A stretch of 64,000 nt of DNA from Synechococcales cyanobacterium C42_A2020_086 (GTDB lineage Bacteria; Cyanobacteriota; Cyanobacteriia; Elainellales; Elainellaceae). Made by a program: the position numbers and the translations under genes. The stretch lies in contig JACYLU010000007.1 in NCBI GenBank assembly GCA_015272325.1, positions 1-64,000 on the forward strand. Reading direction: 5' to 3'. A model generated the notes under the pieces. It did not search any database, was not told where the DNA came from, and saw only the letters and a list, made by a program, of their open reading frames with translations. Below are positions 1 to 64,000 of the stretch, piece by piece; position 1 is the first letter of the stretch; each line of letters starts with the position of its first letter.

Positions 1-216
1 TCGTTTGGCGAAGCTAAAGCAGAACAATTCATAATTGTTTAGAAACAAGCTCTAAGAAGATCGTCACGCTTAAAGTCAGCAAGAGCAATCGCCTGTTTTG
101 CTTCTTGGAGTTTGATGTCAAACTTCATCATTTTTGCCTGAACCGTGCTTCAAAGTACCTTAACTTAGAACGCTAACAAATAGCCTTTCGGTAATGCCCT
201 CACCCAAAACTAAGCT

Positions 217-337
217 GCCTAACGACTAAGATAAGCGGCGGTAGACAACTTTGGCAACCTCACCAAAATCTCTAAAAGTCCGCTTCTTGGCAACCTCACC
301 AAAATCTCTCAAAGTCCGCTTCATCGACTTGTTAGCT
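217..337 (-). repeat. attC-like imperfect inverted repeat, site 1
   Basis: Read on the minus strand, the element begins with AGCTAAC, which contains the TAA stop of the decayed toxin gene. It continues with a GCGGAC arm, then a complementary CCGCTT arm, and ends in GTTAGGC, a perfect match to the integron core-site consensus GTTRRRY. This R''-L''...L'-R' layout is that of an attC recombination site, and the site lies directly 3' of a minus-strand gene as in a gene cassette. The centre is enlarged by a 36-bp tandem duplication. No integrase is visible, so activity is unproven; such repeats could also be a dispersed chromosomal family. Confidence 0.55.
251..322. repeat. 36-bp tandem duplication inside attC-like site 1
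   Basis: Two adjacent 36-bp copies (251-286 and 287-322) differ at one visible position, an A/C change near 274/310. The unit begins TTGGCAACCTCACC and ends AGTCCGCTTC, so one arm of the attC-like palindrome is duplicated. The near identity points to a recent slippage or duplication event. Confidence 0.9.
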
Positions 338-698
338 GGTGGTCGTGTTTTGCTGTAACCACTCTACAAAGATCTCGCGCCCTAGCTCACCCGATGCGAT
401 CGCCAATATCAAACGCTCTTGTTCATCCACAGAAGCGTTAATTTCCAACCCATTCAAAACAAGAAAAGCCTCCGTTGCAGCATGACCTGTACGTTTGTTT
501 CCATATGATTGACAACCCTAATGCGGCCGCTTTCTCCAGCAAACTTGGGTACAGATCTTCTCCGCTAAACGTCATGCGAGGCTGGGCGATCGCTGACTCT
601 AACAAACCTATATCTCGGATACCTAACGCTCCACCGGATTGCTCAAGAATTCTGCGATGCAGTTCTAATATCTCTATTAGCGTCAAATAGCGGATCAT
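332..698 (-). pseudogene. doc: Doc/Fic-type toxin, broken by a deletion over the catalytic motif
   Basis: The first ~55 codons encode a typical Doc N-terminus (MIRYLTLIEILELHRRILEQ...). After the residues AALGLSII the reading frame shifts. The rest of the protein (GNKRTGHAATEAFLVLNGLE...FVEWLQQN) continues in another frame to a TAA at 332-334. Family members have K-N-H-P-F-x-D between these halves. Here only about one base remains where about 21 are expected (junction near 503-506), so roughly 20 bases are gone. The loss removes the catalytic His of the Fic motif HPFxxGNxR and breaks the frame. The start overlaps the antitoxin stop by 4 bases. The toxin should be inactive; a sequencing error is unlikely because the motif itself is missing. 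Confidence 0.85.
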
Positions 699-892
699 GC
701 CAACCGTCGATACAGTTCAGCATTCTTCGCTAGCACATAGTCGGCTGTGTTAACAAAGTCGCCTTTTTGCAGATTTAGCCAATCTTCCAGGCTCGCCTTC
801 AACAGCACTTCAATCGCAATGCCATGCGCTTTTGCTAAATCCTGTAGCTTTTGGAATTGGCTGTCTGAAAGATCAAGTGTGATATAAGCCAC
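695..892 (-). CDS. antitoxin of a Doc-type toxin-antitoxin pair
   Basis: A 65-residue protein (MAYITLDLSDSQFQKLQDLA...) with an N-terminal beta-strand-helix pattern like small ribbon-helix-helix or Phd-type antitoxins, and an acidic tail ending NAELYRRLA that would bind a toxin. It lies just upstream of the Doc gene and overlaps it by the ATGA tetranucleotide, the usual translational coupling of such pairs. Identity as antitoxin rests mainly on this arrangement; I also recall similar cyanobacterial antitoxins beside doc genes. Because the toxin is broken, this is now an orphan antitoxin that may still autoregulate or act against other Doc toxins. Confidence 0.7.
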   Translation of the reverse strand: MAYITLDLSDSQFQKLQDLAKAHGIAIEVLLKASLEDWLNLQKGDFVNTADYVLAKNAELYRRLA

Positions 893-984
893 AGCGAGCG
901 CTCTCCTAGTGTTTCTGCGTCAAGTTTAACACTCACTCCTAACTGAATAACCTTGCTATACCGTCCCAGCCCAAAAACGAAGCC

Positions 985-1070
985 AGCTAACGTTTGAGTT
1001 CAGCGGTTGCCAGTCCCTTTACAACACCACAAACAGCTTAGGTCAATCCGCTGCACCGGGGTTGTTTGCC
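985..1070 (-). repeat. attC-like imperfect inverted repeat, site 2
   Basis: On the minus strand this 86-base element starts with GGCAAAC, has arms GCAGCGGATT and AACCGCTGAAC that pair with a few unpaired bases, and ends with CGTTAGCT. It lies 11 bases beyond the DnaJ-protein stop, between that gene and the antitoxin promoter region. The layout matches sites 1 and 3. Outer boxes deviate from the strict RYYYAAC/GTTRRRY consensus, so recombination competence is uncertain. Confidence 0.45.
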
Positions 1071-1080
1071 TTCTACCAAC

Positions 1081-2388
1081 TCAGAACTCATTTTCTGAGA
1101 TTGGATAAGTTCGCATGTTGCCTCCATATACTTTGTATAGAGTTAAAGTAACTTCACTAAATTTAATTCCTCGTAGAGTTTGAACTTCTCTGAGATTAAA
1201 GGGATCTGTACGTGCAAGTGCTCCGGAATCAAGATCACGATACCTGACATCATAGTTGCCAGCCTTAATGTTTTCAACTTTAAATTTTTCTCTAGCACGA
1301 ATAAAAAATACTCGTACTGGTGCTGGAGGATTAGTGTCTAGGATGAATAATTTGACGAATACGTCAGAATCATTCTGTGAATTATCTACGATCACGTTTG
1401 AATAACCGTCTGTCCTCTGTATCGGATAACCGTCAATATAACTGGATGCAGAAGGGAACGGAACACCATTATCAGCTGTAGTTGGACGAACATATTCAGG
1501 TTTTGGTCGTGGTGGTGAACTCGTATCAGGTACTTGTGTAGGCGATACGGTTGAGCTAGCTTGATTGGTTTCAGTTGGAGCGTAAGCAGCTGAACCGACA
1601 AAGAGAGCAGCAACAGCGATTAATATACTTCCTTGTATATAAAAAGCTCGATTAGGGATTGACCAAGAATTTTTCAGCCGTTTAATCGATGTTTTTGTAT
1701 CTAAAGCAGAAAGGAATTCTTCTACTAAATTGAGGACTTCTCTTTCATCTTTCTTCTTGATTTTCCTTGCAAAATCTTGAGCATCTGCTGCAATAGCACG
1801 TGCAAGTTCAAGCTTATTTTGGGTTGCAAAGACCCAGGCTTGGTATGCTAGTAAGCGCGCATTCACCTCATCTGGCTTACTTCCGCCAAACAGATTTTGG
1901 AATATTGTTGACACTGAGTAAATCAAGCCCCAGGGTAGTCCCCACCAACCCAGAAACCAAGTGATCATTGTGCTCTGTATTGCTTTACTTTCAGCACATT
2001 TAGGACAGAAAATTCCCTGAATTGGAGTGCGAATAGTTAGGATAATGAAGCTTGTAACTTGGAAAAATATTACATATCTTGGCTGAGCAATGACTTTTTT
2101 GCAGCAGGAACAGGCAATAGGTTCTAGTGCTACTTGCTTGTGGGATGCTGCCTTAGATTCTGGTATTTGAGCATATAAGGTATCGTATTGTGCACGGGTA
2201 TCAGGATTGCTTAAAACTTCATAGGCCTCACTAAGGTACTGAAATTGTCTCACTGCATCAGGTGACGGATTTCGATCAGGATGAAGATCTTTCGCTTTCC
2301 GGCGAAATGCAGACTTGATTTCAGTAGCTGATGCAGTTTCGAGAACACCTAGCAAAGCGTAGTATCCTGCTGGGTCTTTTCTATTCAC
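1081..2388 (-). CDS. membrane-associated J-domain (DnaJ-like) protein
   Basis: This 435-residue protein opens with a J-domain (residues ~7-70) carrying the HPD motif (LHPDRNPSPDAV) that stimulates Hsp70 ATPase. The full DnaJ G/F and zinc-finger domains are absent. Next come two Cys pairs (CSCC near 94 and CPKC near 128) separated by a hydrophobic stretch, which could form a split zinc site next to membrane segments. Another hydrophobic segment lies near residues 248-268, followed by a Ser/Pro/Thr-rich linker and a C-terminal beta-rich domain without a recognised name. It is probably a membrane-tethered co-chaperone. The gene is flanked by attC-like sites 2 and 3 and sits in the accessory stretch, so it may be cassette cargo. 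Confidence 0.8.
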   Translation of the reverse strand: MNRKDPAGYYALLGVLETASATEIKSAFRRKAKDLHPDRNPSPDAVRQFQYLSEAYEVLSNPDTRAQYDTLYAQIPESKAASHKQVALEPIACSCCKKVIAQPRYVIFFQVTSFIILTIRTPIQGIFCPKCAESKAIQSTMITWFLGWWGLPWGLIYSVSTIFQNLFGGSKPDEVNARLLAYQAWVFATQNKLELARAIAADAQDFARKIKKKDEREVLNLVEEFLSALDTKTSIKRLKNSWSIPNRAFYIQGSILIAVAALFVGSAAYAPTETNQASSTVSPTQVPDTSSPPRPKPEYVRPTTADNGVPFPSASSYIDGYPIQRTDGYSNVIVDNSQNDSDVFVKLFILDTNPPAPVRVFFIRAREKFKVENIKAGNYDVRYRDLDSGALARTDPFNLREVQTLRGIKFSEVTLTLYKVYGGNMRTYPISENEF

Positions 2389-2487
2389 GCTTCTTTAAAT
2401 CTGTCAAACGAATATTCATGCAAGTCTAATTGGTAGAGTACCCACAGGTAGCTTTGAAACAACTGAAGTTCCATCGGTAACGTAGAG

Positions 2488-2574
2488 GGCTAACGACTCG
2501 GTTCAGCGGCTGCAAATAACCTTTGCATCCACACCAGAGACTTTCGGCAGTCCGCTCCAACCGGATTGTCAGAT
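2488..2574 (-). repeat. attC-like imperfect inverted repeat, site 3
   Basis: On the minus strand it begins ATCTGACAATCCGGTTGG, and the TGA inside it is the stop codon of the GIY-YIG gene (2569-2571). It has arms GGAGCGGACTGCC and GCAGCCGCTGAACC, and ends GAGTCGTTAGCC. The arms pair almost fully with a few extrahelical bases, as attC sites do. A stop codon embedded in the outer box is a hallmark of cassette 3' ends. A gap of about 100 bases follows to the DnaJ start. Confidence 0.6.
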
Positions 2575-3960
2575 CGCTGTGGCTACCTTAGGCTGCCTCT
2601 CTTTGGCTAGAGTCTTTCGATATTCAGCAGCTTCAGCAACCTTAGTAAAAATTACTTCGGATTTGCAAATCTTCAGTTCTTTATCCGTCTCTCGCACGAC
2701 CTGAACTATTTCATCCAATGAAACCCGAAAGAACTCTTTTCTTTCATTTTCCTTGTTCACTCTCCTGTGATGGAAACATTTATGTAATCGAGATTCAAGT
2801 TCTGGAGCATCTTCGCAAAAGATCATAGCATGAACGTCAAAGGGAAAAGGAACAGATGCATCCCCTAATTCCTTAACTCGATCCATTGGTTCAAGGCGAC
2901 GTGTCATACCTATTTTATAGACATCTTCGCCAAACGAGCCAATGTTGGAAATGATATAAACGTGTCCAGATTTAGTTAATTGAGCTTGAGATATAGCCCT
3001 TTCCTTATTCGCTTCTGCTTCTGCAAGTCGCTTCTGCAACTCCTCAATTTGGCTCAAGAGTTTCCCTTGAGCTTTCCCTGTAGCTGACTCTACATCTCTA
3101 CGAGCCTTTTCCAAAGCTTCTTGATAACGACGCTCTTCCCGTTCGGCATCTTGTCTTGCTTTCTCCAATTCACGCAGTGCTTTTTCCTCCTCGCGCATCT
3201 GCTCACGAATAAGGCGCTGTTCCTCCTGCTCTTGATATTTCTTCTCTTGATATTCATGGGTTAGCCAAAGCTCCTGAAGCTTTAGATCTAAATAGGTTGA
3301 AGTAATCTCGCAATGAGTAGTTTGAGACAATCTATTCAACTCCTCATAGGCTTTTCTAATACGGTTTTCCATTGTTTGAATATTGTTGTATTTAACTTTA
3401 ACTACAGAAGCATCACATTCACCGTTAAAAGCACGAAGAACTAGCTTTAAGAAATTATCAGTCATCTTTTTACCTTCTTTCACGCTTCCACCAACTGACC
3501 ATTCTGTATGGCAGACAGCGGCTTGCTTGTCCTTAATCAGTTGTTTTTGCTGAGCGCGAATTTTGTCTAAGCGTTGCTTGTATTCTTCAGCTCCTTGAAA
3601 ATCATATTTGGACTCATAAAATCCAAACGCCTCGACAATTTCTTGTTCTTCAAGTCCTTGAAGTTTTTCCTTGAGGGCTAAAATTTTGGTAGATAGTTCC
3701 TGTTCCTTTGCTTTTGCCTGCTTATCAAGTTGTTTAAGTCGATCTGTTAGAACAGTAATTTGTGTGTCTAACTGTCTAGCAGTATCTTCTCTAGAGATGA
3801 GTCCTCCATATTTCCAATCGGCTTCTTGTAATCGCTTATCTGCTTCCTTCAACCTCTGCTGAGATATTGCATAGTCATTCTTTCTCTGTTGCAATTGCTT
3901 AATCACTAAAGCAAGCGCAGTAGCTAATCCGATAGATAGGAGAAATAGTAGGTATGTCAT
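2569..3960 (-). CDS. DUF4041 / GIY-YIG (T5orf172, Mug113-like) protein with membrane anchor
   Basis: This 463-residue protein has one N-terminal membrane segment (~3-20) and a long charged coiled coil (~25-110). A DUF4041-like block follows (~108-230, with FGFYESKYDF and EEYKQRLDKIRAQQKQLIKDKQ), then a second Glu/Arg-rich coiled coil (~240-335). The C-terminus (~340-440) is a GIY-YIG-fold domain of the T5orf172 type (GHVYIISNIGSFGEDVYKIG, then MTRRLEPMDRVKELGD and LHKCFHHRRVN). GIY-YIG domains are nucleases or DNA-binding modules. The family is common in phages and genomic islands and its function is not established. The stop codon lies inside attC-like site 3, which suggests cassette cargo. 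A role in defence is only a guess. Confidence 0.8.
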   Translation of the reverse strand: MTYLLFLLSIGLATALALVIKQLQQRKNDYAISQQRLKEADKRLQEADWKYGGLISREDTARQLDTQITVLTDRLKQLDKQAKAKEQELSTKILALKEKLQGLEEQEIVEAFGFYESKYDFQGAEEYKQRLDKIRAQQKQLIKDKQAAVCHTEWSVGGSVKEGKKMTDNFLKLVLRAFNGECDASVVKVKYNNIQTMENRIRKAYEELNRLSQTTHCEITSTYLDLKLQELWLTHEYQEKKYQEQEEQRLIREQMREEEKALRELEKARQDAEREERRYQEALEKARRDVESATGKAQGKLLSQIEELQKRLAEAEANKERAISQAQLTKSGHVYIISNIGSFGEDVYKIGMTRRLEPMDRVKELGDASVPFPFDVHAMIFCEDAPELESRLHKCFHHRRVNKENERKEFFRVSLDEIVQVVRETDKELKICKSEVIFTKVAEAAEYRKTLAKERQPKVATAI

Positions 3961-4329
3961 GGAAGCAAGCCGAAATCACCTGTTATAGATTGCCCGAATC
4001 AGCACCCATACGTACTAAAAACTAGAATTTGCTCAACTTTGCACCTGATCGTATCGAAAAATACAAATTTCGGTTTCTCAGAGTACCGCCTGACCAAGAT
4101 TTAAAGCGATCTGACAACTTATTGTACTGAAACTTTCCGTATATCTACCCTATACAGAAATTACCTGGAAGTTTGCTGAAGTAATTCCCACAGTCGGGGA
4201 GTTACCTGGAAACCTTCTAGAATATTATCCATTTCCTAGAGATTTACTCCGAAAAGTTCTGTATATTTTCAGATTTTTACACGGAAATACTAATGTACTA
4301 TTTGCTACATTAAGTATCTCCGTAGACCC
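3961..4329. other. AT-rich intergenic region
   Basis: No coding potential or RNA gene is seen. The region lies between the divergently oriented GIY-YIG gene and SDR remnant, so it should hold the GIY-YIG promoter. It contains TTACCTGGAA twice (near 4161 and 4202), a loose direct repeat in an AT-rich context. Confidence 0.5.
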
Positions 4330-5172
4330 ATGGACTCTCAACCCAACTCTCAACCCAAGCTTTTCGACCAAGTTCGCAGCGTCTTGCGCCGCAGACACTA
4401 TTCCTATCAAACAGAACAAAGTCGTTATGGTTCTGGATTTGACATCTTTGGCATCTGTCCGCAGTTTTCAGAAGATTTTAGACAGGCAGAGTGCCCTCTA
4501 CGCGCGATCGTTTGCAACGCGGGAATTCAAATCGTTTCAGGCACCCAATGTACAGCAGACGGCTTTGAGATGACGTTTGGGGTTAACCATCTGGGACATT
4601 TCCTACTCGTCAATCTGCTTTTGCCGAATTTGAGTGATTCTTCTCGCATCGTCTTCGTGAGTAGCAACACGCACGATCCAGCAAAACAGACTGGAATGCC
4701 TGCCCCTCAATATCAAGCTGCTGAATCGCTTGCTTTTCCCAGTGATAACAGAGATGGAGATGGTGGAGATGTGGGGCGGGTTCGCTATACCACCTCCAAA
4801 CTTTGCAATGTTCTCTGTGCCTATGAGCTTTCCCGCCGATTACAAAAGCAGCGATTGAAAATTACAGTCAATGCTTTTAACCTAGGCTTGATGCTCAACA
4901 CGAAGTTGATTCGAGATTATGGTCAGACAGAGCTTTCTGAGTTAAGTGCAACCATTTCATCCACCGTTTTAGAGAACGCTAAAAGCTCTCCAGCAATCGG
5001 TGTTGCTCTCGCCAAACTTGTCCTTGACTCGGAATTGGAAAACTTAACAGGCAAATATTTTGACGGGTTGCATGAAGTTCAATCTTCTCAGGAATCTTAC
5101 AACGAACAGAAAGCAAGTGAGCTTTGGGAGTCCAGCATGAAACTAGTTCTGAGTCTACAGACAACTTTTTGA
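4330..5172 (+). pseudogene. short-chain dehydrogenase/reductase, N-terminally decayed
   Basis: From about residue 57 the open frame encodes an SDR body: LRAIVCNAGI (NAG motif), FGVNHLGHFLLVNLLLP, RIVFVSSNTHDP, RYTTSKLCNVL (Tyr-x3-Lys active site) and a typical C-terminus. The preceding ~55 residues do not fit. The adjacent frame between about 4420 and 4475 reads VVMVLDLTSLASVRSF, which is what SDRs have just before this point, so there is a frameshift near 4470-4480. The nucleotide-binding TGxxxGIG segment is not found in any frame upstream. A perfect 12-bp tandem duplication lies at 4334-4357. The gene looks like a degenerate fragment, probably not functional as an NAD(P)-dependent enzyme. 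An attC-like repeat follows it. Confidence 0.75.
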
Positions 5173-5197
5173 TCGCTGCCCTCAACGATGACGTGCG

Positions 5198-5261
5198 GTC
5201 TAACAAGGCGCTGCAGCAGACGCGGTAGACAGCGTTGCGCCGCTGAGCTTGCGCGTTATCA
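5198..5261 (+). repeat. attC-like imperfect inverted repeat, site 4
   Basis: On the plus strand it starts with GTCTAAC, a perfect RYYYAAC box, then AAGGCGCTGCAGCAGACGC and the complementary GCGCCGCTGAGCTTGCGC. It ends GTTATCA, a degenerate GTTRRRY box. It lies 26 bases after the plus-strand SDR remnant, so it is again at the 3' end of a gene in matching orientation, opposite in strand to sites 1-3. This version resembles repeats common in cyanobacterial genomes. Confidence 0.55.
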
Positions 5262-5299
5262 AGTTAAGGTCGTTCAACAGTGGCGCGGTTTCTCAGGCG

Positions 5300-6115
5300 C
5301 TATTTTAGGCGTCGTTGATTCCCCTTGAAGCGGATATACTCCGATAAGAATGCCAGAAAGCCAGACGCCAAGATCAGCAGTACGCTAAGGGCATTAATGT
5401 CGGGTTTGACGCCCGTGCGGACCCGGCTAAAGATCTCCATGGGCAGAGTATTGGCACCGCCGCCGGCCGTGAAGCTGGCAATCAACAGATCATCCATACT
5501 CAGTACAAATGCCAGCAGGCAACCCGACAGAATGGCCGGCATCAGTTCTGGCAATAAGACTTTAATAAAGGCTTGGGCTGGGGTAGCCCCTAAATCGAGA
5601 GCTGCCTCCTCTAGGTGAGGATTCAAGCCCGTGAGGCGGGTGGAGACTACTACCGCAATGTAAGCCAGGCAGAAAACAATATGCGCGGCAATAATCGTCC
5701 AGAGGCTGAGAGATGCCCCCACTGTCACCAAAAACACCAGCGTTGCCACCGCAATTGCAATGTCTGGAATGATCAGCGGCAGATAAGAGATACCGCGATA
5801 CAGTCCTTTCCCCGGGAAGGAATACTTGGCTAGCCCCACCGCCATCATGGTGCCTAGTACCGCCGAGATGGCAACCGCACAGAAAGCCACGGCTAAGCTA
5901 TCTCGTAGCGCCGACAGAATCCGAGCGTCGTTCAGCAGACTGTAGTACCAGCGGAGGCTAAATCCGCCCCAGGTGGCACTAAAGCGGGAAGCATTGAAGC
6001 TGTAGAAACCTAGAATCAAAATTGGGATGTACATGAATCCGTACATTAGCCCAGTCAGGATCGCTTGCCAGGAAACCCGAATCTTAGGAGCAGCGGAAGG
6101 AAGCGGCGAGGTCAT
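5300..6115 (-). CDS. potC: spermidine/putrescine ABC transporter permease PotC
   Basis: A 271-residue inner-membrane permease with six predicted membrane segments. The EAA loop conserved in binding-protein-dependent permeases is at ~165-190 (LEEAALDLGATPAQAF), where the ATPase docks. Length and sequence fit PotC/YdcV. It is the last gene of the potA-D-B-C operon; a 79-base gap separates it from potB. With PotB it forms the translocation channel for polyamines. The exact substrate (putrescine, spermidine or another) cannot be read from the sequence. Confidence 0.88.
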   Translation of the reverse strand: MTSPLPSAAPKIRVSWQAILTGLMYGFMYIPILILGFYSFNASRFSATWGGFSLRWYYSLLNDARILSALRDSLAVAFCAVAISAVLGTMMAVGLAKYSFPGKGLYRGISYLPLIIPDIAIAVATLVFLVTVGASLSLWTIIAAHIVFCLAYIAVVVSTRLTGLNPHLEEAALDLGATPAQAFIKVLLPELMPAILSGCLLAFVLSMDDLLIASFTAGGGANTLPMEIFSRVRTGVKPDINALSVLLILASGFLAFLSEYIRFKGNQRRLK

Positions 6116-6194
6116 AGCATGTTTCGGGGATTATGCTTCTGTAAAAAATAAAAAATTAGATGGGCAAATGTAGTGCATGTCGTAACGGGAGAAG

Positions 6195-7094
6195 CTACGA
6201 GCGAGCAGCACTACGATCTCCATATTTGAGCAGTAGCGCAATCGCAATACTGACCGCTAGAATCAGCAACATGCTGAAGCTCGAACCTAATCCCCAGTTG
6301 CGAGTTGCTCCTAGAAACTGGTTGTAGATCAGGCGAGATACCGTCATACTGGATGCTCCCCCCAGCAGCTCGGGCACAACAAAATCTCCCAAGCTAGCGA
6401 TAAACACCAGCAAACCGCCAGCTGCAATGCCAGGAAGTGTCTGTGGCACAGTAATTTTCCAGAATGATTGTTGCGGTGTTGCTCCCAAGTCGGCAGCCGC
6501 TTCCAGCAAGCGCCGGTCCAGCTTTTCTAGCGAAGCATACAGAATCAGCACCATGTAGGGCAAGAAACTATAGGTCAGGCCAATCAATACAGCCGGGCTG
6601 CGATTCAGCCAAGATTGCCCTGGCAGCCCAAATAGTTCCAGCACTGTATTCAGCAAGCCACTCGGCCGCAGAATCGTGATCCAGGCATAGGCTCGCAGCA
6701 GCGACGAGGTCCACAGCGGCAGCACAAACCCGACCAGCAGAAGATTTCGCCAGTGTTTGGGGGCTTTAATCGCAATCCAGTAAGCGACGGGAAAGCCCAG
6801 TAGCAGACAGACAATCGTCGTTCCAACAGCAAAACCTAGCGAGCGCCCAATCACCTGCAAATAAACAGGTTGAAACACTTCTAGGTAATTGCCCAACCCA
6901 TAGCTACCAGCCGGTTGCCCTAACCGAAATCCAGGGATCAGACTTAGTTCGAGAATGAGCAGCGTTGGGGCAACTAGCAGCAGCGTCAGCCACAAACCCG
7001 AGGGCAGCAGCAAAACAATGGGCTGAATTAAATTAGCTAGCCGGCGCTGCCATCCCGACGCAGCAGAAGATTCAGCAAGAGGAGTAGTGGCCAT
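6195..7094 (-). CDS. potB: spermidine/putrescine ABC transporter permease PotB
   Basis: A permease of about 299 residues with six membrane segments and an EAA loop (LLEAAADLGATPQQSF). It pairs with PotC. I place the start at the ATG at 7094 (MATTPLAESS), which gives a normal cytoplasmic N-terminus. An upstream in-frame ATG at 7133 would add 13 residues; neither has a convincing Shine-Dalgarno. The gene follows potD by about 140 bases and precedes potC, all on the minus strand. Confidence 0.88.
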   Translation of the reverse strand: MATTPLAESSAASGWQRRLANLIQPIVLLLPSGLWLTLLLVAPTLLILELSLIPGFRLGQPAGSYGLGNYLEVFQPVYLQVIGRSLGFAVGTTIVCLLLGFPVAYWIAIKAPKHWRNLLLVGFVLPLWTSSLLRAYAWITILRPSGLLNTVLELFGLPGQSWLNRSPAVLIGLTYSFLPYMVLILYASLEKLDRRLLEAAADLGATPQQSFWKITVPQTLPGIAAGGLLVFIASLGDFVVPELLGGASSMTVSRLIYNQFLGATRNWGLGSSFSMLLILAVSIAIALLLKYGDRSAARS

Positions 7095-7235
7095 GGATAG
7101 GTCAAAGCGGGAAAAACGTAGGGGCAAGAACAATCAAAAGCAAGGACAGGCACGGCGAATCATGCTGGAAACTGAAAGCACCTGAGCGAATCGCCTGCTC
7201 AACGTTAGATGCCAGACTAGATGCTAGAGGGGCAA

Positions 7236-8408
7236 TTAGGTGCTCGTCAACTGTGTCCAGAAGCGGTCGTACAAGTCCGCAATGTCTTGCGGCACCGGAG
7301 CAATGCCTTCACACTTGTCGAGAATCGCTTGCGGAGGAAACAGGTTTTCGTTATTCTTCACCTCCGGCGACAGCCGGTTAAAGGCTGCTTCATTGGGTGT
7401 AGCGAATTTGAGCCGCTCCACAAGCTTGGCTGAATTCTCGGGTTCCAGCATGAAATTGATCCACTCATAGGCAGCATCTGGATTGGGTGCCGATTTGGGA
7501 ATGACCATCGTATCGGTCCAAAGCGATGACCCCGACTCCGGCACGATGTATTGCAAATTCGGGCTTTCTTCCATTAGTACAATGGCATCCTGAGAATAGG
7601 CCATCGATATCTGCAAATCGCCGCTCGCCAGTTGGTCTTCCCAGCCGTTTGTCATGAAGGCAGCAATCGCCGGTTTAATTTCCAGCAGTTTGTTGTAGGC
7701 TTCTTCGATCTCAGCGGGTTTCGTGGAGTTGAGCGAGTAGCCAAGGTATTGCAGCGTTGCCCCAAAGACTTCCCGCACGTCATTAATCATCGTCAGGCGT
7801 CGCGACAGGGAATCCACATTGTTCCAGACGTAATCCCAGCCTCTGACCTTTTCCTGAACTCGTTGCGGATCAAAGATCAAACCCGTAGTGCCCCAAACGG
7901 CAGGGACGCTGTGGGCATTGTTGGCGTCATAAACAGGATTTTGCCACTTCGGCATCAACCCATCGATTCCCTTGAGACGAGAGCGATCCAGCGGCATGAG
8001 CATATTCAGCTCAATCATCTGCTCCACCATATAATCAGAGGGAAAGATAATACTGTAGGCTCTGCCGCCGCCAGCTTGCATTTTAGCCAGCATGGTTTCG
8101 TTCGAGTCGAAGGTATCGACCACTACCGAAATTCCAGTCTGATCTTTGAAATTTTTTAGCAGTTCATCGTCGGTATAGTTGGCCCAGCTAAACACATGGA
8201 GCGTCTTAGAATCCGTCGCGGTTGTTCCATCAGCGGTAGGACTAGTCTCTGCTGAGGGAGCCGTATTGTTAGACAGATTGCGGGCACAATTTGAAAGGAC
8301 AATCCCTGACACAGCGGCGGCGGAGGTTTGCAGAAATCGCCGTCTAGCGACAGAGAAACGAGGCGATGGGCTGAGCCGCGAAAATTTCCGGGGATTCGTC
8401 GGAGGCAT
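7236..8408 (-). CDS. potD: polyamine ABC transporter substrate-binding lipoprotein PotD
   Basis: A 390-residue periplasmic solute-binding protein. The N-terminus carries a twin-arginine signal (ARRRFLQTSAAA, ~22-33), then a hydrophobic core and a lipobox-like LSNC, so it is probably exported folded by Tat and lipid-anchored. The mature part starts HVFSWANYTDDELLKNFKDQ, typical of PotD/PotF. The closing WINFMLEPENSAKL and Trp/Asp-rich segments also fit. It captures polyamine for PotB/PotC. It lies between potA and potB in the operon. Confidence 0.88.
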   Translation of the reverse strand: MPPTNPRKFSRLSPSPRFSVARRRFLQTSAAAVSGIVLSNCARNLSNNTAPSAETSPTADGTTATDSKTLHVFSWANYTDDELLKNFKDQTGISVVVDTFDSNETMLAKMQAGGGRAYSIIFPSDYMVEQMIELNMLMPLDRSRLKGIDGLMPKWQNPVYDANNAHSVPAVWGTTGLIFDPQRVQEKVRGWDYVWNNVDSLSRRLTMINDVREVFGATLQYLGYSLNSTKPAEIEEAYNKLLEIKPAIAAFMTNGWEDQLASGDLQISMAYSQDAIVLMEESPNLQYIVPESGSSLWTDTMVIPKSAPNPDAAYEWINFMLEPENSAKLVERLKFATPNEAAFNRLSPEVKNNENLFPPQAILDKCEGIAPVPQDIADLYDRFWTQLTST

Positions 8409-8648
8409 TGCTCGTTCCTAACTCCTACGGGGTGACCTACTTCATCAGGATAGCGAATGGTGCTACCGAAAGTTTTTATTTCAAGATCGCATTGGTGAGG
8501 GCGATTGTGGGGGCTGTGCCTCGGTGCGATGTTGACCTCAATTTGGGTCAATTGAAGCGGCCCATCTTACTGTCTTCCTGACACGCTTCTTATTCGCTTG
8601 GTCTTACCGGCTTGCGGCGACCGATCCTCTCTATCCTGTTCTATTCCG

Positions 8649-9782
8649 TCAGACTGGCAGCGCCAAGCAATCTGCCGCCGACCAGTAGACCTGCACGACA
8701 CTGTGGAGTTCGGGCAGCCGATGCGATTGATTGGGTTGCAGCACTGTCAACGAATCTCCACTCCGCAGCTCCACAACACAATGCACGTGGGTGCCTAAAT
8801 ACATCACATGTTTGAGGGTGCCTTCGTAACAGTTGATCGACTCGCCCGATTCACTAGCCCCGATGTGGATTTTTTCTGGGCGCACACTGACCACCACATC
8901 CTTGGATTGGGAGGGAAGATCTGCCCATGCCTGCTGCGATTTCACCAGAATTTCTAGTCCCTTTGGGGTGATCACCTGTAATGTGGAGCCATAAATCGAC
9001 CCGACCCGACCCTGAAACAGGTTAGTGTCGCCAATGAAATCCGCAACGAAGGGCGTTTGAGGATGTTCATAGATCTCGCTGGGGCTGCCGATTTGCTCGA
9101 TTCGACCGCCATTCATGACCGCAATTCGGTCCGATAGGCTCAGGGCCTCCTCCTGATCATGCGTCACCATTACAAAAGTCACCCCTAGCTCCTGATGCAA
9201 GTTCGACAGCTCAACCTGCATTTCTTTGCGCAGTTTTAGGTCAAGAGCACCGAGCGGCTCATCGAGCAACACCACTGTCGGACGATTCACCAATGCCCGA
9301 GCCAACGCCACCCGCTGCTGCTGCCCGCCCGAGAGCTGAGCCGGAAACCGGCGAGCAAAAGCCTCCATCTTAACGAGCTGCAACGCTGCGCCTACTCGCT
9401 CCTGTAGCTCGCTCTTGCTGCATTTTTTCAGCCGCAGCCCAAATGCCACATTGTCCCAGACGGTCATATGGTTGAATAGGGCATAACTTTGGAACACCGT
9501 ATTCACCGGACGCTGATAGGGCGGTACATTCACCATGGATTTACCCCGAATCAGCACTTCGCCGCCGGTTGGCTTTTCAAATCCAGCAATCAGCCGCAGT
9601 GTTGTTGTCTTGCCGCACCCTGAGGGACCAAGAATACTAAAAAACTCACCTTGACGAATAGTGAGGTCAATGCCGCGCACGGCCGTTTCCCCATTGAACA
9701 CTTTGAAAACTTTACGGAGTTCGACGTCCAGCTTCGTATCAGTTTGAGCAGCATCTCGGTCCTGAACAACGGTCTGAGACAT
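8649..9782 (-). CDS. potA: polyamine ABC transporter ATP-binding protein PotA
   Basis: A 377-residue ATPase with Walker A (GPSGCGKTT, ~53-61), Q-loop (VFQSYALFNHMTVWDN), signature (LSGGQQQRVALARAL), Walker B (VVLLDEPLGALD) and switch His (MVTHDQEEAL). A C-terminal TOBE domain (~290-370) is usual for PotA and may sense substrate. It is the first gene of the potA-D-B-C operon. A 240-base gap to potD may contain an internal promoter or structured region; I saw no clear terminator in it. Confidence 0.9.
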   Translation of the reverse strand: MSQTVVQDRDAAQTDTKLDVELRKVFKVFNGETAVRGIDLTIRQGEFFSILGPSGCGKTTTLRLIAGFEKPTGGEVLIRGKSMVNVPPYQRPVNTVFQSYALFNHMTVWDNVAFGLRLKKCSKSELQERVGAALQLVKMEAFARRFPAQLSGGQQQRVALARALVNRPTVVLLDEPLGALDLKLRKEMQVELSNLHQELGVTFVMVTHDQEEALSLSDRIAVMNGGRIEQIGSPSEIYEHPQTPFVADFIGDTNLFQGRVGSIYGSTLQVITPKGLEILVKSQQAWADLPSQSKDVVVSVRPEKIHIGASESGESINCYEGTLKHVMYLGTHVHCVVELRSGDSLTVLQPNQSHRLPELHSVVQVYWSAADCLALPV

Positions 9783-10439
9783 AGTGAGCGGTTTTCCTCT
9801 CTAGATAGGGTGTAACGCAATAGCAGACGATTGTTGCGCCGCAGGCATGCTGCCTCTAGCAAGGCCGCAACCTACAGATAAAACAGATAGACGAGTTAAA
9901 TAGATTAGACAGAACATTTTGAGACAGAACATTTTACGGGTATGCGTGCGGTACCCTCAGCATCGACACTGAATTTCAAGACTAGTTCGAGAATAACGAA
10001 GACAACAGATTGCCATAGAAGTAATCAAGTTGTGCAGCAAAACTAGGTAGGAATGAGCTGTGCCAAAACCCCTGAGCCGTTGCTCTACTCCTGGTTGCTT
10101 TGCTCCTTCCATCTTCTAGTGCCTAGGCAACGAACGATCGTCAAATCTGATACGAGTTTGTTTTTTGTCCCTTAGCATACCCCCTTCACACCGCAACTGC
10201 AATTCAGACACCTGCAATTTAGAAGCGAATTCGCATAGCTACAAAATCGCAATTTTGCAGACCTTTCTTGGATAGCTTTCTTCAATAACTTTGCTTTGGA
10301 AATGAGGGATATTGCCGGAGGTCGCTGCGGCAAGATTTGAGTTCGGACTATCTCTAGACTTGCCGCCAGACTTGATAGACTGAATCGGTGAGTTACTCTA
10401 GGCGCAGGTTCAATTCAGGTTCAATTTAGATTGCAGCGT
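9783..10439. other. divergent intergenic region between potA and mrdA
   Basis: No gene is seen. It must hold the promoters of both flanking genes. Close to potA there is a nested inverted repeat: GTTGCG at 9833-9838 pairs with CGCAAC at 9866-9871, enclosing GCAG/CTGC. On the potA transcript it would be a leader hairpin. Short tandem duplications occur at ~9907-9936 (AGACAGAACATTTT twice) and ~10406-10427 (GGTTCAATT twice). Confidence 0.5.
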
Positions 10440-12263
10440 ATGGCTTTATCTCCCAATTCTCCCTTATCTCAGCAGCCTAAGCAGTCCAATGCCCGCACCG
10501 TTGGGCGTAACTATCAGTCCTTAATTGCCATGGTAGCGATTAGTCTGGTTATGGTCGGCGGAATTGGTGCGCGCCTAGCCTACCTGCAACTGATTCAGGG
10601 CGAACGTAACCGCCAGTTGGCCGACAACAACCGAATTCGTCTAATTCCTCGCCAGCCCGAGCGCGGCAATATCCTCGACCGCAAAGGCCGCATCCTGGCA
10701 GGCAATCGCCTATCCTATGCGGTGTTTCTTTGGCCCATCTCTAACTCGCAGCAGGAGTGGCAGGTCATTGTGCCCAAGCTGGCAGATGTGCTCAATATTC
10801 CCCAACAAACAATTCAAGACCGTCTAGAGCAAGCGGGCTACGGCTCTCCGGTGCTCGTGCGAATTGCTCGGGGTCTCAGTCCCGCTCAGGTGACGGCGCT
10901 GGCAGAATTTAGCCATGAGCTGAAGGGAGTTCAGGTGCAAGCCGAAGCGGTGCGCAACTATCCCTATGGTGATCTGGCGGCTCATGTCCTGGGCTACACC
11001 GGCGAGATGAGCGACGAAGATTTGAAGGCGCGGCAGGGGGAAGGCTATCGCTTGGGCGATGTGATCGGGCAAATGGGCGTTGAAGCCGCCTTTGAAAAGC
11101 AGCTCCGCGGCGAGTGGGGCGGGCAGCAGGTAGAGGTCGATGGCGCGGGTCGGGTGCTGCGGGTGTTGGGTGAGAAGCAAGCCCGCGCCGGTAATGATGT
11201 GCAGCTCACAATTGATCTTGATCTGCAGCGCTCGGCTGAACGGGCTTTGGGCGATCGTAAAGGCGCTATTGTAGCCATAGATCCTCGCAATGGTGCCGTG
11301 TTGGCCATGGTGAGCCGTCCCGCTTTTGACCCTAATCTGTTCTCGACCTACATCACCGATGCCCAGTGGCAGCAGCTTCAGAGCGAAGAATTTCCCTTCG
11401 TCAACCGGGCACTGCAAGGATACCCTCCTGCTAGCACCTTCAAGATTGTCACAACAGTGGCGGCGATTGAGTCGGGTGCCTTTGCGCCGGGTACTGTACT
11501 GAATACCTTTCCGTTCCTGGAAGTAGGGGGCATTCAATTTTGGGACTGGAACCGGGCTGGATTTGGTCCGCTCGATTTTCAGGGGGCTATGGCCTGGAGC
11601 AGCGATACGTTCTTTTATCAAACCGCACTGGGCATGGGAAGCGCAGCGCTGATTCAGTGGACACGCCGCTTCGGCTTTGGTGAAAAGACTGGGATCGAAA
11701 TTGCCAAGGAGGAGATGGCTGGTCTAGTTCCTGATGAAGCCTGGAAACTGTCGGAGCTGAACGAACCCTGGTACGCCGGCGACTCAGTCAATATGTCGAT
11801 TGGTCAGGGCTACTTGCAGTCCACTCCGTTGCAGGTGGCCGTGATGTTTGCTGTAGCCGCGAATGGAGGCTATCGCGTTCATCCCCATCTGCTGCTCGAC
11901 AACGAAGATGCCCGCAACTGGCGTAAATCTCTCAATATTAGCCCTACTACCCTGAAAATTCTGGAAGAAGGGCTGCGTATGGTGGTCACGAGCGGCACCG
12001 GACAAGCGCTGAATGACCCCTCGCTGCCGCCCATCTCTGGGAAGAGCGGCACAGCCGAAGATCCACCCCGCCTATCCCATAGCTGGTTCGGTGCCTATGG
12101 TCCGACCGATAACCCTGAAATTGTTGTCGTTGCTTTTGGCGAAAATTCAGGCGGTGGCGGCGGCAAGGTAGCGGCTCCCATGGCACGACAGGTTCTGCAA
12201 ACCTATTTCAACGGAACTCAAGCCACCGGGGCAGCTCAACCGGAGGACGTCACGAGCGACTAA
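10440..12263 (+). CDS. mrdA: penicillin-binding protein 2 (peptidoglycan transpeptidase)
   Basis: A 607-residue class B PBP. It has one N-terminal membrane segment (~28-50), a dimerisation/pedestal region (ERGNILDRKGRILAGNRL), and a transpeptidase domain. The transpeptidase carries active-site Ser332 in STFK, a WSSDTFFYQ segment (SxD in place of SxN) and KSGTAE. It cross-links peptidoglycan during elongation with RodA and MreB. The ATG at 10440 is preferred over a TTG nine bases upstream. It is divergent from potA. The adjacent minus-strand gene ends downstream, so mrdA is probably monocistronic. Confidence 0.92.
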   Translation: MALSPNSPLSQQPKQSNARTVGRNYQSLIAMVAISLVMVGGIGARLAYLQLIQGERNRQLADNNRIRLIPRQPERGNILDRKGRILAGNRLSYAVFLWPISNSQQEWQVIVPKLADVLNIPQQTIQDRLEQAGYGSPVLVRIARGLSPAQVTALAEFSHELKGVQVQAEAVRNYPYGDLAAHVLGYTGEMSDEDLKARQGEGYRLGDVIGQMGVEAAFEKQLRGEWGGQQVEVDGAGRVLRVLGEKQARAGNDVQLTIDLDLQRSAERALGDRKGAIVAIDPRNGAVLAMVSRPAFDPNLFSTYITDAQWQQLQSEEFPFVNRALQGYPPASTFKIVTTVAAIESGAFAPGTVLNTFPFLEVGGIQFWDWNRAGFGPLDFQGAMAWSSDTFFYQTALGMGSAALIQWTRRFGFGEKTGIEIAKEEMAGLVPDEAWKLSELNEPWYAGDSVNMSIGQGYLQSTPLQVAVMFAVAANGGYRVHPHLLLDNEDARNWRKSLNISPTTLKILEEGLRMVVTSGTGQALNDPSLPPISGKSGTAEDPPRLSHSWFGAYGPTDNPEIVVVAFGENSGGGGGKVAAPMARQVLQTYFNGTQATGAAQPEDVTSD

Positions 12264-12351
12264 AACACAATTAGAGAGAAGCTGTACCCTCTCTGCTGGC
12301 AGGAGTAGTTGTTTAGGGTTGTTTTGATTGTTGATGCAGTTGTGCAGGCTG

Positions 12352-13446
12352 CTATGCCGTTGCAACCGGCGTTAGTCCGAGCTTCATCAGCAGACGCTCA
12401 ATATTGGCGTGCTTGCCCATCATCTGGCAGACCGCCTGTACTTTGATTGGCTCATGCAGGCGCACCTGACCAAAAGCCCGATCAATAATTTCCACCGTCG
12501 TCAGCGTATCTAGATCAACCGAAAGGATGGGGATTTCTAGATCCTCAGCGCGGCTGAGAATGGTCGGTGACGGCGGAAGGTGCCCAGTCAGAATCAGGCA
12601 TTGCGTTGAGGTTTCGAGGGCAGCGAGCTGAATATCAGTGCGATCACCGCCGGTAACGACAGCCATATTATGAGCTTTGCGGAAATACTCCAGCGCTGAA
12701 TTCACGTTCATGGCTCCGATCTTGAGGCTCTCTACCATTAGATCAAGTCGGTCTGGGCGGCAGAGGACCTCCGCATTGAGCTGGTGCACCAACTCTCTAA
12801 CACTGACACTCCGCAAAAGAGCGTTGCTAGGCAAGGCTCCCAATATCTCAATGCCCTGCTGCTCTAGAAAAGGCTGGATCTGATGCAGCTTGTCGAGTTG
12901 GTCGAGGGGAACATCGTTCATTAGTACCCCTAAAAGCCGATCGCCCAACTGCTGTTTTGCGCTCAGCAAACTATCTACAATCAGGCTGGAGTGGTAGCGC
13001 GTGACCAGGACCACTGCCGCGTCTAAGGCTTCGGCCATATCGAGCAGCGCCAACCCAAACAGCGTACCTTCAGTCAACGTGCCCGCCCCCTCAAGCAACA
13101 CCACATCGCCTTCGGCAAGCTGATGGTAATGTTGCAGACGCTGCAGATAATCTGTAGAGTCGCTGCCATTGATCCGTTGGAGAATTCGATCTTCCGATAG
13201 CGGCAACAGAGTGGGCAGAATGCGCTGTGCTGGTAGATTCAGGGTTTGAGCAATAAACAGCACATCTTCTTCGACAGGTTCTGCCTCTGCGCCTGGTGTT
13301 GTGCCCAAGCATGTGCCGATCGGCTTGCCATAGGCGATATCCAATCCCTTCTGCTGTAGTTGATGTGCCATTCCCAGCACAATCGCTGACTTACCGCTGT
13401 AGGCTTCCAAGGATCCTACAAGGAGGAATTTGGCAGGCTTGGGCAC
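12352..13446 (-). CDS. BioD-like / DRTGG-domain protein (phosphotransacetylase N-terminal family)
   Basis: A 364-residue protein. The N-terminal half (~1-200) is a dethiobiotin-synthetase-like P-loop domain with an altered Walker A ([15 protein letters not shown]) and the segment VLLEGAGTL. The C-terminal half (~215-330) is a DRTGG domain with [16 protein letters not shown]. This is the arrangement of the N-terminal part of long Pta enzymes without the acetyltransferase domain, so it is unlikely to be a phosphate acetyltransferase itself. A regulatory or ligand-sensing role is likely. It converges with mrdA. Confidence 0.75.
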
Positions 13447-13730
13447 GTCTCTACTCCTACAAAACTGAGCAACGCAAACGCCTCACCTTTGCGTGATTAG
13501 CAAAGCTGATTTAGCTGGATATTAACACTTAATTCTATTCATCTTTGTTTATTCCTCGTTGCAAATTGCAAAATAGGTCCACGCAATATGCGAGACGACC
13601 ATTCAGAGGGCACGCTAAGGCAGAGGAGACGGGTGTCCTCCCTAGGAGTCGATAAAAATGGATTGGTAGAAAATTGGTAGAAAAGAAGATCCGGGCGATG
13701 AGTGTCTGCGAATGCGGCCTCAACAACGCC

Positions 13731-14105
13731 TCAATCATCAAGCCGCAGCAGCTTGCGGTAGAAGGCTTGGGAAAAATCTGCAACGCGGCTGCTCTTAAAA
13801 ATGAACAGCACTTCGATCAAGAAGTCTACAAACTCGAAGTTGGCCATGGTGACTTCGTAGCTGAGGTCTGCATTGCCATCAAATTGCAATCGACAGCGCG
13901 TTAAGTCGGCCGGAATAGATGAAATATTCCATGTGGCAATGAAGGGAATGCTATCACCACCTTCGATCTTGCGATGCCCTTCTAGGCTGCCCGTTTGGTA
14001 GAGACTAATGGCTAAAGGCAAAGCACTGCGCTTGCGTCCTTGATAGTACGGTGCATAGACGCTGACATCACGCGGGTTGGCAGGCTGAAGTTTCTCAAGA
14101 GACAT
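13731..14105 (-). CDS. ebsA: EbsA-like protein, type IV pilus / biofilm self-suppression
   Basis: A 124-residue soluble protein (SVYAPYYQGRKRSALPLAISLYQTGSLEG...IPFIATWNISSIPADLTRCRLQFDG...FEFVDFLIEV) matching my recollection of cyanobacterial EbsA. EbsA associates with type IV pilus assembly proteins, and its loss in Synechococcus elongatus removes pili and derepresses biofilm formation. The length agrees with the family. No other pilus genes are nearby, so the call rests on sequence alone. Confidence 0.7.
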   Translation of the reverse strand: MSLEKLQPANPRDVSVYAPYYQGRKRSALPLAISLYQTGSLEGHRKIEGGDSIPFIATWNISSIPADLTRCRLQFDGNADLSYEVTMANFEFVDFLIEVLFIFKSSRVADFSQAFYRKLLRLDD

Positions 14106-14243
14106 GCTGAAACCTTCCTAGACTTTCGCCCAAGGGCAACTTCAAAGACGATGATAGTAGGGTGTCGAAGCTGTTCGCTGGAGACATTCCACCCCTACCC
14201 TAGCAGCTAGTATTCCCGAGGCAAAGCGCTCGATTTCAAAACC

Positions 14244-15551
14244 ATGACACATTTTAGATTGAAGGTGATTGTGATCGGCGGCGGGGCGGCAGGTTTTTTT
14301 GCAGCTGTTGTCTGCGCTGAAGCCCACCCTCATGCTCAGGTGATGCTTCTAGAGGCAGGGCGACGACCCCTAAGCAAGGTGCGCATCTCGGGAGGAGGGC
14401 GTTGCAATGTCACCCATGCCTGCTTTGATCCGGCTGCACTCGTCCAGTTCTATCCTCGAGGCGGCAGGGCCTTGCGGGGGGCCTTCAGCCGCTTTCAGCC
14501 CCAGGACACCGTTGCTTGGTTTGCCCAGCGGGGCGTAGCCCTAAAGACTGAAGCCGATGGACGGATGTTTCCCATCACCGATGATTCAGAAACGATTGTG
14601 CAGTGTTTACAGCAGGCTGCTCAGCAGGCGAGTGTGGAGGTGCGAACGGCTGCCATCGTGACTCGGGTAGCCAGGACTCAGCCTACACCGGGGTTTGAGG
14701 TTCATCTTAAATCAGGAGAATGCTTGCGATGCGATCGGCTGCTGCTAGCCACCGGCAGCAGTCCCCAGGGCTATCAAATTGCCCAGCAGCTTGGGCATAC
14801 GCTTGAACCGCCGGTGCCGTCCCTGTTCACATTTACAATTGCTGACCCAATGACCGAACTGCCGCTGAGTGATTTGGCGGGCATTGCGGTTGATCCAGTG
14901 CAAGTGCGGCTGACGGTCCCTGGATGCCAGCCGTTGCAGCAAACTGGAGCAGTTCTTATTACTCACTGGGGACTCAGTGGACCAGCTATTCTGAAGCTGT
15001 CAGCCTGGGGAGCACGGCTGCTACACGAAAGCCATTATCAGGCAGCTCTCCAGATCAACTGGCTGCCGCGGCTCAAGCCCGACGTTGTGCGGCAACACTT
15101 GCTGGACGCCAAGCACCAGCATCCCAAGCGGTTGATAGGCACTCATTGTCCGTTTTCCCTGTCACGCCGCCTCTGGCACTATCTAATTACCCGCGCTGGG
15201 ATTACAGCCAACAGCCGCTGGGCAGACTTCTCAAAAGCCGCTTTGCATCGGCTCATAATCGAATTGACCCAAGGACGTTATGCTCTTCAAGGTAAAGGCA
15301 TCTTTAAGGAAGAATTTGTCACTTGCGGGGGAGTGCGTTTGTCGGAGGTGAACTTTAAAACCATGGAAAGCCGCTGCTGTCCAGGACTCTACTTTGCCGG
15401 AGAAATTCTAGACATTGACGGCGTAACAGGTGGCTTTAATTTCCAAAGTGCCTGGACCACTGGTTGGCTGGCTGGACACGCTATGGGACAAGCCGATGCC
15501 TCCGTCAAGCCACCTGCACCTGCATCCTCTGATTCGATTCACTGGCACTGA
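14244..15551 (+). CDS. NAD(P)/FAD-dependent oxidoreductase, HI0933/BaiN family
   Basis: A 435-residue flavoprotein. The FAD-binding Rossmann motif is at residues ~12-25 (VIGGGAAGFFAA). Family motifs follow: SKVRISGGGRCNVTHA near 45, a middle domain with ITHWGLSGPAILKLS, and the C-terminal GLYFAGEILDIDGVTGGFNFQSAW that closes over FAD. The substrate is not known for most members, although BaiN acts on bile acids in gut bacteria. The gene starts 138 bases from divergent ebsA and converges with the RodZ-like gene, only 12 bases away. Confidence 0.85.
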   Translation: MTHFRLKVIVIGGGAAGFFAAVVCAEAHPHAQVMLLEAGRRPLSKVRISGGGRCNVTHACFDPAALVQFYPRGGRALRGAFSRFQPQDTVAWFAQRGVALKTEADGRMFPITDDSETIVQCLQQAAQQASVEVRTAAIVTRVARTQPTPGFEVHLKSGECLRCDRLLLATGSSPQGYQIAQQLGHTLEPPVPSLFTFTIADPMTELPLSDLAGIAVDPVQVRLTVPGCQPLQQTGAVLITHWGLSGPAILKLSAWGARLLHESHYQAALQINWLPRLKPDVVRQHLLDAKHQHPKRLIGTHCPFSLSRRLWHYLITRAGITANSRWADFSKAALHRLIIELTQGRYALQGKGIFKEEFVTCGGVRLSEVNFKTMESRCCPGLYFAGEILDIDGVTGGFNFQSAWTTGWLAGHAMGQADASVKPPAPASSDSIHWH

Positions 15552-15563
15552 GGACGTTTGGCT

Positions 15564-16421
15564 TTAGTTCGCTTCCGTAGCAGAGGAATTGGCGGCAGTT
15601 CCAGCTTCATCGGGAAGTTGGGCAGCTCTCTGGCTGGGGGTAAAGGTTTTTTCTTCAACAGCACCTGGTGCTCCCATTTGCTGGGGTTGGCTGCCATTAT
15701 AAGCCACCATAACGCCGCCCGCATTGCCAGCGCGAATTCGCAGTTGCTTATCGGCTGTCCAGGTGCGCTCGGTGCCTTCAGGTAATACCTCAGCCAATTT
15801 CACTTCGCCATCAGCTTCCACTTCCAGCCACGACTGCGCCGTTAGCTGAACATCGACCTGTACGGGCTTATCCAGTTGGGGAGGGCGAGTCAAGGAATTG
15901 CGGGGTGTTTCCGAGGCCGCCTGGGCTGCTACTCCCGGAGAAGACACGGCTGGAGCGGATTGTACGGCGGCTGGCTGGCTCGCGGTCGTCACCGATGATT
16001 CCTCTGGGGCTGAGCGGCGCACCACGTAAGAGAGCAAGCTCACCGATGCCATAATCAGTGCCACATAGGCGATATACAGGTGCAGTGGGCGTAGCTGCGC
16101 TGCCGGAGAATCTTTCCAGGAGGATTGGGCTAAGTGCAGCGTTCGCTGAGCGGGAAAGGCTTCAGCAAATTCGGCGCCATCTAGACCCATTGCTTCGGCG
16201 TAGCGCTTAATGAACCCCTGTACATAGACAGGTTCAGGAAGCTGATGCAGTTTGCCCTCTTCGATTGCCTTCAGCAAGCGGGGTTGGATCATCGTCTGGG
16301 CTGCCACATCTTCTAGCGACAGTTCGTTCTCTTCGCGGGTATGGCGCAGGTAAGCACCGATTTGCATCAGTCGTTCAACCTGCTCTTGCTGTAGAAGGGA
16401 TGTGTCTCGTGTCATAACCAT
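15564..16421 (-). CDS. RodZ-like protein: HTH domain, one membrane segment, DUF4115
   Basis: A 285-residue protein. An N-terminal HTH_25 domain (~15-85: IGAYLRHTREENELSLEDVA...YVQGFIKRYAEAMGL) is followed by a linker, one membrane segment (~116-137) and a Ser/Ala/Pro-rich spacer. The C-terminal DUF4115 beta domain (~180-260) has the conserved SWLEVEADG...WTADKQLRIRAGNAGGV. This is the architecture of RodZ, which links MreB to the elongation machinery; mrdA in the same window fits that theme. A second in-frame ATG lies two codons in. The C-terminal tail is low complexity. Confidence 0.82.
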   Translation of the reverse strand: MVMTRDTSLLQQEQVERLMQIGAYLRHTREENELSLEDVAAQTMIQPRLLKAIEEGKLHQLPEPVYVQGFIKRYAEAMGLDGAEFAEAFPAQRTLHLAQSSWKDSPAAQLRPLHLYIAYVALIMASVSLLSYVVRRSAPEESSVTTASQPAAVQSAPAVSSPGVAAQAASETPRNSLTRPPQLDKPVQVDVQLTAQSWLEVEADGEVKLAEVLPEGTERTWTADKQLRIRAGNAGGVMVAYNGSQPQQMGAPGAVEEKTFTPSQRAAQLPDEAGTAANSSATEAN

Positions 16422-16469
16422 GCGCTCTTCATCTCACTCTCTCACCCACATTGGAATTAAGCAACGGAA

Positions 16470-17273
16470 TCAAGGAAGGGCCTCTGAACATTCACCTGGA
16501 ACCGGTGCGTCGCCTGCCTCGTCGTGCAGCGGCTGAAGTTGAAAGCTCTTCACCTGAGCCTGCAAAAACGCCAGTTCGTCGCGGTTGAGGGCACGATACT
16601 GCCCCCTCGGTAGCTTGCCCAATTGAATCGGTCCGATCGCCACACGATGCAGTCGCAATACGGGATAGCCTAGCTGCTCAGCGACCCGTCGGATTTGCCG
16701 ATTGCGCCCCTCGTACAGCACTACTTCTAGCAGTGAGCGACTCGGTTCCCAGGACTCTAGAACCCGCACTTCGGCTGGACGGGTCCGCCTACCATCGAGC
16801 CATACTCCTCGCCGCCACTGGGTTAACACCGATTCAGGTGGCGAGCCTTGCACCCAAACCTGATAGGTTTTGGCCACGGAATGGCGAGGATGGGTGAGGC
16901 AGAGAGTGACAGCGCCATCGTTGGTTAGCAGCAGAGCACCCGTCGAGGCGGTATCGAGTCGTCCCACAGGATGCAGTCCCGTATTCTGCCGCAGCGATGT
17001 CGGCAACAGATCGAGTACAGTAGACCGTCCCTGGGGGTCTTGGCAGGTAGATACGACACCCGCCGGTTTGTGCAGCAGGAGGTACAGCAATTCAGGGCGC
17101 TGCTGCAACAGTTTGCCGTCCACCTCGATTCGATCTTGGACTGGATCCGCTTTTTGTCCTAGATGGGCGACCGTACCATTCAGCCGAACTCGACCCGCCA
17201 GAATCATCTGCTCCGCTTGCCGCCGAGACGCTACTCCCCATTGGGACAGAATTTTTTGCACTCGCTCAGTCAT
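16470..17273 (-). CDS. RsuA/RluB-family pseudouridine synthase
   Basis: About 267 residues with an N-terminal S4 RNA-binding domain ([20 protein letters not shown]) and the catalytic core. The catalytic Asp107 is in [16 protein letters not shown] and GRNRQIRRV are further family motifs. It isomerises a uridine in ribosomal RNA, probably 23S as RluB or 16S as RsuA. I chose ATG 17273 (MTERVQKIL) because homologues begin there; in-frame ATGs at 17294 and 17339 would add 7 and 22 residues without similarity. Confidence 0.87.
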
Positions 17274-17435
17274 AGACCGTTCAGTCGTGGACATGGCAGG
17301 CATAGGCAGCAAGAATGGACGAATCGATCGCGAATACACATCCCTAGATATGGATTCAAGAATATGTATCCAAATATTACAAGAATCGCGTCCCTTGCGG
17401 CAGACTGCCAGCAGAGTTGACGCGTGATCCTGGGA

Positions 17436-18830
17436 TTATTGTTCCAAGTCCTCCGGCGGACACAGCGGCAATCGCACCTGTAGCCAGGCCCCACCCGTTT
17501 CGGGGTGATTGCTGGCGCTAACCGAACCGTGATGGGCTTCCACAATTTGCCGGACAATAGCCAAGCCAAGACCACTGCCGCCTTGAATTTGCCCTCCTGT
17601 TGGGCTATCGTCTGAGAGATGGTGAGACACCCGAGTCAACGTGATGCTGCTGCCCTCTGCTGTAGACATGCCCTCCAATGACGCCAGACGCGATCGGGAG
17701 GGATCAGCCCGATAGAAGCGTTCAAACACGTAGGGCAAGGCTTTTTCAGGAAAGCCCGTACCAAAGTCAATTACCTCTAGGCAAACCTGGATATCTGACG
17801 GAGACCGATCAGCCGCTGAAGGCAGAGGCTCAGTGCCAACCTGGATGCGAATGGGGTGTTGTGGCGGACTGTATTTAATACTGTTGTCAAGCAGGTTGAT
17901 CAGCAGGCGATGCATTCGTGCCTCGTCAAGCTGCATCAGCAACTGCTCGGGGCCGCGATAGTCTAGATGCAGCTGTTTGCGACGAGCAAGTGGCTCTAGA
18001 CTCCCCCACACCGAGTGAATCAAGCGAATCAGATCCACCGTTTTCAGCTGCAAATTGCAGGATGAGTTCCGCTCCATGCGGCTCAAGTCGAGCAGGTCTT
18101 GCACCAACGTACTCAGACGGATGGTTTCATTAATCAGCCGATCAACCCAACCTTGCAGGGGTGGGTCGAGTCGGGTTTGCAGCGTTTCGGCTACTAGGCG
18201 AATAGAAGTCAGCGGCGTTTTCAGCTCATGGGCCAGATCGGACGTCCAGCGATCGCGCTGCTGCATCAGCATTGATAGATCTTGACGACTCTCGAGAAAA
18301 ATTCCGACCTGTTTATGGGCAAGGGGAATGCCGTGCCCCTGTAAGGTATAGATCTGCTGCCGAGACAAGTTTGTGGGATCAGAACTCGCCGGGTGAAACG
18401 TCCAGCTGCGGCGGCAAGGCTGACCGACATTGCGAGTCTGTTCGATCAAGTCATCCAGTTCGTAGGAGCGCACCAACTCTAGCAACAAACGAGGTTTAGC
18501 GCCGTGAGTGTCCTGGGAAATGCCCAGCATCTTGCGAGCTTGGGTGTTGCACCAAAGCAACCGATTTTCATCATCGACCTGGAGATAGCCAATGGGAGCC
18601 GCCTGCAGAATCCGGCTGTAGGTATCAAGCTGCTCATCGAGCTGCTGCTGCACCCTCTGCTGTTGTGTAATCGCCAGAGACAGCTGAGACGCCAGGGAAA
18701 AAGGGGAATCGGCTATGCTGGGCTGCAAATTGTGCAAAATCTTCTTCAACCGGGCGTTGGCACGCGACCGTTGCCACCCCAAGAGCGACAATCCAATTGC
18801 TAATCCAACGAGAAAATCCAGGACTGCCAC
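17436..18830 (-). CDS. sphS: phosphate-sensing histidine kinase SphS-like
   Basis: A 464-residue kinase. A short hydrophobic N-terminal segment (~4-20) anchors it in the membrane, as in SphS. A PAS domain follows (~70-185: ILQAAPIGYLQVDDENRLLW), then HisKA with phospho-accepting His201 (SDLAHELKTPL), and the ATPase domain with N box (LINLLDNSIKYSPP), G1 (VIDFGTGFPE) and G2 (GSGLGLAIVRQI). It lies 114 bases downstream of the response-regulator gene, so the two form one operon. The phosphate assignment is by similarity to SphS/PhoR and by pairing with an SphR-like partner. Confidence 0.8.
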   Translation of the reverse strand: MAVLDFLVGLAIGLSLLGWQRSRANARLKKILHNLQPSIADSPFSLASQLSLAITQQQRVQQQLDEQLDTYSRILQAAPIGYLQVDDENRLLWCNTQARKMLGISQDTHGAKPRLLLELVRSYELDDLIEQTRNVGQPCRRSWTFHPASSDPTNLSRQQIYTLQGHGIPLAHKQVGIFLESRQDLSMLMQQRDRWTSDLAHELKTPLTSIRLVAETLQTRLDPPLQGWVDRLINETIRLSTLVQDLLDLSRMERNSSCNLQLKTVDLIRLIHSVWGSLEPLARRKQLHLDYRGPEQLLMQLDEARMHRLLINLLDNSIKYSPPQHPIRIQVGTEPLPSAADRSPSDIQVCLEVIDFGTGFPEKALPYVFERFYRADPSRSRLASLEGMSTAEGSSITLTRVSHHLSDDSPTGGQIQGGSGLGLAIVRQIVEAHHGSVSASNHPETGGAWLQVRLPLCPPEDLEQ

Positions 18831-18944
18831 GGCTGAACTCGTGCTGTGCGGTGCGGTTAGAGTCTCATCAGTTTATCTAAGCAGCGTCCGTACTGAAGAA
18901 TATACGGATATAAGTACTTCCAACTAACCACTCAGTCTAGCAAC

Positions 18945-19706
18945 TTAGCCAAACCGATAGCCAAATCCCCGCACGGTGAGCAGATATTCCGGGCGGCTAG
19001 GATCCAGCTCTAGCTTCTCGCGTAGCCAGCGAATATGCACATCAACGGTTTTACTGTCTCCCATAAAGTCCGGTCCCCAGATGCGCTCGATCAGCTGCTC
19101 ACGGGACCAAACTCGGCGGGGATGGGACATAAACAGTTCCAGAATGCGGAATTCCTTGGGGGACAGGCTCACTTCCTCACCTCGAATCGTGACTCGGCAT
19201 TCTTGCGGATAGAGCACAATCTCGTGGAACCGCAGGGTGACGTCTTGAGATTGCAATTGTGAGCGCCGATGACGCCGCAGCAAAGCACGGCAACGGGCTA
19301 CCAACTCCCGCATACCAAAGGGTTTAGTTAGGTAATCATCGGCACCGACTTCTAGCCCCACGACGCGATCAGTCTCGCTACCCTTGGCGCTCAGCATCAA
19401 AATTGGGACGCTGTTCCCCTCATGCCGAATCAGACGACAAAGATCTAGTCCATTAACGTAGGGCAACATCAAATCTAGAATCACTAAATCAAAAGATGTA
19501 ACCTCAACTTGGCTTGTATCAGCAGATTTGCAGATTAACTCTAGCCCCCTCCGGCCATCCTCTGCGGCCGTCACGTTGTACCCTTCTTCCGTCAGGGCCA
19601 GCGAAATCGTGTCGCGAATTAATTCCTCATCTTCCACAATAAGAACTCGCCCTAGCTTGACTTCCTGCTGGAACCGTGTAGCCTCTGGCGTTATGGTGAG
19701 TGGCAT
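18945..19706 (-). CDS. sphR: OmpR-family response regulator, SphR-like
   Basis: About 253 residues. The receiver domain has the acidic pair (VEDEE, ~25-29), phospho-accepting Asp78 (VILDLMLPYVNG) and Lys in DYLTKPFG. The C-terminal winged helix (~160-253) ends DVHIRWLREKLE...YLLTVRGFGYRFG and begins with LSPKEFRILELFM. It would control phosphate-starvation genes. The ATG at 19706 is preferred because AGGGA lies about 5 bases upstream, while the upstream ATG at 19739 has no ribosome-binding site. sphS follows in the same orientation. Confidence 0.8.
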   Translation of the reverse strand: MPLTITPEATRFQQEVKLGRVLIVEDEELIRDTISLALTEEGYNVTAAEDGRRGLELICKSADTSQVEVTSFDLVILDLMLPYVNGLDLCRLIRHEGNSVPILMLSAKGSETDRVVGLEVGADDYLTKPFGMRELVARCRALLRRHRRSQLQSQDVTLRFHEIVLYPQECRVTIRGEEVSLSPKEFRILELFMSHPRRVWSREQLIERIWGPDFMGDSKTVDVHIRWLREKLELDPSRPEYLLTVRGFGYRFG

Positions 19707-19947
19707 GGTAATCCCTGTGTCACAGCGCTCCAAGCTCATACTAGCAGAAGGTTATCGGTCTGCTCCGGGGTAAAAAGAACAACATCTTAAATTGTTGACT
19801 GTTATTTACACTACAAAAATTACAACCAGCTAATTTGCCCAGGGCAACTGCCACCTCTGACGGATTCAAAGGCGCTGTATACAGGCTAGAAACTCCAGAC
19901 AACTCCATCAAACCAATCAGCAAGCGAATCTACCAGCCGCTTGGAAA

Positions 19948-20277
19948 CTACTGTCCGCAGCAGTGATCGATCCCTAGACTGGCGAGCAACAGATCGCTCA
20001 CGGCGTTGGCAATGGCAAACTCGCTGTAGAAGCTTTTAGAAAAGTCGAAGCTTTGCATCTCAGTCACAATCGCGATCACCAGGGATCCGAGGTCATTTTC
20101 GCCCTCCATGCGTTGCCGCACAAACACCTGGGCAGCCCGCTCCGCAATCTGCTGGTTCACGGCTTCAGGAATAAACTCCTGATCCAACCACTGATGCAGA
20201 GCCGTTTGCAGCCACTGCCCCTCTTGTTCCGGATGGGTGGCAGGCGGCAGAGTGATTGCTTGAATAGGTTCAGCCAT
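19948..20277 (-). CDS. conserved cyanobacterial hypothetical protein
   Basis: 109 residues, soluble and acidic. It opens MAEPIQAITLPPATHPEQ and contains LHQWLDQEFIPEAVNQQIAE, a helical pattern, and ends with a Cys pair (HCCGQ). An upstream in-frame start at 20472 would add 65 residues of low-complexity sequence that do not look like protein, so the ATG at 20277 is chosen. No function recognised. It stands alone between sphR and the divergent aat. Confidence 0.6.
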   Translation of the reverse strand: MAEPIQAITLPPATHPEQEGQWLQTALHQWLDQEFIPEAVNQQIAERAAQVFVRQRMEGENDLGSLVIAIVTEMQSFDFSKSFYSEFAIANAVSDLLLASLGIDHCCGQ

Positions 20278-20419
20278 AATGCTTACAGAGGAATGCTTGC
20301 AGAGGAAAGACTGAGGATAGAAAAGACTCAACGGGTCTGCCGTAAATACTGCTATGGTAATTCTCAGAGTTGATCTAGGAAAAGAGCACCTAGCCAATCG
20401 GTCAACCAAACCAGGCTTA

Positions 20420-20592
20420 GCCCAGAACTGCCCAGAACTGTAGTCTGCGTTTGCGTCACCCGTTTGTGTCACCCGGTCTTGCCGGGTTGAACCGTGTGTC
20501 CAAAATGTTTAAATAACTAACTTAACTAACTAAATAAAGACTAAATAAAGGGTCTAACAAGGGTCTAACCGTGTGTCTAACAGAGGGTCTAA
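20420..20592. repeat. cluster of short tandem duplications upstream of and into aat
   Basis: In about 170 bases several small perfect or near-perfect duplications occur. CCCAGAACTG appears twice (20420-20439), a GTCACCCG-containing unit twice near 20455-20475, and ACTAAATAAAG twice in tandem (20529-20550). GTCTAAC appears four times (20552-20592). The last series runs across the GTG start of aat. The pattern suggests repeated replication slippage; a regulatory role for the repeats is unproven. Confidence 0.75.
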
Positions 20593-21172
20593 CAGTCAGT
20601 ATGACATTGCTGCCATCATTCAAGGCTACGCCCAGGGCTATTTCTTGATGGCAGACGAGACTGAACACCACCTAGGCTGGTACTCTAGCCGCGAACGGGC
20701 ACTGATTCCCCTAGACGATCGCTTTCGCTACCCCAAGTCGCTACAGCGGGTGCTCAATCAAAATCGCTTCACAGTAGCTGTAGATCGAGACTTCAAGGCA
20801 GTGGTGGCAGGCTGCGCCAATCGAGATAGCACCTGGATTTCGCCGGAACTGCAAGCGTTGTATTGGGAACTGCATCAAGCTGGCTGGGCGCATAGCTTTG
20901 AAACATGGCAGGGAGACGAGCTGGCTGGGGGCATTCTGGGGATCGTCATCGGGGGTGCCTTTATCGGAGAGTCCATGTTCTACCGCATTCCAGACGGCTC
21001 GAAAGTGGCCATGGTGAAGCTGGTAGAGCGACTGCGGGACCGTCAGTTTCTTCTGTTCGATGCCCAACTTAGCAATCCGCATTTGCAGCGCTTTGGGGCC
21101 TATGTTATTCCCCAGCGTGACTATCAGAAGCTGCTACGGCAGGCGGTACAGCAGTGTTGCTCGTTAGACTAG
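20573..21172 (+). CDS. aat: leucyl/phenylalanyl-tRNA-protein transferase
   Basis: 199 residues, a normal length for cyanobacterial Aat. Typical segments are [53 protein letters not shown] and [17 protein letters not shown]. It adds Leu or Phe to proteins with N-terminal Arg/Lys and so feeds them to the ClpS/ClpAP N-degron pathway. The start is a GTG at 20573 lying inside a run of GTCTAAC repeats; similarity begins around residue 10, so the first residues (SNRGSNSQ) are partly repeat-derived. Confidence 0.9.
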
Positions 21173-21314
21173 CGCTGGATGATCATCAATCCAGTGACTG
21201 GGGTCATTGCGAATCTCTTCCCTAGCTGCAATACCGTTCGCTTGCAGTTGATGCGAAACTAGACGAGTGGTATTCACCGCTCAATTGTTGGGCGCAATCG
21301 CTCGGGAAGCAGAG

Positions 21315-22892
21315 ATGGCAGGACATTCATTGAAACGAGTCGTTTTAATCGCAGTGGCGCTCGTGGTCTTTCCGTTACTGGGGTTTTCGCTATGGGGCAG
21401 CCTCAGCGAACCTCAGATCACCAGTCGGCTACAGCTCTACCAAACCGATCTGCTGCTGCAAGTCACCGAACTGCAAGCTGAAGGATCGACAACGCTGCAA
21501 AAAGCTGTGGTCGGCAATGATCCGCTAGCAACGGCACTAGAGCAGTATCAGGACGTGCGTCAGACGGCAACCACTAATTTGAACAAGTTTCAGAACCAGC
21601 TCCAGCAGTTTGCCGCAGCTCCTGATTCAGGCGAACCCATTGCAGTGCCTACCGCTCCTGCCACGCCATCCCAGCAAGAGAAACAAACACGAACGGCAAT
21701 TCAGCAACAGCGAACGCTGCTCAACCAGCTTGATTTGCGAATTGGACTACTGCAGGCCATTCAGGGTGAAACCGCAGCAGCACTCACCACTTGGCAGCCC
21801 CTAGCCGCGCATCCAGATATGCCTCCAGCAGCTCAGGTTGCTCAGGTACTCATCGGTCTGTGGAGCGAGCCACCGCAACTTTTACCCAATGCGGAGGAAC
21901 TGCTGCAAAAACAGCTTGACGGCTGGTTCCGCTACCAGTCACTGGCACGGCTCTACACTTTACAGCAACGGAACGAAGCACTGACAGCCCTACAAACTGC
22001 CCAGCAAGAGGTTGCTCAACAAACCCTATTCAAACTATTGCTGATCACAACTGTGCCCACTTTGGGAGCCATGATCGGCATCGGGCTACTGATCACCCTC
22101 GGCATTCAATGGTTGCTGCAGAAGCGATCGGCGGTCTCCCAAGATACTCTAGCCTGGGAAGTGCCCTGGACCTGGGAAACCATTGCCTGGGTGCTGATTG
22201 TCGGTTTCTTTTTCGCTGGACAGGTTGCCATTCCGGGGCTGCTGGGACTCGCAGGACGTGTGGCCAGCTCCTTCGGCATGACGCTCTCCTTGAGTGGGCT
22301 GGTGGGAGGACGAGCCAAAGCCTTTTATACCCTGGCCTATTATCTGCTGATGGCGGGCACCGGACTATACATTTTATATCGCCAGGTCAAGCCCTTTCGC
22401 CCATTGCCCGACGACTGGTTTCGTCTGATAGGGAAACGCAACTGGGTACTGTGGGGGGTTGGCGGCTACTTTGTGGCACTGCCGCTGATGTTTGTTGTCT
22501 CCCTCGTCAACCAACAGCTATGGCAAGGGCAGGGGGGGAGTAATCCTCTACTGCAGATCGTGCTCGAGGAAGGGGATCCTGTAGCCTTGGCTCTGTTTTT
22601 CTTCACGGCAGCCGTGGCGGCTCCGGTATTTGAGGAAACCCTGTTTCGCGGTTTTTTACTGCCTTCGCTAACGCGCTACTTCCCGGTGTGGGGAGCGATT
22701 GCAGTAAGCAGCCTTGTGTTTGCGTTGGCTCATCTCAGCCTGTCGGAAGTGCTGCCGCTCAGTGTGCTGGGAATTATTTTAGGAATTGTCTATACCCGTT
22801 CCCGGGGGTTGCTCTCCTCGATGCTGCTGCATAGCCTGTGGAACAGCATCACCATGATTGGTCTGTTTATTTTGGGAAGCGGAGTCCAATAG
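21315..22892 (+). CDS. CPBP-family intramembrane glutamic endopeptidase
   Basis: About 525 residues. One N-terminal membrane segment is followed by a Gln-rich extramembrane helical region (~40-235), then about eight membrane segments. The C-terminal CPBP (Abi) core holds the three motifs: EETLFRG, FALAHL and HSLWNS. Family members include Rce1-like proteases and bacterial proteins of unknown substrate. ATG 21315 (MAGHSLKR) has GGAAG about 7 bases upstream; a GTG at 21267 would add 16 residues. It converges with the polysaccharide deacetylase gene. Confidence 0.83.
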   Translation: MAGHSLKRVVLIAVALVVFPLLGFSLWGSLSEPQITSRLQLYQTDLLLQVTELQAEGSTTLQKAVVGNDPLATALEQYQDVRQTATTNLNKFQNQLQQFAAAPDSGEPIAVPTAPATPSQQEKQTRTAIQQQRTLLNQLDLRIGLLQAIQGETAAALTTWQPLAAHPDMPPAAQVAQVLIGLWSEPPQLLPNAEELLQKQLDGWFRYQSLARLYTLQQRNEALTALQTAQQEVAQQTLFKLLLITTVPTLGAMIGIGLLITLGIQWLLQKRSAVSQDTLAWEVPWTWETIAWVLIVGFFFAGQVAIPGLLGLAGRVASSFGMTLSLSGLVGGRAKAFYTLAYYLLMAGTGLYILYRQVKPFRPLPDDWFRLIGKRNWVLWGVGGYFVALPLMFVVSLVNQQLWQGQGGSNPLLQIVLEEGDPVALALFFFTAAVAAPVFEETLFRGFLLPSLTRYFPVWGAIAVSSLVFALAHLSLSEVLPLSVLGIILGIVYTRSRGLLSSMLLHSLWNSITMIGLFILGSGVQ

Positions 22893-22929
22893 GCAACTCC
22901 TGACCGTCAGCATGTAGTCGGCAAACAGT

Positions 22930-24321
22930 TCAAGGCGTTAATTCAGCCTTGCCCCAGACTTCGATTGATCGAGGAGCCGCAGCAACCGAACGGGTATGAG
23001 TCGGTCTAGGTATCCGGGGGCTAGCAGGTTTGTTCTGGCTTTGTTGTTCCTGATGCAGCGCTAGTAATTCGGGCACGGTGACGAAACGATAACCCTGTTG
23101 CTGCAGCGCCGTAATTAGTTGGGGTAGAGCTTGCACAGTAGCTGCTCGGTTGCCACCGCCATCATGCAGCGAAACAATCCGCCCCGGTTGGGCATTTCTC
23201 AAGACATTGTCGAGCACAAGCGGAGCAGACACTAACGCATCTTGAGATTCCACCGACCAGAGGGTCACAGCGTAGCGCCGCTGCTTGGCATAATCAACTA
23301 GCTTGCTGTCCAAGCGACCATCGGGAGGACGGAACAAGGAGGTCTTTGCTCCGGTAATATCCGCGATTAGTTGCGTTGTGTCGTCAATTTCATGGCTCGC
23401 ATCAGCACTGCTAGCGTTCTCAACCACATGATTCCAGGTATGATTGCCAACGGCATGCCCCTCATCCACAATCCGCCGGGACAGCTCAGGGAACTGCTGC
23501 ACATTGGCTCCGAGCAAAAAGAAAGTGGCTTTCACATTGTACTGCTTCAAAATATCCAGCACCTGAGGCGTGGTTTCTGGACGAGGTCCATCGTCAAAGG
23601 TGAGAGCAATCACTTTCTGCCCTGCAGCCGGCTGCACCTGAGACACAATCTGTCCTTGAAACTCCTCGGGAACCGAGAAAACCGGATTTTCTACAGATGC
23701 TGCCTGAGACGAGGAACGAACTGCCGGATGAGAAGACACACCTTCTGCCAAAGCGGGGGTGGTCGGATCCGACGCAGCCGGAGATGCCGCCTCTGACATC
23801 TTGGTCTTGCCTAGCAACTTACCGACTTCCAGATAAAACATCCAGTAGCCAATCAAAAAGCCTACCACGGTCACGCTGCTCAAAAAGACCGAGCGCCAAA
23901 TTTGGAACTTCAGCAGCGTCGCTTTAGTCAGCCGCGGCGAAGATGAGGAACGCACCTTCTGCTGCCGTAGGCGTAGCGCTGCCGGCGAATTAATGCGGAC
24001 CGACTGCTGCCACAGCACTTTGGAATCGCCCGTCACTCGCGCCACAATCCGCACACCGTCAATCGCATCTGAGTTGAGCGTCCACAGCCGATAACAAATA
24101 AAGCGCACAATCCGATCCCGAAGATGGAAGCAGGTTTCCCTCTGTTGCGGGCGGCGAAAATTCACGATGATCTTGAGAAAGTTTGCCGGTGCAGGTTGGA
24201 CCTGAACTGAAATCCCCTGTGGACCGAGAAGGCTATTGATCCAGTAGGTTAGCGCCCGACAATTGCCTTCTTGCGCAAGCTCCAGAATAGAGGGTTGATA
24301 GTAAGCGTTCGAATAAGTCAT
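22930..24321 (-). CDS. membrane-anchored NodB-type polysaccharide deacetylase
   Basis: About 463 residues. The N-terminal ~150 residues form a cytoplasmic domain of unknown function (YYQPSILELAQEGNCRALTY...). One membrane segment follows (~168-190), then a Ser/Ala/Pro linker and an external NodB domain (~235-430). Visible NodB motifs are TFDDGP, the metal-binding HTWNH, RPPDGR, WSVESQDA and the closing LHDGG. It would deacetylate a cell-wall or extracellular polysaccharide outside the membrane. The ATG at 24321 (MTYSNAYYQPS) is chosen; an upstream start at 24372 adds 17 residues. A cytoplasmic sensor-like domain on such an enzyme is unusual. Confidence 0.82.
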   Translation of the reverse strand: MTYSNAYYQPSILELAQEGNCRALTYWINSLLGPQGISVQVQPAPANFLKIIVNFRRPQQRETCFHLRDRIVRFICYRLWTLNSDAIDGVRIVARVTGDSKVLWQQSVRINSPAALRLRQQKVRSSSSPRLTKATLLKFQIWRSVFLSSVTVVGFLIGYWMFYLEVGKLLGKTKMSEAASPAASDPTTPALAEGVSSHPAVRSSSQAASVENPVFSVPEEFQGQIVSQVQPAAGQKVIALTFDDGPRPETTPQVLDILKQYNVKATFFLLGANVQQFPELSRRIVDEGHAVGNHTWNHVVENASSADASHEIDDTTQLIADITGAKTSLFRPPDGRLDSKLVDYAKQRRYAVTLWSVESQDALVSAPLVLDNVLRNAQPGRIVSLHDGGGNRAATVQALPQLITALQQQGYRFVTVPELLALHQEQQSQNKPASPRIPRPTHTRSVAAAPRSIEVWGKAELTP

Positions 24322-24971
24322 GCTGTCCTCGACACCAACAGAGAGAGATTCAGAGAAAAACAAAAGCAACAAGCGAAGGGAGCTATATGTCTCCCTAATC
24401 TATCCATATCTATCGTTATCTATCGTTGGAGATCTACTTTTAGCGCTCTGAGCCGCTCTATCCAGGAGCGGTACATTATATATAGCGCATACCTGTAATT
24501 TGGCAAGGGTCAAAGAATTGAGATTTTTTAATGTTGAGCCGCAATCGTTATGAGCTGCCAGACGTTTTCATCCGTTCATGACGTTGATCTCGGCTCATAG
24601 GCTAAGAGTTCTGGTAGGGATCGGTTCAGACTCGTCATGATTCTTCACCCGGTTAGGCGATGCCACTGGGTGAAGGCGAGGCAGTGGCTGGGCTGTCAGG
24701 ATCGAGAAGGAGTCAAGAAGCAGTACAGGAGTAGGGTTACAGCCGAGATAGTGTCACAACCAGTCTGGTTTAGCCGGGCGAGACGAGCCATAACCGATGG
24801 GTGAGAATTGACCGGGTTTCCCCAATTTGTAGCCGCAGTAGGCAACTGCCCAATGTGCTCACCTGAGGACGTCACTGTAGTCCGTAACGCAAAGTAAACG
24901 CAAGTGTGAGAGCAACTCCAGCTCATTCAGGGCTGTCAACGGTGTGAGGGAGTGTTCAAGGAGTGGTTCCA
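24322..24971. other. long divergent intergenic region with overlapping hairpins
   Basis: No convincing gene; the 76-codon minus-strand frame at 24696-24926 lacks family signs. A hairpin CCGCTC (24453-24458)/GAGCGG (24466-24471) lies next to the AT-rich TACATTATATATAG, a possible promoter. At 24643-24688 two hairpins share bases: CTTCACCC/GGGTGAAG and GCCACTG/CAGTGGC. ATCTATCGTT occurs twice in tandem near 24410-24427. Confidence 0.5.
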
Positions 24972-25649
24972 ATGGAGCGGTTTACTGGTGCCCTTTCCCT
25001 AACTCTACTGCTAATGGGAGTAACGGCTGTTGCTCAGATTCAGCCTTCTCAACCTCTATCCTGGTCAACTCAAGTCAGGGTACCCTCCTCCCGACAGCAG
25101 GGAACCGTCGCTGCCGAGGCAACGTTGAGCCGTGCTGAGCTAGCCAGTATTTTGGTTCATGTCCTGTCGCTGGAGCCGGCGATGGGTGAGCCGGCATCTG
25201 TGACACATGCGGTGCGTGATGTGCCACCCTCCCACTGGGCGTATCACGAGATTCAAACGGTTTTGGCAGCGGGGATTATGAAAGGCGATCATCGAGGGCG
25301 ATTCTTCCCTGATCGGTTGGTCACCCGAGCTGAAGCGTTTTCGATTCTGGCCCAGGTCCACAGCAATGTCCCGATTCCCGAGGCATGGGCGATGCAGGTG
25401 CTCTCCTTCTATTCCGATGCGGCCGAGATTCCCCCCTGGGCTAGGCAGCCGATGGCGACTGCTCTGCAGAAAGGATTCGTCAATGTACAGACGAATCGGC
25501 GTGTTGCGCCTCTCACACCAATGACTCATGGCGATCTGGCATTCGCCTTGAGCCGATACTTACAGCGCCAGCAAGCTGGATTGAGGTTCCCCGCCGTGTT
25601 GCGCCCGCTCTGGCAACGGTCGTCAGCCAAGATTTCATCGGAAGTTTAG
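24972..25649 (+). CDS. SLH-domain exported protein
   Basis: About 225 residues. It has an N-terminal signal peptide (MERFTGALSLTLLLMGVTAVAQ) and two S-layer homology units: VPPSHWAYHEIQTVLAAGIM...FFPDRLVTRAEAFSIL and the following IPPWARQPMATALQKGFV...PMTHGDLAFALSRYL. SLH domains bind secondary cell-wall polymer or peptidoglycan, so this is a periplasmic or envelope protein without a porin barrel. The ATG at 24972 is chosen because AAGGAG lies 8 bases upstream; a GTG at 24963 overlaps that site. Confidence 0.82.
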   Translation: MERFTGALSLTLLLMGVTAVAQIQPSQPLSWSTQVRVPSSRQQGTVAAEATLSRAELASILVHVLSLEPAMGEPASVTHAVRDVPPSHWAYHEIQTVLAAGIMKGDHRGRFFPDRLVTRAEAFSILAQVHSNVPIPEAWAMQVLSFYSDAAEIPPWARQPMATALQKGFVNVQTNRRVAPLTPMTHGDLAFALSRYLQRQQAGLRFPAVLRPLWQRSSAKISSEV

Positions 25650-25651
25650 TG

Positions 25652-25678
25652 AAAACTCAGGAGAGTTTTTATTTCCTT
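25652..25678 (+). terminator. Rho-independent terminator after the SLH gene
   Basis: AAAACTC (25652-25658), loop AGGA, GAGTTTT (25663-25669), followed by TATTTCCTTT. The stem is short and AT-rich but perfect and sits 2 bases after the stop codon. Confidence 0.5.
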
Positions 25679-25936
25679 TAATGAACTACCGCGATCCCCT
25701 GCCTATGCTGGAGGCACAGAGAACCGAAGTGAAGCGCTTGTCTTGTCCTGCTCCACAGCTCCTCCGCTCCTTTGCTCCCCACTGGCCTTGCCTCTGGTAC
25801 TGCTTGCCACTTACCTCCTTTCCCGTGTTGCTTGGCTCTTTGCCCATCTGTATCGATTCGAGCCTTGCACATTCTTTACCCGTTTAGATGTTGACTTGTT
25901 CAGTTTGTTCAGTTTTTGATTTGTGAGGGTGAACTC

Positions 25937-26236
25937 ATGACCACCTCATCTGCGCTACAGCCAACCGAATCACCTCGACCCGATCTGTTACAGCCGATCC
26001 GCCACTGGCTTGATCGCTTCGAGGTGCGTGATCCCCAAACGGCTCGTTTGATTGCCAAATGGATTCCTGCTCAGTGCCCGTTTGAACGAGACATTAAGCT
26101 CCTGGGGCACACCATCGCCCACATTCCACCGCTTTGTAAGCTGAATCCTTTTTACGATCAGTTCGTCGGGCTGCGATTTCGCGCGTTGTCCTATTTAGCC
26201 GATGAATGCGGTGAAGATATCCGGTCCTATTGCTAA
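25937..26236 (+). CDS. Mo-dependent nitrogenase C-terminal-domain family protein
   Basis: A 99-residue soluble protein: LLQPIRHWLDRFEVRDPQTAR...IPAQCPFERDIKLLGH...IPPLCKLNPFYDQFVGLRFRALSYLAD. This matches my recollection of the small family named Mo-dependent nitrogenase C-terminal, which in cyanobacteria often occurs as a free-standing protein. Conserved Cys residues (QCPFERD and PLCKLNP) could bind metal. There are no nif genes in this window, and the family name does not prove a role in nitrogen fixation. The ATG at 25937 follows GAGGGTG; a start at 25916 would add seven residues. Confidence 0.72.
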   Translation: MTTSSALQPTESPRPDLLQPIRHWLDRFEVRDPQTARLIAKWIPAQCPFERDIKLLGHTIAHIPPLCKLNPFYDQFVGLRFRALSYLADECGEDIRSYC

Positions 26237-26383
26237 GAGGGATTAACGAGTTCGGTGCTACTATCCTATTGAATTGTTGAATCGCTTCTGGTGCTGTAGG
26301 AGATGCCCCTGACAGAATGAAGTAGGGTAGCAGGTCAGCCGAGGAAATCGCTAAGTTAGGTATGGCGTTCATGTAAAACCTGA

Positions 26384-27115
26384 ATGGAGTTTCCAGTCAA
26401 ACTTGGTTCTATTGGCATAGTGGCTAGCGCTCTGTTGCTGCTAACAGGCTGCAATGGGGCTTCAGAGGCTCCTTCAGTGATATCCTCTCCTAGCCCAACG
26501 AACAGCTCGCCCGCCCCATCTCCGGCACCTGTCGCCGAAGCTAGCCCAGCAGACTCATCGCCACAACCCGTTGCGGAGGAGCCCATTATCTCTGCAACGG
26601 GTATTGGCGCAGCACAATTGGGGATGACCTTGGCAGAGCTGAAGCAAGTTTTGGGCAGCGATGTAGAGTATGTCGTAGAATCGCCTTTCATCGTGGATTT
26701 TGACGCAATTTCCGTGCGTCGAGAAGGAGAGGTGCAGTACTACATTCTGTACTTGGCAGGGCAATCTTTTACCGATACGGATGTGATTCAGGGTTTACTG
26801 ACCAGCAACCCCAAATTTCGCACTGCTGCTAATGTTGGACCAGGCACGACCATCGCGGAGGCGGCAGAGCGATACGGCAGCGCCACCCTTTCCTACAACA
26901 CGCAGAATGAGTCTAGAGAATATGTCCGCTTTGCCAATCAGCCAGCGGCAAATCTCTCGTTTAGCACGGGAAGCGGCGGTGATTCCCTAGCTGGAATCTA
27001 TGCTTCGCCCACTGCAGAATACAATGAGACCCAGCAGTTTCATGCCGATGCAGTCATTCAGTCTGTTTTAGTGGTCTGTCTGACTGAAGATTGTGCCCCC
27101 CAAATGGAGGGTTGA
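26384..27115 (+). CDS. putative lipoprotein, function unknown
   Basis: 243 residues. The signal peptide ends in a lipobox (LLLLTGC, Cys ~24), followed by a Ser/Pro/Ala-rich linker to ~65. The globular part begins GIGAAQLGMTLAELKQVLG, a pattern seen in small periplasmic domains of unknown function. It ends with a Cys-containing tail (VVCLTEDCAP), a possible disulfide. The start ATG at 26384 directly precedes the signal peptide. The LapA-like gene follows 34 bases later and is probably co-transcribed. Confidence 0.7.
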   Translation: MEFPVKLGSIGIVASALLLLTGCNGASEAPSVISSPSPTNSSPAPSPAPVAEASPADSSPQPVAEEPIISATGIGAAQLGMTLAELKQVLGSDVEYVVESPFIVDFDAISVRREGEVQYYILYLAGQSFTDTDVIQGLLTSNPKFRTAANVGPGTTIAEAAERYGSATLSYNTQNESREYVRFANQPAANLSFSTGSGGDSLAGIYASPTAEYNETQQFHADAVIQSVLVVCLTEDCAPQMEG

Positions 27116-27149
27116 TGGCGATTAGCGATCCAGTGGAGGAGAGGAAACA

Positions 27150-27359
27150 ATGGCTAGGATTCTGATTCCGTTGCTTGCGTCACTGTGGGTCAGCGCCATT
27201 GCGCTCGTCGCCATTCAAAATGCTGCTCCTGTCTCCCTGCGATTTTTGGGACTCCAAACTGTAGAAGTCCCGATTGGGCTGCTCCTTGCCTTTAGCGTCT
27301 CGCTGGGAATGGCCATGGCGGCACTGCTGTTGCCGCTTGTCTCTACTCGCCGTCGTTAA
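27150..27359 (+). CDS. LapA-like (DUF1049) small membrane protein
   Basis: 69 residues with two hydrophobic helices (~4-22 and ~38-62) joined by PVSLRFLGLQTVEVPIGLL. This is the pattern of lipopolysaccharide assembly protein A domain proteins, where N-x-x-x-V-x-F/L-x-F/L-L between the helices is typical. GAGGAGAGG lies upstream of the ATG at 27150, a strong ribosome-binding site. Function in cyanobacteria is unknown. It converges with the following gene. Confidence 0.75.
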   Translation: MARILIPLLASLWVSAIALVAIQNAAPVSLRFLGLQTVEVPIGLLLAFSVSLGMAMAALLLPLVSTRRR

Positions 27360-27396
27360 TGTTCCGAGGGCAGACTTTTGCTGTTATCCCAGCGGT

Positions 27397-28386
27397 TTAG
27401 AGTGAATACACTTGTCCATCGATCAGTAGGCGAGTGATCCCCTTGGCTTGCAGATAGGGCTTCACCTTTTGAAACACGCGAGTATCAGGAACTTTGACAA
27501 TCCGCTGCATGCGCCGTAAGAAGCGCTTCGCCACGCGGTGATTATCAAAGATGGGGAGCGTCTTCTCCTGAATTTCTTCGACCGGAATCTGTCCTAGATC
27601 TGCAAAATCCTTGAGGGGACGCGTGATCAGCTCGGAGGCCCGATCCACCACAACATAGCAGGTTCTTGGCATCGCTGCTTCCGAGAACGGCAACACCTGC
27701 ACTAGCCCACTGCTCTGGATATGTACGCCTCCACTGTAGCCGTCGGGCAGTTCCATTTCATCATCTTCATCGTCGGCGTCTTCTAAATCGTCTTCATCCT
27801 CAAGGTCGCCTTCTAGGTCGTCGAGTTCTTCATCTTCATCGGCTAGCTCTCCCTCGTCTAGGTCGGCGTCTTCATCAAGATCAGCTTCTAAATCCACAAA
27901 CTCTTCGCCCACCACCAGAGCGGACTCATCTATAGAGTCGATAGAATCCAAAGTTTGCGGCAGGGAGGCTTCTGCATCGAGCACGTCAAAGGGTTCGGCT
28001 AGTGATGGTAGCTCAAGCTGGGAAACCGAAGAGGCTTCCACTGCCAATGACCGCTTGCGCTGCCGACGAGTTGGGGTCGGAAACTGGGACCGATCTTCGG
28101 GTTTTGCGGCTGGCTCTTCGACGAGCGGTGCAACTGCGTTATCTACCGATGCGAAATCTGCATCATCTTCATGGTCATCTTCATTGAGTTGCAGCCTTGA
28201 TCCCAAGCGCTTTTGCTGCACTAGCCCGTCGTATTCCTGCTCCGACAAGTTCTGCTTTAGAATACGGCTAATCGTACTGGTACTAACTCCGTATTGAGTC
28301 GCCAGCGTCGCCGTCGTTTCCTCAGAGTGACGATAGCGATCAAGAATTTCTTGCTTGTCAGAGTCAGACAATTTCTTAGGAGCCAT
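27397..28386 (-). CDS. helix-turn-helix protein with long acidic linker
   Basis: 329 residues. The N-terminal helix-turn-helix (~1-60: LSDSDKQEILDRYRHSEETTATLATQYGVSTSTISRIL) resembles transposase/resolvase-type HTH domains. A second block follows (EYDGLVQQKRLGSR). Residues ~150-215 are an almost continuous run of Asp and Glu. The C-terminal domain (~220-329: YVVVDRASELITRPLKDFADLGQIP...RMQRIVKVPDTRVFQKVKPYLQAKGI) is unrecognised but looks globular. There is no DDE catalytic domain, so it is a DNA-binding regulator or nucleoid protein rather than a transposase. Confidence 0.7.
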   Translation of the reverse strand: MAPKKLSDSDKQEILDRYRHSEETTATLATQYGVSTSTISRILKQNLSEQEYDGLVQQKRLGSRLQLNEDDHEDDADFASVDNAVAPLVEEPAAKPEDRSQFPTPTRRQRKRSLAVEASSVSQLELPSLAEPFDVLDAEASLPQTLDSIDSIDESALVVGEEFVDLEADLDEDADLDEGELADEDEELDDLEGDLEDEDDLEDADDEDDEMELPDGYSGGVHIQSSGLVQVLPFSEAAMPRTCYVVVDRASELITRPLKDFADLGQIPVEEIQEKTLPIFDNHRVAKRFLRRMQRIVKVPDTRVFQKVKPYLQAKGITRLLIDGQVYSL

Positions 28387-28591
28387 TCCAGCAGCGTTTC
28401 CTAGATAGCAAAGTCAGTCAGCGATTAAATTGTAACAAGCGCAACAAGCGAACAGGGCGCAATCACGCCATGCAATCATCATGTTTCACAGTTTAGCGAT
28501 GCATTTGTAAAAATGCGCTGGGGTCAAGGGTGGAATTCGATGGACTGGCCAGCGTTTGTTCTGCTTGAGATGGGTCGAGAAGCAGCTCTAG

Positions 28592-29494
28592 CTAAGCCCG
28601 TCGTCTCCGAGTCTGACGTCGGGTGGAGAGATCGTACTCTAAGACCGCTCCGATCGCAAACAGACAGCCGCTAAAAATCCAAAAGACCTCAGGCAGGGCA
28701 CCTGTCTGGTAGTTGGGAATGTAATTAATGGCGTAATTAAACCAGATATCCGCAATGTAGTAGCAAAGAGCCGCCGCCGCAATGAACCGCCAGGACAAGG
28801 AGAAGCGTCCGCCCCAGTAGGCGAGCAGCAGCGTCGTTGCCATAACCACAAGAATCACATCCCCAATGATGTACAGCCAACTGACAATGTCAGCAAAGGG
28901 GGACAACGCCTGCTCCAAAGCAATGGCCCAAGCGGGAGCTGTAGAGGGTTCCTCAGCAGGGGCTGCCTCTAGCATTTCCGAGACAGGAGGAGATTGAGCA
29001 GAGATCACCGCGATCGCAATGCCGATCAGAGCAATACTGACTAGAATGATCCACTGGATAGGGGTCAGGTTGAGTTCTCGCGAAATCACAGCTCTCAGCA
29101 TCCCCCATCCGAGAAACAGATACGTGAGAATAAAAAATAGGTCTCCTGGCGACACATCTGGCTCCTTACCCAGCCCCACTTCCCAGTAGGCTAAGAACAG
29201 ATTGCCAATGAAATAAGAGAACATGCCCAGTCCCAGGGCAAGCCAGACTGTACCCCCACTCACGATCTGGTCGCTGCGCCAGTTGCGGAAGCACAGAATT
29301 CCTGCCCAGAGAAACGCCATGGTCTCCAAAATATAGGTAAAAACTTGATACCATTCCGGACGATCTGCACCGGGGGCTGAAACACTAAATATTAGAAAGA
29401 AGAGAAGGGCGATGATCATCCAAGCGGTAGTCGCTAGCACCACCGTTTGAACGGATAGCAGCGGTGCACCGTGAATGCTAGGTTTCTTATTCAT
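28592..29494 (-). CDS. polytopic membrane protein, function unknown
   Basis: 300 residues with about eight hydrophobic segments, starting after a short charged N-terminus (MNKKPSIHGAP). An extramembrane loop rich in Pro/Ala/Glu lies near 168-190, and the tail is very basic (RRQTRRRRA). No enzymatic motif recognised. Conserved-looking features are YFIGNLFLAYWEV and YYIADIWFNYAIN in membrane segments. It stands alone between the HTH gene and the next minus-strand gene. Confidence 0.65.
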   Translation of the reverse strand: MNKKPSIHGAPLLSVQTVVLATTAWMIIALLFFLIFSVSAPGADRPEWYQVFTYILETMAFLWAGILCFRNWRSDQIVSGGTVWLALGLGMFSYFIGNLFLAYWEVGLGKEPDVSPGDLFFILTYLFLGWGMLRAVISRELNLTPIQWIILVSIALIGIAIAVISAQSPPVSEMLEAAPAEEPSTAPAWAIALEQALSPFADIVSWLYIIGDVILVVMATTLLLAYWGGRFSLSWRFIAAAALCYYIADIWFNYAINYIPNYQTGALPEVFWIFSGCLFAIGAVLEYDLSTRRQTRRRRA

Positions 29495-29678
29495 TCAAGG
29501 GATTCTTCCTCTGGAGGCGGACAACCATTGCTCCTACCGATCAACCGCTCATCGGCAGGCAATCCAGGCACCCAAGCCGGTTTGGATCCTCTGGGCACCA
29601 AGGCCCTATCATTATGCCCAACCCTGGTGAAAGTAAACGCTAAGCTCTGTTGCGTCTGCAAATGGTGCTTGCCCAAAA

Positions 29679-30341
29679 CTACTGCCACAGTTTGCCAGCA
29701 GGCAGCCGCCGCAACCAGTGTAGAAACTGCCGGCGTTCTGGTTCGGGCAAGTCCTGGAGGGCTTCCAGAGCGCGTCCGGCAAAATTGGCGTTGCCGAAAT
29801 ATTGCTTACCAAGGCGATGTAGCTCTTGCAGTAGCGTGTTGAGATGCTGTTCATGCCAGGGCGGCATTTGCACAATTGCCAGAGGATCCACAGTCAACCA
29901 TTGCTCGATGGCATCAGGAGAGTCGGTTTGAGGAAAGCGCCATCGCTGAAACACAGTAGCTATTTCTCTGCGAAAGGCACTGACCTGTCGTCCACCCAGT
30001 AGGTCTTCGATGTCAATGTAGACCGCCTGCAGCAGCAGCAAACAGGCCTGAGTAAGCAGCGGCAGTGTTTCCCCTTGAGAGGGTTCTATCCCTTCGAGCT
30101 GTTCGAGCCGGATTTTGCCCCATACGCTGTAGCGTCCTGGTTCTTCTAGCAAAACACAGGCTTTGCCCCGGTTGTCAGTGAGGTCTCGCCAGAGCGCACG
30201 GGCGTCTTCCTCTTGGGCAGCGGAGAAGATACTGAGGAGACGGAAGGTTTGCCCCTGATAGCGGAGAATCGGAATCTGCTGATCTTTTTTAGGGTGCTGA
30301 ACGCTCGATATTTCAACATCCTGCCGTTTTAAGATGAACAT
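29679..30341 (-). CDS. conserved cyanobacterial hypothetical protein
   Basis: 220 residues, soluble. The N-terminal half is beta-rich (VPILRYQGQTFRLLSIF...VLLEEPGRYSVWGKIRLE). The C-terminal half is helical and ends QFLHWLRRLPAGKLWQ. It has no catalytic motif I recognise. Length and codon usage look like a real gene, and it is the only long frame here without a recognised gene on the other strand. It may be a lineage-specific protein; no function is proposed. Confidence 0.65.
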   Translation of the reverse strand: MFILKRQDVEISSVQHPKKDQQIPILRYQGQTFRLLSIFSAAQEEDARALWRDLTDNRGKACVLLEEPGRYSVWGKIRLEQLEGIEPSQGETLPLLTQACLLLLQAVYIDIEDLLGGRQVSAFRREIATVFQRWRFPQTDSPDAIEQWLTVDPLAIVQMPPWHEQHLNTLLQELHRLGKQYFGNANFAGRALEALQDLPEPERRQFLHWLRRLPAGKLWQ

Positions 30342-30697
30342 GTCGCTGCCAGTTAACTTCTGTCAGGGGCGAGATCAGTGAGAGCCGAACCAACAGCTCG
30401 GGTGTCACCTGTGTCATACAACCGCTGCTTGGACCCCTCGTGCATCTGATATCAACCTACTCCAGTCTTCAGCGGTTAGTGCAGGAAGAGATCCCGGAAA
30501 TCCTAGAACATTCCTCGATTGGGGTTTCAGCAATTGAGGTCTCAGTCATCTCAACATACCGTCTAAACAGACAGTATGCCTGAATGCTATAGTGATCCTC
30601 GAAGGATGTGAGCCGGGCAACATCGCTTTTAGCGTTCCCACGGTTGAGAGGATTTGTAACCTGGTTGGACAGTCCGTTCCGGGCGAACAATGAGCGT
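30342..30697. other. intergenic region before tRNA-Arg
   Basis: No gene recognised; a minus-strand 73-codon frame at 30469-30690 has no family signs. The region must hold the promoter of the minus-strand 220-residue protein and that of the tRNA gene. Confidence 0.45.
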
Positions 30698-30770
<73 letters not shown>

Positions 30771-30978
30771 TTTGGCAGTCGGGAAAGGGGCAGACTATCC
30801 CGGCATTCTGATGCGGATCTTCTGATTAGGCATCGTATTAAGAATCGTAACCATAGTGTTCACGATTTGCTAACGATTTAGCGGCTGCGAGTCCGCTATT
30901 GCTCTCCGATCTGCGCGACAATGCATAGTCAGGCTTCTGGTTGCAGGGAATCAAATTGCAGGGAAGCAGGAAGTTGCC

Positions 30979-31935
30979 ATGAAAAAGTTGATCAAAGGGC
31001 TGCGGGATTTCCGAGCTAAGTATGTTTCTACCCATCGAGAATTGCTGGAACAGCTCTCGCATGGTCAGACACCTCGAGTTCTGTTTATTACCTGTTCGGA
31101 TTCGCGGATTGATCCGAATTTGCTGACCCAAACCGACGTTGGGGAGCTGTTTGTGATTCGCAATGCCGGCAATATCATTCCGCCCTATGGGGCAGCGAAT
31201 GGCGGCGAGGGAGCTTCAGTTGAATACGCGATCCATGCTTTAGGCATTCAGCAGATTGTCGTCTGCGGGCATTCTCACTGTGGAGCCATGAAGGGACTGC
31301 TACAGCTTGGCAAATTAGAAGAGCAAATGCCCTTGGTGTATGACTGGTTGCGCCATGCGGAAGCTACACGCCGCTTGGTTCTCGATAACTATACCCACTA
31401 CACCAGCGAGCAGCTCCTAGAGGTTACCATAGCTGAAAATGTGCTGACGCAGATCGAGAACCTCAAGACCTACCCGGTGGTACATTCGCGGCTGTATCAG
31501 AACAAGCTGAGAATTTACGGCTGGATTTACCTCATCGAAACTGGCGAAGTGCTGGCCTATGATCCAGAAAGCCATGCTTATGTCGCGCCGCAAAGCCAGC
31601 TTCCCGACTATGAGCAGGAGGGCGGTCCACCTCCAGGGCAATTCACCAAAACTCACGCCCCTCCAGTCGCCTGCGAATTGCCGTATGCTGACGAGAAGCC
31701 GGTGATTTCGGGACCCGATGCCCTCATCGAATCGCCCGCTGCCTCGGAACCGCTGGAGATTCGCTCGCAGACTGATGGCTGGACCACGCCCAATCGTGAT
31801 CAAAGCCATGCCATGCCTGAACAGCAACGCAGCCATTCCCCAAATGGCGAACAGTCAACAGACGATCTCACTCCGCTATGGCTTTCACCCGAGCAGGCCG
31901 CCCGGATTTATCGCGGTAGTGCGGTCAAGCGGTAG
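30979..31935 (+). CDS. ccaA: beta-carbonic anhydrase, CcaA (IcfA) type, carboxysomal
   Basis: 318 residues. Zinc and active-site residues are visible: Cys39-x-Asp41-x-Arg43 in CSDSR, and His98/Cys101 in GHSHCGAMKG. The start MKKLIKGLRDFRAKYVSTHR and the GWIYLIETGEVLAYD block match CcaA of beta-carboxysomes. It converts bicarbonate to CO2 for Rubisco. Beyond ~205 is a long Pro/Glu/Ser-rich extension ending LSPEQAARIYRGSAVKR. C-terminal extensions of CcaA are known to bind CcmM and target the enzyme to the carboxysome. It is separate from any ccm operon in this window. Confidence 0.9.
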   Translation: MKKLIKGLRDFRAKYVSTHRELLEQLSHGQTPRVLFITCSDSRIDPNLLTQTDVGELFVIRNAGNIIPPYGAANGGEGASVEYAIHALGIQQIVVCGHSHCGAMKGLLQLGKLEEQMPLVYDWLRHAEATRRLVLDNYTHYTSEQLLEVTIAENVLTQIENLKTYPVVHSRLYQNKLRIYGWIYLIETGEVLAYDPESHAYVAPQSQLPDYEQEGGPPPGQFTKTHAPPVACELPYADEKPVISGPDALIESPAASEPLEIRSQTDGWTTPNRDQSHAMPEQQRSHSPNGEQSTDDLTPLWLSPEQAARIYRGSAVKR

Positions 31936-31958
31936 CGGGGGATGCTGCTTAACTTAGG

Positions 31959-33059
31959 TTACTGAGTGATTGACGCGTTGGTGGTGTCGGCACCGTCCAG
32001 AATGGCGTTCAGCAGCGGGTCCGCTCCAAAGCGGATCGGATCGGTGCAGGGTAGCCCTGTTTCCTGCTGGGTCTGCTCGATGGCTTGTTTTGCAGCGGCT
32101 TCAAGAAGGTGAAACGTGTTGAGGGCAATGCCCGCCACTCTGACTGGGGCAAAGGCTCCACCGGCGGCAGCCACGGTTTCGTAAACTCGGATCACCTCGG
32201 GCAATGGCGGAATCGGCACATGGGGAAAATTGTGAATGTGGGTCTGCCCCACACGGTGGACCAGGATCAGGTGGGTGGGTTGGCTGCCTCGCAGTAGTGG
32301 CAGCGTGGCAGTAGAGGCCGGATTCATTAACGAGCCTTGCCCCTCGATATGCAGGATATCCTGATCGCCACCGTGCTGCATCACGATCTGCTCGACCGCT
32401 CCAGCAGCAAAGTCAATGCGTACGGCATCGAGCGGCACACCAGGATACCCTAGCATCAGTCCGGTTTGCCCGGTGGCTAAAAATTGCGAGCGCAGGCCCC
32501 GCTGCCGGGAAACGTTGTGCAGCTCCAGACTGGTAGACATTTTGCCCACGCTCATATCGGTACCAACGGTGAGCACCCGCAGACAGGGCAGCGTGCGTGC
32601 CTGGCCACTGCCAACGGTGAGTCCAGTCGGCTCTTGGCGCACGTCCCAAATCCACCGCTGTGGCCGAACGAGTGGCGCGAGGTCGGGGTCGGTAGACATG
32701 GGCGTATGCAGTCCGTTGACGATTGACAGCCCGCCGGCCACCGCCTGCTGAAGTTCCTGCCGCCACGCCTCGGGCAAAGCACCGCCTGAGGGAGCAATGC
32801 CAATCGCCAGGACGGTAGGCTGTAGCGCCAGCGCCTCCGCAACCGACGCAACAATGGGTACATTCCGAGCAATACCCGTGAGGGCAGGCAGCGATCCGCC
32901 AGCGCACTGATAGTCAATCACTGCCACAATCGGCAGATCGCTATAGCGCAGTAGTGATAGTCCGGTTTTGCCGCGAGAACTTTGGGTGCCTTCGTGAAGC
33001 AAGATGGCGATGCGATCGTTAGCGGTGAGCACGCTGTACCCCCAGTCCAGGTAAATCAT
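31959..33059 (-). CDS. dgcN: DUF1611 protein, DgcN-like (D-glutamate N-acetyltransferase family)
   Basis: About 366 residues. It has an N-terminal Rossmann-like domain (RIAILLHEGTQ...KTGLSLLRYSDLPIVAVIDY) and a P-loop-like C-terminal domain (VGTDMSVGKMSTSLELH, ~170-187) with IEGQGSLMNP. In a marine Pseudoalteromonas, DUF1611 proteins next to an enolase-superfamily epimerase were characterised as DgcN, acting with DgcA in D-glutamate catabolism. Here the epimerase is directly upstream and the genes overlap. Start choice is uncertain: the ATG at 33059 overlaps dgcA by 41 bases, and a GTG at 33032 (VLTANDRIAILL) would overlap by 14 and fits homologues well. Confidence 0.75.
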   Translation of the reverse strand: MIYLDWGYSVLTANDRIAILLHEGTQSSRGKTGLSLLRYSDLPIVAVIDYQCAGGSLPALTGIARNVPIVASVAEALALQPTVLAIGIAPSGGALPEAWRQELQQAVAGGLSIVNGLHTPMSTDPDLAPLVRPQRWIWDVRQEPTGLTVGSGQARTLPCLRVLTVGTDMSVGKMSTSLELHNVSRQRGLRSQFLATGQTGLMLGYPGVPLDAVRIDFAAGAVEQIVMQHGGDQDILHIEGQGSLMNPASTATLPLLRGSQPTHLILVHRVGQTHIHNFPHVPIPPLPEVIRVYETVAAAGGAFAPVRVAGIALNTFHLLEAAAKQAIEQTQQETGLPCTDPIRFGADPLLNAILDGADTTNASITQ

Positions 33060-34068
33060 TGGGCAACAAGCATCCAGCCTGCATCGATGCGCCGACAAAG
33101 GGGTCATCGACCAAGTTGAGGTGACTATCTAAATCTAAATGGTCTGCAAAGGCCGCGAGCTGCGCCGCCGCCGTATTCGCCAGGGCACTATCGGAATAGC
33201 AGCCGAACATGATTTGCAAGCCACAGGACTGGGCAGTATGCACCATGCGCAGCGCCTCGGATAGCCCGCCAGATTTCATCAGCTTGATATTAATGCCGTG
33301 GACGCGATCGGCAAGGGTAGGAATATCGTGGCTGGTCAAGCAGCTCTCGTCTACGAAGATTGGCAGCGGCGAGTGCTGATACAGGGTAAGCAAGGCGGCG
33401 TCTTGCTCGGGCGGCAGCGGCTGCTCGATGTAGGTAATGCCCTGCTCGGCCAGCCAGTGGCTCATTGTGATCGCGTCCGACAGACTCCAGCCGCCGTTGG
33501 CATCAATGCTGAACTTGGCGTCTGCAGGTGCCACCGCTCGCACTGCCCGCAGCATCGCCTGATCGGCCGCAATTCCCGCCGGGCTACCCAGCTTGACTTT
33601 CACCGCCTTGACCTCCGTGAACTGTTGCCAATCGCGCAACCGCTGCTGGGCGGCTTCGGGGCCGCTGATGCCAATCGTGACCGAGGTCGGGACAATCCGC
33701 TGCCGATCCAGTCCCCACAGTCGCCACAGGGGCAGATTAACGGACTTGCCCAGCCAGTCGAGCAGTGCCAGATCCAGTGCCGCCCGAGCCGCCGAGATCA
33801 GCTGCTGCCGAGTACAAAGGTCATCTATCGCTTGGCGATCAAGCGGCGACAAATTGCCAAGCAGCGGCTGCAGCGACTGGAGGTGCGCCACGATCGTTTG
33901 CGTTGGCTGGGGAATGACTCCTACCGAGAACGGCGAGGCTTCGCCCCAGCCCTCGATGCCGTCCTGCTCAACGCGTAGCCAGATGTTGGTGGTTTGGGCG
34001 GTGGTGCCTCGGCTGATTGTTAACGGCACGCGCTTATGCACCGTAAAGGGTTCGATCTCAATCTGCAT
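33019..34068 (-). CDS. dgcA: enolase-superfamily dipeptide epimerase / DgcA-like racemase
   Basis: About 349 residues. The muconate-lactonizing-enzyme fold has the catalytic Lys pair in VKAVKVKLGS, metal ligands in FSIDANGGWS (Asp), YIEQPLP (Glu) and FVDESC (Asp), and the distal Lys in INIKLMKSGG. This pattern fits L-Ala-D/L-Glu epimerases and N-acetyl-Glu racemases (DgcA). It shares an operon with the DUF1611 gene, which overlaps its 3' end. ATG 34068 is preferred; a GTG at 34083 would add five residues. Confidence 0.82.
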   Translation of the reverse strand: MQIEIEPFTVHKRVPLTISRGTTAQTTNIWLRVEQDGIEGWGEASPFSVGVIPQPTQTIVAHLQSLQPLLGNLSPLDRQAIDDLCTRQQLISAARAALDLALLDWLGKSVNLPLWRLWGLDRQRIVPTSVTIGISGPEAAQQRLRDWQQFTEVKAVKVKLGSPAGIAADQAMLRAVRAVAPADAKFSIDANGGWSLSDAITMSHWLAEQGITYIEQPLPPEQDAALLTLYQHSPLPIFVDESCLTSHDIPTLADRVHGINIKLMKSGGLSEALRMVHTAQSCGLQIMFGCYSDSALANTAAAQLAAFADHLDLDSHLNLVDDPFVGASMQAGCLLPNDLPGLGVQRAHR

Positions 34069-34083
34069 CTCGAACTCGTTCAC

Positions 34084-34467
34084 TCCTCTCGCCAGCTTAC
34101 GCCATCTCGCTATCTAACGGGATCTCTAGCCTGGTGAGGATTGTTCAGATGTTCAGAATGAACTGCGCTGTATGCAGCCTTCCCCAATCTGCCACTAATC
34201 TGCAAAAGGACATTTGCGGGTTGCGAATCCGTGATATCATTCCCTCTAACTTTGCGCATCTTTGCCGTCGCTGATTTCGTCAATCCTCCGTTCGGTCAAT
34301 TCTGCAATCTGCAGGCTAATTGGCGCGAGAGCGGTGAGTCCCTGAACAAGCAACGGTGGAGAGCTGCAGGCTGGAGTGTGGGTTCGTGACCGAGGCAATG
34401 GAGTGTAGCAGCAAAGCTAGCTCGATCTCGGAATGCCAAGCGTGATGTGGTGGTGAGTGAGTCTTGC
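34084..34467. other. divergent intergenic region
   Basis: No gene recognised between the dgcA start and the methyltransferase start. Promoters for both directions should lie here. A short duplication GTTCAGATGTTCAG occurs near 34143-34156. Purine-rich sequence precedes the methyltransferase start. I see no known riboswitch signature. Confidence 0.45.
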
Positions 34468-35184
34468 ATGGGTAATTGGGCGCGATCCTCGTTTTATCGC
34501 CGGCAGAGTCCCTACGTCCAGCCGAATGTGGGCGGCGTCGTCAGCAGGGTTTCCTGGCAAATGCGCCAGAAAATGTTTCAAACGCTGATGGATTTGGCTC
34601 AGCCGACCGAATCGATGACGGTTCTCGATGTGGGCGCCACGTCGGACCGCCGCGAAGACTGCAACTTTTTTGAACGGCTGTATCCCTTTCCCCACCGCAT
34701 CACCGCCGTGGGTATGGAGGATGCCTCTTTCCTAGAGCAAGAGTTTCCAGGACTGAAATATATTCAAGCGGACGGGCTGCACCTGCCCTTTCCCGATAAA
34801 AGCTTCGATCTGGTGGTCAGCTTCGCGGTCGTTGAGCATGTGGGCAACCGTGAGCGCCAGAAAGCCTTTGTGCGAGAGTTGTGTCGGGTCGGCAAAACCT
34901 GCTGTGTGACAACCCCCAACCGCTGGTACCCGATTGAGTTTCACACCATTTTGCCCTTGGTGCATTGGCTGCCGCCGAGCTGGTTTCGCAGAATTACCCG
35001 CTGGCTAGGGCAGCCCTTTTGGGCGAAAGAAGAGAATTTGAATTTGCTCGATAAACGCGACTTTCTGCGCCTGTTTCCAGCCGGGATACAGGTTCGTGTC
35101 TGCGATTTCCAACTGCTGGGCATGACGTCCAATCTTTTGATCTACGCCGAAGATCCGGCTTCGGGTCAGCGTTCACAGATTTAG
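34468..35184 (+). CDS. class I SAM-dependent methyltransferase
   Basis: 238 residues. The SAM-binding motif I is [13 protein letters not shown] (degenerate, Ala-Thr-Ser instead of GxG), followed by [11 protein letters not shown] and the post-motif [30 protein letters not shown] typical of Methyltransf_11 proteins. The C-terminal half ([21 protein letters not shown]) is a lid likely to bind a sugar or lipid acceptor. It starts a plus-strand trio with a GT2 glycosyltransferase 16 bases downstream and a membrane protein. ATG 34468 is chosen; a GTG at 34447 is possible. Confidence 0.78.
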
Positions 35185-35200
35185 CACGGAGCTGTTTGCC

Positions 35201-35959
35201 ATGAAACTATCGGTAGTAATTCCTTGCTTCAACGAGTTGGGAACGATCAGTCGAGTGATTCAAGCCGTCAAAGCCTCGCCCGTGGCGGATCTAGAGATCA
35301 TCGTTGTAGACGACTGCTCAACCGACGGCACTCGCGATCTGCTGATGACCACGCTGGAACATCAGGTCGATCAGGTGATTTACCACAAAAAGAATCGGGG
35401 CAAAGGGGCAGCCCTGCGCACTGGCTTCGCGGCGGCAACCGGCGATATCGTGATTGTCCAGGATGCGGACCTAGAATATGACCCGCAGGAGTTCCCAGAT
35501 GTGATTGCGCCAATCCTTGCGGGCAAGGCCGACGTCGTGTTTGGCTCTCGCTTTGCAGGTGGGCGTCCCCATCGCGTCGTGTATTTCTGGCACATGGTGG
35601 GCAACAAGTTTTTGACGCTGCTGTCGAACATGTTCACCAACATCAACCTCTCGGACATGGAAACCTGCTACAAAGCCTTTCGGCGCGAGGTGATCCAGTC
35701 GATTCGGATCGAGGAAAACCGCTTTGGATTTGAGCCGGAAATCACTGCCAAAGTGGCCAAAATGGGCTGCCGTATCTACGAGGTGGGCATCTCCTACTAC
35801 GGCCGCACCTACAAGGAAGGCAAGAAAATTGGTTGGAAAGACGGATTTCGGGCGATCTACTGCATCGTCAAATACAACCTGTTTGCTCGCGTGTCCGTAC
35901 CCACCGATGTGCTCCACCGCAGCCGCACCCCTTATGATTCCCTGCCGCTGCTCAAGTAA
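35201..35959 (+). CDS. GT2 family glycosyltransferase, polyprenyl-phosphate type
   Basis: 252 residues. The GT-A fold has [17 protein letters not shown], the metal-binding DADLEYDP (DxD) and [26 protein letters not shown] and the [13 protein letters not shown] block are typical of dolichol/undecaprenyl-phosphate mannosyl- or glucosyltransferases. It would load a sugar onto a lipid phosphate at the inner face of the cytoplasmic membrane. The C-terminus lacks membrane helices. The downstream membrane protein may use the product. Its ribosome-binding site is near CACGGAG, upstream of ATG 35201. Confidence 0.85.
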
Positions 35960-36009
35960 GCGGCAATGAAAGGCAATGCTCTGATCTACCGCAGTTGAGC
36001 CAGAATGCC

Positions 36010-37902
36010 ATGAAGCCCAGAAAAATGTCTCAAGCTGCGATTGTACTGCTGATCTTTGCTGCCTGCGTTTGGGTGTATCACGTCAGCGGTTCACTCAACC
36101 TGGGTTCCAACGACAATATTCCCCATACCCTGCTGGCGCTGAACTGGCTGGAAAACCAGACGCTGAATTTTGACAATTTCCGCGACAGCTATTTCTTTCA
36201 GTTTGGCGAAACACCCTATTACTTCTCGGAAGCGCCCAACGGCCACCTCACCTCCACCTATCCGATCGGCACCGCCATTGTGACGTTTCCCCTGTATCTG
36301 CTGTTCTTTCTCTATCTGAAGCTGAATAGCTTGGTGCAGGGACTGTTCTCGGGCAATCTGTCGCTAGCGATCAACCTGACGAGCGCAGAGTTTGAGCCGA
36401 CGCGAAGAACGCTGGCGCGGTTGGCGGCGACCTTGTGCAGTGCCCTAACGGTAGTGCTGTTTTACCTCAGCGCCCGTCTCAAGTTTCTACCTTCGGTAGC
36501 ACTGCTGACTACATTCACCTTTGCCTTTGCCACCTCGACTTGGGTGCTGGGATCCCAAGATCTGCGCCAGCACACGGTCTCGAATCTGCTGCTGACGGCG
36601 CTGATCTTCTGCCTGCTAAAAGCGAATCGCACCACAGGTCGCCCCAGACAACTGCTATTTCTCGTAGCGGGCTGCTTCTGTGGGCTGTTTCCTTCGGTGC
36701 GGCTAACGAGTGCCATTTTTGTGGTGACGGCGCTAGTGTACGTTGTCTATTTCTATCGTCGCGAGGTAATTTTTTTCCTGCTGGGGTTACCTACGATTTT
36801 GCTGAACTGGGCTTGGAACAGCTATTACTTCGGCATTGAGAATTTTAGTCGAGGCGGCTATCTCAGGCAATTCGAGTCGGGAGCATCTGGCTACAATTTT
36901 TCTCCAGACTACATCGTGGAAGCCTTTTTCGGGCAACTCATTAGCCCTAGCGATGGCTTCTTTGTGTTTGCGCCGGTGCTGCTGTTTGCCTTGCCGGGAG
37001 CCTATCTCGCCGTTCGGCAGCGAGCCGGTAAAGACGAAATCCTGGTGCTTGGGCTGTCGCTGGCTTGCCTGATTCTGTTTCTGCACTACTGCGTTTACGT
37101 GCCCTGGGATGGCGGCGGTGGCTCCTACGGTCCTCGGTTTCTAATGGATGTGCTGCCCGTAGTCTGCTTGCTGGTGGGCTACAGTTTGCAGGCAATTGTG
37201 CTGAAGTTTTCTACAGCTTCTCGTCCAGATCGAGTGTTGCTGGCGCTGTTTCTGGGGCTGCTGCTGTGCTCAACTGCTGTAGAGGTGATCGGGGCATTCT
37301 CGGATACGGCCTGGAGCAAAGTGCCGCTGCCGCTGATTCGGGCCCCCGAGCGGCGATGGAGCCTCAGCGATAGCCAGATCGAGCGGCATTTTCGCAACAT
37401 GGTGGCGCGGATTCACCCCCCGATCAGCGATCCCGAGACCTACGCTCGCCAGATAGATGGCGTGATCGAACAGATCGAATGGCTGCGGCAGAATGGCACC
37501 GTCGTACCCCTAGCGGATCAAATGCAGATTCGAACGGGCAATAATCGAATTTTGCGAGCGACTCTCCGCAATACCGGACAGTCACCGTGGTTCGGCTACC
37601 AGACCGGACTAGAGGGCTTTGGCGAAACTCGTCTCGAGCTGCGGCTGTGGAATGAAGCCGGTCGGCCGGTGAAGCTGAAGCAGGACCGCCTCTACATTTC
37701 GGGAACGCCCCAACCCGGTGAAACCGCCACCGCCATGGCGCTGCTGCAGCTACCGCGCCAACCCGGCACCTATCAGGCGGAACTGCGGCTGATCATCGAA
37801 GGCAACGCCAATGAATACATGAACCCAGACCGGCCGCCGCTTCACCGCTGGACGATTACCGTGCTACCCCGGCTCAAGAAGAGCGCTGCGCAGGAGAGTT
37901 GA
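36010..37902 (+). CDS. large polytopic membrane protein, possible GT-C-like glycosyltransferase
   Basis: 630 residues. About ten to twelve membrane segments occupy ~12-430, followed by a soluble C-terminal domain (~440-630) with a beta-sandwich look (NTGQSPWFGYQTGLEGFGETRLELRLWNEAGRP). An early loop contains GSNDNIPHTLLALNWLENQ, with an acidic residue after the first membrane helix as in GT-C enzymes. This and its position right after a polyprenyl-phosphate GT2 suggest transfer of sugars to an extracytoplasmic acceptor. No specific family is recognised. ATG 36010 is chosen over a TTG at 35995. Confidence 0.65.
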   Translation: MKPRKMSQAAIVLLIFAACVWVYHVSGSLNLGSNDNIPHTLLALNWLENQTLNFDNFRDSYFFQFGETPYYFSEAPNGHLTSTYPIGTAIVTFPLYLLFFLYLKLNSLVQGLFSGNLSLAINLTSAEFEPTRRTLARLAATLCSALTVVLFYLSARLKFLPSVALLTTFTFAFATSTWVLGSQDLRQHTVSNLLLTALIFCLLKANRTTGRPRQLLFLVAGCFCGLFPSVRLTSAIFVVTALVYVVYFYRREVIFFLLGLPTILLNWAWNSYYFGIENFSRGGYLRQFESGASGYNFSPDYIVEAFFGQLISPSDGFFVFAPVLLFALPGAYLAVRQRAGKDEILVLGLSLACLILFLHYCVYVPWDGGGGSYGPRFLMDVLPVVCLLVGYSLQAIVLKFSTASRPDRVLLALFLGLLLCSTAVEVIGAFSDTAWSKVPLPLIRAPERRWSLSDSQIERHFRNMVARIHPPISDPETYARQIDGVIEQIEWLRQNGTVVPLADQMQIRTGNNRILRATLRNTGQSPWFGYQTGLEGFGETRLELRLWNEAGRPVKLKQDRLYISGTPQPGETATAMALLQLPRQPGTYQAELRLIIEGNANEYMNPDRPPLHRWTITVLPRLKKSAAQES

Positions 37903-38219
37903 TCTAGGCTCACTTGGCTCACTGACCTGCGGCGGGTTGCATAAACTGCTGCGCTAGCTTCGGATAGAGAAAATCGGCAAAGAGCACAATTAAGGTGTGT
38001 AAATTAAGGCGTATACCGGCAGAATCACCAAGAACAACAGGAACAACAGTAAAAGCTACAAAGCGAAAAAAGAGGCATTATGTGATATTTTCGGCTAAGC
38101 CAATGGTGCTTTGGGAACTTCAGATAAACGGAACGCCTCTTTATGGATTGGGCGAGATTTCGCTCCCTATGGTGTTTAATTTTTGACGTTGTTTAGCAAT
38201 TGAGGGTTGACGCTCCAGT
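37903..38219. other. intergenic region
   Basis: No supported gene; the 63-codon frame at 37995-38186 has a repetitive Thr/Lys-rich start and no family signs. GAACAACAG repeats occur near 38031-38050. A promoter for the small exported protein probably lies near the end. Confidence 0.4.
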
Positions 38220-38630
38220 ATGAAGACCTTTGTAATATCGAGTACTATTGCCTGCGTGCTTTTCGGATTAGGAGCCACCTCGCTCTCGGCGCAGCCGGCA
38301 TCGCGCTCCTCGGTGCAAACCCGCGAGCAGCGAATTCAGGAGTTGATTCAGGGTGCTATTAACCTCAACCGCTCCAAGAATCTAGCGCGGCAGGCGGCCG
38401 AACGAGTCAACGGCGGTCTTAATGTGTATCGAGCCGATGCATCGATGCATGGTCCCAGTGAGGAATCGCCCTTTGTAGACAATGGGGATGGCAGCTATAC
38501 CTTTACCTTCACAGGTGGGCCTCCCGGTCACACCGTGCCCACGATTGAAAGTGTGGTTACAGTGGACACCACAACCTGGAATGTCACCGTGGATTATAAC
38601 GGTCCGATTCGCACCGGAACCGTTCGGTAA
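38220..38630 (+). CDS. small exported protein, function unknown
   Basis: 136 residues. The signal peptide ([25 protein letters not shown]) probably cleaves after Ala. A helical segment with [21 protein letters not shown] follows, then a beta-rich C-terminal part ([17 protein letters not shown]...[17 protein letters not shown]). No family recognised. It stands alone upstream of the cobalamin riboswitch. Confidence 0.65.
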
Positions 38631-38764
38631 CCCATCCTTGCTAAGATTCTGAGTGTCTGGGATATCCAAGGGGACAACAAAATTTAAAGCGTTGCGTTCG
38701 AGCAAACATGGTACGGTGATGGAGATTCTCAGCGGGGTCTAGTGGGGAACAGCCACTAGAAGTT

Positions 38765-38930
38765 CTGTTTCGCGGTGATGGGGCTAAATGCTTTCACGGA
38801 AACGCGAGCTAGGGAAAGTTCGGTGCAAGTCCGACGCTGTCCCGCAACTGTGATGTAGCAGCAAGGCGCTTGGGTGAGATTTTGACGCTTTGCGGCGCTA
38901 AGTCAGGATGCCTCCCCGCTGAGTCGGTCT
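38765..38930 (+). promoter_or_regulatory. cobalamin (B12) riboswitch
   Basis: Conserved elements occur in order: GGTGATGGGGCTAA (38775-38788), AGGGAA then GGTGCAAGTCCGACGC, TGTCCCGCAACTGT (38839-38852), and the B12 box AGTCAGGATGCC (38901-38912). These are the core motifs of the adenosylcobalamin-type riboswitch. It lies 28 bases before the hupE ATG, so ligand binding would repress hupE and, by linkage, cobW. Ends are approximate; a preceding hairpin around 38741-38761 (TCTAGTGG/CCACTAGA) may belong to the leader. Confidence 0.9.
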
Positions 38931-38957
38931 TGAATTCCTTTCATCTGCGAGGTACAG

Positions 38958-39608
38958 ATGCATCGAACGCAATTTTTTTCTGGTCGCACATTATCGGCGA
39001 TCGGCATGCTGCTGGCTCTCCCGTTTGCTGCACCAGCCTTGGCTCATCATGCAATGGGCGGACAGCTCCCGGCTAACGGCTTCCAAGGCTTTCTCTCAGG
39101 ATTGGCGCATCCGGTAATTGGTCTCGACCATCTAGCGGGGGTGATTGCTGTCGGGTTACTGGCAGCTACCCAGCAGCGAGGCTTTTGGCTGCCTGTGGCG
39201 TTTCTGGCGGCTGCCCTTGCCGGAACGGGAATCCACAGCTTAGGGTGGAACTTGCCTGCCCTGGAAATCGCGGTTTCTGGGTCGGTGCTGCTAGTTGGCA
39301 TGCTGCTCGCCATGGAGACTCGGCCAAAACTAGGAGTGCTGATCGGGCTAGGAGCGGTCATGGGGTTGTTCCATGGCTACGCCTATGGCGAGTCCATCGT
39401 TGGGGCAGAACCCGCTCCTCTGTTCGCCTACCTGCTCGGGTTTACCTTGGTGCAACTGCTCATTGCCCTGCTGGCGTGGCGTATTGGCCGCACCGTTTTG
39501 CAGCGTTCGTCGGCTGCCCTCGGGCTACGCTTTGCCGGATTCACGATTTGCGGCGTTGGAGCTGCATTTCTGAGTTCGGTCGTTCTCGATAGTCTGCTGC
39601 CGGTGTAG
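38958..39608 (+). CDS. hupE: HupE/UreJ-family transporter, probable cobalt uptake protein
   Basis: 216 residues. A cleavable signal (ends APALAHH) is followed by about six membrane segments. The family signature HPVIGLDHLAGVIAVG (~50-65) and FHGYAYGES (~137-145) contain the His/Asp residues that bind Ni or Co. Control by a B12 riboswitch and the following CobW gene indicate cobalt rather than nickel as substrate; B12-regulated HupE is an established cobalt transporter type. The start is ATG 38958, 28 bases after the riboswitch. Confidence 0.87.
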   Translation: MHRTQFFSGRTLSAIGMLLALPFAAPALAHHAMGGQLPANGFQGFLSGLAHPVIGLDHLAGVIAVGLLAATQQRGFWLPVAFLAAALAGTGIHSLGWNLPALEIAVSGSVLLVGMLLAMETRPKLGVLIGLGAVMGLFHGYAYGESIVGAEPAPLFAYLLGFTLVQLLIALLAWRIGRTVLQRSSAALGLRFAGFTICGVGAAFLSSVVLDSLLPV

Positions 39609-39647
39609 GCAAAGAACATAGCCGAAGCAATAGCCAAGGAGCAAGTC

Positions 39648-40688
39648 ATGCATAAGATTCCGGTAACGGTTGTCACCGGCTTTTTGGGAGCCGGCAAGAC
39701 GACGCTGATCCGCCATTTGTTGCAGCACAACCAAGGAAAACGGATCGCTGTGCTGGTCAACGAGTTTGGCGAGGTAGGCATTGATGGCGACCTGCTGCGG
39801 AGCTGTCAGGTTTGCGATGAAGAAAGCGACGCAGAAACTAACAGCCGAATCGTCGAGCTAACCAATGGCTGCCTCTGCTGCACCGTGCAAGAGGAATTCC
39901 TGCCCACGATGCAGGAGCTACTGAAACGTCGTGACCAAATCGACGCAATTTTGATCGAAACCTCGGGTTTAGCGCTGCCCAAACCGCTGGTGCAGGCGTT
40001 TCGCTGGCCAGAAATTCGCACCGGAGCCACAGTGGATGGCGTGCTGACGGTCGTGGACTGCGAAGCTCTGGCAGCCGGACAGTTTGTTGGCGATTGGGCA
40101 GCTCTAGAATCGCAGCGGCAGGCTGACCCGAACCTAGAGCACGAAACGCCACTCGAAGAGCTGTTTGAAGATCAGCTTGCCTGTGCCGATCTAGTGCTGC
40201 TTACCAAAACGGACCGCGTCGATCAATCTGAACAAAACCGCGTCCGGCAATGGTTGCAGCAGGAATTACCCTCCGGCGTCAAAGTAGTCGCTTGCCCGCA
40301 GGGGCAGGTGAGCACCGAGCTGTTGCTGGGCTTTAATGCCGCCGTCGAAGACCATCTTGACAGCCGTCCTAGCCATCACGACAGCGAGGAGGAGCACGAG
40401 CACGACGACGACATTGATGCCGTGTGTATTGCCCTCGACCAATCCTTTGAGCCTGCTGCCTTGATCGACCGCCTCAAAGTCCTGGTGCGGCAAACCGAAA
40501 TCTATCGCATCAAAGGGTTTGTGGCTGTGCCCAACAAAGCTATGCGGCTAGTGGTGCAGGGTGTCGGAGAGCGGTTTGATTACTTCTTTGATCGCCCTTG
40601 GCAGTCCGATGAGGAGCGCCACACCAAACTGGTGGTCATCGGTCGTACCTTGGACCGTCGGCGCATTGAGCTGGCGATTGCTGGATAA
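39648..40688 (+). CDS. cobW: CobW-like G3E GTPase metallochaperone
   Basis: 346 residues. The P-loop GFLGAGKTT (~11-19), the metal-binding GCLCC (~74-78), the ETSGLALP switch region and TKTD (guanine specificity) are all visible. A His/Asp/Glu-rich stretch (~242-258: HHDSEEEHEHDDD) may store or bind metal. The CobW_C domain follows (RIKGFVAVPNKAM...RTKLVVIGR-like end). It would hand cobalt to the B12 pathway. It lies 39 bases after hupE, in the same B12-controlled transcript. It converges with the TPR gene 8 bases away. Confidence 0.87.
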   Translation: MHKIPVTVVTGFLGAGKTTLIRHLLQHNQGKRIAVLVNEFGEVGIDGDLLRSCQVCDEESDAETNSRIVELTNGCLCCTVQEEFLPTMQELLKRRDQIDAILIETSGLALPKPLVQAFRWPEIRTGATVDGVLTVVDCEALAAGQFVGDWAALESQRQADPNLEHETPLEELFEDQLACADLVLLTKTDRVDQSEQNRVRQWLQQELPSGVKVVACPQGQVSTELLLGFNAAVEDHLDSRPSHHDSEEEHEHDDDIDAVCIALDQSFEPAALIDRLKVLVRQTEIYRIKGFVAVPNKAMRLVVQGVGERFDYFFDRPWQSDEERHTKLVVIGRTLDRRRIELAIAG

Positions 40689-40696
40689 GAGATGCC

Positions 40697-42841
40697 CTAC
40701 AGCTTTGGCAGAATCTCGGGCAGCAGCCAAGTAGGGAGGCTCGACAACGCCAAATTCTGACCAGGCAACCCCAGCTGGTTATAGAAAGCACGCACGGTTT
40801 GGAGGATACAAGCCAAGGCAGTTTGTCGCAGTTCGGGTTTCTCGTCCCAACTCTGAAGCGCTTGGGTGTGGTGCCGTAGCGCGGCTTCTAGGTGCGCTGA
40901 TTGAGCGGCCGAGGTGAGATGGACATGAACATCGGTAGCAATCTGGTAATGCGCCAACCCCAGATTGTTGTGGGTTGAAGCCAAATCGAAGGTGAGGGTC
41001 GGCTGAACATTGGGTTGCAGTTCGCTGAGATAATCTGCCGCTTGCAGCGTCGCCTTGTAGGCAGCAATGGCCTGTTGCAGGTAAGCCAGCCGCTCTTCAG
41101 AGTTGTCGGCATGGTTCGCAATATGCCAATAGGCGGTGCCCAAGTTATTTTGCGTTGCGGCGAAGGCCGCTGGAGCGGTTTCTAGGGTTCGATATTGCAA
41201 TGCCGCTTGATAGGATGCCACTGCCTGCTTCAGCCTGTCCTGGGGCTGCCCATACTGTGCTAGATTCCAGTAGGCGGTGCCGAGATTGTTTTGAATCATG
41301 GCGTAGTTCAGCGGGTCTTGCTGCGGGTCGTAGTAGCGGAGCGCTTCCGAGTAGGCGGCGATAGCCTGCTTCAGATTCACCTCCGGCTGGTGGTGCTGTG
41401 CCAAATTCCAGTAGGTGGTGCCTAGGTTATTTTGGGTTGAGGCATAGCGGATGGGATCGCTCGCCGCAGTGCGGTAGCGGAGTGCCTGCTGATACGCCTG
41501 CACCGACTGCTGCAAATTCTGCGCTGGATCCTGATAGCGTGCCAGATCGGCGTAGGCAGCTCCTAGATTGTTTTGCAGCATCGGATAGGTCTGGCTCTGG
41601 GGATCGAGCTGCTGCAGCGCGAGCTGATAGGTTTGAATGGCCTGTTGCAGCGTCGGTAGAGCTTGATTGGGGTCACTCTGACAGCGCGACAGCATCCAGT
41701 AAAGATTACCAAGATCGTTCAGCGTATCTATCCGTAGCGGTTCCGAGTCAGGCAACCAGCCCAGGCACTGCTCATAGGATTGAATCGCCAAGGTTAAGGT
41801 GGATAGTGAGCTGTCGCCCTGCTCAATGCAATTGCGATAGAAATTTCCCAGGGTGCGGTAAGCGCTAGCCAGCAGCATCGGGGAGGGGCTTTGCTGTTGC
41901 AAGAGCTGGATGTGCTGTTGCAGTTGTTCGATCTGCTGAGCTAAGGGCAGAGCGGATTGCAGATCCAGTTCGATGGAGTCAGCCGGCAGCGCATCGGGGA
42001 GGGGGGATGGAGTCGGCTCTGCTTCGTACCATTGATCGTGATCAAGCTGCTGATCGAACGCCTGCGCCAGCGTCATCCAGGGATTATCCGGAATTGCAGG
42101 AGCGGATGCCTCAGCCGCTGTGCTTTCGACCACCTCTGGTGCAGCGTCGGTCGAGTTAGCCGTTCCCTCATCCCACTCCTCTGCAATTGGAATTGGCGGC
42201 AGCGTCACCGGGCTTGGCTGTGGCATCCAGATCCGCTCGGGCGAAACGGCGGGCAGCGGCGTTGGGTCACCAACAAACTCAAATACACCCGTCCGACAAC
42301 GCCAAAATTCAGGCGCGGCTTCCGGGAGGGTGCGGTACCACGGCTGAGTTACCCACAGGAGCAGCGTCGATTCCAGCAGCGGCAAATTTTCCTCAATGCC
42401 TTGCAGATTTAATAAAAATAAAGACTGAATCTCGGCTGGCTGCCGCGTCAAACGCTCGATGCCCAAAATTTGAAACGCAGGCATTGGGGTAACCAGCCCT
42501 CGTCGCGCCATGGGAAATTGGCTTAACCATTGAGCAATCTGCCCGATAGGATGGGGGTCATTTAGGTCTAATGCCAGGCTTACAAGTCGAGGTAATTCGG
42601 CATCGGCAGCAGGAGATCGACGGGAGAGTGGGCCAACCGTGTGGGGGACAGTTTGAGCACATGGAGGGTTGGCTGCCGTTAAGTCCGTCTGGAGCTGAGC
42701 CGCCAGCCGATCCCGCAACTGGAGGTCATCACAAACGGCAATAAAGATCTGCCGACGCAGACAGAGGCTGAGGGACGCTTTAAGCCGCTCGTAGGTTTGA
42801 TGGTTTAGCCCCAAAGGAGTGCGCAAGGAGAATTCAGTCAC
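40697..42841 (-). CDS. TPR protein with N-terminal degenerate NTPase-like domain
   Basis: 714 residues. The N-terminal ~190 residues (IFIAVCDDLQLRDRLAAQLQ...IERLTRQPAEIQSLFLLNLQGIEENLPLLESTLLLWV) look like a P-loop ATPase fold without a Walker A motif. An acidic/Pro linker follows. From ~300 on there are about eight tandem TPR-like units with recurrent NNLGTAYWNLAQ and AI-x-AY-x-AL-x-Y patterns. It is likely a scaffold or sensor. No catalytic residue is visible. The gene begins 374 bases from psb34 on the same strand. Confidence 0.75.
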   Translation of the reverse strand: MTEFSLRTPLGLNHQTYERLKASLSLCLRRQIFIAVCDDLQLRDRLAAQLQTDLTAANPPCAQTVPHTVGPLSRRSPAADAELPRLVSLALDLNDPHPIGQIAQWLSQFPMARRGLVTPMPAFQILGIERLTRQPAEIQSLFLLNLQGIEENLPLLESTLLLWVTQPWYRTLPEAAPEFWRCRTGVFEFVGDPTPLPAVSPERIWMPQPSPVTLPPIPIAEEWDEGTANSTDAAPEVVESTAAEASAPAIPDNPWMTLAQAFDQQLDHDQWYEAEPTPSPLPDALPADSIELDLQSALPLAQQIEQLQQHIQLLQQQSPSPMLLASAYRTLGNFYRNCIEQGDSSLSTLTLAIQSYEQCLGWLPDSEPLRIDTLNDLGNLYWMLSRCQSDPNQALPTLQQAIQTYQLALQQLDPQSQTYPMLQNNLGAAYADLARYQDPAQNLQQSVQAYQQALRYRTAASDPIRYASTQNNLGTTYWNLAQHHQPEVNLKQAIAAYSEALRYYDPQQDPLNYAMIQNNLGTAYWNLAQYGQPQDRLKQAVASYQAALQYRTLETAPAAFAATQNNLGTAYWHIANHADNSEERLAYLQQAIAAYKATLQAADYLSELQPNVQPTLTFDLASTHNNLGLAHYQIATDVHVHLTSAAQSAHLEAALRHHTQALQSWDEKPELRQTALACILQTVRAFYNQLGLPGQNLALSSLPTWLLPEILPKL

Positions 42842-43215
42842 AGGAAAGATGCTAGGGCTAGTAAAAGAGCCGCAGCGAGTCTGCTCCGCTGGGTATCTTC
42901 CTTTTCCAAGGGCGCAAGAGAGCGCTCAGGACAGGATACAGCCAGGCTCGCGGCAGATCGGGTCTAGCGAATCAAGGCGGATAACGTCTACTGTACAAAC
43001 TGTACAAAGAGATCCACAGTAAAAACCAGGTACCCCGCACTCGGTTTACCTGGCTACAAATGAACTCATTTTGATGATTGATGGACTCAGCCTGATGAAC
43101 CCAATGGCTCATCAATGAACTTGATAACCAACTGGGCAAGAAACGACTGAGCAAAGTGGCGCTTCGTGTCTACAGATCGCACACATCGTGAAGACTCAGC
43201 CCATTCAGCCTCTGC
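42842..43215. other. intergenic region upstream of the TPR gene
   Basis: No gene seen. It should hold the TPR-gene promoter and the psb34 3' end. CTGTACAAA occurs twice in tandem near 42991-43009. Confidence 0.45.
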
Positions 43216-43389
43216 TCAGGACGAAACAGCGACGGCCACAAAAATTAAGCCACCCACCAACACAGCAGCTACAACTCCGCCAATTAAATAGCGAAGCTGC
43301 TGTTGCTTGGTTGGAGGTTCTGCCCGATAGACCTTCGGCTCAACGGCAAAGTTGTTGAGGCGACCGCCTTCTTCGGTGGTATATGGCAT
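43216..43389 (-). CDS. psb34: photosystem II assembly protein Psb34
   Basis: 57 residues: MPYTTEEGGRLNNFAVEPKVY followed by one membrane helix (~33-54, ending VAVAVSS). This is the signature of Psb34, a single-helix protein of PSII assembly intermediates that binds CP47 where high-light-inducible proteins bind. The start is the ATG at 43389; an upstream in-frame ATG at 43434 would add 15 residues absent from the family. An insulating terminator lies upstream. Confidence 0.88.
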   Translation of the reverse strand: MPYTTEEGGRLNNFAVEPKVYRAEPPTKQQQLRYLIGGVVAAVLVGGLIFVAVAVSS

Positions 43390-43547
43390 ATCCTGCACTT
43401 CCCTGTGAATAATTTTAATGACTGTAACAAACAATCAAAGCTTTGTCACTTCATACTCCGATATAGAAAACTTTTGTTAACTTTCTTTTGTCTCTAGGGC
43501 CAACCCCACCGTCAACGGCATTCTATCTGGCTCCCAATCATAGGCAC

Positions 43548-43582
43548 AAAAAACCCTCAAACCCATGAGCCGAGTTTGAGGG
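43548..43582 (-). terminator. Rho-independent terminator facing left, without an assigned gene
   Basis: CCCTCAAAC (43554-43562) and GTTTGAGGG (43574-43582) form a perfect 9-bp stem with an 11-base loop. On the minus strand the stem is followed by six T residues (A run 43548-43553). It would stop transcripts coming from the right before psb34, but no minus-strand gene is known there. Confidence 0.75.
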
Positions 43583-43677
43583 AGTTGAATCAGGGTGCAT
43601 CTACCAGTTCAATGTTCTATTGTTAGTCGTATCAATCCGGACAGATTCAGGACGAACTCAGTTCTAATGAGTGTCCA

Positions 43678-43932
43678 ATGAGTCAACTTGAGCAGCTTCC
43701 CTTCCGTGGGTTGCCCGCTGAATTGGTGCATCGGCTAGGCACCTCTTGGCAACAGGACCTCTTGATGGCGCTGCATCTTGCACTGTCGCATCTACCCTCA
43801 TCGCCTCGTGGGTTAGGAGAAACCATCTGCAGCACAGCAGCATCTGACCTTCATATTCAGCGAGAGCACTACTTCCTGCACTACTCCCTAACCGATGGGC
43901 AAAAGCCGGAAGCAACGGTAGTGTTGATGTAG
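43678..43932 (+). CDS. small hypothetical protein
   Basis: 84 residues (MSQLEQLPFRGLPAELVHRLGTSWQQDLLMALHLAL...HYFLHYSLTDGQKPEATVVLM). It looks like a compact soluble protein. It ends 47 bases before the CHAT gene on the same strand and may be in its operon. A 92-codon frame on the other strand covers the same DNA, so which strand codes is not fully certain; the plus-strand product has a more protein-like composition. Confidence 0.5.
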   Translation: MSQLEQLPFRGLPAELVHRLGTSWQQDLLMALHLALSHLPSSPRGLGETICSTAASDLHIQREHYFLHYSLTDGQKPEATVVLM

Positions 43933-43979
43933 TTTGATTCATTCTATGGAGCTACCCTGGAGACATCGAGCTGCTGTTT

Positions 43980-46685
43980 TTGAACGTGCCGTCTTCAAAA
44001 ACATTTCATCAAAAAACAGGCTTGCGGAACGGTTTAGCAGCAGGAGAGAACGGCATAGTAGGAATTAACGGGTATGAGGAGAGCGCTGATCCAGTGACTC
44101 AGGAGTTTCACATCTCGGTAACGCCAGTTGGTAATGAGCGGTTTTTGGTGCGCACTGAAAAGGTAGCGCCGGGTGTACCCTTGGCAGAAGAACAGTTGAT
44201 CTGGCGGGTTGAGGAGTGGTTGATGCAAGCTCGCCAGCTCATGAATGATCCCCTTCAAGGATTACTGCAGGGCGAAGCATATACCAATTACGGCGATGCT
44301 GGAGAGGCGGGATCACGGTCACTACAAACCCAGCCGCTGCCGAGTCTGGTGGAGCTAGGGCAAGAACTCTATCGGTCGCTCTTTCAGCAAACCCTGCGCG
44401 ATAGTTGGGTGATTGCTCAAGGCGTGGCTCAAAATCGACGGGAAGCGCTGCGGCTGCGGTTAGGGCTGAAGGGGAGCCAGTTGCCGCGTTTGCCATGGGA
44501 AGTGATGTATGGCACCGATCTGCCAACGGGGCAGGTGCGGCCGCAGAGTGGTTGGTCAGTGACACCTCGCCCGTTGACGGCTGGGACGCGGGTGATCTTC
44601 TCACGCTATCAGCTCGGGACACGGCTTGCTGAAGAGAGCTTGCTGCCAGAGGCGGATCAAACCCTGCGCATTCTGATGGTGGTATCAGCCCCTAGCGATC
44701 AAGAGCAGCTAAAGCTCTACCGTGAGGTAAAGCAACTCCAGCAAGAGCTGCAGGCTCAGGCCAGTTTAGTGTCAGATGGGCCCGTGGGCACCATGCCTGA
44801 CATTCAGCTGCACATCCTGAACCAACCCGGACGAGAACAGCTCACCCAGGCCCTAGAGCAGGGACGATATCAAGTGTTGCACTATGCGGGCCATAGCGAT
44901 TTGGGAGCTGCTGGCGGCAGTCTTTATCTGGTGAATAGCCGCACGGGCCTGACCGAAATTCTCACAGGAGATGACCTAGCTGGGCTATTGGTGAATAACG
45001 GCATTCGTCTGGCCGTGTTCAACTCCTGCCGGGGGGCCTACACGGCAACGGCCGATCCGCGCAGCCGTCAAGAGCGCAATTTAGCCGAGGCACTCGTTAC
45101 CCATGGCATTCCGGCGGTGCTGGCTATGGCAGAGCAAATTCCCGACAATGTGGCGTTGAATCTCACCGGGCTGTTCTACCGGAATCTCAAGCTGGGCTAC
45201 CCTATTGATCTCAGCCTGAGTCGGGCGCGGCAGGGGTTAATCTCCGCCTATGGTTCACATCAGCTCTACTGGGCACTGCCGATTCTATATCTGCATCCTG
45301 GATTTGACGGCTACTTGGTTCAGGGCGACCACAACACTCACAATCCCGCCGATCGGCTGGTCGTGATGCCGCAATCTGCTAGCCCCTTACCACTGCTGCG
45401 GCAGGAAATGCCACCCCCTCCGCCACCCAAGGCAATTACGCCGCCGCCGCCCGCTACGCTGTCGATTACGCCCCCACCCATTGCGCCAGTGGTGACGCCA
45501 CCGCTGACGGACCCACTTCCTACGGAAGACTGGGAACTCGATCTGGATGAAATTAGCGCTGGATCAGAAGACGAGGGCAGCGATTACACCGAAGACGACG
45601 CCGCGATGATTGCTGATATGCTGCGGCAGCTTGCTCCGGCTCCACCCCCTGTCCAGGGAAACAGCCTAGAACCCCATGGCGAGAGCAGTACCGGAACCAG
45701 CACAGCAGTGTCCGCCATTACGGAACCATCCGCTTCAGTGCCAGCTGCCCCGGCATCCAGCGCAACGGTCGTTCAGGTTGAGAGTCGCCTTCCTGCCAGC
45801 ACTGCTGCACCAGTGGTCGCCACCGGAACGGCCATCCCAGCCGGACAGCAAACTATTGCGCCAGCAGCTGACGGGTCGGGAAGTCGGACTTTACCGAGGC
45901 GCAATCGCGATTGGCGACGGTTGATTCTGCTGCCTCTGTTAGGTGCCATAGGGTTAGCCCTGGGCATTTGGGGCTATCAGACGATGCCGCCATCGTGGTT
46001 GCCTCAGACAGCCGACCAAACACAGAACGGTGAGGATGCTGACGCAGCGTTTTCCCTGGATCCGGAGCAGTCTAGCGGCGAGCTGAAGGCACTGGCACAA
46101 GAAGCCTTTCAGGAAGAACAGATTCCCCAGGGTATCGCAGCGACAACCGCCCTGCTCGATCGCGGAGCACTGGCAGAAGCGGCGGCCGCTCTCACGGCTG
46201 TACCTGACACTCTGGAAGCAGATGCGGCCGTGAATTTCTTGCGCGGGCGATTGGCGTGGCAGTCCGTGAAGGCGGGCGACAAGAACTATAGCATCGCCGA
46301 CGCTCGGCGCTTCTGGGAAAGCGCTGTAGAGGCTGAACCCAGTAACCTGCTCTATCATCAGGCTCTCGGGTTCACCTACTATGCAGAAGGCAATTCTGAA
46401 AAAGCGATTCAGGTCTGGAATATCGTATTTTCCTCGGCGGACATTAACTCGACAGAAGCCCTAGGCACCTATGCGGGGATTGCCTTGGCGCTGAGGCAAG
46501 CGGCTGCCAATCAGCCCCCTGAACAGCGAGACAAATTTGTGCTGAATGCCTTCCAGCTATACCAAATGGTGATGAGTCGCGACAAGGAGCGATTCCAACC
46601 AGATGCCCTACGGCAAAACTGGCTGTGGACCGAGACCGCCGTCAAGGAGTGGACAGCCCTGGGACAGGCGAGACCAGGATCGTAG
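43980..46685 (+). CDS. CHAT-domain (caspase-like) protein with membrane segment and TPR-like tail
   Basis: 901 residues. The N-terminal ~150 residues are unassigned. The CHAT domain (~155-445) carries the catalytic dyad: His305 in HYAGHSD and Cys350 in FNSCRGA. A Pro/Ala-rich low-complexity region (~475-640) follows, with an acidic patch. One membrane segment lies at ~648-668, and the C-terminal helical TPR-like region is at ~690-890 (LRGRLAW...YHQALGFTYYAEGNSEKAIQVWN). CHAT proteases are cysteine peptidases of the caspase/separase fold. The start is uncertain: TTG 43980 or GTG 43986. It may face the cytoplasm with a periplasmic sensor, or the reverse. Confidence 0.82.
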   Translation: MNVPSSKTFHQKTGLRNGLAAGENGIVGINGYEESADPVTQEFHISVTPVGNERFLVRTEKVAPGVPLAEEQLIWRVEEWLMQARQLMNDPLQGLLQGEAYTNYGDAGEAGSRSLQTQPLPSLVELGQELYRSLFQQTLRDSWVIAQGVAQNRREALRLRLGLKGSQLPRLPWEVMYGTDLPTGQVRPQSGWSVTPRPLTAGTRVIFSRYQLGTRLAEESLLPEADQTLRILMVVSAPSDQEQLKLYREVKQLQQELQAQASLVSDGPVGTMPDIQLHILNQPGREQLTQALEQGRYQVLHYAGHSDLGAAGGSLYLVNSRTGLTEILTGDDLAGLLVNNGIRLAVFNSCRGAYTATADPRSRQERNLAEALVTHGIPAVLAMAEQIPDNVALNLTGLFYRNLKLGYPIDLSLSRARQGLISAYGSHQLYWALPILYLHPGFDGYLVQGDHNTHNPADRLVVMPQSASPLPLLRQEMPPPPPPKAITPPPPATLSITPPPIAPVVTPPLTDPLPTEDWELDLDEISAGSEDEGSDYTEDDAAMIADMLRQLAPAPPPVQGNSLEPHGESSTGTSTAVSAITEPSASVPAAPASSATVVQVESRLPASTAAPVVATGTAIPAGQQTIAPAADGSGSRTLPRRNRDWRRLILLPLLGAIGLALGIWGYQTMPPSWLPQTADQTQNGEDADAAFSLDPEQSSGELKALAQEAFQEEQIPQGIAATTALLDRGALAEAAAALTAVPDTLEADAAVNFLRGRLAWQSVKAGDKNYSIADARRFWESAVEAEPSNLLYHQALGFTYYAEGNSEKAIQVWNIVFSSADINSTEALGTYAGIALALRQAAANQPPEQRDKFVLNAFQLYQMVMSRDKERFQPDALRQNWLWTETAVKEWTALGQARPGS

Positions 46686-46710
46686 ATTCGACGACTCGAG
46701 CAGGTCGCTG

Positions 46711-46736
46711 ATCTGTTCTGATCTGTTCTGATCTGT
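46711..46736. repeat. 10-bp tandem repeat (ATCTGTTCTG)
   Basis: ATCTGTTCTG occurs twice perfectly and a third time partially between the ends of the CHAT gene and glcF. It has no obvious terminator structure. Confidence 0.8.
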
Positions 46737-46748
46737 CAACTCTATCAA

Positions 46749-48200
46749 TCAGTCCGGGTCGATCCGGGAATCGAGCTGAATGCCGCGGATCGAGTAGTCG
46801 AGCAGCTTCATGGGGTGCAGCACCGGCACTGACTTGCCTTGGAGCTTCAAATGCTTCAAGATTTGCAGCGAGCAGCCGGGATTGGAAGAGGCAATCAGGG
46901 TCGCACCTGTATTCAGCAGATTCGTTACTTTCTGCTGCCCGAGTTCTTCGGCAACGTCTGGTTGCAGCATGTTGTACACCCCCGCACTGCCGCAGCACAG
47001 CGCCGCATCGATCGGCTCACGCAGAGTAACACCGGGAATTTGCCGCAGAAGCTGCCGGGGTTGCAGGCTAATTTTCTGCCCGTGCAGCAAATGGCAGGCG
47101 TCTTGATAGACAATCGTCAATGGTTCAGATTGCAAGGGGGACAAGGGTGCCGTCAGCCCCACAGCCGCCAGAAACTCCTGAACATCCTTGACCTTGCTGG
47201 CAAACGCTTTGGCTTTATCGCGGTAGTCGGGGTCGTCCTTCAGCAGGTGCCCGTACTCTTTGAGTGTGTGCCCGCAGCCGGCCGCATTGATGATAATCGC
47301 ATCCACCTCAGTCCCCTCAAAGCTATCGATCATCTGCCGCGCAAGGGACTGCGCCTGCTCTTCTTGCCCCTGGTGACTGGGAAGGGCCGCACAGCAGCCC
47401 TGCGATTTGGGAATGATCACCTCGCAGCCGTTGGCGCTGAGCACCCGAGCGGTTGCTTCATTGACTTCGCTAAAAAACAAGCGCTGTACACAGCCTAAAA
47501 TCATCCCCACCCGATAGCGCTGCTGCCCTTGAGCCGGCACGACGGTGGGCAGGGTATCTCGAAAGCACTGTACCGTCACCTCGGGTAGCAGTCGCTCCAT
47601 GGCATCGAGACGGGGCGACACTCGCCGCAGTAAGCCCGTAGCCCGCACGAGCTGCGGCAGCCGCAGTTTTTGATAGAGCCAGAGGGGAGCCAGCAGCCGC
47701 CGCAACCGTTCCGGATAGGGAAACAGCGAAAAAATGAGCTGCCGAAACAGGCGGTCGCTCCAGGAGCGAGAATAGTTGCGCTCGATCTGGGGACGAGTCG
47801 CCGCGATCAGCCGGTCGTAGCGCACGCCAGAAGGGCAGGTAGTGACGCAGGCCAGACAGCCGAGGCAGGAATCAAAATGCTGCACCGTCGCTGGGGAGAG
47901 CGCCGCTTCCCCTTCGTTGACAGCGTCCATCAGGTAAATGCGACCGCGGGGCGAGTCAGTTTCTTTACCGATGACGCGATAGCTAGGACAGGTAGACAGA
48001 CAAAAGCCGCAGTGCACGCAGGCATCGATTAGCTTTGGGTCCGGCGGATCGTAGGCATCGAATGTGGGGCGCTTGGCGCGGGCTGCCAGATCGCTCCAGG
48101 AGGATTCGGCAGAAGACAGCTCAGGAACTGGGTTAGAGGTATCAGGAGCGCCATCCACCGGAGTACCACTGGCAGGCTCGGGATCGTACTGCGTCGTCAT
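46749..48200 (-). CDS. glcF: glycolate oxidase iron-sulfur subunit GlcF
   Basis: 483 residues. Two 4Fe-4S motifs (CVHCGFCLSTCPS and CLGCLACVTTCPS, ~60-130) are followed by two CCG-type Cys-rich domains (CCAALPSHQG and CCGSAGVYN). This fits GlcF, which passes electrons from GlcD/GlcE during oxidation of photorespiratory glycolate. It starts 3 bases after the glcE stop, so translation is probably coupled. glcD is not in this window. Confidence 0.88.
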   Translation of the reverse strand: MTTQYDPEPASGTPVDGAPDTSNPVPELSSAESSWSDLAARAKRPTFDAYDPPDPKLIDACVHCGFCLSTCPSYRVIGKETDSPRGRIYLMDAVNEGEAALSPATVQHFDSCLGCLACVTTCPSGVRYDRLIAATRPQIERNYSRSWSDRLFRQLIFSLFPYPERLRRLLAPLWLYQKLRLPQLVRATGLLRRVSPRLDAMERLLPEVTVQCFRDTLPTVVPAQGQQRYRVGMILGCVQRLFFSEVNEATARVLSANGCEVIIPKSQGCCAALPSHQGQEEQAQSLARQMIDSFEGTEVDAIIINAAGCGHTLKEYGHLLKDDPDYRDKAKAFASKVKDVQEFLAAVGLTAPLSPLQSEPLTIVYQDACHLLHGQKISLQPRQLLRQIPGVTLREPIDAALCCGSAGVYNMLQPDVAEELGQQKVTNLLNTGATLIASSNPGCSLQILKHLKLQGKSVPVLHPMKLLDYSIRGIQLDSRIDPD

Positions 48201-48203
48201 GCG

Positions 48204-49520
48204 TTACATTCCCCCCACAAAGCGATGGGGACTGAGAAGAGATTCGGGGTCAAACTGGCGTTTAATCGTCTGCATGAGGTCTAGGGCATTGCCAGGATAG
48301 CCCCAGACATCTAATTGTTGCTTCAGCAGCAGCGGCGCTTCCAGGATCATCAAAAAGCCGCCGTGAGACTGACAGAGACCGCGCAACTCCAAAAGCTGCT
48401 TGGCAGACACATCCGCCGCAAACTGCACGGTCCCTAACCCGCTGCCGGCGTGAATCAACCCAACCGTCAGAGGGGTATCTGCCATCTGAGAAAGAATCGC
48501 CACGGCGCTAGAGGGGACTACTCCTATTTTGCAAGTAACCTGAGACAGACTGGGACGGAAGTCTATTTTTTCTCGCAATTGTTGCCATAGAGCCTGTTCC
48601 TCTGCCTCTCTATAGCTCGTTCCTGACAACGCCAGGGTTTGCCCCACCTGCAACCATTGCTCGGTCTGTTTCTCCACACCCACTTCAATGCTTTGAAAGC
48701 GGCAGAGCAGCCCTATGCAGGCTCCCAAATCAAGAGCCGCCATCGTCGCAGCCGCCAGCAACTCTACGCGGGTCGGAGTTAGAGCAGAGGCGAGTAGAGT
48801 AGCCGTCGCTTGGGCAATCGTGTCGGTGTCTCCGGTCAGCAGGACGGTACGCGAGGCCAGCGGCAGCGGATAGATACGAAAGGTGACCTGATCGAGAATG
48901 CCCAGGGTGCCATAGGAGCCGGTCATCAGCTTCATTAAGTCATAGCCGGCGACGTTTTTGACAACGCGCCCCCCCGCCTTGGCTCGCTTGCCGTCGGAGC
49001 GAACAAAGGAAATGCCAATCAGCATATCGCGAATGCCACCGTAGCGATGCCGCAGTCCGCCGGTATCTGCTGTAGCGACAATGCCCCCCAGAGTGGCTTG
49101 TTCAGGATAGGCTGGGTCCACCGCTAGGAATTGTCCGGCAGTTGCCAGGGTGTCTTGCAAATCCCGCAGCCGCAGCCCCGCCTCGGCTGTAACGGTGAGG
49201 TCGCCGCTAGCATGGTCGATCAATCGCTGCAGCCTTGCCGTACTGACGACGAGCATTACACCCTCTGCCAAACCACCCCAATGCAGTTTGCTGCCATTGC
49301 CGCAGGGCAGTATCCGCCAGCGGTGATGATGAGCGCAAGTCATAACTTCAGCGAGAGCATCGGAGGTCTCGGGATAGACCACACCAGCAATGCGAGTTTC
49401 GGGAGTAACAGCTTGAGCAACCTGCGATTTGAAGCGCGGCTCAGCCTCCTCCCAGGGAACAACGGCGGCTGCCCCCACAATCGATTCCAGGGTGGCGAGC
49501 GGTTCAGCAATAGCACTCAT
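48204..49520 (-). CDS. glcE: glycolate oxidase FAD-binding subunit GlcE
   Basis: 438 residues with an FAD_binding_4 (PCMH-type) N-terminal domain: ILPCGNGSKLHWGG, LTVTAEAGLRLRDLQDTL, GTLGILDQVTFRIYPLPL and ATLGGIVATADTGGLRHRYGG. The C-terminal oxidase-type domain is shorter than in GlcD, as is normal for GlcE. It forms the glycolate dehydrogenase with GlcD and GlcF. Transcribed ahead of glcF as one operon. Confidence 0.87.
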   Translation of the reverse strand: MSAIAEPLATLESIVGAAAVVPWEEAEPRFKSQVAQAVTPETRIAGVVYPETSDALAEVMTCAHHHRWRILPCGNGSKLHWGGLAEGVMLVVSTARLQRLIDHASGDLTVTAEAGLRLRDLQDTLATAGQFLAVDPAYPEQATLGGIVATADTGGLRHRYGGIRDMLIGISFVRSDGKRAKAGGRVVKNVAGYDLMKLMTGSYGTLGILDQVTFRIYPLPLASRTVLLTGDTDTIAQATATLLASALTPTRVELLAAATMAALDLGACIGLLCRFQSIEVGVEKQTEQWLQVGQTLALSGTSYREAEEQALWQQLREKIDFRPSLSQVTCKIGVVPSSAVAILSQMADTPLTVGLIHAGSGLGTVQFAADVSAKQLLELRGLCQSHGGFLMILEAPLLLKQQLDVWGYPGNALDLMQTIKRQFDPESLLSPHRFVGGM

Positions 49521-49738
49521 GGAGAGAAGAATCCGAAGAATAGGAACGGCAGTGGGCAGTCAATGCAGCAGCATCGGTCCTGACCTTCACTCTACCAAGA
49601 GAATCCACCAGGAGAGCACCCACCAAAAAGATCCAGGGGTTGATCAGCAGTCAGTCGGACGCTTCGGGTGTTATGCAGCCGCTTGTCTCGGGCACCTTAA
49701 CGCCTGTGTAGCAAGGTCAAAACCGAGAGGTCAACCAG

Positions 49739-50593
49739 ATGGGAGGGTTCAATCGCGCCGTGTCGTCGGGTTCTGTGCCATTAGCAGAGGCGATCGGGCA
49801 AACCTGGATTATTGCCTACAAAGAAGCAACCGAACCTCTAGAGCAGGCTCTCACCCAGGCCGGCTTCACCTGTGGCGTGCTGCGGCAGCAAGACCATCCC
49901 GAATATGCCGCTTATGCATCCGCCTATCGCTGCTTACTGAACCACCAGCAAGCCTGGCAGCGCGCCGCCCAGTCGTCTCAACCAACGCTAATTGTAGAGG
50001 CCGATTTTGTGCCCGTACGCCATATCGGTCAACTGCCGCTTCCTTTCCCGCTCCAGCAGCCAGTGGGCATTGCCTGGCTCTACACCTGCGCCCCCCAGCT
50101 CTACAGCGTCAGCCCTGAGGGATTTGGCGAAGGCTACTCTACGGCCCTAGTTGCCTATATCGTCACGCCGCAAGGAGCGCAGCAGCTCTGTGAACTGGTA
50201 GACCACATCACTCAAAGGCACGGTACCCAATACAACTGCTTCGATTCTGAAATTGACCGATTTTTACGCGATCGACAGCTCAAGAACTACATTGCCTTCC
50301 GCAACTATGGCGAGCATGGCGGCATCCCCAACCCCGAGCATCGGCACAACGGCATGAGCGGCATCCATCGAGCAGATGTACTCTATGGTGAACTCGCCTT
50401 TATGCCGGCCTACGCTGCTGCTGCCCCTAATCAACACCTGACGCTGCTGCAATCACGATTGCATGCCCGTGTCAAGGGCATTGCCCGGCTGCTCGTCGGC
50501 AAGTTTCTGCGGCTCAAGATCCTGCGACGATCGTCTGCTCCGAAGCGTCTACTCGGGTTCGCCCTGGGGCGGCAGTTCTCGCTTTATCTGTAA
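49739..50593 (+). CDS. GT25-like glycosyltransferase (LPS biosynthesis family)
   Basis: 284 residues. An N-terminal strand (WIIAYKEATEPLEQALTQAGF) is followed by SAYRCLLNHQQAWQRAAQ...TLIVEADFVPV. This matches the region of GT25 enzymes that ends with an acidic E/D-x-D motif. STALVAYIVTPQGAQQLCE and DSEIDRFLRD also fit. The C-terminus (~225-284) is basic and extended. It would add a sugar to a surface glycan. Its 3' end overlaps the convergent map gene by 80 bases. The first ~20 residues are uncertain. Confidence 0.68.
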   Translation: MGGFNRAVSSGSVPLAEAIGQTWIIAYKEATEPLEQALTQAGFTCGVLRQQDHPEYAAYASAYRCLLNHQQAWQRAAQSSQPTLIVEADFVPVRHIGQLPLPFPLQQPVGIAWLYTCAPQLYSVSPEGFGEGYSTALVAYIVTPQGAQQLCELVDHITQRHGTQYNCFDSEIDRFLRDRQLKNYIAFRNYGEHGGIPNPEHRHNGMSGIHRADVLYGELAFMPAYAAAAPNQHLTLLQSRLHARVKGIARLLVGKFLRLKILRRSSAPKRLLGFALGRQFSLYL

Positions 50594-51431
50594 TGGAATC
50601 TGTAATGGATCGGTGATGGCCTAGGGGTGCTCCGTCTTCAGCCGTCGCAAGAGCCGGGCTAAGCGTCAAGACCTCAACGCCGGTTTCGGTTACGGCAACA
50701 GTGTGCTCAAACTGCGCCGACAGCTTACGGTCTTTGGTGACTGCCGTCCATTTATCGGCTAAGACCTCGACTTCCCAGGTGCCTTCGTTGATCATCGGTT
50801 CAATCGTGAACACCATTCCTGGTCTCAGCTTTTTGCCCTTGCCGCGCGTGCCGTAATGAGGAATCTGGGGAGCAGTGTGGAAGATCCGCCCCACGCCATG
50901 ACCGACAAAATCGCGCACCACCGAAAACCCCTGCGACTCGGCATACTCCTGAATCGCAGCACCAATATCACCAATTCTGGCTCCTGGCTTCACTGCCCGG
51001 ATGCCCCGCCACATACATTCCTGGGTCACTTCCACTAAGCGACGGGCCAGAGGCGACGGTTCCCCGACCAAAAAGGTGCGCGAGGTATCGCCGTGATAGC
51101 CATCTACCAAAGGCGTCACGTCGATATTAATAATGTCGCCGTCTCTTAGGATCTGCTTAGCACTGGGGATGCCGTGACACACCACTTCATTGACGCTGGT
51201 GCAAATAGACTTGGGAAAGGGATTGTCGCTGCCGCTGGGATACCCCAAGGGGGCGCTGCGTGCTCCATGGGCCTGCGTCCATGCTTCGGCGGCATCGTTA
51301 AGTTCCAGGGTGGTGACTCCTGGTTTGACCATCGGCGCCAGATAGTCGAGCAGCTCTGCTGCCATCCGCCCTGCCTGCCGCATTTTGTCAATTTCTCGCT
51401 TTGATAACAGGACAATCGGTTCGTTATCCAT
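50514..51431 (-). CDS. map: type I methionine aminopeptidase with C-terminal extension
   Basis: 305 residues. The pita-bread core has the five metal ligands: NIDVTPLVDGYHGDTSR (two Asp), GHGVGRIFH (His), FTIEPM (Glu) and QFEHTV (Glu). It removes N-terminal Met from new proteins. The last ~45 residues (ATAEDGAPLGHHRSITD...) exceed the family end and are low complexity; they are encoded in DNA overlapping the convergent GT25-like gene, so the overlap is due to this extension. Confidence 0.9.
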   Translation of the reverse strand: MDNEPIVLLSKREIDKMRQAGRMAAELLDYLAPMVKPGVTTLELNDAAEAWTQAHGARSAPLGYPSGSDNPFPKSICTSVNEVVCHGIPSAKQILRDGDIINIDVTPLVDGYHGDTSRTFLVGEPSPLARRLVEVTQECMWRGIRAVKPGARIGDIGAAIQEYAESQGFSVVRDFVGHGVGRIFHTAPQIPHYGTRGKGKKLRPGMVFTIEPMINEGTWEVEVLADKWTAVTKDRKLSAQFEHTVAVTETGVEVLTLSPALATAEDGAPLGHHRSITDSITDKARTAAPGRTRVDASEQTIVAGS

Positions 51432-51655
51432 GGAACACTCTATTTACTCTGCTAGGGGTTAACATCCTCCATCCCTAGTTTAGTGGTCTGTCTCCTCTCC
51501 TGCATGTCAATCTCCCGTTTCTCAGATTTATAAAGCTGAATTCTGAACTACCGTGAGGAATTCCGTTTGCTACCTCCACCTAGAAAACTCCTCTTTCACA
51601 GGAATCCCCAGAAGAATTTATTTTGGTGGTCAACTAGGTGCACAAACTCTGGTAG

Positions 51656-52852
<1,197 letters not shown>

Positions 52853-52962
52853 GACCTGACGGGGCGGCTCAGTCGATGAGTAGATGCCTGTTCGTGGCTC
52901 TGTTGCCCAGCGTCCTGATTTTGTTTTTCCAACATCTGCCTAAACGTTTCTAACCTCCCTGT

Positions 52963-54093
52963 ATGCGAATTGCTCTCTTCACAGAAACCTTCTTGCCCAA
53001 GGTTGATGGCATTGTGACGCGCCTCAGTCACACGGTCGATCATTTGCAGCGCATGGGCGATCAGGTAATGGTGGTCTCGCCCGATGGCGGGTTGAGCGAA
53101 TATCGGGGAGCAACAATCTATGGTGTGCCGGGGTTTCCGCTGCCGCTATACCCGGAGTTGAAGCTAGCTCTGCCACGACCCTCCATCCGGCAGGCACTGG
53201 AGCAGTTTCGTCCCGACTTGATCCACATCGTGAATCCGGCGGTGCTGGGGTTGGGTGGGCTGTATTACGCAAAATCCCTCGATGTACCGCTGGTGGCGTC
53301 GTACCACACCCATCTGCCCAAGTACCTGGAACATTACGGGCTAGGGATGCTGGAAGGGTTGATGTGGGAGCTGCTGAAGGTGGTTCACAACCAGGCGCAG
53401 ATCAATCTCTGCACCTCGACGGCGATGCAGGATGCTCTCACCTCCCACGGCATCGAGCGGGTTGAAGTGTGGCAGAAAGGCGTGGATACCGAGCTGTTTC
53501 AGCCCCATCTGGCAAGTCGAGACGTGCGGGACCAGCTTTCCCAAGGGCATCCGGATAGTCCGCTGCTGCTCTACGTGGGGCGGCTCTCGGCGGAAAAAGA
53601 AATCGACCGCATCAAGCCGGTGCTGGAGGCGATTCCGGGTGCCCGCTTGGCGTTAGTCGGAGATGGCCCCTACCGACCGGAGCTAGAGAAGCACTTTGAA
53701 GGCACGCCCACCTTCTTTGCTGGCTATCGCACTGGGGTTGATCTGGCGGCTGCTTTTGCCTCGGCCGATGCCTTTGTGTTTCCGTCACGCACTGAAACCC
53801 TGGGGCTAGTGTTGCTAGAAGCGATGGCGGCGGGCTGTCCGGTGATTGCAGCGAATGCGGGCGGCATCCCCGATATTGTCACCGACGGCGTCAACGGCTA
53901 CTTGTTTGACCCCGATGACGAACAGGGCGCGATCACCGCTACTCAACGCCTGCTCAGCCACTCCCATGAGCGAGACACCCTACGCCAAAACGCCCGGCAA
54001 GAGGCAGAACGTTGGGGCTGGGCCGCCGCCACTCGCCAGCTTCAAGACTTTTACCGCTCGGTATTGGCGCAGGCAATGCCTACGGCTGCTTAG
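52963..54093 (+). CDS. sqdX: sulfoquinovosyltransferase SqdX (SQDG synthase)
   Basis: 376 residues, GT4 family. It opens MRIALFTETFLPKVDGIVTRL, the typical SqdX start. The N-terminal acceptor half includes HIVNPAVLGLGGLYYA. The C-terminal donor domain has LLYVGRLSAEKEID and the EX7E motif in GLVLLEAMAAGCPVIAANAGG. It transfers sulfoquinovose to diacylglycerol at the membrane. It lies 110 bases after sqdB. Confidence 0.93.
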   Translation: MRIALFTETFLPKVDGIVTRLSHTVDHLQRMGDQVMVVSPDGGLSEYRGATIYGVPGFPLPLYPELKLALPRPSIRQALEQFRPDLIHIVNPAVLGLGGLYYAKSLDVPLVASYHTHLPKYLEHYGLGMLEGLMWELLKVVHNQAQINLCTSTAMQDALTSHGIERVEVWQKGVDTELFQPHLASRDVRDQLSQGHPDSPLLLYVGRLSAEKEIDRIKPVLEAIPGARLALVGDGPYRPELEKHFEGTPTFFAGYRTGVDLAAAFASADAFVFPSRTETLGLVLLEAMAAGCPVIAANAGGIPDIVTDGVNGYLFDPDDEQGAITATQRLLSHSHERDTLRQNARQEAERWGWAAATRQLQDFYRSVLAQAMPTAA

Positions 54094-54144
54094 AGGTCAC
54101 CTGCTTGCTAGTTTTCCACAGGCGCTGGGAATTCTGAAGGGGAA

Positions 54145-54214
54145 CCTGAAGCCCTGAGCGCCGGTGGAGCTGGCTCGGTTTCCAACCCGTGCTCCCGGTG
54201 GAGACGGCTTCAGG
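54145..54214 (+). other. nested hairpin, terminator of sqdX or leader element of the cyclase gene
   Basis: CCTGAAGCC (54145-54153) pairs perfectly with GGCTTCAGG (54206-54214). Inside, GGAGC (54166-54170) pairs with GCTCC (54191-54195), and GGTT pairs with AACC around a TCC loop. ACGTTTATTTCT follows, a weak T-rich tail. No known family recognised. Confidence 0.55.
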
Positions 54215-54254
54215 ACGTTTATTTCTCCTGGAAGCTTAGTCTGACCAAGCATTT

Positions 54255-56987
54255 ATGAAAGCGTCATCCTCGCGTCTGCCCCATCAGGATTCTGCCAATT
54301 TGGTCCGCTCTACCGCTGTAGTCCAAGAAGACGAGCTTCACATCCTTGGAGTAGACACTGCGACTCCTGAACCCGAGATGAAGCGGGGTGCATCGCTCAC
54401 TGGGGAGTCCCCCGGCCATAACAGTTCGCCGTTTGGGGAAGCAGCGCCCCACTCCGAACCGCTGTCCGTTCCTCACCCTCCTGCTATCCGCGCTGATTCT
54501 GCCCTGACCACTCGCCGCTCCTTCTCTGCCTTTCTGGCTCCCCTAACCCAAGACACCTTCAAGCAGGTTGTCGCCGATGTGGAGCAAAAGCTTCAGGTGG
54601 TGAATCAAACTCTGTCGATGCTGGATAGTGTCCTCGACTCCCAGGGATTTGAAGCCATTCTCAACGAAATGCTGCGCTCGATCACCCTAAAAACTGGGGA
54701 ACTGCTAAACGCCGACCGCACCACGATTTTTTTGCTCGACGAAGAGAAAGACGAACTCTGGTCGATTGTGGCTCAGGATGAGCAAGGTCACAACCTGGAG
54801 CTGCGCATTCCTAAAACTGTAGGCATCGCCGGCGAAGTGGCTACCCGCAAAGCCGTCGTCAACATTCCCTACGATTTCTATAACGACACTCGCTCGCTCG
54901 CTGCCCAAGCCTTTGACAAAAAGAATCACTATCGTACCTATACGATGCTGGCGCTGCCGCTGCTGAATGAAGAGGGCAATCTGGTGGCGGTCGTGCAGCT
55001 GATCAACAAGCTGAAGGTGGGACACTCTCCGCAGGCGGCTCTAGAAGACAAAATCGATTTGGCAGGCTTTACCGCCGCAGATGAGCAGGTTTTCCGCGAC
55101 TTTGCGCCCTCGATTCGGCTGATTCTGGAATCCTCTCGCTCGTTCTACCGAGCCACCCAGCAGCAGCGGGCTGCCTCAGCCCTGATGAAAGCCACAAAAG
55201 CCCTGAGTCAAAGCAGCTTGGATCTAGAGGAAACCCTGGGCAAAGTCATGGACGAGGCCAAAGAGCTGATGCAGGCCGACCGCAGCACGCTGTGGCTGCT
55301 CGATCGAGACCGCGACCAGCTCTGGACAAAACTGCCGATCAATGGTGTCCTGCAGGAAGTACGAATTCCCATGGGGGCAGGCTTTGCTGGACAGGTGGCC
55401 CGCAGCGGTGAACCCGTGCTGATTCCCTTCGATCTCTACGACCACCCCAACGCCGAAACCGCCCGCGAAACCGACCAGAAAACCGGCTACCGCACCTGCA
55501 GTATGCTGTGTATGCCGGTCTTCAACGCCGATGGGGAGCTGATTGCCGTCACCCAGCTAATCAACAAGCGCAAGCAGGGGGAATTTCCGCCCTACGACCC
55601 CACTACCTATCCAGAAGCACCCGAGTGCTGGCGAGCCAGCTTCAACCGCAACGATCAGGAATTCATGAAGGCGTTCAATATCCAGGCGGGGGTGGCTCTG
55701 CAAAACGCCAAACTATTCGCCACCGTTAAGCAGCAAGAGCAGATGCAGCGCGATATTTTGCGGTCGCTCTCGAACGGTGTAATTTCCACCGACAAAGAGG
55801 GTCGCATTATTGCCGCTAACGAAAGCGCCAAGAAACTTCTGGGGTTGACTGACCTCGACTGCCTAGAGGGTCGGGCCGTGGCCGAGCTGATTCAGCTAGA
55901 GCAAGGTGATTTTTCCCGCTGGTTTGCCACTGCTCTCACCGCCACAGATGACAAAACTCGCCAGCAGTACTATCCTGACCAAACTCTGCTGCCGGTATTC
56001 GGGCAGGAGCAGCACAGCATTCATCTGTCGATTAACACAATCGCCGACGCCAATGATAGCCGCAAAATCTCCGGGGCGCTGGTAGTGATGGACGACATCA
56101 GCGATGAAAAGCGCCTAAAAAGCACAATGTACCGCTACATGACTCAGGAGCTGGCCGAGCAGTTGCTCAGCAGCGGCGATGCTAAGCTCGGCGGCGATCG
56201 CAAAGACGTGTCGGTGCTGTTTTCGGATATTCGCAGCTACACCACCCTCACCGAAAGCATGGAGGCCGAAGAGGTGGTCGCTATGCTCAACGAGTACTTC
56301 GAGACGATGGTGGACGCCGTATTCGCCTACAAAGGCACTCTGGATAAATACATTGGCGACGCAATTATGGCGGTGTTTGGCTCGCCGCTGCCCCTCGATG
56401 ACCATGCCTGGATGGCCGTGCAGACCGCCGTCGAGATGCGGCACCGCTTGGCAGATTTCAACGCCCCTCGTCCAGACCAGCGCAAAATTCAGATCGGTAT
56501 TGGCATCAACTCCGACTGCGTGATCAGCGGCAATATTGGCTCCAGCAAGCGCATGGAATTTACGGCCATTGGCGACGGCGTCAACCTGGGGTCGCGGTTG
56601 GAGGGAGCCAGCAAACACTATGGCTGCGACATCGTGATCAGCGAAACCACGTACCAGCCCTGTGCGGACCGCATCTGGGCCCGGGAGCTGGATCGCATCC
56701 GCGTTAAGGGTAAGCAGCAGCCGGTCAGCATCTATGAGCTGGTAGGGCTACAGCGCGACCCAATCGCCGACACGAAAAAGCGGCTGATCGACCTCTACCA
56801 CAAGGGCCGCGAGCACTACCTCAACCGCCGTTTCTCAAAGGCAACGACCGCCTTCAGCACGATTCTGGAAGAGATCGGTCCTGACAAAGCTACCTCGCTG
56901 CACTTGAAGCGCTGCCACCATTGGTTGGAGCATCCGCCCAGCGACGCACAATGGGATGACGGCGTCTGGACCTTGACTGAGAAATAG
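54255..56987 (+). CDS. class III adenylate/guanylate cyclase with two GAF domains and a PAS domain
   Basis: 910 residues, no membrane segment. Two GAF domains (~130-290 and ~320-480) share the LMQADRSTLWLLD/LLNADRTTIFLLD start. A PAS domain (~495-610: DILRSLSNGVISTDKEGRIIAANESAKKLLGL) follows, then a cyclase domain (~645-810). That domain has metal-binding Asp residues in LFSDIRSYT and YIGDAIMAVFG, and substrate-recognition residues in RMEFTAIGDGVNLGSRLEG. It most likely makes cAMP in response to ligands bound by the GAF domains. Tandem GAF cyclases such as CyaB1/CyaB2 of Anabaena are cAMP-activated, and this one may be similar. A helical tail of ~70 residues ends the protein. Confidence 0.88.
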   Translation: MKASSSRLPHQDSANLVRSTAVVQEDELHILGVDTATPEPEMKRGASLTGESPGHNSSPFGEAAPHSEPLSVPHPPAIRADSALTTRRSFSAFLAPLTQDTFKQVVADVEQKLQVVNQTLSMLDSVLDSQGFEAILNEMLRSITLKTGELLNADRTTIFLLDEEKDELWSIVAQDEQGHNLELRIPKTVGIAGEVATRKAVVNIPYDFYNDTRSLAAQAFDKKNHYRTYTMLALPLLNEEGNLVAVVQLINKLKVGHSPQAALEDKIDLAGFTAADEQVFRDFAPSIRLILESSRSFYRATQQQRAASALMKATKALSQSSLDLEETLGKVMDEAKELMQADRSTLWLLDRDRDQLWTKLPINGVLQEVRIPMGAGFAGQVARSGEPVLIPFDLYDHPNAETARETDQKTGYRTCSMLCMPVFNADGELIAVTQLINKRKQGEFPPYDPTTYPEAPECWRASFNRNDQEFMKAFNIQAGVALQNAKLFATVKQQEQMQRDILRSLSNGVISTDKEGRIIAANESAKKLLGLTDLDCLEGRAVAELIQLEQGDFSRWFATALTATDDKTRQQYYPDQTLLPVFGQEQHSIHLSINTIADANDSRKISGALVVMDDISDEKRLKSTMYRYMTQELAEQLLSSGDAKLGGDRKDVSVLFSDIRSYTTLTESMEAEEVVAMLNEYFETMVDAVFAYKGTLDKYIGDAIMAVFGSPLPLDDHAWMAVQTAVEMRHRLADFNAPRPDQRKIQIGIGINSDCVISGNIGSSKRMEFTAIGDGVNLGSRLEGASKHYGCDIVISETTYQPCADRIWARELDRIRVKGKQQPVSIYELVGLQRDPIADTKKRLIDLYHKGREHYLNRRFSKATTAFSTILEEIGPDKATSLHLKRCHHWLEHPPSDAQWDDGVWTLTEK

Positions 56988-57344
56988 CGGCAGGACCTGT
57001 TCCCTTCGCTGGTTGCAGCAAATCCTTGCCGATGCAGTCCATCCCAGGCAATCTTGGAATTGGCGTCTTTTCTACAGCAAAGTCTTGGTAGCGGAGTCCT
57101 GGATTTGGGGGCGGCGCACTTCTTCCAATAGCTGGCGGATTCATCTCTAGGCACATCTACTTAACAGCAAGACGGCAGGTTAAAGCTTGCAGATATCCTG
57201 TATCGCTACTCGCATCATTGAATAGAACTAGAGAGTCAGTTAGTTAACCTTCATTAACCATCAGTCGATGCACTACCCATAGGTGGCTGGAGCGTAGCTC
57301 CGCCTCTGTTTCCGTCTCTCAAACCGATTACAGCGGAGAAGCAC
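56988..57344. other. intergenic region between cyclase and beta-helix genes
   Basis: No gene recognised; the minus-strand frames here have no family signs. CAGTTAGTTAACCTTCATTAACCATCAGTC near 57236-57266 contains small inverted and direct repeats of GTTAA/TTAAC and may be regulatory. Confidence 0.4.
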
Positions 57345-58679
57345 ATGAAACGATGGGTTCTCGTCGGGCTGGCAGTGCTGAGTCTATGGTTGGGCGCAGC
57401 TCGCTGTAGCGCAGATGCAGGTGTGCAGACTGCTGCCGAACTGATAGCTGCGGTGAACCGGGGGTCTCCAGGCGATACGGTGCAGATTGCGCCGGGAACA
57501 TACATCCTCGATACGCCGCTACTGCCCAAAGCGGGAATGACGATTCAGGGAGCAGGAGCCGACCGCACGATCATCACTGCGCCTTCGTCCTGGCAACCCG
57601 ATTTGTCGCAGTTGCCCCAAAGCGAAGATCCCAGTGCCTATCTGGTGAGCTGCCGCAATACTCCCAATGTCACCATTGCCAATCTGACATTGACAGGAGC
57701 AACGCTACCCGGAGCCATCTATGCCTGGAACTGTGATGGTTTAGAGCTGTACGGCTTGCAGATCCAGGATTTTCTTTGGAGCGGCGTCCGCACCTTCAAG
57801 ATGGACCACTTCAAGGTGCACGATAATCGCTTCATTGATGCCGGCGGGCAGGAACGCCCAACGGGAGGTGCCCTCTACCTGACGCAAACCCAAAACTCCG
57901 AATTCTGGAACAATCGCATCCTAAAATCACCTGGGCAGACCCGCAACTTCTACGGCTTCAAAGGTCGCAAAGGCACAAATCTTCGTTTTCATCACAATGA
58001 TGTACAGGTGGAATTCTCGCTGGAATTCCCTCACGAAAACGACCGAGGCATCGAGATTGACCACAATCACTTCACCGGACCAATTTCGATTCCCAAGCGG
58101 GGTGGCGGTCCTGCTTTAAACAATCAATTCTCCTTCCACATCCACCACAATTGGCTGCAGCGATCCTATGCTTTGGAATGGGCACGCAATGCCGCTGAGG
58201 TCGATCACAATCTCTTTGATTTCTCGACCGACGATGACGGCGGCAACCTGATCTCTAGCTTTCGTCGAGAACCGGCTCAGGGAGCAACGCGCTTTCACGA
58301 TAACCTGATTCGCAATCCGGGACGCGGACTATTCTGGGCAGAGGGCATCTACAACCAGTTCTCTTTCTATAACAATCACGTGAAAGCAGCGACGACAACT
58401 CGCCCAGATGGGTTCTTTGGCTTCAACCCCAAAACCGATTTTTCGACTATTGTCATCCGAGACAATATCATTGAAAACACTCCAGACCGTCCGCGGCCGC
58501 TGATGCGTAACCGGCAGAGCTACGCCGCCACAATCGAGAACAACCGACTGCTGCACATTAGCGATAGCGATCAGTTCCAAAATCCTGCTACAGGCGCGAT
58601 ACAGGGACCAAAGCAGCCACTGCTGTTTCAAGCTGGCGTTGGGGGCGAATACCAGGTCAATGGTTGGGAGGTCCGCTAG
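57345..58679 (+). CDS. exported right-handed beta-helix protein
   Basis: 444 residues with a signal peptide (WVLVGLAVLSLWLGAARCSA). AAELIAAVNRGSPGDTVQIAPGTYIL is the usual entry to parallel beta-helix proteins. Repeated coils rich in Asn/His/Asp follow (DHFKVHDNRFIDAGG, EFWNNRILKSPG, RFHHNDVQVEFS, EIDHNHFTGPIS, FHIHHNWLQRS, EVDHNLFDFS). Such proteins are often polysaccharide lyases, epimerases or surface proteins; I see no specific catalytic signature. It is the last plus-strand gene before the convergent alpha-dioxygenase gene. Confidence 0.75.
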   Translation: MKRWVLVGLAVLSLWLGAARCSADAGVQTAAELIAAVNRGSPGDTVQIAPGTYILDTPLLPKAGMTIQGAGADRTIITAPSSWQPDLSQLPQSEDPSAYLVSCRNTPNVTIANLTLTGATLPGAIYAWNCDGLELYGLQIQDFLWSGVRTFKMDHFKVHDNRFIDAGGQERPTGGALYLTQTQNSEFWNNRILKSPGQTRNFYGFKGRKGTNLRFHHNDVQVEFSLEFPHENDRGIEIDHNHFTGPISIPKRGGGPALNNQFSFHIHHNWLQRSYALEWARNAAEVDHNLFDFSTDDDGGNLISSFRREPAQGATRFHDNLIRNPGRGLFWAEGIYNQFSFYNNHVKAATTTRPDGFFGFNPKTDFSTIVIRDNIIENTPDRPRPLMRNRQSYAATIENNRLLHISDSDQFQNPATGAIQGPKQPLLFQAGVGGEYQVNGWEVR

Positions 58680-58883
58680 TCATGACAAAATCTGGAACTG
58701 CACTAATAAAAACCGATAGGCAAAAGACCGATATGACTAGAAGTATTCACCCGGCATATTCATCCGGCGTCATCCAATGCCGCTGTAGAGATGAGGGAAC
58801 AGAGAAGATATTCGATTGGTCAACAGCAGTCCTCGGCGAGGCTTGAATCGGAACGAGTGCCACCTTGCTATAGTTCAGTGTGA

Positions 58884-60647
58884 CTAGCGGGTCGTTGTTC
58901 CCACTCGTCGCCAAGGCGCGAAGGCATTCTTAACATTTTCGTGAGCAGGTTTCAGCAGCGGATAGTGGCGTTGCAGCACCGACAGCATCGTGTTGCGGTC
59001 GATCCAGTCCAGCCCAAACTGAGTATAGATCTCAGCTCGGTAGTCCTTGGTGAAGAAGCGATCGCTCTTGAGTCGCCGCGACGCCATCAGGATAAACACC
59101 CGGAACGCCGTATCGCTGAAGCCAAAGCCAGCAGGCAGATCTTCGGCAAACATGCCCACCATTAGATCAACTGCATCGATGTCGTTGTGGTAAACCTCGC
59201 GCATCTCCTTCGCCCAGACCGGGTTGCTTGTGATCTCTTCAAAGGTTTTAACGCGACCGCGCCCAATCAACTCACGGAACCGGTTGTAGCGAGGCACACC
59301 GCGCTCCCGGTCTCGAATAATATCGATGGCTGCCAGATCGAGAACTTCGCCGTCGTCTTTGACCAGCTGCTGCAAAAAGCGGGGATAGTTGTGTAGCGTG
59401 ATGGCACCTGGATGGGCAATGCCAATGGAATACAGCAGATCCGTCATCGAGATATCTTCGAGGATGGCTCGTGCCCGCTTGCCAGATGCCTCAAAGAAAT
59501 CTTTCTTGGCCAGCAGCTTACCATTCTGAATCGAATACAGTTCAAATTCATCAGGAATTAGGGGATGCAGTCGATATACGGAAACGAATTCTTCGGTGAG
59601 GTAGTAGGGAGCGGTGTGGTGATCCGTCGGTGAACCGATGATGCCGCTCAGCAGCTCACCGTCGCCGATCCGCCCAAACCAGCGTTTCATCTGCTGCCCT
59701 AGCAAACCGTACCAGTTGGCGTTCATCCCAATTTGCAGCGCGGGGTGAGACAGGATGCCGGGCGTCCATTCTACGGTGTGAATCTTAGCCATCAGGGCAG
59801 CGTTGATCAGCCGAGCATGGTGATAGAGATCGTCATCGTTCCAGCTTGGATAGCGGCGCTTCAATTCGTCGCAGATCCAGTTGTGTTCCCGTACGAACAA
59901 GGTATGCAGCGAGGCCAGTCCAAACCACCAGTTTTCGTTAAAGCCAGTTTGATCCAGCCCAGTGGCTTCATCGAGAGGCAGCAACCCGTTGTCGCCAATG
60001 GTCAGCTTGCCATGGACATGAGAGCGCAGCTTATCAGCACTGTCTGGATCGTTGCCGTAGATTTGGGAACCATCCCACCAGTGGGTGGAGCGGCTGAGGT
60101 AGGTGGGGGGAGCAGAGGTATCGCCAGGAACGCGGGTTTCGTCTTCTGCAGTTTGGGCTACTGTCATGGGGCGATGTTCCTCGGGCCAGGGGTCGTCCTG
60201 CTCCAGAGGAATCTCGAATGTTTTGCTGGGGTGTTTGTGGTGGGCAAACCAGTCGTGATTTTGAAACTGGATCCAGGAGGCAGCCAAAATATTCAGCGAG
60301 GTAGCCGGAATAAATTCATCACGGGTCATCAAGGTCCGGCTAATCACCCGCGGATTTGGCTTCATTACATTTGCCTGATCCGGGTAGGCGTCTTTCAGCG
60401 GCACATTGCGGCCAAACCGGGTGCCAATCATCCCCATTTCTGGGTGTTCTAAATCATTAAAACTGCCGTCAAAGGTGCGAGTTTTTAGGTGCCGTCCTTC
60501 CGGATCGGGAGTGGGATGCGGCAACTTTTCGGTGTCAGGTAGTTGTGAAGTATCGTGAAGATTTTTTTGACGCAATTCTTGACGAAACTGATGCAATTTG
60601 AGGAGCGCAAATATTGTAGGAAGTCGATGCCAGGGTTTCTTAGACAT
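58884..60647 (-). CDS. alpha-dioxygenase-like heme enzyme (animal heme peroxidase superfamily)
   Basis: 587 residues. The distal heme His131 is in QNHDWFAHH. The catalytic Tyr358 and proximal His361 are in SVYRLHPLIPDE, with the Tyr-x2-His spacing of cyclooxygenases and alpha-dioxygenases. The KIHTVEWTPGIL and NANWYGLLGQQMKRWFG blocks and the DLLYSIGIAHPGAITLHNYP region resemble plant alpha-DOX. Family members add O2 to the alpha carbon of fatty acids, giving 2-hydroperoxides. No signal peptide or EGF domain is present. It is divergent from a catalase-fold gene 605 bases away, suggesting a lipid-peroxide pathway. Confidence 0.83.
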   Translation of the reverse strand: MSKKPWHRLPTIFALLKLHQFRQELRQKNLHDTSQLPDTEKLPHPTPDPEGRHLKTRTFDGSFNDLEHPEMGMIGTRFGRNVPLKDAYPDQANVMKPNPRVISRTLMTRDEFIPATSLNILAASWIQFQNHDWFAHHKHPSKTFEIPLEQDDPWPEEHRPMTVAQTAEDETRVPGDTSAPPTYLSRSTHWWDGSQIYGNDPDSADKLRSHVHGKLTIGDNGLLPLDEATGLDQTGFNENWWFGLASLHTLFVREHNWICDELKRRYPSWNDDDLYHHARLINAALMAKIHTVEWTPGILSHPALQIGMNANWYGLLGQQMKRWFGRIGDGELLSGIIGSPTDHHTAPYYLTEEFVSVYRLHPLIPDEFELYSIQNGKLLAKKDFFEASGKRARAILEDISMTDLLYSIGIAHPGAITLHNYPRFLQQLVKDDGEVLDLAAIDIIRDRERGVPRYNRFRELIGRGRVKTFEEITSNPVWAKEMREVYHNDIDAVDLMVGMFAEDLPAGFGFSDTAFRVFILMASRRLKSDRFFTKDYRAEIYTQFGLDWIDRNTMLSVLQRHYPLLKPAHENVKNAFAPWRRVGTTTR

Positions 60648-61252
60648 TATCAGGTTTGCTTCACAAAGCTTTAAAAGAACTAGAAAAGGAGTAGACTGAC
60701 TTACCGTTTCTGAAATGCTAGATCAAAGCACTAGTAAAGGCACTTTAACAAGGTAGACATACCATCAACAGTACCCCTATGGGTACCATCCAAGAGTCAT
60801 GAGACTATGTACAATAGCGGGCATCATGGTGCCTATAAATTAACTTGCTGTTGTAATTCGACCCGGAAGCACAAAGCATTGGTTAATATTGTTAGTCTCG
60901 AGTTAGTCTCAACTCAGGCGGGCATTTTTTCTCGGGCTTTTCTCTACATCAGTGGTTCTGCATTGTTCTGAGTTAGTTAAAAATCAATCAAGAAGTTAGT
61001 TAAGGTGCCTCATTCCAAGCAGCCTATCTTGACGCCTCCATCTGGACTTCTGGAGATGTCTGGAGCATTCGCACTGTAGATATTTATTAATGAATCAGGT
61101 TCTCATCTATAAGATTCTTTTGGGAGAGTTTGGTTACCAAGATAAAAATCGTTGTTTGAATGACGATTTGCGTGACAAGAGTTAAACCAAAAGTCAAACA
61201 AAAACATCAAATAAAAACATCAAATAAAGACATTCGATAAACTGTAAAAATC
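60648..61252. other. divergent AT-rich regulatory region of the oxidation cluster
   Basis: No gene seen. It separates the alpha-dioxygenase-like gene (minus) from the catalase-fold gene (plus) and should hold both promoters. GTTAGTCTCGA/GTTAGTCTCAA is a tandem pair near 60891-60912. AAACATCAAATAA is duplicated at ~61201-61228, just upstream of the plus-strand gene. Confidence 0.5.
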
Positions 61253-62173
61253 ATGAAGGATTTAGCAAAGGCCAAAAAGACTGATGAGTCTGATGAGCCT
61301 GAGTTCCAGGCTTTACCAGTCGACTATAGGTCGTGGTCAGCAGTACAGAAACAAGACTTTCTATGGGAAAAGCGAATTTTGACCTCGCAATATCGCGCTT
61401 TGCCTGTGCTGAAAAAGATTGACATAGTCGGGCTATTTCTGACCTCTCTACGCACCAAAATGGATTATCAGTCCGATGAAGCGCCGACAAACTGGAAGAA
61501 AGCAATCCATGCCCACGGCAGTGTCGCTAAAATCCGCTTTATTCCCACAGCAAATACCCCTTTCACTGGACTATTTCAGGGTGCCGATTATGGTCTATTG
61601 CGGCTGTCAGTCACGGGCGATCCTGCTGCTCGAGGGTTTGCCCCCGGACTGGCAATCAAATGCTTCATTGATGGGCGTCCGTCAGCGAATGTTTCTGCTC
61701 TCGTTTCTCTGGTCGGCCAGGGCGATAATTACAATTTCTTTGCCCATGAATTCTCAAATATTGTGCCGGTGGTGAATCAGCTCGGGCCCAAATTAATTAA
61801 CCTGATTTTCAGCCGCACTTCCCGCTATCCTACTAAGCTCGATCTGCAAAATCTCAGCCAGTTCCAACAAACCGGCGAGGCGGAGGCACACCCACATCAT
61901 CCGCTACAGCTATTTCTGGTTCCCACACCGGAGGTGCAGTTTCCCGCCAGCCCACCCCACGACTTTCGCACCGACCTAGCGACGATTCCAGCGGGGACAA
62001 CGCTGTTTGTGGTCTATAGTGTTGATTCCCAAGAGCACTCTTCAGAGCAGTTCGCCAACCTGCGGCAGTCTGCTCAGCAAATCGGCACAATTGAAACGAC
62101 CTCTCCTTTTGTCGCGTCTTCCTATGGCGACAGCCGTCTGTTTTTCCGGCATCAGCGCTTCAAGAATCAGTAG
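61253..62173 (+). CDS. catalase-superfamily-like protein (short)
   Basis: 306 residues, against ~480 for a true catalase. AIHAHGSVAKIRF around His86 matches the catalase distal-His strand. YGLLRLSVTGDP...ARGFAPGLAIKCFIDG aligns with the FVRFSxxGDxRGFAxKFY region, and NYNFFAHEFSN with the following segment. The C-terminus (FVASSYGDSRLFFRHQRF) is a family-like end. I do not see the catalase proximal Arg-x3-Tyr heme ligand, so heme binding is uncertain. Short catalase-fold proteins include allene oxide synthases and hydroperoxide lyases that process lipid hydroperoxides, which would fit the divergent alpha-dioxygenase-like gene. Confidence 0.65.
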   Translation: MKDLAKAKKTDESDEPEFQALPVDYRSWSAVQKQDFLWEKRILTSQYRALPVLKKIDIVGLFLTSLRTKMDYQSDEAPTNWKKAIHAHGSVAKIRFIPTANTPFTGLFQGADYGLLRLSVTGDPAARGFAPGLAIKCFIDGRPSANVSALVSLVGQGDNYNFFAHEFSNIVPVVNQLGPKLINLIFSRTSRYPTKLDLQNLSQFQQTGEAEAHPHHPLQLFLVPTPEVQFPASPPHDFRTDLATIPAGTTLFVVYSVDSQEHSSEQFANLRQSAQQIGTIETTSPFVASSYGDSRLFFRHQRFKNQ

Positions 62174-62294
62174 GTTGAGTCGGTTCGGTATCTGCGGAAT
62201 GCTGACTTCATTTGCAAACCATTTGCAAGCGATTTGTAAACGATTTACAAACGGGCATTCAAAACTTAGTTCCTTACTCCCTTGAGGTTTTTCT

Positions 62295-62726
62295 ATGACC
62301 CTTACCGTACAAGATCTGATTGCCATGTCCCAGGATGAACTCGACGAGCTTTACCGCCACAGCCCGGTTGGTGCACCACCTGACGGGAACAGCCAGGGAA
62401 CGGCCTTGATCCTGCCGGGAACGTGGCTCTGCCGCATCTTGGTGCCGCTGATTACTCTCTTGGCCTGGCAAGGCAAAGTGTTTTATCGAGAGCAGCAGTA
62501 TTTGCTCAACAAAGTTTCTCCCTTTCGGCTGCGCTTGGTGAAGGCGGCGATCTATCCCGGTGAGAGCTGGATCGATGGCAAAGCAACCACTGTTCTAGAC
62601 TACTCGCAAACCTCTTTTGTGGCGCAGAAAATCCGTGACGAAATTCGCGAGGTGGCACCTAGGCTGTATCTGGGGCAAGCCTATTGGGGCAAAACCCGCG
62701 TGCTGAATTTTATCTTGCAGTTCTAG
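62295..62726 (+). CDS. conserved protein of unknown function in the oxidation cluster
   Basis: 143 residues, beginning MTLTVQDLIAMSQDELDELY. PVGAPPDGNSQGTALILPG, then a hydrophobic stretch (WLCRILVPLITLLAW) and GKVFYREQQYLLNKV follow. The C-terminal part (YPGESWIDGKATTVLDYSQTSFVAQKIRDEIREVAPRLYLGQAYW) looks like a lipocalin-style or DUF4334-like beta domain that could bind a small lipid. No catalytic residues assigned. It lies 121 bases after the catalase-fold gene and 109 bases before the next gene, same strand. Confidence 0.6.
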   Translation: MTLTVQDLIAMSQDELDELYRHSPVGAPPDGNSQGTALILPGTWLCRILVPLITLLAWQGKVFYREQQYLLNKVSPFRLRLVKAAIYPGESWIDGKATTVLDYSQTSFVAQKIRDEIREVAPRLYLGQAYWGKTRVLNFILQF

Positions 62727-62781
62727 GGATTGCCCTCACCCCCAACCTCTCTTCCCAAAGCAGGGAGCCGATCGCGTATGC

Positions 62782-62827
62782 GTTCCCGTAAGTTCCCGAA
62801 TGAGTTCCCGAATGAGTTCCCGATTGG
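62782..62827 (+). repeat. 12-bp tandem repeat (GTTCCCGAATGA) at a gene start
   Basis: Four copies of a GTTCCCG unit occur: GTTCCCGTAA, then GTTCCCGAATGA twice (62792-62815), then GTTCCCGATTGG. The repeats carry ATGs at 62800 and 62812 in frame with the following gene, so they alter its possible N-terminus (MSSR repeated). Confidence 0.85.
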
Positions 62828-62835
62828 TACCGGCT

Positions 62836-64000
62836 ATGACCCACCAAGAAACCCTGACTGTCGTCGCCTCCATTCAGCCTGAGCAGATGGATGCCCTCAG
62901 AAATGTGCTGCAAACGATCCAGCAGAATGTTGAGCACAACGACCTGATTCCCTTTGCCCGGTTTCCGCAGGTGCATTTCGCCCGGTTTGTGATCATGGAG
63001 TCCGTGATCGATCCGGTCGGCGGCAGGGCGATTCCCGCTCAGCTCGCTTTCTCTAGCTGCATTGACACACCGCTGAAAACCTACCTGCGCTCGCTAGTGG
63101 AAACAGCCGGATCTGGGCTAGATCAGGTGTTTAGCCACTGCCAAGGCTATCCGTCACCCCAACAGCGCACCCCCCGCAGCCGCCTCGCCTACCTACGCCG
63201 CCACCAGAAAAAGACCCAGACCTTCTACGTCAATACTGTCGGGCGGACCGTGCAGCAGGTGCAGCAAGAAGCGGATCTGCGCGACAAGATCGAGCACTTT
63301 CTGGATCACGACCTGCCCCGAATGTCCCCGTTTGATGCTGCCTCAGTGCGGCGAGCCATTCAAAATTTCGTCAAGCAGGAACCGGCTCTGGCATGGGCGT
63401 TGACTCCGGTCGCTCGTCCTGGCTGGCTGTGGCAACTCCAGGAAAAACTGCATTTTGCAATCGGTCTGCTGCTGATTCTGCTGCTGGGGCTACTGTTTTT
63501 GCCCTTCGTGCCGCTATTCATAATTCTGCTGCGCTGGCATGAAGAAACGGCTCCCCATCCCCGGCAGAATCCCAATTTTCGCTTGAGTCAGTTTCATCGC
63601 CTGCATCTGGCACAAGACGAAGACTTTTTGAGCCAAAATCAATTTACCGTGGTTGGGTTTGTCAAGCCGGGCTGGTTTCGCTTGGCGACGCTGCGGGTCA
63701 TCCTAGAACTGGCCAATTTTGTGACGCGGCATGTGTTTAATAACGGCGATCTAGGAACGGTACCGCTGCTCAATTTGCACGGCGTCGATACAATTCACTT
63801 TGCTAACTGGGTCGTGATCGACGGCGGGCGGCGGGTGCTGTTTATGAGCAACTATGACGGCAACCTAGAAGACTACATGAATGATTTCATCAACAAAGTC
63901 GCCTGGGGATTAAACATTATTTTTGGTCATGGCATCGATTATCCCAAAACTCAATGGTTGGTGAAGGGTGGTGCCCGTGACGAGCAGGTTTACAAAGCCG
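62836..64000 (+). CDS. conserved protein of the oxidation cluster, incomplete at window end
   Basis: Open from ATG 62836 to the end of the window (388 codons visible, no stop). The first ~90 residues (VVASIQPEQMDALRNVLQTI...HFARFVIMESVID) look like a ferredoxin-like alpha/beta domain, as in dimeric heme or Dyp-type folds. A hydrophobic pair lies at ~213-235. A second such domain follows (~255-388: FTVVGFVKPGWFRLATLRVILE...IHFANWVVIDGGRRVLFMSNYDGNLEDYMNDFINKVAWGLNIIFGHG). No named family recognised. In-frame ATGs at 62800 and 62812 in the tandem repeat are alternative starts. It is downstream of the two previous genes in one probable operon. Confidence 0.65.
   Translation, partial: MTHQETLTVVASIQPEQMDALRNVLQTIQQNVEHNDLIPFARFPQVHFARFVIMESVIDPVGGRAIPAQLAFSSCIDTPLKTYLRSLVETAGSGLDQVFSHCQGYPSPQQRTPRSRLAYLRRHQKKTQTFYVNTVGRTVQQVQQEADLRDKIEHFLDHDLPRMSPFDAASVRRAIQNFVKQEPALAWALTPVARPGWLWQLQEKLHFAIGLLLILLLGLLFLPFVPLFIILLRWHEETAPHPRQNPNFRLSQFHRLHLAQDEDFLSQNQFTVVGFVKPGWFRLATLRVILELANFVTRHVFNNGDLGTVPLLNLHGVDTIHFANWVVIDGGRRVLFMSNYDGNLEDYMNDFINKVAWGLNIIFGHGIDYPKTQWLVKGGARDEQVYKA

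Follow-up and report, generated by a model that had tools for sequence, protein, structure and literature searches.

A predicted fatty-acid alpha-dioxygenase, a probable catalase-fold partner, and an adjoining peroxidase module in a cyanobacterial gene locus

At the end of the 64,000-nucleotide stretch of cyanobacterial DNA that we analyzed (the window), an alpha-dioxygenase gene (aDOX) and a gene for a catalase-like protein (catA) form, as judged from comparison of gene neighborhoods, a conserved gene pair. The genes that follow, encoding a protein with two copies of an undescribed domain (FLD2; domain, FLD), a DyP-type peroxidase, and a second, catalase-related protein (catB), are by the same comparison a second recurring module. 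The locus as a gene set is genuine. We place slightly better than even odds (roughly 55%) on the whole locus being a fatty-acid oxidation set, in which aDOX would supply hydroperoxides, catA would act as its partner, and FLD2, DyP, and catB would form a membrane peroxide module.

The open reading frames reported in the earlier note were all found, and its gene list needed extension only where the window ends: FLD2 is cut there, and the gene run carries on along the contig with DyP and then catB (Table 1). Based on alignment with relatives, the ATG at 62836 was chosen as the start of FLD2 over 62800. The intergenic stretch that separates aDOX from catA presumably carries a promoter for each of these divergent genes.

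Table 1. Features of the locus, in positions of the window and, past its end, of the contig
Feature	Position	Strand	Description
aDOX	58884..60647	-	Predicted fatty-acid alpha-dioxygenase, 587 aa; His131, Tyr358, His361 intact
aDOX/catA intergenic region	60648..61252		605 bp, between divergent genes
catA	61253..62173	+	306 aa, probable catalase-fold protein
Small conserved protein	62295..62726	+	143 aa, weak CpeT match
FLD2	62836..64152 (window part 62836..64000)	+	Undescribed domain in two copies, joined by a hydrophobic linker
DyP-type peroxidase	contig 64237-65679, past window end		Assigned by similarity to a solved DyP
catB	contig 65747-66973, past window end		Second catalase-like protein; start chosen within a longer frame

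By sequence, the aDOX product is an alpha-dioxygenase, and it is predicted to form 2-hydroperoxy fatty acids. It matched the Pfam animal haem peroxidase family at 5e-118 and, over its full length, the rice alpha-dioxygenase 4kvj (1.4e-117 across residues 4 to 579), with which it shares the residues that we take to be the distal histidine (His131), catalytic tyrosine (Tyr358), and proximal histidine (His361). These residues were identical in all eight alpha-dioxygenases aligned, and Tyr358 aligns with the tyrosine position that is Phe in 4kvl. The rice match and the residue identity bear out the earlier description of an alpha-dioxygenase-like enzyme with the three residues intact. The top match outside the alpha-dioxygenases was lactoperoxidase (1.6e-32), cyclooxygenases (prostaglandin synthase) were matched over ~50 residues at about 4e-13 or weaker, and NCBIfam assigned no family. 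Characterized alpha-dioxygenases add oxygen at C2 of free fatty acids, and the resulting 2-hydroperoxy acids decay to aldehydes one carbon shorter. According to the abstract of one paper (PMC8720084), alpha-dioxygenases serve in making aroma aldehydes and their non-plant members are little known; its cyanobacterial alpha-dioxygenases, CalDOX and LepDOX, resemble the window aDOX by description. The main text of that paper contains none of the terms "catalase," "gene cluster," and "neighbo-," and a catA partner is therefore not discussed there under those words. Nor did titles and abstract openings in the open-access literature yield a description of an aDOX-catalase gene pair or of an FLD-DyP module.

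The earlier note set two checks beforehand, conserved co-occurrence and a structural match to the catalase fold, and neither went against it. Conserved co-occurrence was found for aDOX and catA: aDOX immediately precedes catA, in the same orientation, at 12 of 14 named catA loci, and the gene order of the locus recurs in a sister genus as far as DyP. The other two named loci comprise one that begins at a contig edge and one with a lipoxygenase. The genes are divergent in the window genome and in G398, while on a Calothrix plasmid aDOX is upstream of catA with two small genes between them, one a transposase. A total of 19 distinct aDOX loci (20 rows, two from one contig) were compiled, 12 of them fetched through catA; therefore, only the eight genomes sampled independently of catA gauge its frequency, and catA was near aDOX in only four of these eight. 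Loci L050 and L068, apparently one contig (both 64146 long), were counted once; L080, a MAG locus in which catA is interrupted and leaves a frame of 91 aa, was counted as having aDOX beside catA; and two rows were left out, one for a weak aDOX match (G342; E = 4e-22) and one for a 32-residue catA match (G396). A catA relative also occurs on Pseudomonas veronii plasmids, where the annotation shows no dioxygenase in its vicinity. The recurring catA partner offers a handle on the natural pathway of non-plant alpha-dioxygenases.

Genes of lipid metabolism recur around these loci. A GMC oxidoreductase was found near 10 of the 14 named catA loci and a patatin near 9, the neighbors in G080 are a class-3 lipase and an OYE, a lipoxygenase adjoins aDOX in G388, and a distant catA adjoins a lipoxygenase in two genomes. 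The fatty-acid oxidation part of the joint pathway put forward in the earlier note is supported; the enzymatic step that it assigned to the catalase-like proteins is not. In G398, a second, divergent aldehyde decarbonylase (aldehyde-deformylating oxygenase) lies ~60 bp from aDOX, with the usual copy elsewhere. This arrangement would fit a route from fatty acid through aldehyde to alkane, with aDOX supplying the aldehydes and catA promoting controlled decarboxylation or hydroperoxide hand-over, and an engineered route of this kind has reportedly been described in yeast. Considering that a decarbonylase neighbor occurs at just 1 of the 19 distinct aDOX loci and that the decarbonylase of the window genome sits on another contig, we regard such a route as unlikely.

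catA probably has a catalase fold, as suggested by profile comparisons and predicted models. On its own it was not recognized by the sequence libraries searched (Pfam, NCBIfam, and PDB sequences); NCBIfam searches led to no family for catA or catB, PDB sequence searches with catA and FLD gave no useful match, and viral contigs searched for the same two gave no lead. A first profile comparison of the catA family with the catB family (A2 with A3) gave an E value of 0.075. hhalign P values were 0.0012 against catB, 0.0054 against catalases, and 0.0005 against both combined, compared with 0.34 to 0.67 for four control families; the tool's own probability for the best catA comparison was 33%. For two predicted models of the family, both of low confidence (pLDDT 57 and 50), all 50 structure matches listed by VIA for each were catalases or catalase-related proteins (Z scores of 6.0 to 6.5 and 6.8 to 7.9). 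Plain Foldseek returned no significant match for either model (best E values of 0.11 and 1.1), and a catalase was 1 of the 50 Foldseek matches listed for the second. The fold claimed in the earlier note gains from the alignment of both models to catalases among the matches listed, and is tempered by the low pLDDT and the Foldseek result.

The putative heme site of catA is unusual. His86, which hhalign places at the position of the catalase distal histidine, is kept in 13 of 13 relatives aligned, as are Arg117-x-Ser119 and Asn161. In catalases, a C-terminal R-x-x-x-Y helix supplies the tyrosine that holds the heme. This motif is absent at the catA C terminus in all 13 sequences (the window protein ends in ..FFRHQRFKNQ), and no proximal tyrosine helix was found just past the stop, other frames included, at any of the 13 loci read. 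Since all 13 end alike with no helix past the stop, we rejected the view of catA as a catalase gene shortened or frameshifted in this genome alone. A mid-protein R188-x-x-x-Y192 in the window catA occurs in 8 of 13 sequences, 111 to 116 residues from the end, is not conserved, and ends in Phe in the sister locus G398. His300 and Tyr255 are invariant in the alignment, and either could be a heme ligand.

The catB profile matched minimal or ordinary catalases (3e4w, 4e-9; 4b7f, 1.1e-7) and the catalase-allene oxide synthase 1u5u (6e-4). Its proximal R-x-x-x-Y (R379 and Y383) is invariant across the nine sequences of its alignment. Unlike these solved catalases, catB of the window genome has Asn for the distal His, as does that of G360; the other seven sequences have His, as do G414, Acinetobacter, Shinella, and Microvirga. 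A Nostoc 53789 protein compared alongside the latter four aligned poorly and was not counted as a catB. These features bear on the reading that catA and catB act like allene oxide synthases or hydroperoxide lyases, using heme to convert the hydroperoxide. A Nostoc punctiforme tandem of a 10S-dioxygenase and a catalase-related hydroperoxide lyase (Brash et al. 2014, as cited in the part of PMC13049297 consulted) resembles the window locus by description in joining a heme fatty-acid dioxygenase with a catalase-related protein; unlike that pair as described there, the window locus has a dioxygenase of the alpha type and a catA with no C-terminal tyrosine helix. The conserved distal histidine of catA, the mid-protein motif in its window member, the proximal motif kept in catB, and a replacement ligand in His300 or Tyr255 would all be in keeping with heme catalysis. 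The analogy is nonetheless weakened by the missing proximal helix in the catA members examined, the inconstancy of the mid-protein motif, and the Asn in catB, and we consider it unlikely.

In the fatty-acid oxidation set that we favor, aDOX would add oxygen to free fatty acids at C2, giving 2-hydroperoxy acids, and catA would bind the hydroperoxide and steer its fate, relying on a catalase barrel and on the ancestral distal pocket (His86, Ser119, and Asn161) and acting without a canonical tyrosine-ligated heme. The hydrophobic linker of FLD2 would keep DyP and catB at the membrane, where the module would use or remove peroxide from the pathway. We tentatively propose, as possible rather than probable, that catA represents a catalase-fold family working on fatty-acid hydroperoxides as the dedicated partner of bacterial alpha-dioxygenases, either needing no heme and relying on the distal pocket or using a different ligand (the invariant C-terminal His, for instance), and that FLD is a new type of scaffold domain at the membrane, coupling DyP to catalase-related or P450 enzymes. 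If this were true, an old fold would have gained a new use, as a partner shaped like a catalase but lacking the usual heme ligand.

The second module begins with FLD2. One single-domain relative matched both halves of FLD2, which are separated by a strongly hydrophobic stretch; the two-domain build proposed earlier is thus an internal duplication, whereas the ferredoxin-like label that the earlier note gave the domains was not confirmed. Scans of 19 FLD members gave no convincing family in Pfam (best E = 0.012) or NCBIfam (0.092), in agreement with the earlier remark that the protein fits no nameable family. Derivation of FLD from DyP was not supported (hhalign P = 0.28; other families, 0.21 to 0.63). 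The DyP protein resembles solved DyP-type peroxidases (8re2, 4au9, and 5c2i), matching 8re2 at 2.8e-58 (phmmer) across residues 4 to 479, and all nine sequences aligned have G-[FY]-[RQK]-D and G-[ASC]-H-x-R-R, presumably the heme-site motifs of the family. Its scores fall short of the curated thresholds for Pfam DyP_N and Dyp_perox_C and for TIGR01413 (96.4 bits; cut-off, 100.5). Unlike those solved proteins, it adjoins an FLD domain, and its relatives are fused with FLD in other bacteria.

On proteobacterial plasmids, FLD is accompanied by DyP, catalase-family, P450, and fatty-acid genes, including P450-FLD-DyP fusions; 25 of the 60 plasmid DyP records listed had no FLD match. G414 has a catB-FLD-FLD fusion adjoining DyP, and runs of catalase family, FLD, and DyP adjoin oleate hydratase, hydroxyacyl-CoA dehydrogenase, thioesterase, or patatin. 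Because FLD2 and DyP were absent from the named catA loci read, and G360 has aDOX and FLD modules on separate contigs with no catA match, the joint arrangement was seen in just two genomes. To our knowledge, the physiological substrates of DyP peroxidases are largely unknown, and FLD links these enzymes to fatty-acid genes. The membership of aDOX, catB, and DyP in heme families that act on peroxide or oxygen might suggest an oxidative-stress set that merely clears peroxides, lipids being incidental. The full-length similarity of aDOX to the plant enzyme, the lack of the usual heme ligand in catA, and the recurrence nearby, in other genomes, of lipases, lipoxygenase, aldehyde decarbonylase, oleate hydratase, and thioesterase make this improbable.

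The small protein encoded between catA and FLD2 had been called lipocalin-like, a label that was not confirmed: it rests on a CpeT match (E = 0.18; 12.1 bits) below the cut-off of 21, and no match was found among PDB sequences. Homologues of this protein also adjoin FLD2 in G398 (76%) and G360 (57%).

The gene facing away from the plus-strand run encodes a fatty-acid alpha-dioxygenase (aDOX). Its product matched rice alpha-dioxygenase across its whole length (1.4e-117), compared with 1.6e-32 for its best non-aDOX match, lactoperoxidase, and 4e-13 or weaker, over only ~50 residues, for cyclooxygenases. His131, Tyr358, and His361 were identical in all eight aligned sequences, and Tyr358 aligned with the tyrosine that reads Phe in entry 4kvl. 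The alpha-dioxygenase recognized in the earlier note, as part of a candidate fatty-acid oxidation/oxylipin cluster, is therefore upheld. PMC8720084 gives C10-C14 acids as substrates of two characterized cyanobacterial aDOX enzymes. The contig is 120,863 bases long, with the window as its first 64,000, and the plus-strand run continues past the window end with intergenic gaps of ~70 to 120 bases, as calculated from coordinates that include our chosen starts for FLD2 (a protein with two copies of an undescribed domain, FLD) and catB (a second catalase-like protein).

Features of the aDOX locus and of related loci (G, genomes; L, loci in other genomes or plasmids; G000, the window genome)
Feature	Position	Strand	Remark
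aDOX	58884-60647	minus	faces away from plus-strand run
catA (probable catalase-fold protein)	61253-62173	plus	first gene of plus-strand run
Small protein	62295-62726	plus	between catA and FLD2
FLD2	62836 to contig position 64152	plus	start chosen by us; crosses window end
DyP-type peroxidase (DyP)	contig 64237-65679	plus	beyond window
catB	contig 65747-66973	plus	beyond window; start chosen by us
GAF-GAF-PAS-adenylate/guanylate cyclase protein	54255-56987		upstream of locus
Right-handed beta-helix protein	57345-58679		between cyclase and aDOX genes
catB-matching fragment	G000:C6:163310-163534		internal stop; elsewhere in window genome
catB-FLD-FLD fusion	L105:9154-11673 (G414)		followed by DyP
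Lipoxygenase and aDOX	L106:9387-13535 (G388)	same strand	neighbors
Second aldehyde-deformylating oxygenase	L104:7184-7909 (G398)		divergent
P450-FLD-DyP proteins	L099, L100, L102		Pararhizobium, Sulfitobacter, and Novosphingobium plasmids

The association of aDOX with catA, which the earlier note had proposed checking, was examined from both directions. A pattern scan of one genome per species (84,980 species) returned 14 catA loci, all cyanobacterial by title. In 12 of these, aDOX is the gene immediately upstream, in the same orientation, including one with a broken catA (L080). Of the other two, L075 begins at catA at a contig edge, and L079 carries a lipoxygenase, a P450, and a Tle1-like lipase in place of aDOX. 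Starting from aDOX, six strong matches (the window's own included; one weak match was set aside) were found among 386 phylum genomes and two more among 36 family genomes. catA was near aDOX in four of these eight genomes (the window genome, G278, G091, and G398), while G338, G360, G080, and G388 had no catA match genome-wide. G398, from another genus of the same family, repeats the window order (aDOX/catA, small protein, FLD2, DyP) as far as DyP, where its contig stops before any comparison with catB. Calothrix PCC 6303 carries the aDOX-catA pair on a plasmid, its members separated by two small genes, one of them a transposase. From the patchy distribution of the pair, we infer that it may have been transferred.

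catA was named by none of the sequence libraries searched, yet it likely has a catalase fold, as judged from profile and model comparisons. When its profile was first set against that of catB, the match reached no better than E 0.075. After both alignments had been enlarged, the hhalign P value was 0.0012 for catB, 0.0054 for true catalases, and 0.0005 for the two combined (hhalign's own probability for this best match, 33%), compared with 0.34 to 0.67 for DyP, aDOX, GMC, and patatin controls. In the alignment, catA His86 falls at the position of the distal His of catalases, and Arg117-x-Ser119 at that of their R-F-S. Two weak AlphaFold models of the family, led by the window protein (pLDDT 57) and a lipoxygenase-linked relative (pLDDT 50), gave nothing significant in Foldseek, and catalase made up 1 of the 50 rows listed for the second. 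In VIA, which re-aligns Foldseek candidates only, the best 50 rows for both models were all catalases or catalase-related, at Z values (6.0 to 6.5 and 6.8 to 7.9) below 8, which a common arrangement can give.

Catalases and catalase-related synthases hold heme via the tyrosine of a C-terminal R-x-x-x-Y. The aDOX-linked catA proteins stop at FFRHQRF, before this helix and, by eye, ~15 to 20 residues short of the catB tyrosine. This end was shared by the window protein and the 12 other loci read, none of which had an R-x-x-x-Y helix in any frame just past the stop. The helix is also missing from the longer lipoxygenase-linked forms and from a Pseudomonas veronii relative. A mid-protein R-x-x-x-Y string (residues 188 to 192 in the window protein) occurs in 8 of 13 sequences; G398 and L078 have Phe as its last residue, and distant sequences have lost it. 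Tyr255, and also His300 near the C terminus, are identical in all 13 and could be alternative heme ligands. In catB, R379-x-x-x-Y383 is invariant, and the copies from the window genome and G360 have Asn in place of the distal His. With the ligand helix missing from one and the distal His from the other, neither protein would be classified from its residues as an ordinary catalase. The same two features weaken the suggested analogy with heme-dependent allene oxide synthase and hydroperoxide lyase, in favor of which the invariant catB motif still speaks. Outside cyanobacteria, a catA relative (35%) directly follows an annotated FAD oxidoreductase-like gene on P. veronii plasmids (L098 and L111), with no dioxygenase annotated nearby.

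In FLD2, the duplicated domain flanks a very hydrophobic linker. Linker hydropathy was 2.5 to 3.0 in the window genome, G398, and G360, ~2.0 to 2.8 in five plasmid FLD proteins, and only 1.6 in the G414 fusion; in five single-domain proteins, hydropathy was <1. FLD has one invariant histidine, and 19 members had no convincing family match in Pfam or NCBIfam. FLD matches occurred in 4 of the 386 phylum-sample genomes, two of them single domains adjoining DyP. Among 43 plasmid records with an FLD match, at least 35 had a DyP match within 1.5 kb, a count that uses 60 of 81 DyP records. The other eight were seven Sulfitobacter records, one of which was read and encodes a P450-FLD-DyP protein, and a Sinorhizobium medicae record in which no DyP was seen. 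Since 25 of the 60 DyP plasmid records listed had no FLD match, FLD is dispensable for DyP. A catalase-family gene lay within 1.5 kb of FLD in at least 12 of the 43 records among the matches listed and, by annotation, in the same gene run in six more (at least 18 of 43). Three plasmid proteins (1,423 to 1,620 aa) join a P450 part, FLD, and DyP in one chain, the P450 match being above the Pfam cutoff in two and just below it in the third. Clear fatty-acid genes (oleate hydratase, hydroxyacyl-CoA dehydrogenase, thioesterase, or patatin) adjoined FLD in 5 of 16 plasmid FLD regions, nonrandomly chosen, that were read with annotation.

Gene identities, residues, co-occurrence, and fusions are the observed parts of the pathway that we propose. 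Lipids would be hydrolyzed first, aDOX would form 2-hydroperoxy acids, catA may bind and steer these, and an FLD2-anchored DyP-catB module might handle peroxide or oxidized lipid, if all genes act in one pathway. The two modules (aDOX-catA and FLD2-DyP) are jointly arranged in two genomes only. With an alpha-dioxygenase as partner and a catalase-like protein that lacks the usual heme ligand, the system would be a variant departing from the known kind.

Neighboring genes are as a fatty-acid oxidation locus would look. A GMC oxidoreductase occurs at 10 and a patatin-like lipase at 9 of the 14 named catA loci. A lipoxygenase adjoins aDOX in G388, a class-3 lipase and an OYE-like flavoenzyme lie near it in G080, and the neighborhoods include a RoxA-like cytochrome and OYE (L073), OYE (L078), or a P450 (G360); G338 had no neighbor of these kinds around aDOX. 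In G398, a second aldehyde-deformylating oxygenase (331 bits, versus 409 for the genome's other one) lies ~60 bases from aDOX, making a natural fatty acid-aldehyde-alkane route possible there. Like the window locus, the Pararhizobium P450-FLD-DyP gene is preceded by a cyclase-domain gene.
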